A stretch of DNA of 16,532 nucleotides, taken from contig JAJZHT010000006.1 of the NCBI GenBank assembly GCA_021804455.1, positions 1-16,532 on the forward strand, in the 5' to 3' direction. Of the stretch, positions 1 through 16,532 are shown piece after piece (position 1 is the first letter of the stretch; each line of letters starts with the position of its first letter). The translations under genes were made by a program, and so were the position numbers. The stretch is from Pseudomonadota bacterium (GTDB taxonomy: Bacteria > Pseudomonadota > Alphaproteobacteria > Paracaedibacterales > CAIULA01). The notes under the pieces are model-generated. The model was not told where the DNA came from, did no database searches, and saw only the letters and a program-made list of their open reading frames with translations.

Positions 1-307
1 AGGTCACCAATAATCCCTGATCACTGACAATAACAGCGGAACCACTGGATCGGATAATTTCTCGGTGGCCTTTTTGTTTAGCAAGATCGCCAAATAAAAA
101 ATCAAAAAAAGGATCATTAAAAAAAGGATTGATAAGTTGGTTATCCGTCACCTGCACAGCATAAATATCAACAACAGCCGGCGAAGCCTTATCAACAACA
201 GAAGCCAAAGAAGATTGAGCCGCCTGGGCTACAACGCAATAGGCATAAAAAAAGGCAAGCCAAACAACAAAAATACTTAAATAAAAACGTTTTAATATCT
301 TTGTCAT
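1..307 (-). CDS. Do/HtrA-family periplasmic serine protease, N-terminal part (runs off window)
   Basis: Only the first 102 codons are visible; the gene continues past the left edge. The ATG at 307 opens a signal peptide: basic n-region (Lys3, Lys6, Arg7), a hydrophobic stretch at about residues 8-26, and an AQA motif at 27-29 that suits signal peptidase I. The mature start contains SPAVVDIYA and an NPFFNDPFFDFLFG segment, typical of DegP/DegQ/Do proteases ahead of the trypsin-like fold. It is followed by RSSGSAVIVSDQGLLVT, which normally runs into the TNNHV motif with the catalytic His, just outside the window. The catalytic Ser and PDZ domains are not visible. The family degrades or refolds misfolded envelope proteins. 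It lies 70 nt after rplQ on the same strand, a common alphaproteobacterial arrangement. Family assignment is strong; which paralogue (DegP or DegQ) is not decidable here. Confidence 0.87.
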   Translation of the reverse strand, partial: MTKILKRFYLSIFVVWLAFFYAYCVVAQAAQSSLASVVDKASPAVVDIYAVQVTDNQLINPFFNDPFFDFLFGDLAKQKGHREIIRSSGSAVIVSDQGLLVT

Positions 308-318
308 TGGACTTGCCT

Positions 319-383
319 ACGCTTTTTAAGAAAATAACTTAATTAAGCGTAACAAATATTTTCTTAGGCTTAAAGATTTAAGC
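319..383 (-). other. Inverted repeats at the rplQ-protease junction
   Basis: Two short dyads lie between the end of rplQ and the protease gene. GCTTAAA/TTTAAGC (368-383) overlaps the rplQ stop codon. ACGCTT (345-350 on the complement) can pair with AAGCGT (319-324), extended by a TTAAG/CTTAA inner stem. On the minus strand neither is followed by a T-tract, so this is not a standard intrinsic terminator. It could be a weak attenuator or RNA-processing site that lowers protease expression relative to the ribosomal genes, or chance structure in AT-rich DNA. Confidence 0.3.
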
Positions 384-779
384 GTTTAAACTTTCTTCTT
401 TTTGTTTAACAGCCTGGGTTGGATCAAAATCCACAAACTCAATAATTGCCATGGGAGCATTATCACCATACCGGAAACCCGCTTTTAAAATACGTGTGTA
501 ACCACCCGCTCTATTTCCAAAACGTTGTCCCAAATTATCGATCAATTTTGAAACCAAAGATCGGTCTTGAATCTGCGAGATCGCCTGACGACGTGCAGCA
601 AGAGTTCCTTTCTTAGCCAAAGTAATCAACTTTTCGACAACCGGCCTCAGTTCCTTTGCCTTGGGCAAAGTTGTTTTAATCTGTTCATTCAAAATCAAAG
701 CTTGTGCAAGGTTCTTGAATAAAGCCTTACGATGTGAACTTGTACGGTTTAGCTTTCTGCCCGCAATTTTATGTCTCAT
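378..779 (-). CDS. rplQ: 50S ribosomal protein L17
   Basis: Encodes 133 residues, in the usual range for alphaproteobacterial L17. The N-terminus [17 protein letters not shown] is diagnostic, followed by the [16 protein letters not shown] helix that lies near the peptide exit-tunnel opening. The C-terminal core has [10 protein letters not shown] and ends in a charged tail. L17 is a late-assembling large-subunit protein at the tunnel exit. The ATG at 779 has an AGGA Shine-Dalgarno sequence 7 nt upstream and follows rpoA by 22 nt, so it is the last gene of the alpha block and very likely co-transcribed with rpoA. Nothing unusual is seen. Confidence 0.98.
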
Positions 780-801
780 GTTTGTATCCTATTGCACACT
801 A

Positions 802-1821
802 TTAATTATAAGGGTCTTCTAATGTTTTCGCTAACTCATCAATATTTTCGGGTGGCCAAGAAGGAATCGTCATTCCAAAACCAAGACCCATCATAGCCAA
901 AACTTCTTTAATTTCATTCAAAGATTTGCGTCCAAAGTTGGGAGTTTTCAGCATGTCATTTTCGGTTTTTTGAACTAAATCACCAATATAGAAAATATTT
1001 TCATTCTTTAAACAATTTGCGGAACGAACCGAAAGTTCCAACTCATCAACTTTTTTCAAAAGATTACGATTGAAGGGAAGCTCTTCCTTGGCCTCTCGCT
1101 TCGCAGCGGCTTTAGGCTCTTCAAAATTAATAAACTGTTGGAATTGATCCTGCAAAATACGAGCAGCATAGGCCAAAGCATCATCTGGCTTAATAGATCC
1201 ATCTGTCTGAATTCTTAAAGTCAACTTATCATAGTCGGTACGTTGTCCAACACGAGTTTGCTCTACCTTATAAACCACACGCTTAACAGGACTGAAAATA
1301 GAATCAATAGGAATCACACCAATAGGTCTGTCTTCATACACGTGCTGATTAGCAAGAACGTAGCCTTTACCATTTTGAACCACAAGTTCCATATTCAACT
1401 GTGCCCCTTCATTCAGGGTACAAATAACCACCTCAGGGTCCAAAATATCAACATCAGAGGTCACCTGAATATCTTTGGCTTTAACGACCTTAGGCCCCAC
1501 AGCAGCGATACGCACCTTCTTGGGTATATCTGAGTTCAGCTTTACGCCAACTGTCTTTAAATTCAGGATAATATCGGTCACATCCTCTAAAACACCCGGA
1601 ATCGCTGAGAATTCATGAAGAACACCATCAATCTTTACAGATGTTATTGCTGCACCTTGCAAGGAAGACAATAAAACCCGACGTAACGCATTTCCTAATG
1701 TCATACCAAACCCACGTTCAAGCGGTTCAGCAATAATTTCCGCCTCACGCAGTTCAGCATCAAGATACTTCACATTAATCTTAGAAGACTTGATTAAAGA
1801 CTGCCAATTCTTTTCAATCAC
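802..1821 (-). CDS. rpoA: DNA-directed RNA polymerase subunit alpha
   Basis: Encodes 339 residues, full length. The N-terminal dimerisation domain that nucleates RNA polymerase assembly carries [16 protein letters not shown] at 36-51 and [14 protein letters not shown] at 68-81. A flexible acidic/basic linker (about 235-255) leads to the C-terminal domain. That domain contains [13 protein letters not shown], with Arg266 matching the E. coli Arg265 that contacts the UP element, and the [14 protein letters not shown] helix-hairpin-helix at 293-306. The start is GTG at 1821: an AGAGG Shine-Dalgarno sits 7 nt ahead and MIEKNWQ matches the family N-terminus. The 53-nt gap after rpsK is the largest inside the ribosomal cluster, but I see no terminator in it. 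Confidence 0.98.
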
Positions 1822-1874
1822 AACACAACCTCTTTCGTTTTCAGACTTTTATAATTTTATGTCTCAAAGATTTC

Positions 1875-2267
1875 TTAGACACGTCTGCGTTTAGGAGGAC
1901 GACAACCATTATGAGGAACCGGAGTTATATCCCGAACGGATGTAACTGTAAAACCAACCGATTGCAACGCACGCAAAGCCGTTTCACGACCTGAACCTGG
2001 CCCCTTAACAATAACACTAACAACTTTAACCCCATGTTCAGCTGCTTTCTTAGCAGCCTCCTCAGCAGCAATCTGGGCCGCATAGGGCGTAGATTTTCTG
2101 GATCCCTTGAATCCCATCATTCCCGATGAACACCAAGAAATTGTATTTCCTTGCTCGTCACTGATTGTTACCAAAGTGTTGTTAAAGGTGGCGTTAATGT
2201 GAGCAACCGCATTAACGATATTTTTTCTTTCCCGTCTTTTAACCCGAGCTGTTGTTTTTTGCGCCAT
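1875..2267 (-). CDS. rpsK: 30S ribosomal protein S11
   Basis: Encodes 130 residues, the normal length. The lysine/arginine-rich N-terminus leads into [19 protein letters not shown]. It also has a [13 protein letters not shown] segment and the very conserved C-terminal tail [19 protein letters not shown]11 sits on the platform of the small subunit next to 16S helix 23 and helps shape the mRNA exit region. The ATG at 2267 follows a GGTGAT Shine-Dalgarno-like sequence. It lies 18 nt after rpsM and ahead of rpoA, the standard alpha-operon order except that rpsD (S4) is absent between rpsK and rpoA, as is usual in alphaproteobacteria. Confidence 0.98.
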
Positions 2268-2285
2268 AAATCACCAATTCTCTAT

Positions 2286-2663
2286 TTATTTACCAACCAT
2301 TTTCTTACCAGCAATAGGCACAGCCTTGCCTTTGCGTGTTCTAGCATTCGTATGCGTCCTTTGTCCTCTTACAGGAAGACCTTTACGATGTCTTAATCCT
2401 CGATAGCATCCCAAATCCATTAAACGCTTAATATTCATGGATACTTCGCGACGTAAGTCTCCCTCTACTTGATACCCACGGTCAATAACTTCACGAATTT
2501 TAAAGACCTCTTGATCTGTCAATTCATGAACACGCTTTGCCATATCAATACCGGTTTCGGACATAATCTGTTTTGCCCGATGATGACCAATACCATAAAT
2601 ATAAGTCAGTGCTATAAAAACTTTTTTTTGGGTAGGGATGTTTACACCTGCAATACGTGCCAC
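2286..2663 (-). CDS. rpsM: 30S ribosomal protein S13
   Basis: Encodes 125 residues. The N-terminus [15 protein letters not shown] and the [13 protein letters not shown] helix-two-turn-helix are diagnostic. The C-terminal [20 protein letters not shown] segment is the basic tail that reaches the P-site tRNA and forms the head-to-50S bridge. The start codon is GTG at 2663. It is preceded by AAGGAG, 9 nt away, which lies inside the last codons of adk, so translation is probably coupled to adk. The gap to adk is 6 nt. No rpmJ (L36) lies between secY and this gene, which is normal for Alphaproteobacteria. Confidence 0.98.
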
Positions 2664-2669
2664 TTTTTT

Positions 2670-3335
2670 TTACTCCTTATCATCACTCAGACGGGGTTCT
2701 AATGTCTTCATTAATTGTTTTGTAACATTGTCTAAAGTTTGCCCAGCATCAATCTCAACAAGAACCTTTTTTTCTTTATAATAGTCGACCAAAAGTCTTG
2801 TACTTTCATAATATTTTTCTAACCTTTGTTTAAGACTTTCTGCCGTATCATCATCGCGCCGCGCGAACTGAGTTCCACCACAGATATCGCACACATTATC
2901 TACCAAAGGTCTGTTATTCTTATCATGATAGACACGACCACACCGCACACAATTAAAACGGCCCACAATCCTCTCAACCAAGACCTCATCAGAGAGAGAG
3001 AAATAGGCAACGATTCCAACTTTTTTTCCTTGGCGATCTAAAAGTTTTTCAAAACTTCTGGCTTGATCTAAAGTACGCGGGAATCCATCAAACAATACAT
3101 TTTTTACTTTCAATTGTGCAATATTTTTTTCCACTAATTCCAAGATTGTTTCATCATCAACATAATTGCCTGATGCCATAGTATCTTGGATCCTTATCCC
3201 CAGAGGAGACTGCGCCTCAATTTCAGTACGCAACGCCTGCCCTGTTGATAGGTGGAAAAAATCTTCTTTCTCACATAAATATTGGGCTTGAGTTCCCTTG
3301 CCACAACCGGGCGGGCCTAAAAAAACCAAGATCAT
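2670..3335 (-). CDS. adk: Adenylate kinase with zinc-type LID
   Basis: Catalyses ATP + AMP = 2 ADP in the cytoplasm; 221 residues, the long-LID class. The P-loop is GPPGCGKGT (7-15) and the AMP-side FDGFPRT lies at 82-88. The LID has the pattern C129-x2-C132 ... C149-x2-C152, a structural zinc site, followed by RRDDD at 159-163. One departure: the AMP-binding motif usually written STGDxLR reads STGQALR at 30-36, with Gln where Asp is normal. The other key residues, including Arg36 and Arg87, are present, so the enzyme is probably active. The gene sits 6 nt after secY and 6 nt before rpsM, the conserved secY-adk placement. Confidence 0.97.
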   Translation of the reverse strand: MILVFLGPPGCGKGTQAQYLCEKEDFFHLSTGQALRTEIEAQSPLGIRIQDTMASGNYVDDETILELVEKNIAQLKVKNVLFDGFPRTLDQARSFEKLLDRQGKKVGIVAYFSLSDEVLVERIVGRFNCVRCGRVYHDKNNRPLVDNVCDICGGTQFARRDDDTAESLKQRLEKYYESTRLLVDYYKEKKVLVEIDAGQTLDNVTKQLMKTLEPRLSDDKE

Positions 3336-3341
3336 TTGTTT

Positions 3342-4682
3342 CTATTTATCCTTAAGCTTGGCTTTTTTAATCAAACCTTCATATTGATGAGCCACCAAAT
3401 GCGATTGTATTTGAGCAATCGTGTCGATCGTTACACTGACCACAATCAACAAACTGGTTCCACCAAAATAAAAAGGTAACGAAACACGAGAAAGAATAAT
3501 CTCCGGTAACACACAAATTGATGCCAAGTATAAAGCCCCAACAACGGTTAATCGTGTCAAAACATAATCAAGATATTCCACTGTTTGCTGACCAGGACGA
3601 ATACCAGGAATATAAGTTCCCATCTTACGAAGATTCTCAGCCGTTTCATTAGGATTAAACATCAAAGCCGTATAGAAAAAGGCAAAAAAGATAATCAAAG
3701 AAACAAACAACGCAATGTAAACAGGATGACCATGACTGAAAACACGAGCCACAACGGCCAACCAAGAATCAGGGCTGGGACTTGAGAACCCAACAATAGT
3801 GGCTGGCAACAACAGCAAAGAAGAGGCAAAAATAGGAGGAATCACACCAGCACTATTCAATTTCAAGGGTAAATGAGTGCTTTGCGAAACGGCAGGCATA
3901 TTAGCCGCCATTTGACGCTTAGGATACTGGATGGGAATACGACGTTGCGCTTTCTCCATAAAGACAATATAGCCAATCACAGCGGCAGCCATGACCAAAA
4001 CCCCCACGATAACCACCGCAGACAAAGCTCCCTGGCGACCTAGCTCAAAAGTGTTAAAAAGAGCCTGAGGTAAGTTCGCAACGATACCAGAATAAATGAT
4101 TAAAGAAGTCCCGTTTCCAATACCGCGAGAAGTGATCTGCTCACCCAACCACATAATAAACAAGGTCCCGCCTGTTAACGTGATGACTGTTGTCAATCGA
4201 AAGATAAAACCAGGATCCAAAACTGCAGAGCCTGTATGACCAGTAATTTTTTCCAACCCTGCAGCAATACCAAAGGCCTGAATACACGCCAACAAAACTG
4301 TGCCATAACGGGTATATTGATTCAGTTTGCGCCGCCCTGATTCCCCTTCTTTCTTTAAGGCTTCCAAATGGGGAGAAACAGAGGTTAGCAACTGGACGAT
4401 AATACTCGCCGATATATAAGGCATAATGTTAAGGGAGAAAATCGTCATACGACCGATTGCACCTCCCGAAAACATATCAAGAATCCCGAGGATTCCCCCC
4501 GCATTATTACGGGTAAATTCGGCAATAATAAAAGGATTAATTCCAGGCAAAGGAACATAAGTACCAATGCGATAAACAATTAACGCCGCCAAGGTAAACC
4601 ATATACGCTTTTTTAAATCTTCCGCTTTTTTAAAAGAGGAAAAACTCACACTCGCAGCTAACTGTTCAATTGCAGACGCCAT
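3342..4682 (-). CDS. secY: Protein translocase channel subunit SecY
   Basis: The pore of the SecYEG translocon in the inner membrane. I chose the ATG at 4682 (446 residues). It gives the family start MASAIEQLAASVSF and has AGG 6 nt upstream, while the longest reading (ATG at 4742) would overlap rplO by 35 nt and add an atypical 20-residue leader. Ten hydrophobic segments are visible. Landmarks are KKRIWFTLAALIVYRIGTYVPLPG (TM1, about 24-47, then the plug region), ITSRGIGNGTSLI at 183-195, the cytoplasmic RRIPIQYPKRQ at 247-257, and YIPGIRPGQQT at 357-367, the C5 loop used by ribosome and SecA. FYFGGTSLLI (404-413) lies in the last core TM. It is the last gene of the spc block, directly followed by adk. 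Confidence 0.97.
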   Translation of the reverse strand: MASAIEQLAASVSFSSFKKAEDLKKRIWFTLAALIVYRIGTYVPLPGINPFIIAEFTRNNAGGILGILDMFSGGAIGRMTIFSLNIMPYISASIIVQLLTSVSPHLEALKKEGESGRRKLNQYTRYGTVLLACIQAFGIAAGLEKITGHTGSAVLDPGFIFRLTTVITLTGGTLFIMWLGEQITSRGIGNGTSLIIYSGIVANLPQALFNTFELGRQGALSAVVIVGVLVMAAAVIGYIVFMEKAQRRIPIQYPKRQMAANMPAVSQSTHLPLKLNSAGVIPPIFASSLLLLPATIVGFSSPSPDSWLAVVARVFSHGHPVYIALFVSLIIFFAFFYTALMFNPNETAENLRKMGTYIPGIRPGQQTVEYLDYVLTRLTVVGALYLASICVLPEIILSRVSLPFYFGGTSLLIVVSVTIDTIAQIQSHLVAHQYEGLIKKAKLKDK

Positions 4683-4707
4683 CATAAACCTGTTTAAAAA
4701 ATATCGA

Positions 4708-5169
4708 TCACTCAATAATAAGAGAACCACCAACTTTTTCAAGCAAACTTTGCGCTTTCTTACTGGAACGAGTCACAGCAATTTTCACGGCGGTCTTAGG
4801 GGAACCATTGGCAATCAAAGAAACACCCTCGATATGTTTTGGCATATAGCGTTGCTGAATCAAAAAATCCCTGTCAATTTGCTGATCCGCTTTCAAGGCA
4901 CCACTTTCCAAGATGCGATTAACTTTGTGGAAATCCAACTCATACATTGTCATACGATGCACATTCACAAACCCACGCTTTGGCAAACGACGATAAAGAG
5001 GTGTCTGACCACCCTCAAAGCCATTGATTGAAACACCAGAGCGTGCTGTTTGCCCCTTACCACCACGGCCAGAGGTTTTTCCCAAACCTGAACCAATGCC
5101 ACGACCCACCACTTTCCTTGGGCGACGTGCGCCTTCGTTGTCTTTAATTGTATTTAATTGAAACGTCAT
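4708..5169 (-). CDS. rplO: 50S ribosomal protein L15
   Basis: The ATG at 5169 gives 153 residues beginning MTFQLNTIKDNEGARR, matching the family. Longer in-frame starts (5184, 5250) would overlap rpmD and add residues with no L15 similarity. The glycine/arginine-rich N-terminal extension GRGIGSGLGKTSGRGGKGQ threads into 23S rRNA, and FEGGQTPLYRRLPKRGF is the second hallmark. The C-terminal half is the globular domain. It begins 4 nt after the rpmD stop, so translation is likely coupled, and it is followed by secY. Confidence 0.97.
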   Translation of the reverse strand: MTFQLNTIKDNEGARRPRKVVGRGIGSGLGKTSGRGGKGQTARSGVSINGFEGGQTPLYRRLPKRGFVNVHRMTMYELDFHKVNRILESGALKADQQIDRDFLIQQRYMPKHIEGVSLIANGSPKTAVKIAVTRSSKKAQSLLEKVGGSLIIE

Positions 5170-5173
5170 CTTA

Positions 5174-5392
5174 TTATCTTTCATCGACCGACTCCGAAAC
5201 AATTCGGACCATATGGGGTACTTTCGCCAATAAAGAGCGAACAATCTCATTATCCTGCAATTGTCTTACAGCATTCATTTTTCCTAATCCCAAAGACTTT
5301 AAATAAAGTTTTTGGCGACCCTGACGGCGGATAGGACTTGCATATTGCTGAACCGTGATCATTGCTTTTGAAGCTTGTTTTTTTGCTGCCAT
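5174..5392 (-). CDS. rpmD: 50S ribosomal protein L30
   Basis: Encodes 72 residues. The diagnostic core is ITVQQYASPIRRQGRQK followed by LYLKSLGLGKMNAVRQLQDN, with the closing strand PHMVRIVSE. A lysine-rich stretch precedes the core and makes the N-terminus slightly longer than in the shortest L30 proteins. L30 binds 23S rRNA near the 5S region and is dispensable in some bacteria. It lies between rpsE (21 nt) and rplO (4 nt), the standard spc position. Confidence 0.96.
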   Translation of the reverse strand: MAAKKQASKAMITVQQYASPIRRQGRQKLYLKSLGLGKMNAVRQLQDNEIVRSLLAKVPHMVRIVSESVDER

Positions 5393-5413
5393 TTTTAACT
5401 CTTCATCCTAACC

Positions 5414-5980
5414 TTAATTATTAATTTCGGCATGAGCGACCTTACCATGATTTTCATCACGACGGGCCACAATATCGCTTAGCTTTTTACCCAGTTTGGT
5501 CGCAACTTGACGCGGTGAAGAAACAGATTTTAAGGCCTCTACCGTTGCTCTAACAACATTATGATAGTTAGGTGTACCAACGGATTTACTGACCACATCA
5601 TGAAGACCCAGAGCTTCAAAAACAGCACGCATCGGACCACCCGCAATCACACCCGTTCCAGCAGGGGCTGTTCTTAAAAACACACGACTTGCACCTACAC
5701 GAGCCTGAACATCATGATGAAGGGTCCGTCCTTCACGCAAAGGAATACGCACCATCTGACGACGTGCCTTCTCAGAGGCTTTTTTAACGGCATCAGGAAC
5801 TTCACGAGCTTTACCGCTGGCATAACCAACGCGACCACGACCATCTCCCACAACAACCAGGGCAGAAAAACGTAAAGTTTTACCCCCCTTAACAACCTTG
5901 GTTACACGACGAACGCTTACCAATTTCTCAACCAGTTGTTGTTCTTCTTTTGAATTTTCATTTGCTAAAGGTCTTGCCAT
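5414..5980 (-). CDS. rpsE: 30S ribosomal protein S5
   Basis: Encodes 188 residues. The N-terminal double-stranded-RNA-binding-like domain spans about 16-74 and contains [20 protein letters not shown] and [18 protein letters not shown]. The C-terminal domain carries [21 protein letters not shown] and the [14 protein letters not shown] motif. S5 lies at the mRNA entry channel and contributes to decoding fidelity and helicase activity. The ATG at 5980 lies 9 nt after the rplR stop. The tail KVAHAEINN is lineage-specific. Ordinary in all respects. Confidence 0.98.
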
Positions 5981-5989
5981 TTTTCAATC

Positions 5990-6349
5990 CTAAAATTTTA
6001 AACCGTGCTCACGAGCACTGTCAGCCAAAGCCTGAATACGACCATGATACAAAAAGCCAGAACGATCAAACACAACGTCAGAAATTCCTTTCTTCGTTGC
6101 CCTTTCAGCGATAAGTCGTCCCACCAAAACAGCCGCTTCTTTATTACCTCCCGACTTTAAATCCTTAGCTTCAGCAATCACTGTTGAGGCTGAAACCAAA
6201 GTCTCAGATTTAACATCGTCAATAATTTGAGCATAAATATGCTTATTTGTTCTGTGAACAGACAATCTTAACTTGCCATCCGAGATCTTACGAATCTTTG
6301 TTCGTTGACGTTTTTTTCTTCTATGGCGCAATTGTGAAGACGATATCAT
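5990..6349 (-). CDS. rplR: 50S ribosomal protein L18
   Basis: I chose the ATG at 6349 (119 residues, starting [18 protein letters not shown]), which follows the rplF stop by one base. The longer reading from 6388 overlaps rplF and adds non-homologous residues. The basic N-terminus is followed by the [19 protein letters not shown] strand-turn-strand, and the C-terminus has [26 protein letters not shown], the L18 signature. L18 binds 5S rRNA together with L5 to form the central protuberance. The near-contact with rplF suggests coupled translation. Confidence 0.97.
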
Positions 6350-6350
6350 T

Positions 6351-6884
6351 TTACTTTTTCTTCCCTTCTTTCCGCACAACAAATTCATTCTGACGAATCA
6401 TACCCTTACCTTTATAAGGTTCTGGAGGACGATGATTGCGCAAAACAGCAGCGATCTGACCAACCTTTTGCTTGGAAGCTCCCGTAATAGCGATAGAGGT
6501 AGGTTTTTCACACTTAATGGTGATTCCTGATGGAATGTCATAAATAACATCATGACTGAACCCTAATTGCATCGTAAGCGTACTACCAGCCACCGATGCA
6601 CGATACCCAACTCCAACCAACTCGATATTGACGGTAAAACCGTTCTCCAAACCTTTAATAATATTGGAAAGGTTTCTTTGGGTTGTCCCCCAAAGAGTCC
6701 GCACAGCCATGGTACTATTGGTGGGTGTCAATTTGAAACCCTTCTCTGTTTTTTCTAATGTAATGGACTCTGGAAGACTATAATCTTCAGCCCCCATTTT
6801 TCCCTTGAAAGAAAGAACCTGACCACTCTGTGACCAGCTTACAGACCCTGGAACAACGATTTCGTTTTTACCAACTCTTGACAT
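6351..6884 (-). CDS. rplF: 50S ribosomal protein L6
   Basis: Encodes 177 residues with the usual two-fold repeated domain. It starts [15 protein letters not shown], has [11 protein letters not shown] at the domain junction and ends in the C-terminal signature [10 protein letters not shown]. In the region before the signature the sequence reads [10 protein letters not shown], slightly different from the more common IRSLRKPEP. L6 sits near the sarcin-ricin loop and the GTPase-associated region where EF-Tu and EF-G bind. Spacing to rpsH is 9 nt and to rplR 1 nt. Confidence 0.98.
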
Positions 6885-6893
6885 CGTAAAATC

Positions 6894-7292
6894 CTAAAAT
6901 ACTGAACAAATGACTTCGCCACCAACAGAGAGTTTACGCGCCTGAACATCAGACATAACCCCCTGAGAAGTCGACAAAATATTAATGCCCAAGCCATTCG
7001 CAACAAGCGATAAATCCTTAATCGATGAATAAACGCGACGACCAGGTTTGGAGACTCTTTGAATCTTTTGGATAACAGGCTGCCTCTCAAGATACTTTAA
7101 TTCTATACGCAAAAGGGGGTGACCTTTATCATCGTGAGCTCTTGTATAACCCCGAATATATCCTTCGGAAGCCAAAACATCCAAAACACGAACACGTGCC
7201 CTAGAATCAGGAGACTCAACAACGGTCATTCCTATTCTCTGGCCATTACGAATTCGGGTTAATAAATCACCAATGGGATCTAGTATTGTCAT
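6894..7292 (-). CDS. rpsH: 30S ribosomal protein S8
   Basis: Encodes 132 residues. It starts with [15 protein letters not shown], the family N-terminus. The C-terminal domain contains [26 protein letters not shown] and the terminal [11 protein letters not shown]8 binds 16S helix 21 in the central domain and is a primary assembly protein. In E. coli it also represses the spc operon by binding near the rplE start. I cannot confirm such a site here. The ATG at 7292 has AGGAG only 3 nt upstream. Confidence 0.98.
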
Positions 7293-7298
7293 ATTCTC

Positions 7299-7604
7299 CT
7301 ACCAACTTGACTTCGTTACACCGGGGATTAAGCCTTGAGATCCAAGTTCCCGCAAAGCAATACGTGACATTTTAAATTTCCTATAAAAGCTACGTGGACG
7401 CCCTGTTACCTCGCATCGGTTGCGAATTCTTGTCGCCGATGTATTTCTAGAAAATTGGGCTAACCTATGAACCGCCTCAATACGATCCTCAAAGGAAGAA
7501 TCCTTATTTTTAATAACTTCTTTCAATCTTGAGCGAGCCTCTGCACGCCCGGAAACAAGACGACGCTTTTTATTGTTGTTTTCAATCGCACTTCTTTTAG
7601 CCAT
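7299..7604 (-). CDS. rpsN: 30S ribosomal protein S14, zinc-independent form
   Basis: Encodes 101 residues, the long C-minus form: the paired CxxC zinc motifs of the short form are absent. It starts [17 protein letters not shown] and has the diagnostic [20 protein letters not shown], ending [11 protein letters not shown]14 is in the head of the 30S subunit, contacting S3, S10 and S19. The ATG at 7604 follows a GAGG Shine-Dalgarno; rpsH follows 6 nt later. Standard spc position. Confidence 0.98.
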
Positions 7605-7615
7605 TCAATCCTCGC

Positions 7616-8155
7616 TTAATTAGCAAACGGGAAATTCATTGCCCGCAACAGATGCAAGGCTTCCTCGTCATTCTGGGCACTGGTACACACTGTAACATCC
7701 ATGCCACGAATTTTATCAACTTTATCATAGTTAATTTCTGGGAAAATAATCTGCTCTTTAATACCTAAAGAATAATTACCTTTGCCATCAAAACTACGCT
7801 TGGATAAACCACGAAAATCGCGTACACGAGGCAAGGCGATATTAATAAGGCGATCCAAGAATTCATACATACGATCGCGACGCAAAGTAACCTTAGCACC
7901 GATATTCATCCCTTCGCGCAACTTAAAAGCGGCTATGGACTTCTTAGCCTTAGTGGTGACGGGCTTTTGTCCAGCAATAGCTGTCAAGTCATCAATTGCA
8001 AATTGCATTTTCTTACTGTCTTGAGCCGCTTCACCAACACTCATATTAATCACCACTTTGGTTATACGAGGCGCTCTGTAAACATTCGAAATCCCCAATT
8101 CTTTCATAAGGTTGGGTTTTATTTGCTTTTCAAATTTTTCTTTTAGGGCAGTCAT
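7616..8155 (-). CDS. rplE: 50S ribosomal protein L5
   Basis: Encodes 179 residues. Landmarks are [15 protein letters not shown] near residue 30, [21 protein letters not shown] in the middle, and [20 protein letters not shown], followed by IIFPEI. L5 binds 5S rRNA in the central protuberance and contacts P-site tRNA. The ATG at 8155 has GAGAG 4 nt upstream in a 29-nt gap after rplX. That gap is where the E. coli S8 regulatory site lies, but no clear helix-21 mimic was recognised here. Confidence 0.98.
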
Positions 8156-8184
8156 AATACTCTCAAAATCACCTTAGTCTTGCT

Positions 8185-8505
8185 TCACGACAAAACGTTG
8201 CCAGTTTTTTTAAAAAAGCGAACCTTCTGATCATCTTGCTTTTTATAACCCACACGGCCAGGTTTACCTGTTGAAGGATCCACCAAAGCCAAGTTTGAAA
8301 TATGGATTGGCAAATTTTTCTTCACAGGCCCACCAGGGTTCATAGAAGTAGGCTTTTGATTGCGCGTCACAACATTGACACCTTCAACCACAGCACGAGA
8401 TTCATCCAAAATAACTTTCGTTATATGGCCACGCTTTCCTTTATCTTTACCTGCGATAACCTGTACCAGATCACCTTTTTTAATCTTAAATTTTGGTTGT
8501 GTCAT
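8185..8505 (-). CDS. rplX: 50S ribosomal protein L24
   Basis: Encodes 106 residues. The KOW motif is KKGDLVQVIAGKDKGKRGHI (about 9-28). NVVTRNQKPTSMNPGG and PIHISNLALVDPSTGKP complete the L24 signature. L24 is an assembly-initiator protein that binds the 5' end of 23S rRNA and ends near the exit tunnel. The start ATG overlaps the rplN stop by one base (TAATG), pointing to translational coupling. Confidence 0.98.
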   Translation of the reverse strand: MTQPKFKIKKGDLVQVIAGKDKGKRGHITKVILDESRAVVEGVNVVTRNQKPTSMNPGGPVKKNLPIHISNLALVDPSTGKPGRVGYKKQDDQKVRFFKKTGNVLS

Positions 8506-8873
8506 TATAAAACCTCAGGTGCCAGTGAAATAATTTTCATATAACCAGAAGAACGTAACTCTCGGGTCACAGGACCAAAAATACGACTTCCAATCGGCTC
8601 GCCTTGCTTATTAATCAAAACAGCAGCGTTTTGATCAAAGGCAATCAAAGAACCATCCACCCTTTTAATCGCCTGTTTTGTTCTTACAATCACAGCGCGG
8701 TGAACGTCTCCTTTTTTAACTTTACCACGAGGCATCGCATCTTTAATCGACACCACAATCACATCGCCAACCGAGGCATATCTCCGTTTTGAACCACCCA
8801 AAACCTTAATACACATAACCTCTTTAGCACCGGAGTTATCAGCAACATCCAAACGTGTTTCAACCTGTATCAT
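8505..8873 (-). CDS. rplN: 50S ribosomal protein L14
   Basis: Encodes 122 residues, exactly the usual length. It begins [19 protein letters not shown], has the [20 protein letters not shown] segment and ends [20 protein letters not shown]14 forms inter-subunit bridges with 16S rRNA and is the docking site of RsfS and of release/recycling factors. It is the first gene of the spc block. The gap after rpsQ is 30 nt, with no promoter or terminator I can defend, so read-through from the S10 block is likely. Confidence 0.98.
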
Positions 8874-8903
8874 CTGCTAAGCTTTCTTTACTTTCTAATC
8901 ACT

Positions 8904-9140
8904 TTAAGCCGACTGATCCACGACAACCCATTTCTTTGTTTTCGAAATAGGGCGTGACTCAATAATACTAACACTATCTCCTGACTTATATTTATTCTCA
9001 GGATCGTGAGCCGCATAACGGCTATGACGCTTTATATACTTTTTATAAAGCGGATGCATAACATTTTTTTCAACACGCACAATAACGGTTTTATCACCTT
9101 TATCACTGACAACAGTTCCTTGCAATATACGGCGAGGCAT
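8904..9140 (-). CDS. rpsQ: 30S ribosomal protein S17
   Basis: Encodes 78 residues, an OB-fold RNA-binding protein. It starts [21 protein letters not shown] and has [19 protein letters not shown] in the long loop that penetrates 16S rRNA helix 11. It closes with [16 protein letters not shown]17 is a primary binder of the 16S 5' domain. It follows rpmC by 9 nt and is the last gene of the S10 block. Confidence 0.98.
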
Positions 9141-9149
9141 ATCTTTTCC

Positions 9150-9341
9150 TTACGCTGATTTAATCTGTTTAAGTTTCGTTTGAATCCGTGCGAAATCACG
9201 ACGACATTGACGCATCCTGGCCGTACCCGTTAGCTGACCTGTCTTAGCTTGCACTCTAAGATTCAACATTTCTTTCTTCAAATCAAGAGCATGTTGATAA
9301 AGCTCAGAAACTGTTTTATTGGCTAAATCTTGAAATTTCAC
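9150..9341 (-). CDS. rpmC: 50S ribosomal protein L29
   Basis: I place the start at the GTG at 9341, giving 63 residues beginning [14 protein letters not shown], the usual L29 length and N-terminus. A GGTGA Shine-Dalgarno-like stretch lies 5 nt upstream. Two more in-frame GTG codons (9350, 9353) would add four residues and leave no room for a ribosome-binding site after the rplP stop. The protein is two antiparallel helices; [17 protein letters not shown] and the Arg-rich second helix ([12 protein letters not shown]) are diagnostic. L29 lies at the exit tunnel beside L23 and helps form the docking site for SRP and trigger factor. Confidence 0.95.
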
Positions 9342-9354
9342 TGTCGTCACCACT

Positions 9355-9765
9355 CTATATTGTACGTTTTACAAACCTTGTTTCAATAGGCAATTTGGCC
9401 GCAGCCAAAGCAAAAGCTTTTTCAGCCACATCTGCCGCAACACCATCCAGCTCGAACATGATACGACCTGGCTTCACACGACAGACCCAAAATTCAGGAG
9501 ATCCCTTACCACTACCCATACGAACTTCGGCAGGCTTTCTGGATACCGGAACATCCGGAAATATCCGAATCCAAACACGTCCCACGCGACGGATATGACG
9601 CGTAATAGCACGACGAGCAGCTTCAATCTGCCGAGCGGTAATACGGGCAGGCTCAACAGCCTTTAATCCATAACTACCAAAACTGACAGATGTACCAGAC
9701 TTGGCCATCCCATGAATACGGCCTTTAAAAGCCTTTCTATATTTTGTTTTTTTAGGTGATAACAT
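9355..9765 (-). CDS. rplP: 50S ribosomal protein L16
   Basis: Encodes 136 residues. It starts [19 protein letters not shown] and has [23 protein letters not shown] and the closing core [16 protein letters not shown]16 lies near the A site and organises the peptidyl-transferase region and the L7/L12-stalk base. The conserved Arg in the RMGSGKG loop corresponds to the arginine hydroxylated in some bacteria; no such enzyme is in this window. The ATG at 9765 has GAGG 5 nt upstream and follows rpsC by 16 nt. Confidence 0.98.
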
Positions 9766-9781
9766 AATAGCCTCGAAAAAT

Positions 9782-10459
9782 CTAGCGATTTAAAACGTAT
9801 TCACTGGTTTTTTTATCCTGAGCCATAGGATCATGCTCTTTGATCTCACCTTTGTAAACCCACACTTTAATGCCACAGGTTCCATAGGTTGTTTTAGCAA
9901 CACCAACCCCATAATCAATATCAGAACGCAAAGTATGCAAAGGAACACGCCCTTCACGATACCATTCCATACGTGCAATCTCTGCCCCGCCTAAACGACC
10001 AGAACAATTTACACGTATTCCTAAAGCCCCCAAACGCATGGCGGATTGCATAGCGCGCTTCATGGCACGACGGAAAGAAACACGGCGTTCAATTTGCTGA
10101 GCAATTCCCTCCGCAATTAAGCGAGCATCCAGCTCTGGCTTACGAACCTCAACAATATTAATACCAACATCAGCGTTGGTCATGGCAGATAATTTCTTTT
10201 TCAGCTTTTCAATATCCGCACCCTTTTTACCAATCAAAACTCCAGGACGGGCCGTATAAATACTAAGGCGGGCTTTCTTAGCCGAACGTTCAATCAGAAC
10301 TTTCGCAACACCAGCCTGTGTCAGAGTTTTGGTAACATAATCACGAATAGCCAAATCTTGATGTAGCAAAGTGGCATAATCTCGGCCTGCGAACCACCGG
10401 GAATCCCATGTTTTGTTAATACCAAGACGCAGTCCGATAGGGTTTACTTTTTGACCCAT
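9782..10459 (-). CDS. rpsC: 30S ribosomal protein S3
   Basis: Encodes 225 residues. It begins [20 protein letters not shown]. The KH domain contains [19 protein letters not shown] (about 73-91), and the C-terminal domain has [20 protein letters not shown] and [21 protein letters not shown]3 lies at the mRNA entry pore on the 30S head and, with S4 and S5, unwinds mRNA. The tail after WVYKGEI is short ([10 protein letters not shown]..), within the range for alphaproteobacteria. It follows rplV by 5 nt. Confidence 0.98.
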
Positions 10460-10464
10460 AATAC

Positions 10465-10812
10465 TTAAACCTCTTTTTCCGCAACTTTAATACTAAGATG
10501 ACTAAAAACCTTATGAATTGACCCTGCACGCCCCTTGGCACGAGCCTGGAATCTTTTCATTTTAATGCCTGGCGTAACATACGCCTCATGAATATACAGA
10601 CGATCAACATCCATTCCATGATTATTTTCAGCATTTGCAATCGCTGATAACAAATTCTTTTTAACGTCTTTTGCTGACCGCTTCTGAGAAAAAGTCAAAA
10701 AACTTAAGGCCTTATCAACCTTCATTCCCCGAATCTTAGCCGCCAATAAATTTAATTTACGGGGACTAACACGAATCGATTTTAAAATAGCTTGAGCTGT
10801 AATTGTATCCAT
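10465..10812 (-). CDS. rplV: 50S ribosomal protein L22
   Basis: I chose the ATG at 10812 (115 residues, [19 protein letters not shown]). TAAGGG, which includes the rpsS stop codon, lies 9 nt upstream as Shine-Dalgarno. A TTG at 10821 is in frame but would sit directly on that sequence. The signature includes [19 protein letters not shown] and [15 protein letters not shown]. The beta-hairpin [18 protein letters not shown] lines the peptide exit tunnel, the region where macrolide resistance changes occur in other species. The start lies 12 nt after the rpsS stop. Confidence 0.97.
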
Positions 10813-10824
10813 GATGATCAACCC

Positions 10825-11100
10825 TTACCGTTTTGCTTTTTTATCAGCACCGTGACCATAATAGGTACGGGTCGGCGCAAACTCACCCAACTTATGCCCT
10901 ACCATATTTTCGGTAACATAAACAGGTATAAACTTGTGACCATTATGAACACCAAAAGTTACCCCAACAAACTGAGGAATAATGGTTGATCTTCTTGACC
11001 ATGTTTTTACAATTTCTTTTCTACCCGATGCTAAAACAGTCTCGGCTTTTTTAAGCAGGTAGCGGTCGAAAAAAGGACCTTTCCAGACGGATCTTGGCAC
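10825..11100 (-). CDS. rpsS: 30S ribosomal protein S19
   Basis: Encodes 91 residues. It has [18 protein letters not shown] at the start, then [22 protein letters not shown] and [15 protein letters not shown], a complete S19 signature. S19 forms a complex with S13 in the 30S head and contacts the 50S subunit. The start codon is GTG at 11100, with GGAGAG 4 nt upstream, so the choice is secure. It lies 11 nt after rplB. Confidence 0.98.
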
Positions 11101-11111
11101 TGAACTCTCCG

Positions 11112-11933
11112 TTATTTACGTCTTCTGATAATCATATTACTTGTACGCTTGTTACGGCGCGTCTTCTTACCTTTTGTAGCAATACCCCAAGGAGTGACCG
11201 GATGACGCCCCCCAGAAGTTTTTCCTTCACCACCACCATGCGGGTGATCAATCGGGTTCATAGCCACACCACGTACTGTAGGACGAACCCCTAACCAGCG
11301 CATGCGACCCGCCTTACCATAAGAGCGGTTTTGATGATCAGGATTAGAAACAGACCCTACAGTAGCACGGCATTCGCCCTTTAACAAACGAACCTCACCC
11401 GAGGACATCTTAACAATAATATGGCCTGAATCACGTCCCATAATTTGCATGTAAGAACCGGCAGAACGGGCCAATTGCCCACCTTTACCAATTTTGATCT
11501 CAACATTGTGAACAATGGTTCCCAAAGGAATGTTCTTCAACATCATGTTATTCCCAGGTTTAATATCCGCTTTTTCCGAGGAAATTACCTGATCGCCCAC
11601 TTGCAAACGTTGGGGAGCCAAAATATAACTGTACTCTCCATCTTGATACTTAATCAAAGCGATAAAAGCTGTACGATTAGGATCGTATTCGATTCTCTCC
11701 ACGACAGCGGAAACATCATATTTATTGCGCCTAAAATCAACAAGGCGATACCGGCGTTTATGGCCGCCACCTTTATGCCATGTTGTGATCCGCCCAAGAT
11801 TATTATGACCACTCTTTTCGCTAATACCCACCGTCAATGCTTTAAAAGGTTTACCCTTCCACAAACCACTTCGGTCAATATTGACAAGCTGTCTTTGAGA
11901 AGCTGTCGATGCTTTATATTTTTTCAAAGCCAT
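11112..11933 (-). CDS. rplB: 50S ribosomal protein L2
   Basis: Encodes 273 residues, full length. The N-terminal part has [21 protein letters not shown] and [18 protein letters not shown] (OB-like domain). The SH3-like domain is followed by [20 protein letters not shown], in which His230 corresponds to E. coli His229 near the peptidyl-transferase centre. The C-terminus is strongly basic. L2 is needed for subunit joining and for catalytic-centre assembly. It begins 3 nt after rplW. Confidence 0.99.
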
Positions 11934-11936
11934 GAA

Positions 11937-12245
11937 TTAAACTCCGGTTGTGATATCAAGTTTTTGTCCTTCTTCAAGACAAACCATTGCTTTTTTTACA
12001 TCAGACCGAAACCCGCGACGACCTTTAAAAACTTTCTGCTTTCCTTTTCTGATTAACGTATTCACAGAACGAACTTTAACCTTGAACAAATTTTCTACAG
12101 CCTGCTTAATTTCGGTCTTGGTTGCCGTCAGATCAACCTCAAAAAAGTACTGAGACTTCTCAGTCAAAAGGTTAGACTTCTCGGTCATAAGCGGATAACG
12201 GATTACATCGTAATCGCGGAATTGTATCTTCTGACTTTTCTTCAT
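11937..12245 (-). CDS. rplW: 50S ribosomal protein L23
   Basis: Encodes 102 residues. The core is DVIRYPLMTEKSNLL, then FFEVDLTATKTEIKQAVENLFKVKV, and the basic loop RKGKQKVFKGRRGFRSDVKKA. L23 is the exit-tunnel protein that recruits trigger factor and SRP. The N-terminal extension MKKSQKIQFRDY is a little longer than average. The ATG overlaps the rplD stop by four bases (ATGA), a classic coupling arrangement. Confidence 0.98.
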   Translation of the reverse strand: MKKSQKIQFRDYDVIRYPLMTEKSNLLTEKSQYFFEVDLTATKTEIKQAVENLFKVKVRSVNTLIRKGKQKVFKGRRGFRSDVKKAMVCLEEGQKLDITTGV

Positions 12246-12862
12246 TTTAATCTTGCTTCCAAACTTTTTACAGCTGCTACTGACAAAACTAATTTGTCTC
12301 TACGCAAAATGTCATAAACATTCGCACCAATTTGAGGCAGAACATCAAAGCCAACCACATTAGAAACAGCTTTTTTCAAATTAGAATTTACCTGATCCCC
12401 ATCAATCATCAGGGCACTTGCACCCTTCAAGTAGCCAAAATTCTCCAGGGCTAATTTAGTTTTGGGTGATTCTAGTGACAAATCATCCACAACAAAAAGA
12501 TCACCACTTTGGGCTTTAGCCGACAAGGCCATCTTTAAACCAAGCTTACGGACTTTCTTTTGTAAATCATGACCATGATCACGAACAACAGGACCAAAAA
12601 TGATTCCACCACCACGGAATTGAGCACCACGGCGACTGCCATGACGCGCTCCCCCTGTTCCCTTTTGGCGATACATCTTTTTTGTTGTACCGCTTACATC
12701 ACCAATTTCTTTGGTTTTGTGGGTCCCAGCTTGACGTCTTGCAAGCTGCCACGTTACCACGCGGGACAAGATGTCTTGACGTGGTTCTAAACCAAAAACG
12801 GCATCATCAAGTTCGATCTCAGCCTTTGTTTTTTTATCTTTTGCAACAACACTTATTTTCAT
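12242..12862 (-). CDS. rplD: 50S ribosomal protein L4
   Basis: Encodes 206 residues. The extended internal loop that reaches into the exit tunnel is visible as KKMYRQKGTGGARHGSRRGAQ followed by FRGGGIIFGP (about 61-91), the L4 signature. The C-terminal half is the globular domain. In E. coli L4 also represses its own S10 operon through a leader upstream of rpsJ; that leader has no room here because tuf ends only 18 nt before rpsJ. It lies 19 nt after rplC. Confidence 0.98.
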   Translation of the reverse strand: MKISVVAKDKKTKAEIELDDAVFGLEPRQDILSRVVTWQLARRQAGTHKTKEIGDVSGTTKKMYRQKGTGGARHGSRRGAQFRGGGIIFGPVVRDHGHDLQKKVRKLGLKMALSAKAQSGDLFVVDDLSLESPKTKLALENFGYLKGASALMIDGDQVNSNLKKAVSNVVGFDVLPQIGANVYDILRRDKLVLSVAAVKSLEARLK

Positions 12863-12881
12863 TTTTTAAACCACACGATAA

Positions 12882-13526
12882 TCAGCTTGCCGATTTTTTC
12901 TTAATCGCATCACGTACGTACACGATACTGCTTTTAGCCCCAGGTATACTTCCTTTAATAAAAAGCAATCCGCGTTCTGCATCAACAGCTTGAATGCTTA
13001 GGTTTAACTTTGTTACACGTCTTGCCCCCATATGTCCAGCCATTTTTTTATTTTTGAAAACTTTTCCAGGGTCTTGACGATTTCCAGTGGAACCATGACT
13101 ACGGTGAGAGACAGAAACACCGTGAGAAGCACGCAAACCACCAAAATTGTGACGCTTCATACCCCCTGCAAACCCCTTACCAATACTGATACCTGTAATA
13201 TCAACATATTGGTTGGGCAAAAAGTGAGAAACGTCAATCTTCTGACCAACGTCCAACAAATGAGCTTCACCCACACGAAACTCTTTTAAGTATTTACAAG
13301 GCTCGATCTCTTTCTTTGCAAAATAGCCACGCAAAGGCTTGTTCAGCTTATTAGCCGCCACAGGCTTGCATCCTATTTGAACTGCATTGTATCCATCCAC
13401 AGCCTCTTTTTTCTGCGCAATGACCGTGCAAGGATCCACTTTCAACACGGTAACGGGAATCTGCGCCCCACTTTCGGTAAAGATTTGCGTCATCCCAATT
13501 TTTTCTGCAATTAATCCGGTTCTCAT
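12882..13526 (-). CDS. rplC: 50S ribosomal protein L3
   Basis: Encodes 214 residues. It starts [16 protein letters not shown] and has the diagnostic [20 protein letters not shown] followed by [20 protein letters not shown]. Gln151 in that loop matches the glutamine methylated by PrmB in E. coli. L3 is an early assembly protein whose loop reaches the peptidyl-transferase centre. An AGGAC Shine-Dalgarno overlaps the rpsJ stop codon (TAG), about 11 nt ahead of the ATG at 13526. Confidence 0.98.
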
Positions 13527-13539
13527 TTTTTATAAGGTC

Positions 13540-13848
13540 CTACAATTTAATTTCCACATCTACACCAGAAGCCAAATCCAGCTTCATCAACGCATCCACC
13601 GTTTGAGGCAACCAATCAAAAATATCAATCAGTCTTTTATGCGTACGAATTTCAAACTGTTCGCGGGATTTCTTATCAATATGAGGCGAACGGTTGACCG
13701 TATATTTCTGAATACGTGTCGGCATGGGGATGGGCCCTCGAACTTGGGCCCCCGTACGCTTTGCTGTATTGACAATTTCCTTAACAGATTGATCCAACAG
13801 ACGATGATCATACGCCTGTAATTTAATTCTAATGTTTTGGCCTTCCAT
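13540..13848 (-). CDS. rpsJ: 30S ribosomal protein S10
   Basis: I chose the second ATG (13848), giving 102 residues, exactly the canonical length, starting [21 protein letters not shown] lies 9 nt upstream. The first ATG (13857) touches that Shine-Dalgarno and would add only [29 protein letters not shown] and [17 protein letters not shown] are S10 signatures. S10 is a 30S head protein and, as NusE, an antitermination factor with NusB. It follows tuf by only 18 nt, so tuf and the S10 block are expected on one transcript. Confidence 0.98.
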
Positions 13849-13866
13849 CTTGATCATCCTCTTTTA

Positions 13867-15057
13867 TTATTTTACGATTTGGGAGACGACACCGGCCCCG
13901 ACGGTACGGCCGCCTTCACGAATGGCAAAACGCAATCCCTCATCCATCGCAATCGGAGCAATCAACTCAACCGTCATCGCAATGTTATCACCCGGCATCA
14001 CCATCTCAACACCGCTCGGCAAACTCACCGTCCCCGTCACGTCCGTCGTCCGAAAATAAAACTGAGGGCGATAATTCGTGAAAAACGGCGTATGACGGCC
14101 CCCTTCCTCTTTCGTCAATATATAAGCTTCCGCCTTAAACTGAGTATGCGGTGTAATCGTACCCGGCGCCGCCAAAACTTGACCACGCTCCACATCCTCT
14201 CGCTTCGTACCACGCAACAAAGCTCCAATGTTGTCACCAGCCTCACCCTGATCCAACAACTTACGAAACATCTCAACACCCGTCACCGTCGTCTTCGTCG
14301 TCGCACGTATCCCAACAATCTCAGCCTCTTCACCAACCTTAATCACTCCACGCTCAACTCGACCCGTCACAACCGTACCCCGACCCGATATCGAAAACAC
14401 ATCCTCAATCGGCATCAAAAACGGACGATCCTTCGCACGCTCAGGTTGCGGTATCGTCTCATCCACAGCTTCCATCAACTTCAAAATCGCATCACGACCC
14501 ATCTCAGGATTCCGATCCTCCAACGCACACAACGCCGAACCCCGTATCACAGGAATCGTATCCCCAGGAAAACCATAACTCGACAACAATTCACGAACCT
14601 CAAGCTCCACCAAATCCGCCAGCTCCGAATCGTCCACCATATCTATCTTATTCATAAACACAACCAACGCCGGTACCCCAACCTGACGCGCTAACAAAAT
14701 ATGCTCCCGAGTCTGAGGCATCGGACCATCCGCCGCCGATACCACCAATATCGCACCGTCCATCTGCGCCGCCCCCGTAATCATGTTCTTCACATAGTCC
14801 GCGTGACCAGGACAATCAACGTGCGCATAGTGACGCTTATCCGTCTCATACTCAACGTGCGCCGTCGAAATCGTAATACCTCGCGCCTTCTCCTCAGGCG
14901 CCTTATCAATCTGATCGTACGCCATAAAATTCGCCTTCCCGCTCTCAGCCAAAACTTTCGTAATCGCCGCCGTCAAACTCGTCTTACCATGGTCCACGTG
15001 ACCAATCGTTCCTATGTTGCAATGCGGCTTAACCCGCTCATACTTCGCCTTCGACAT
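13867..15057 (-). CDS. tuf: Elongation factor Tu
   Basis: The GTPase that delivers aminoacyl-tRNA to the ribosomal A site; 396 residues, full length. G-domain motifs: GHVDHGKT (19-26), switch I RGITIS (59-64), DCPGH with catalytic His85 (81-85), NKID (136-139) and GSAL (173-176). Domains 2 and 3 are complete through the C-terminal [11 protein letters not shown]. The ATG at 15057 has an AGGGG/GCGGA-rich ribosome-binding region about 9 nt upstream. Codon use differs from its neighbours: codons end mostly in G or T. In 397 codons only one (TTA, Leu122) belongs to the set TTA/CTA/TCA. It lies 75 nt after tRNA-Gly. No fus, rpsG or rpsL precede it, so this is not the str-operon copy. Confidence 0.99.
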
Positions 15058-15132
15058 ACTGTTCCGCCCCTATGAATGATGTGGGTATTTTGTTTTGTGA
15101 CACCCGTTGAAATTAACAATTTACTTTAAGTT

Positions 15133-15206
15133 TGGAGCGGGTGATGGGAATCGAACCCACATAGCCAGCTTGGAAGGCTGGAGCTTTACCACTAAGCTAC
15201 ACCCGC
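15133..15206 (-). tRNA. tRNA-Gly (anticodon UCC)
   Basis: A complete 74-nt cloverleaf including an encoded CCA end. The acceptor stem is GCGGGTG/CACCCGC, followed by a 4-bp D stem (GCTT/AAGC). The anticodon stem CCAGC/GCTGG has loop CTTCCAA (anticodon TCC), and the T arm is GTGGG-TTCGATT-CCCAT. The discriminator is U, as expected for bacterial tRNA-Gly. It lies 6 nt after the tRNA-Tyr remnant and 75 nt ahead of tuf, in the conserved Tyr-Gly-tuf order. Confidence 0.97.
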
Positions 15207-15212
15207 ATATCT

Positions 15213-15270
15213 TGGTGGAAGGAGTAGGATTCGAACCTACGTAGACATACGTCGGCAGATTTACAGTCTG
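15213..15270 (-). pseudogene. tRNA-Tyr 3' fragment (anticodon GUA), cut in the anticodon stem
   Basis: The 3' two-thirds of a tRNA-Tyr is intact. It has anticodon loop CTGTAAA with GTA, stem 3' strand TCTGC, a long class-II variable arm, T arm GTAGG-TTCGAAT-CCTAC, acceptor 3' strand TCCTTCC, discriminator A and CCA. On the 5' side the match stops after CAGA of the anticodon stem. The next base breaks the stem, and no D arm or acceptor strand (GGAAGGA expected) exists anywhere upstream to 15437. This gene copy therefore cannot make a tRNA by itself. The breakpoint at a symmetric anticodon stem-loop, next to an integrase, indicates an attachment site. Confidence 0.88.
15213..15270. other. Presumed attachment site (att) of the integrative element
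   Basis: Tyrosine integrases often use the anticodon stem-loop of a tRNA gene as crossover site, with the two stem strands as inverted core-binding sites. Here CAGA-CTGTAAA-TCTG (15256-15270 on the complement) is that symmetric core. The element's own att copy would have replaced the lost half at the other end. A direct repeat of up to this 58-bp segment is predicted at the distal end of the element, outside the window. Confidence 0.7.
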
Positions 15271-15294
15271 AACTACTACCAATCACCTAGAACT

Positions 15295-15325
15295 AGTATA
15301 TACCTCGAAAAACTAACCTACGCAA
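15295..15325 (-). promoter_or_regulatory. Candidate sigma70-type promoter at the element junction
   Basis: On the minus strand TTGCGT (15325-15320) is followed after 17 nt by TATATA (15302-15297), or after 19 nt by TATACT (15300-15295; five of six consensus bases). It would start transcription near 15290, just ahead of the tRNA-Tyr fragment, tRNA-Gly and tuf. The -35 box matches only three of six consensus bases and AT-rich DNA yields such matches by chance, so this is a candidate only. Confidence 0.3.
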
Positions 15326-15408
15326 GAGTTTCGAAGTGTTTTTTTAAATTTCATTCTCCTTAATTCTTCTAGAAAGTTGCTTTTATAACAGATTAAATGG
15401 TAGAACTA

Positions 15409-15423
15409 TGGTAAATTTTACCA
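15409..15423. promoter_or_regulatory. Perfect palindrome just upstream of the integrase gene
   Basis: TGGTAAA-T-TTTACCA: two perfect 7-base arms around one central base, ending 14 nt before the integrase GTG and overlapping the start of its presumed ribosome-binding region. Position and symmetry suit an operator for a dimeric regulator (excisionase, phage repressor or the integrase itself). No protein that would bind it is identified in this window. Confidence 0.4.
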
Positions 15424-15437
15424 GAAGACTTTAAACT

Positions 15438-16532
15438 GTGCCAAAATTAACTAAAGCGATCATAGATTATAGCTCTCCAAAAGAAAAGAATTATATCATC
15501 TGGGATACGGAGATCAAAGGGTTTGGGTGTCAGATTTTAAAAAGTGGAAGCAAAAAAACATACGTCTTTTATTATTGGTCACCTCTTACCAAAAAGAAGG
15601 GATATATCAAAATTGGCTGCCACGGAAACATTACTGTTGATTTTGCCAGGAATGCAGCCAAGAAGCTAGCTGCTACTGTTGCCTCAGGCATTGATCCAAA
15701 AAAAGAGAAAGAAGAGAAAATACTAGAAGAAAAACAGTCCATCCTTTTTTCTGATTTCTTTGATGTCTTCAAAAACAAACATATCCTTGTTGCTTACAAG
15801 GACAAAGGAAGGAATAATGTAAATTATACTAAAACTCACATTCTTCCTTTTTTTGGTCAAAAAAGATTAGACGCTATTACTTCTAAAGACATTCGAGATT
15901 TTCTTGACTCAATGGCTCATATAACCACCACAGCCAATCGCTGTTTTGCTTTGTTAAGCATGGCTTTCAAAAAAGCGGAAGATTGGGGATATTTACCCCC
16001 TCGAAACAATCCTTGCACAGGAGTGAACAAATATAAGGAAAACAAGAAACAACGCTTTTTAAATGACACTGAACTGAAAAGACTTGAAGATTCATTAATA
16101 CAGCAGCTTAAAGAACAATCTTCCTCTTACTGTACTGTTAATGCAATTTTCCTAGCATTATATACAGGTTGTAGAATCGGAGAAATTTTGAACCTAAAAT
16201 GGGAAAATGTTCATATAAAAGATCGTTATATTCATTTGCCAGATACGAAGACTGGAGAAGGCGCTCGCCCCTTAAATCAAAAAGCTATTGATCTACTAAG
16301 TTCCATGATTCGTAAGGAAGATAATCCTTATGTTTTTTATGGTAAAATCCCTAATCAGCCAATTAGTGAAGTCAAAGCAGCTTGGAAGACCATTTTAAAG
16401 AGGGCTGGCATTAAAGACTTCCGTATTCACGATCTCCGTCATTCTTTTGCCAGCTTTGCCTTAAAGAAGGGTGTGCCCCTTGTTCATGTCTCCAAACTCC
16501 TAGGTCATCGCAATATTGCCACCACCATGCGC
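15438..16532 (+). CDS. P4-type tyrosine recombinase/integrase, C-terminus cut by window end
   Basis: 365 codons are open to the window edge. The GTG at 15438 is the only reasonable start: an in-frame TAA lies two codons upstream and the next Met is residue 159. Residues about 1-95 form the arm-type DNA-binding domain of P4-like integrases (DTEIKGFG.., then LGxxG-like IGCHGNITVDFARNAAKKLA and GIDP). About 102-195 is the SAM-like core-binding domain. The catalytic domain follows with Arg246 (TGCRIGEI), Lys271 (DTKTGEG), His331 and Arg334 (RIHDLRHSFAS) and His357 (LLGHRNIATTMR). The nucleophilic Tyr is expected immediately after the last visible residue. No frameshift or missing visible catalytic residue, so it looks functional as far as it goes. 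It reads away from the att site, opposite to the ribosomal operon. Ribosome-binding site is weak (AGAAG). Confidence 0.95.
   Translation, partial: MPKLTKAIIDYSSPKEKNYIIWDTEIKGFGCQILKSGSKKTYVFYYWSPLTKKKGYIKIGCHGNITVDFARNAAKKLAATVASGIDPKKEKEEKILEEKQSILFSDFFDVFKNKHILVAYKDKGRNNVNYTKTHILPFFGQKRLDAITSKDIRDFLDSMAHITTTANRCFALLSMAFKKAEDWGYLPPRNNPCTGVNKYKENKKQRFLNDTELKRLEDSLIQQLKEQSSSYCTVNAIFLALYTGCRIGEILNLKWENVHIKDRYIHLPDTKTGEGARPLNQKAIDLLSSMIRKEDNPYVFYGKIPNQPISEVKAAWKTILKRAGIKDFRIHDLRHSFASFALKKGVPLVHVSKLLGHRNIATTMR

Follow-up and report, generated by a model that had tools for sequence, protein, structure and literature searches.

How did the tRNA-Tyr gene at this locus come to be divided, and where would a working copy be encoded? 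The window, which is the whole stretch of DNA analyzed (16,532 nucleotides), is the entire contig C87 of a draft genome of 1.2 Mb (174 contigs, 83.87% complete) and contains the 3' part of tRNA-Tyr(GTA) beside a tyrosine integrase gene. We consider it highly probable (roughly 90%) that an element has integrated at the anticodon loop of tRNA-Tyr and that the window holds its integrase-proximal att end, with a restored tRNA-Tyr expected at the far end. According to this explanation, the tyrosine integrase of the element, which is probably a prophage or a phage-like island, would insert it into tRNA-Tyr by exchanging strands within the anticodon loop or the stem that closes it, at cleavage positions that we infer. 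The 3' half of the host gene would thereby be displaced and would stay beside tRNA-Gly and tuf, at the integrase end of the element, while the element's own tRNA-Tyr 3' half, at the other end, would fuse to the host 5' half and yield a working gene.

The displaced 3' part comprises 58 nt on the minus strand (15213..15270), from position 28 of the anticodon stem to the CCA end, and holds CAGA, the loop, the anticodon GTA, the variable arm, the T arm, and CCA. Against RF00005 it gives a weak match of 16.7 bits, which is under the cut-off, and ARAGORN called only an intact tRNA-Gly(TCC) (15133..15206, minus strand) in the window, but not tRNA-Tyr. Nevertheless, 55 of the 58 positions are identical to the gene of G006, a genome of the same genus, and 57 are identical in L074 and L097; chance similarity was dropped as an explanation in view of this agreement. 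A group I intron in the anticodon loop was dropped as well, with an integrase ORF following the fragment and the genes of relatives being continuous. In the window, identity to tRNA-Tyr ends at tRNA position 28: 6 nt 5' of the anticodon match, and then 5 of 24 positions agree with the tRNA-Tyr 5' half, which is about chance. The same boundary emerged from a search with a 386-bp query reaching from tuf to the tRNA-Tyr fragment, which matched 41 of the 42 genomes of the order, own genome included. Outside the own genome, 34 rows of this search reach the anticodon, 31 of which end at window position 15270, 2 at 15271, and 1 at 15268, the last corresponding to contig C92 of G020, itself a fragment; two further short rows end at 15241. 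The description given by the sequence-only reading, a perfect-looking 3' part ending after CAGA, no 5' half at the locus, and then an integrase, thus held up, with the integrase ORF beginning at 15438. The stretch GACT-GTA-AATC (15258..15268, minus strand), which consists of the anticodon loop and two closing pairs, is likely the overlap or core region, with putative cut sites.

On the chromosomal side, the fragment is flanked by the intact tRNA-Gly and by tuf (EF-Tu; 13867..15057, minus strand; a 396-aa ORF named from its sequence), and this flank is conserved: in 17 of the 23 rows joining tRNA-Gly and tRNA-Tyr, the match extends into tuf. Intact tRNA-Tyr was present in 24 of 29 fetched loci, from 24 genomes of the same order, and tRNA-Gly adjoins it in 23 of these 24. 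The loci without intact tRNA-Tyr (L090, L096, and L098 to L100) all belong to the genus g7; by separate match, four of the five g7 genomes carry tRNA-Tyr elsewhere, and none was among the matches listed for the fifth, G022. At the unoccupied site of G006, the order is Xaa-Pro aminopeptidase, tRNA-Tyr, tRNA-Gly, tuf (names from sequence). The only aminopeptidase homologue found in the own genome has 51% identity, covers residues 2-280 of 462, and is cut by the end of contig C117. If the aminopeptidase is the neighbor here as well, the stretch with the restored tRNA-Tyr would therefore be unassembled; since the upstream neighbor of tRNA-Tyr in G002 and G004 differs from that in G006, taking C117 for the far flank of the element is only a guess.

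A second copy of the segment, which the sequence-only reading had proposed to look for in the full genome, was not present in the assembly, while relatives with an intact locus were found. Specifically, the 14-base anticodon-loop pattern AGACTGTAAATCTG (≤1 mismatch) occurs a single time in the genome, at the window site, and intact tRNA-Tyr is therefore absent from this 84%-complete assembly. Neither of the outcomes that would have spoken against the proposal was seen, i.e., an intact tRNA-Tyr unlinked to any element or relatives with the same truncated fragment but no integrase.

The integrase gene (15438..16532, plus strand, GTG start) is cut by the contig end, leaving 365 of about 386 aa, 21 residues fewer than the 386-aa copy on contig C80, to which it is 85% identical. 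Pfam domains Arm-DNA-bind_3, SAM-like, and Phage_integrase were matched over curated cut-offs, and the frame stays open up to the contig end with conserved residues present. The contig ends 13 bp past a stretch of 77 bp that is identical in the C80 integrase gene, and we infer that the assembly broke at this shared repeat. Among homologues at E <= 1e-40 (1459 in total), the closest genus-named relative within the 120 listed belongs to Caedimonas (order Holosporales; 61% identity). Membership in Rickettsia, a genus in which the gene order of the flank is known, was not established. Between the junction and the integrase start lies the integrase-proximal arm of the element (15271..15437), which was aligned in a set of nine integrase-side arms and, from 15298 onward, shares 69% identity with the C80 arm. 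A pattern search located in it a putative arm-type repeat pair, TTTACCATAG-TTCTACCATT (15396..15415, minus strand), and similar pairs occur in the arms of relatives as well as 3' of intact tRNAs in G018, in G020, and on contig C107 of the own genome. With up to 3 mismatches, the pattern gave 15 matches compared to 21 in a reversed control and was thus no better than the control; therefore, only four matches with 1-2 mismatches were used, without a separate control. These pairs may function as integrase arm sites.

The own genome contains a closely analogous case. On contig C80, the related integrase adjoins a 3' half of tRNA-Phe that breaks off at the anticodon stem-loop, and an intact tRNA-Phe is located on contig C108, 164 bp from the contig end. 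Together with the 24 intact loci in relatives, this analogue supports the earlier proposal of a crossover at the anticodon loop by a tyrosine integrase. Directly after its CCA, tRNA-Phe on C108 is followed by DNA that shares 85% identity over 60 nt with the DNA behind tRNA-Thr(CGT) of C107 (61.7 bits with blastn at word size 7; the match is missed at word size 11). The alignment score of these flanks is 36.5, compared to a mean of 7.5 and a maximum of 18 in 2000 shuffles; in a table of 34 tRNA 3' flanks, in which some tRNAs were entered twice and flanks below 60 nt were dropped, no other flank scored above 12 when aligned with the Thr flank. We read the C108 and C107 flanks as probable far arms of two elements of one kind. 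About 50 bp after tRNA-Thr(CGT), C107 carries the pair TCTTCCGTATTTCTACCAAT, and its arm, used as a genome-search query, picked out the far arm of G018 (E 0.002). The C108 flank had no TTCTACC pair in a pattern search, was not listed in the genome search with the C107 arm, and did not resemble the G018 far arm, with 1041 of 2000 shuffles scoring as well. The C107 far arm also had a 40-base match (82%, E 2e-4) at G000:C122:11911-11954, away from known tRNA 3' ends. Using cox2 synteny as a test for the unoccupied tRNA-Phe site revealed no tRNA beside cox2 in the loci of 29 relatives.

As separate observations, a gene for a protein with ankyrin repeats is located past the C80 integrase (L005, 1-651) and may be cargo, and a tRNA-Thr(TGT) 3' half is found on contig C63 (L007, 11041-11109), with an intact copy on C126. 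The C63 half is near a large relaxase-like ORF (named from sequence), and no relative of the window integrase was found on this contig; the half may belong to a different integrated element. Across 393 kb of own-genome loci (overlaps included), no prophage structural genes of the G018 type were found, and apart from integrases, only a transporter-like ORF was matched.

Both tRNA copies can be seen in relatives. In G018, a tRNA-Lys(CTT) half and an integrase 74% identical to that of the window (C1:28742) are separated by 41.3 kb from an intact tRNA-Lys(CTT) (C1:69831-69906). The last 47 nt of the two copies are identical, the intact copy is in the predicted orientation, and its CCA is followed by a TTCTACCGTATTTCTACCATT pair resembling the pairs upstream of integrases. 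Nine of ten ORFs tested from this element match phage families with a named role, either clearly (head, tail fibre, portal, terminase, primase/helicase, helicase, Sak4-like) or weakly, at E about 2e-4 (amidase, tail protein); one matches nothing. It should be noted that the integrase-side copy in G018 departs from a clean half more than the window copy does, as it matches the tRNA at 16 of 22 further positions 5' of the anticodon, with a 95.7% match over tRNA positions 8-76 and 39.2 bits against RF00005. Because of this 5' match, an integrase side may carry tRNA-like 5' sequence or be a decayed whole copy. Regarding the sequence upstream of the G018 integrase (L051 and L103), attP may have captured a whole tRNA, the 5' part of which is decaying.

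In G020, a tRNA-Tyr 3' half on contig C92 is identical at 56 of 56 positions to the intact tRNA-Tyr on a separate contig, C56, where a TTCTACC repeat pair, as in far-type arms, follows the CCA. C92 starts with an integrase-side arm that shares 83% identity over 157 nt with the arm of a relative; because the contig begins inside this arm, the expected adjoining integrase falls off it. Finally, UBA8987 (L038) carries on one contig a tRNA-Arg(CCT) half (4051-4097), an integrase, and an intact tRNA-Arg(CCT) (5443-5519). Two positions distinguish the 3' halves from each other; we read them as a pair in the T stem, as would be expected for different origins. This locus spans about 1.5 kb (4051-5519) and may be a minimal element or one of which only the integrase is left. 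A far-end candidate in G028, chosen from the tRNAs listed, was rejected, as the downstream tRNA is tRNA-Val and not the expected tRNA-Thr(CGT), and 11 fragment loci, on pieces of 3.4 to 19.9 kb, contained nothing but the one tRNA half. Of the earlier proposal that this is a non-restored att end with the working gene at the far side of the element, the first part was supported here and the second in G018, in UBA8987, and, on two contigs, in G020; the own-genome copy was not in the assembly. By analogy, a restored tRNA-Tyr and the element cargo would also be present in the own genome.

These relatives also bear on the possibility that tRNA-Tyr is not rebuilt at all and that the element instead carries a complete tRNA-Tyr that covers the loss. 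Mycobacterial phages with such a tRNA-dependent lysogeny are described, their attP and attB sharing about 10 bp (PMC10865867), and here the shared 5' identity is also short, at 6 nt before the anticodon, with the far end being unassembled. However, the intact tRNA-Tyr of G020 is identical to the fragment on C92 in its 3' half and is followed, past the CCA, by an element-type arm, and the intact copies of G018 and UBA8987 are found beyond the integrase, oriented as restoration would predict, which makes a separately supplied tRNA very unlikely. We also regard as highly improbable that the locus is a dead remnant, having lost the 5' half through the element or through a deletion, with little of the element left and tRNA-Tyr provided by a copy elsewhere. 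While the incomplete integrase in the window and the lack of an intact gene in the assembly would fit such a remnant, the integrase frame has no stop before the contig end and retains conserved residues, and the truncation could be explained by the contig ending just past an exact stretch common to the other integrase copy. Furthermore, the fragment is like that of relatives at 55-57 of 58 positions and has therefore undergone little decay, and within the 42-genome search, two anticodon-covering tRNA-Tyr rows were found in no genome except G020, where one of them is the fragment.

Finally, a chimera, with the tRNA-Gly/tuf side misjoined to the integrase side, could in principle arise in a draft fragmented into 174 contigs with related integrase copies. 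Yet, the junction lies at a tRNA anticodon stem-loop, and junctions of the same type occur at other tRNAs in other assemblies, and at tRNA-Tyr itself in G020, so that a misassembly is hardly credible. Under the preferred reading, integration with restoration of tRNA-Tyr at the far end, strong selection against imprecise loss of the element, as suggested earlier, is plausible. If the sole working tRNA-Tyr is rebuilt by the element, host viability would be tied to precise excision.

Relatives of the integrase were collected at E <= 1e-60, which gave 32 places in 15 of the 42 genomes, own included. The survey covers 31 loci, i.e., 30 of these places (two had no locus) and L038. The window row and L038 were assigned by eye, since the script had picked the neighboring tRNA-Gly and left out the tRNA belonging to the locus. 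A tRNA 3' half pointing away from the integrase gene was present at 17 of the 31 loci, and an intact tRNA running into it, with 142-167 nt in between, at 8; at the remaining 6, no tRNA piece was detected. Fourteen of the 17 halves start at tRNA positions 28-31 (12 of 15 measured by script, plus the window at 28 and L038 at 30), a start that bounds only the 5' side of the crossover; the others measured start at 25 (two) and 8 (G018). The form GAYT-NNN-AATC surrounds the anticodon in 14 of the 17 halves (not Asp, Ser(TGA), or Met), 1 of the 8 intact-type loci, and 7 of 32 distinct intact tRNAs of the own genome. This enrichment at the junctions is suggestive only, because the loci share ancestry and conservation is inherent to tRNA loops. 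Close integrase relatives at L117 (contig C114, 12761-13723) and L041 have no tRNA piece at the usual distance and perhaps occupy secondary, non-tRNA sites.

In total, 16 isoacceptors are represented among the 25 integrase loci with a visible tRNA, and even within the window's own subclade of six integrases, the four visible targets are Phe, Leu(TAA), Arg(ACG), and Tyr. Both att polarities occur within one integrase family. On the tree of the 31 integrases, they need 4 changes, all forced by well-supported branches, a count that leaves out the 6 rows without a tRNA (if these are scored as a third label, A requires 6 and B 4); long branches are a warning on the deeper part of the tree. Compared to a mean of 7.0 changes in shuffles, polarity is therefore also clustered on the tree. 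L069 and L070, which have opposite att polarity, share 47% identity in the N-terminal and 93% in the C-terminal part. Moreover, the integrases of L066 and L067 are each 99% identical over residues 1-90, in the N-terminal arm-binding domain, to the minus-strand integrase of L201, an IMG/VR contig, and their C-terminal parts are 98% and 60% identical to it. These few sequences suggest that the integrases are mosaics in which arm-binding and catalytic domains have recombined. Since the att site abuts the 5' end of the integrase gene, one crossover inside the gene would swap the att module together with the arm domain. As a tentative model, which we hold to be possible but rather doubtful, the integrases might read a generic anticodon stem-loop (GAYT-anticodon-AATC) with the anticodon left free, so that a lineage could hop among tRNA genes, while the att module (polarity, arms, and arm-binding domain) would be exchanged as a block against the catalytic domains by recombination inside the integrase gene.

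Viral contigs yielded no match when scanned with one integrase, with the tRNA-Tyr half, or with the junction, and 9 loci when scanned with an alignment. On L201, two integrases are arranged head to head around a single tRNA-Gln(TTG) 3' half (8448-11164), and, by eye, like phage genes flank both sides. Taking this half for an attP was rejected in view of the two integrases and similar flanking genes, which apparently represent two same-family prophages adjoining at one tRNA gene. A search of named phages returned 32 records, the best-ranked being 34% identical.

The window locus is a tDNA island with an anticodon-centered att site, an insertion kind that is already known. Less ordinary are the 16 isoacceptors and the two att polarities in one integrase family, which provide a natural series on target change with the sub-site kept. 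Furthermore, where genomes of this order are fragmented, such integration can account for contig breaks and for tRNA genes that seem to be missing. Among the literature records listed, nothing on the integrase group of the window stood out, which is not proof of absence.

Integrase subfamilies reportedly prefer particular sub-sites in tRNA genes (Williams 2002, NAR 30:866). In a similar way, the integrase group described here appears to keep to the anticodon loop while changing the tRNA gene, and it additionally has both att polarities. The Islander set holds 3919 tDNA islands, 3760 with a 3' fragment and 2083 anticodon-centered (PMC4383910). The window shares with these islands the tyrosine integrase, the split tRNA gene, the displaced 3' fragment, and the anticodon-centered site; unlike them, its island is not delimitable, as the far end lies outside the assembly. 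The passages on prophage regions in a Holosporales paper name no tRNA target (PMC9992710). Archaeal integrases are described to diversify their targets among tRNA genes, with 14 cited for the suicidal integrases of pT26-2-related plasmids (PMC8371274). Here, too, related enzymes use different tRNA genes; however, in contrast to the archaeal case, the integrases are bacterial, and the integrase gene lies beside the att site and is not cut by it. Finally, as in the phages with tRNA-dependent lysogeny (PMC10865867), an essential tRNA gene is split by a tyrosine integrase at a short common core, but the analogues found in this study appear to rebuild the tRNA rather than to supply a separate one.
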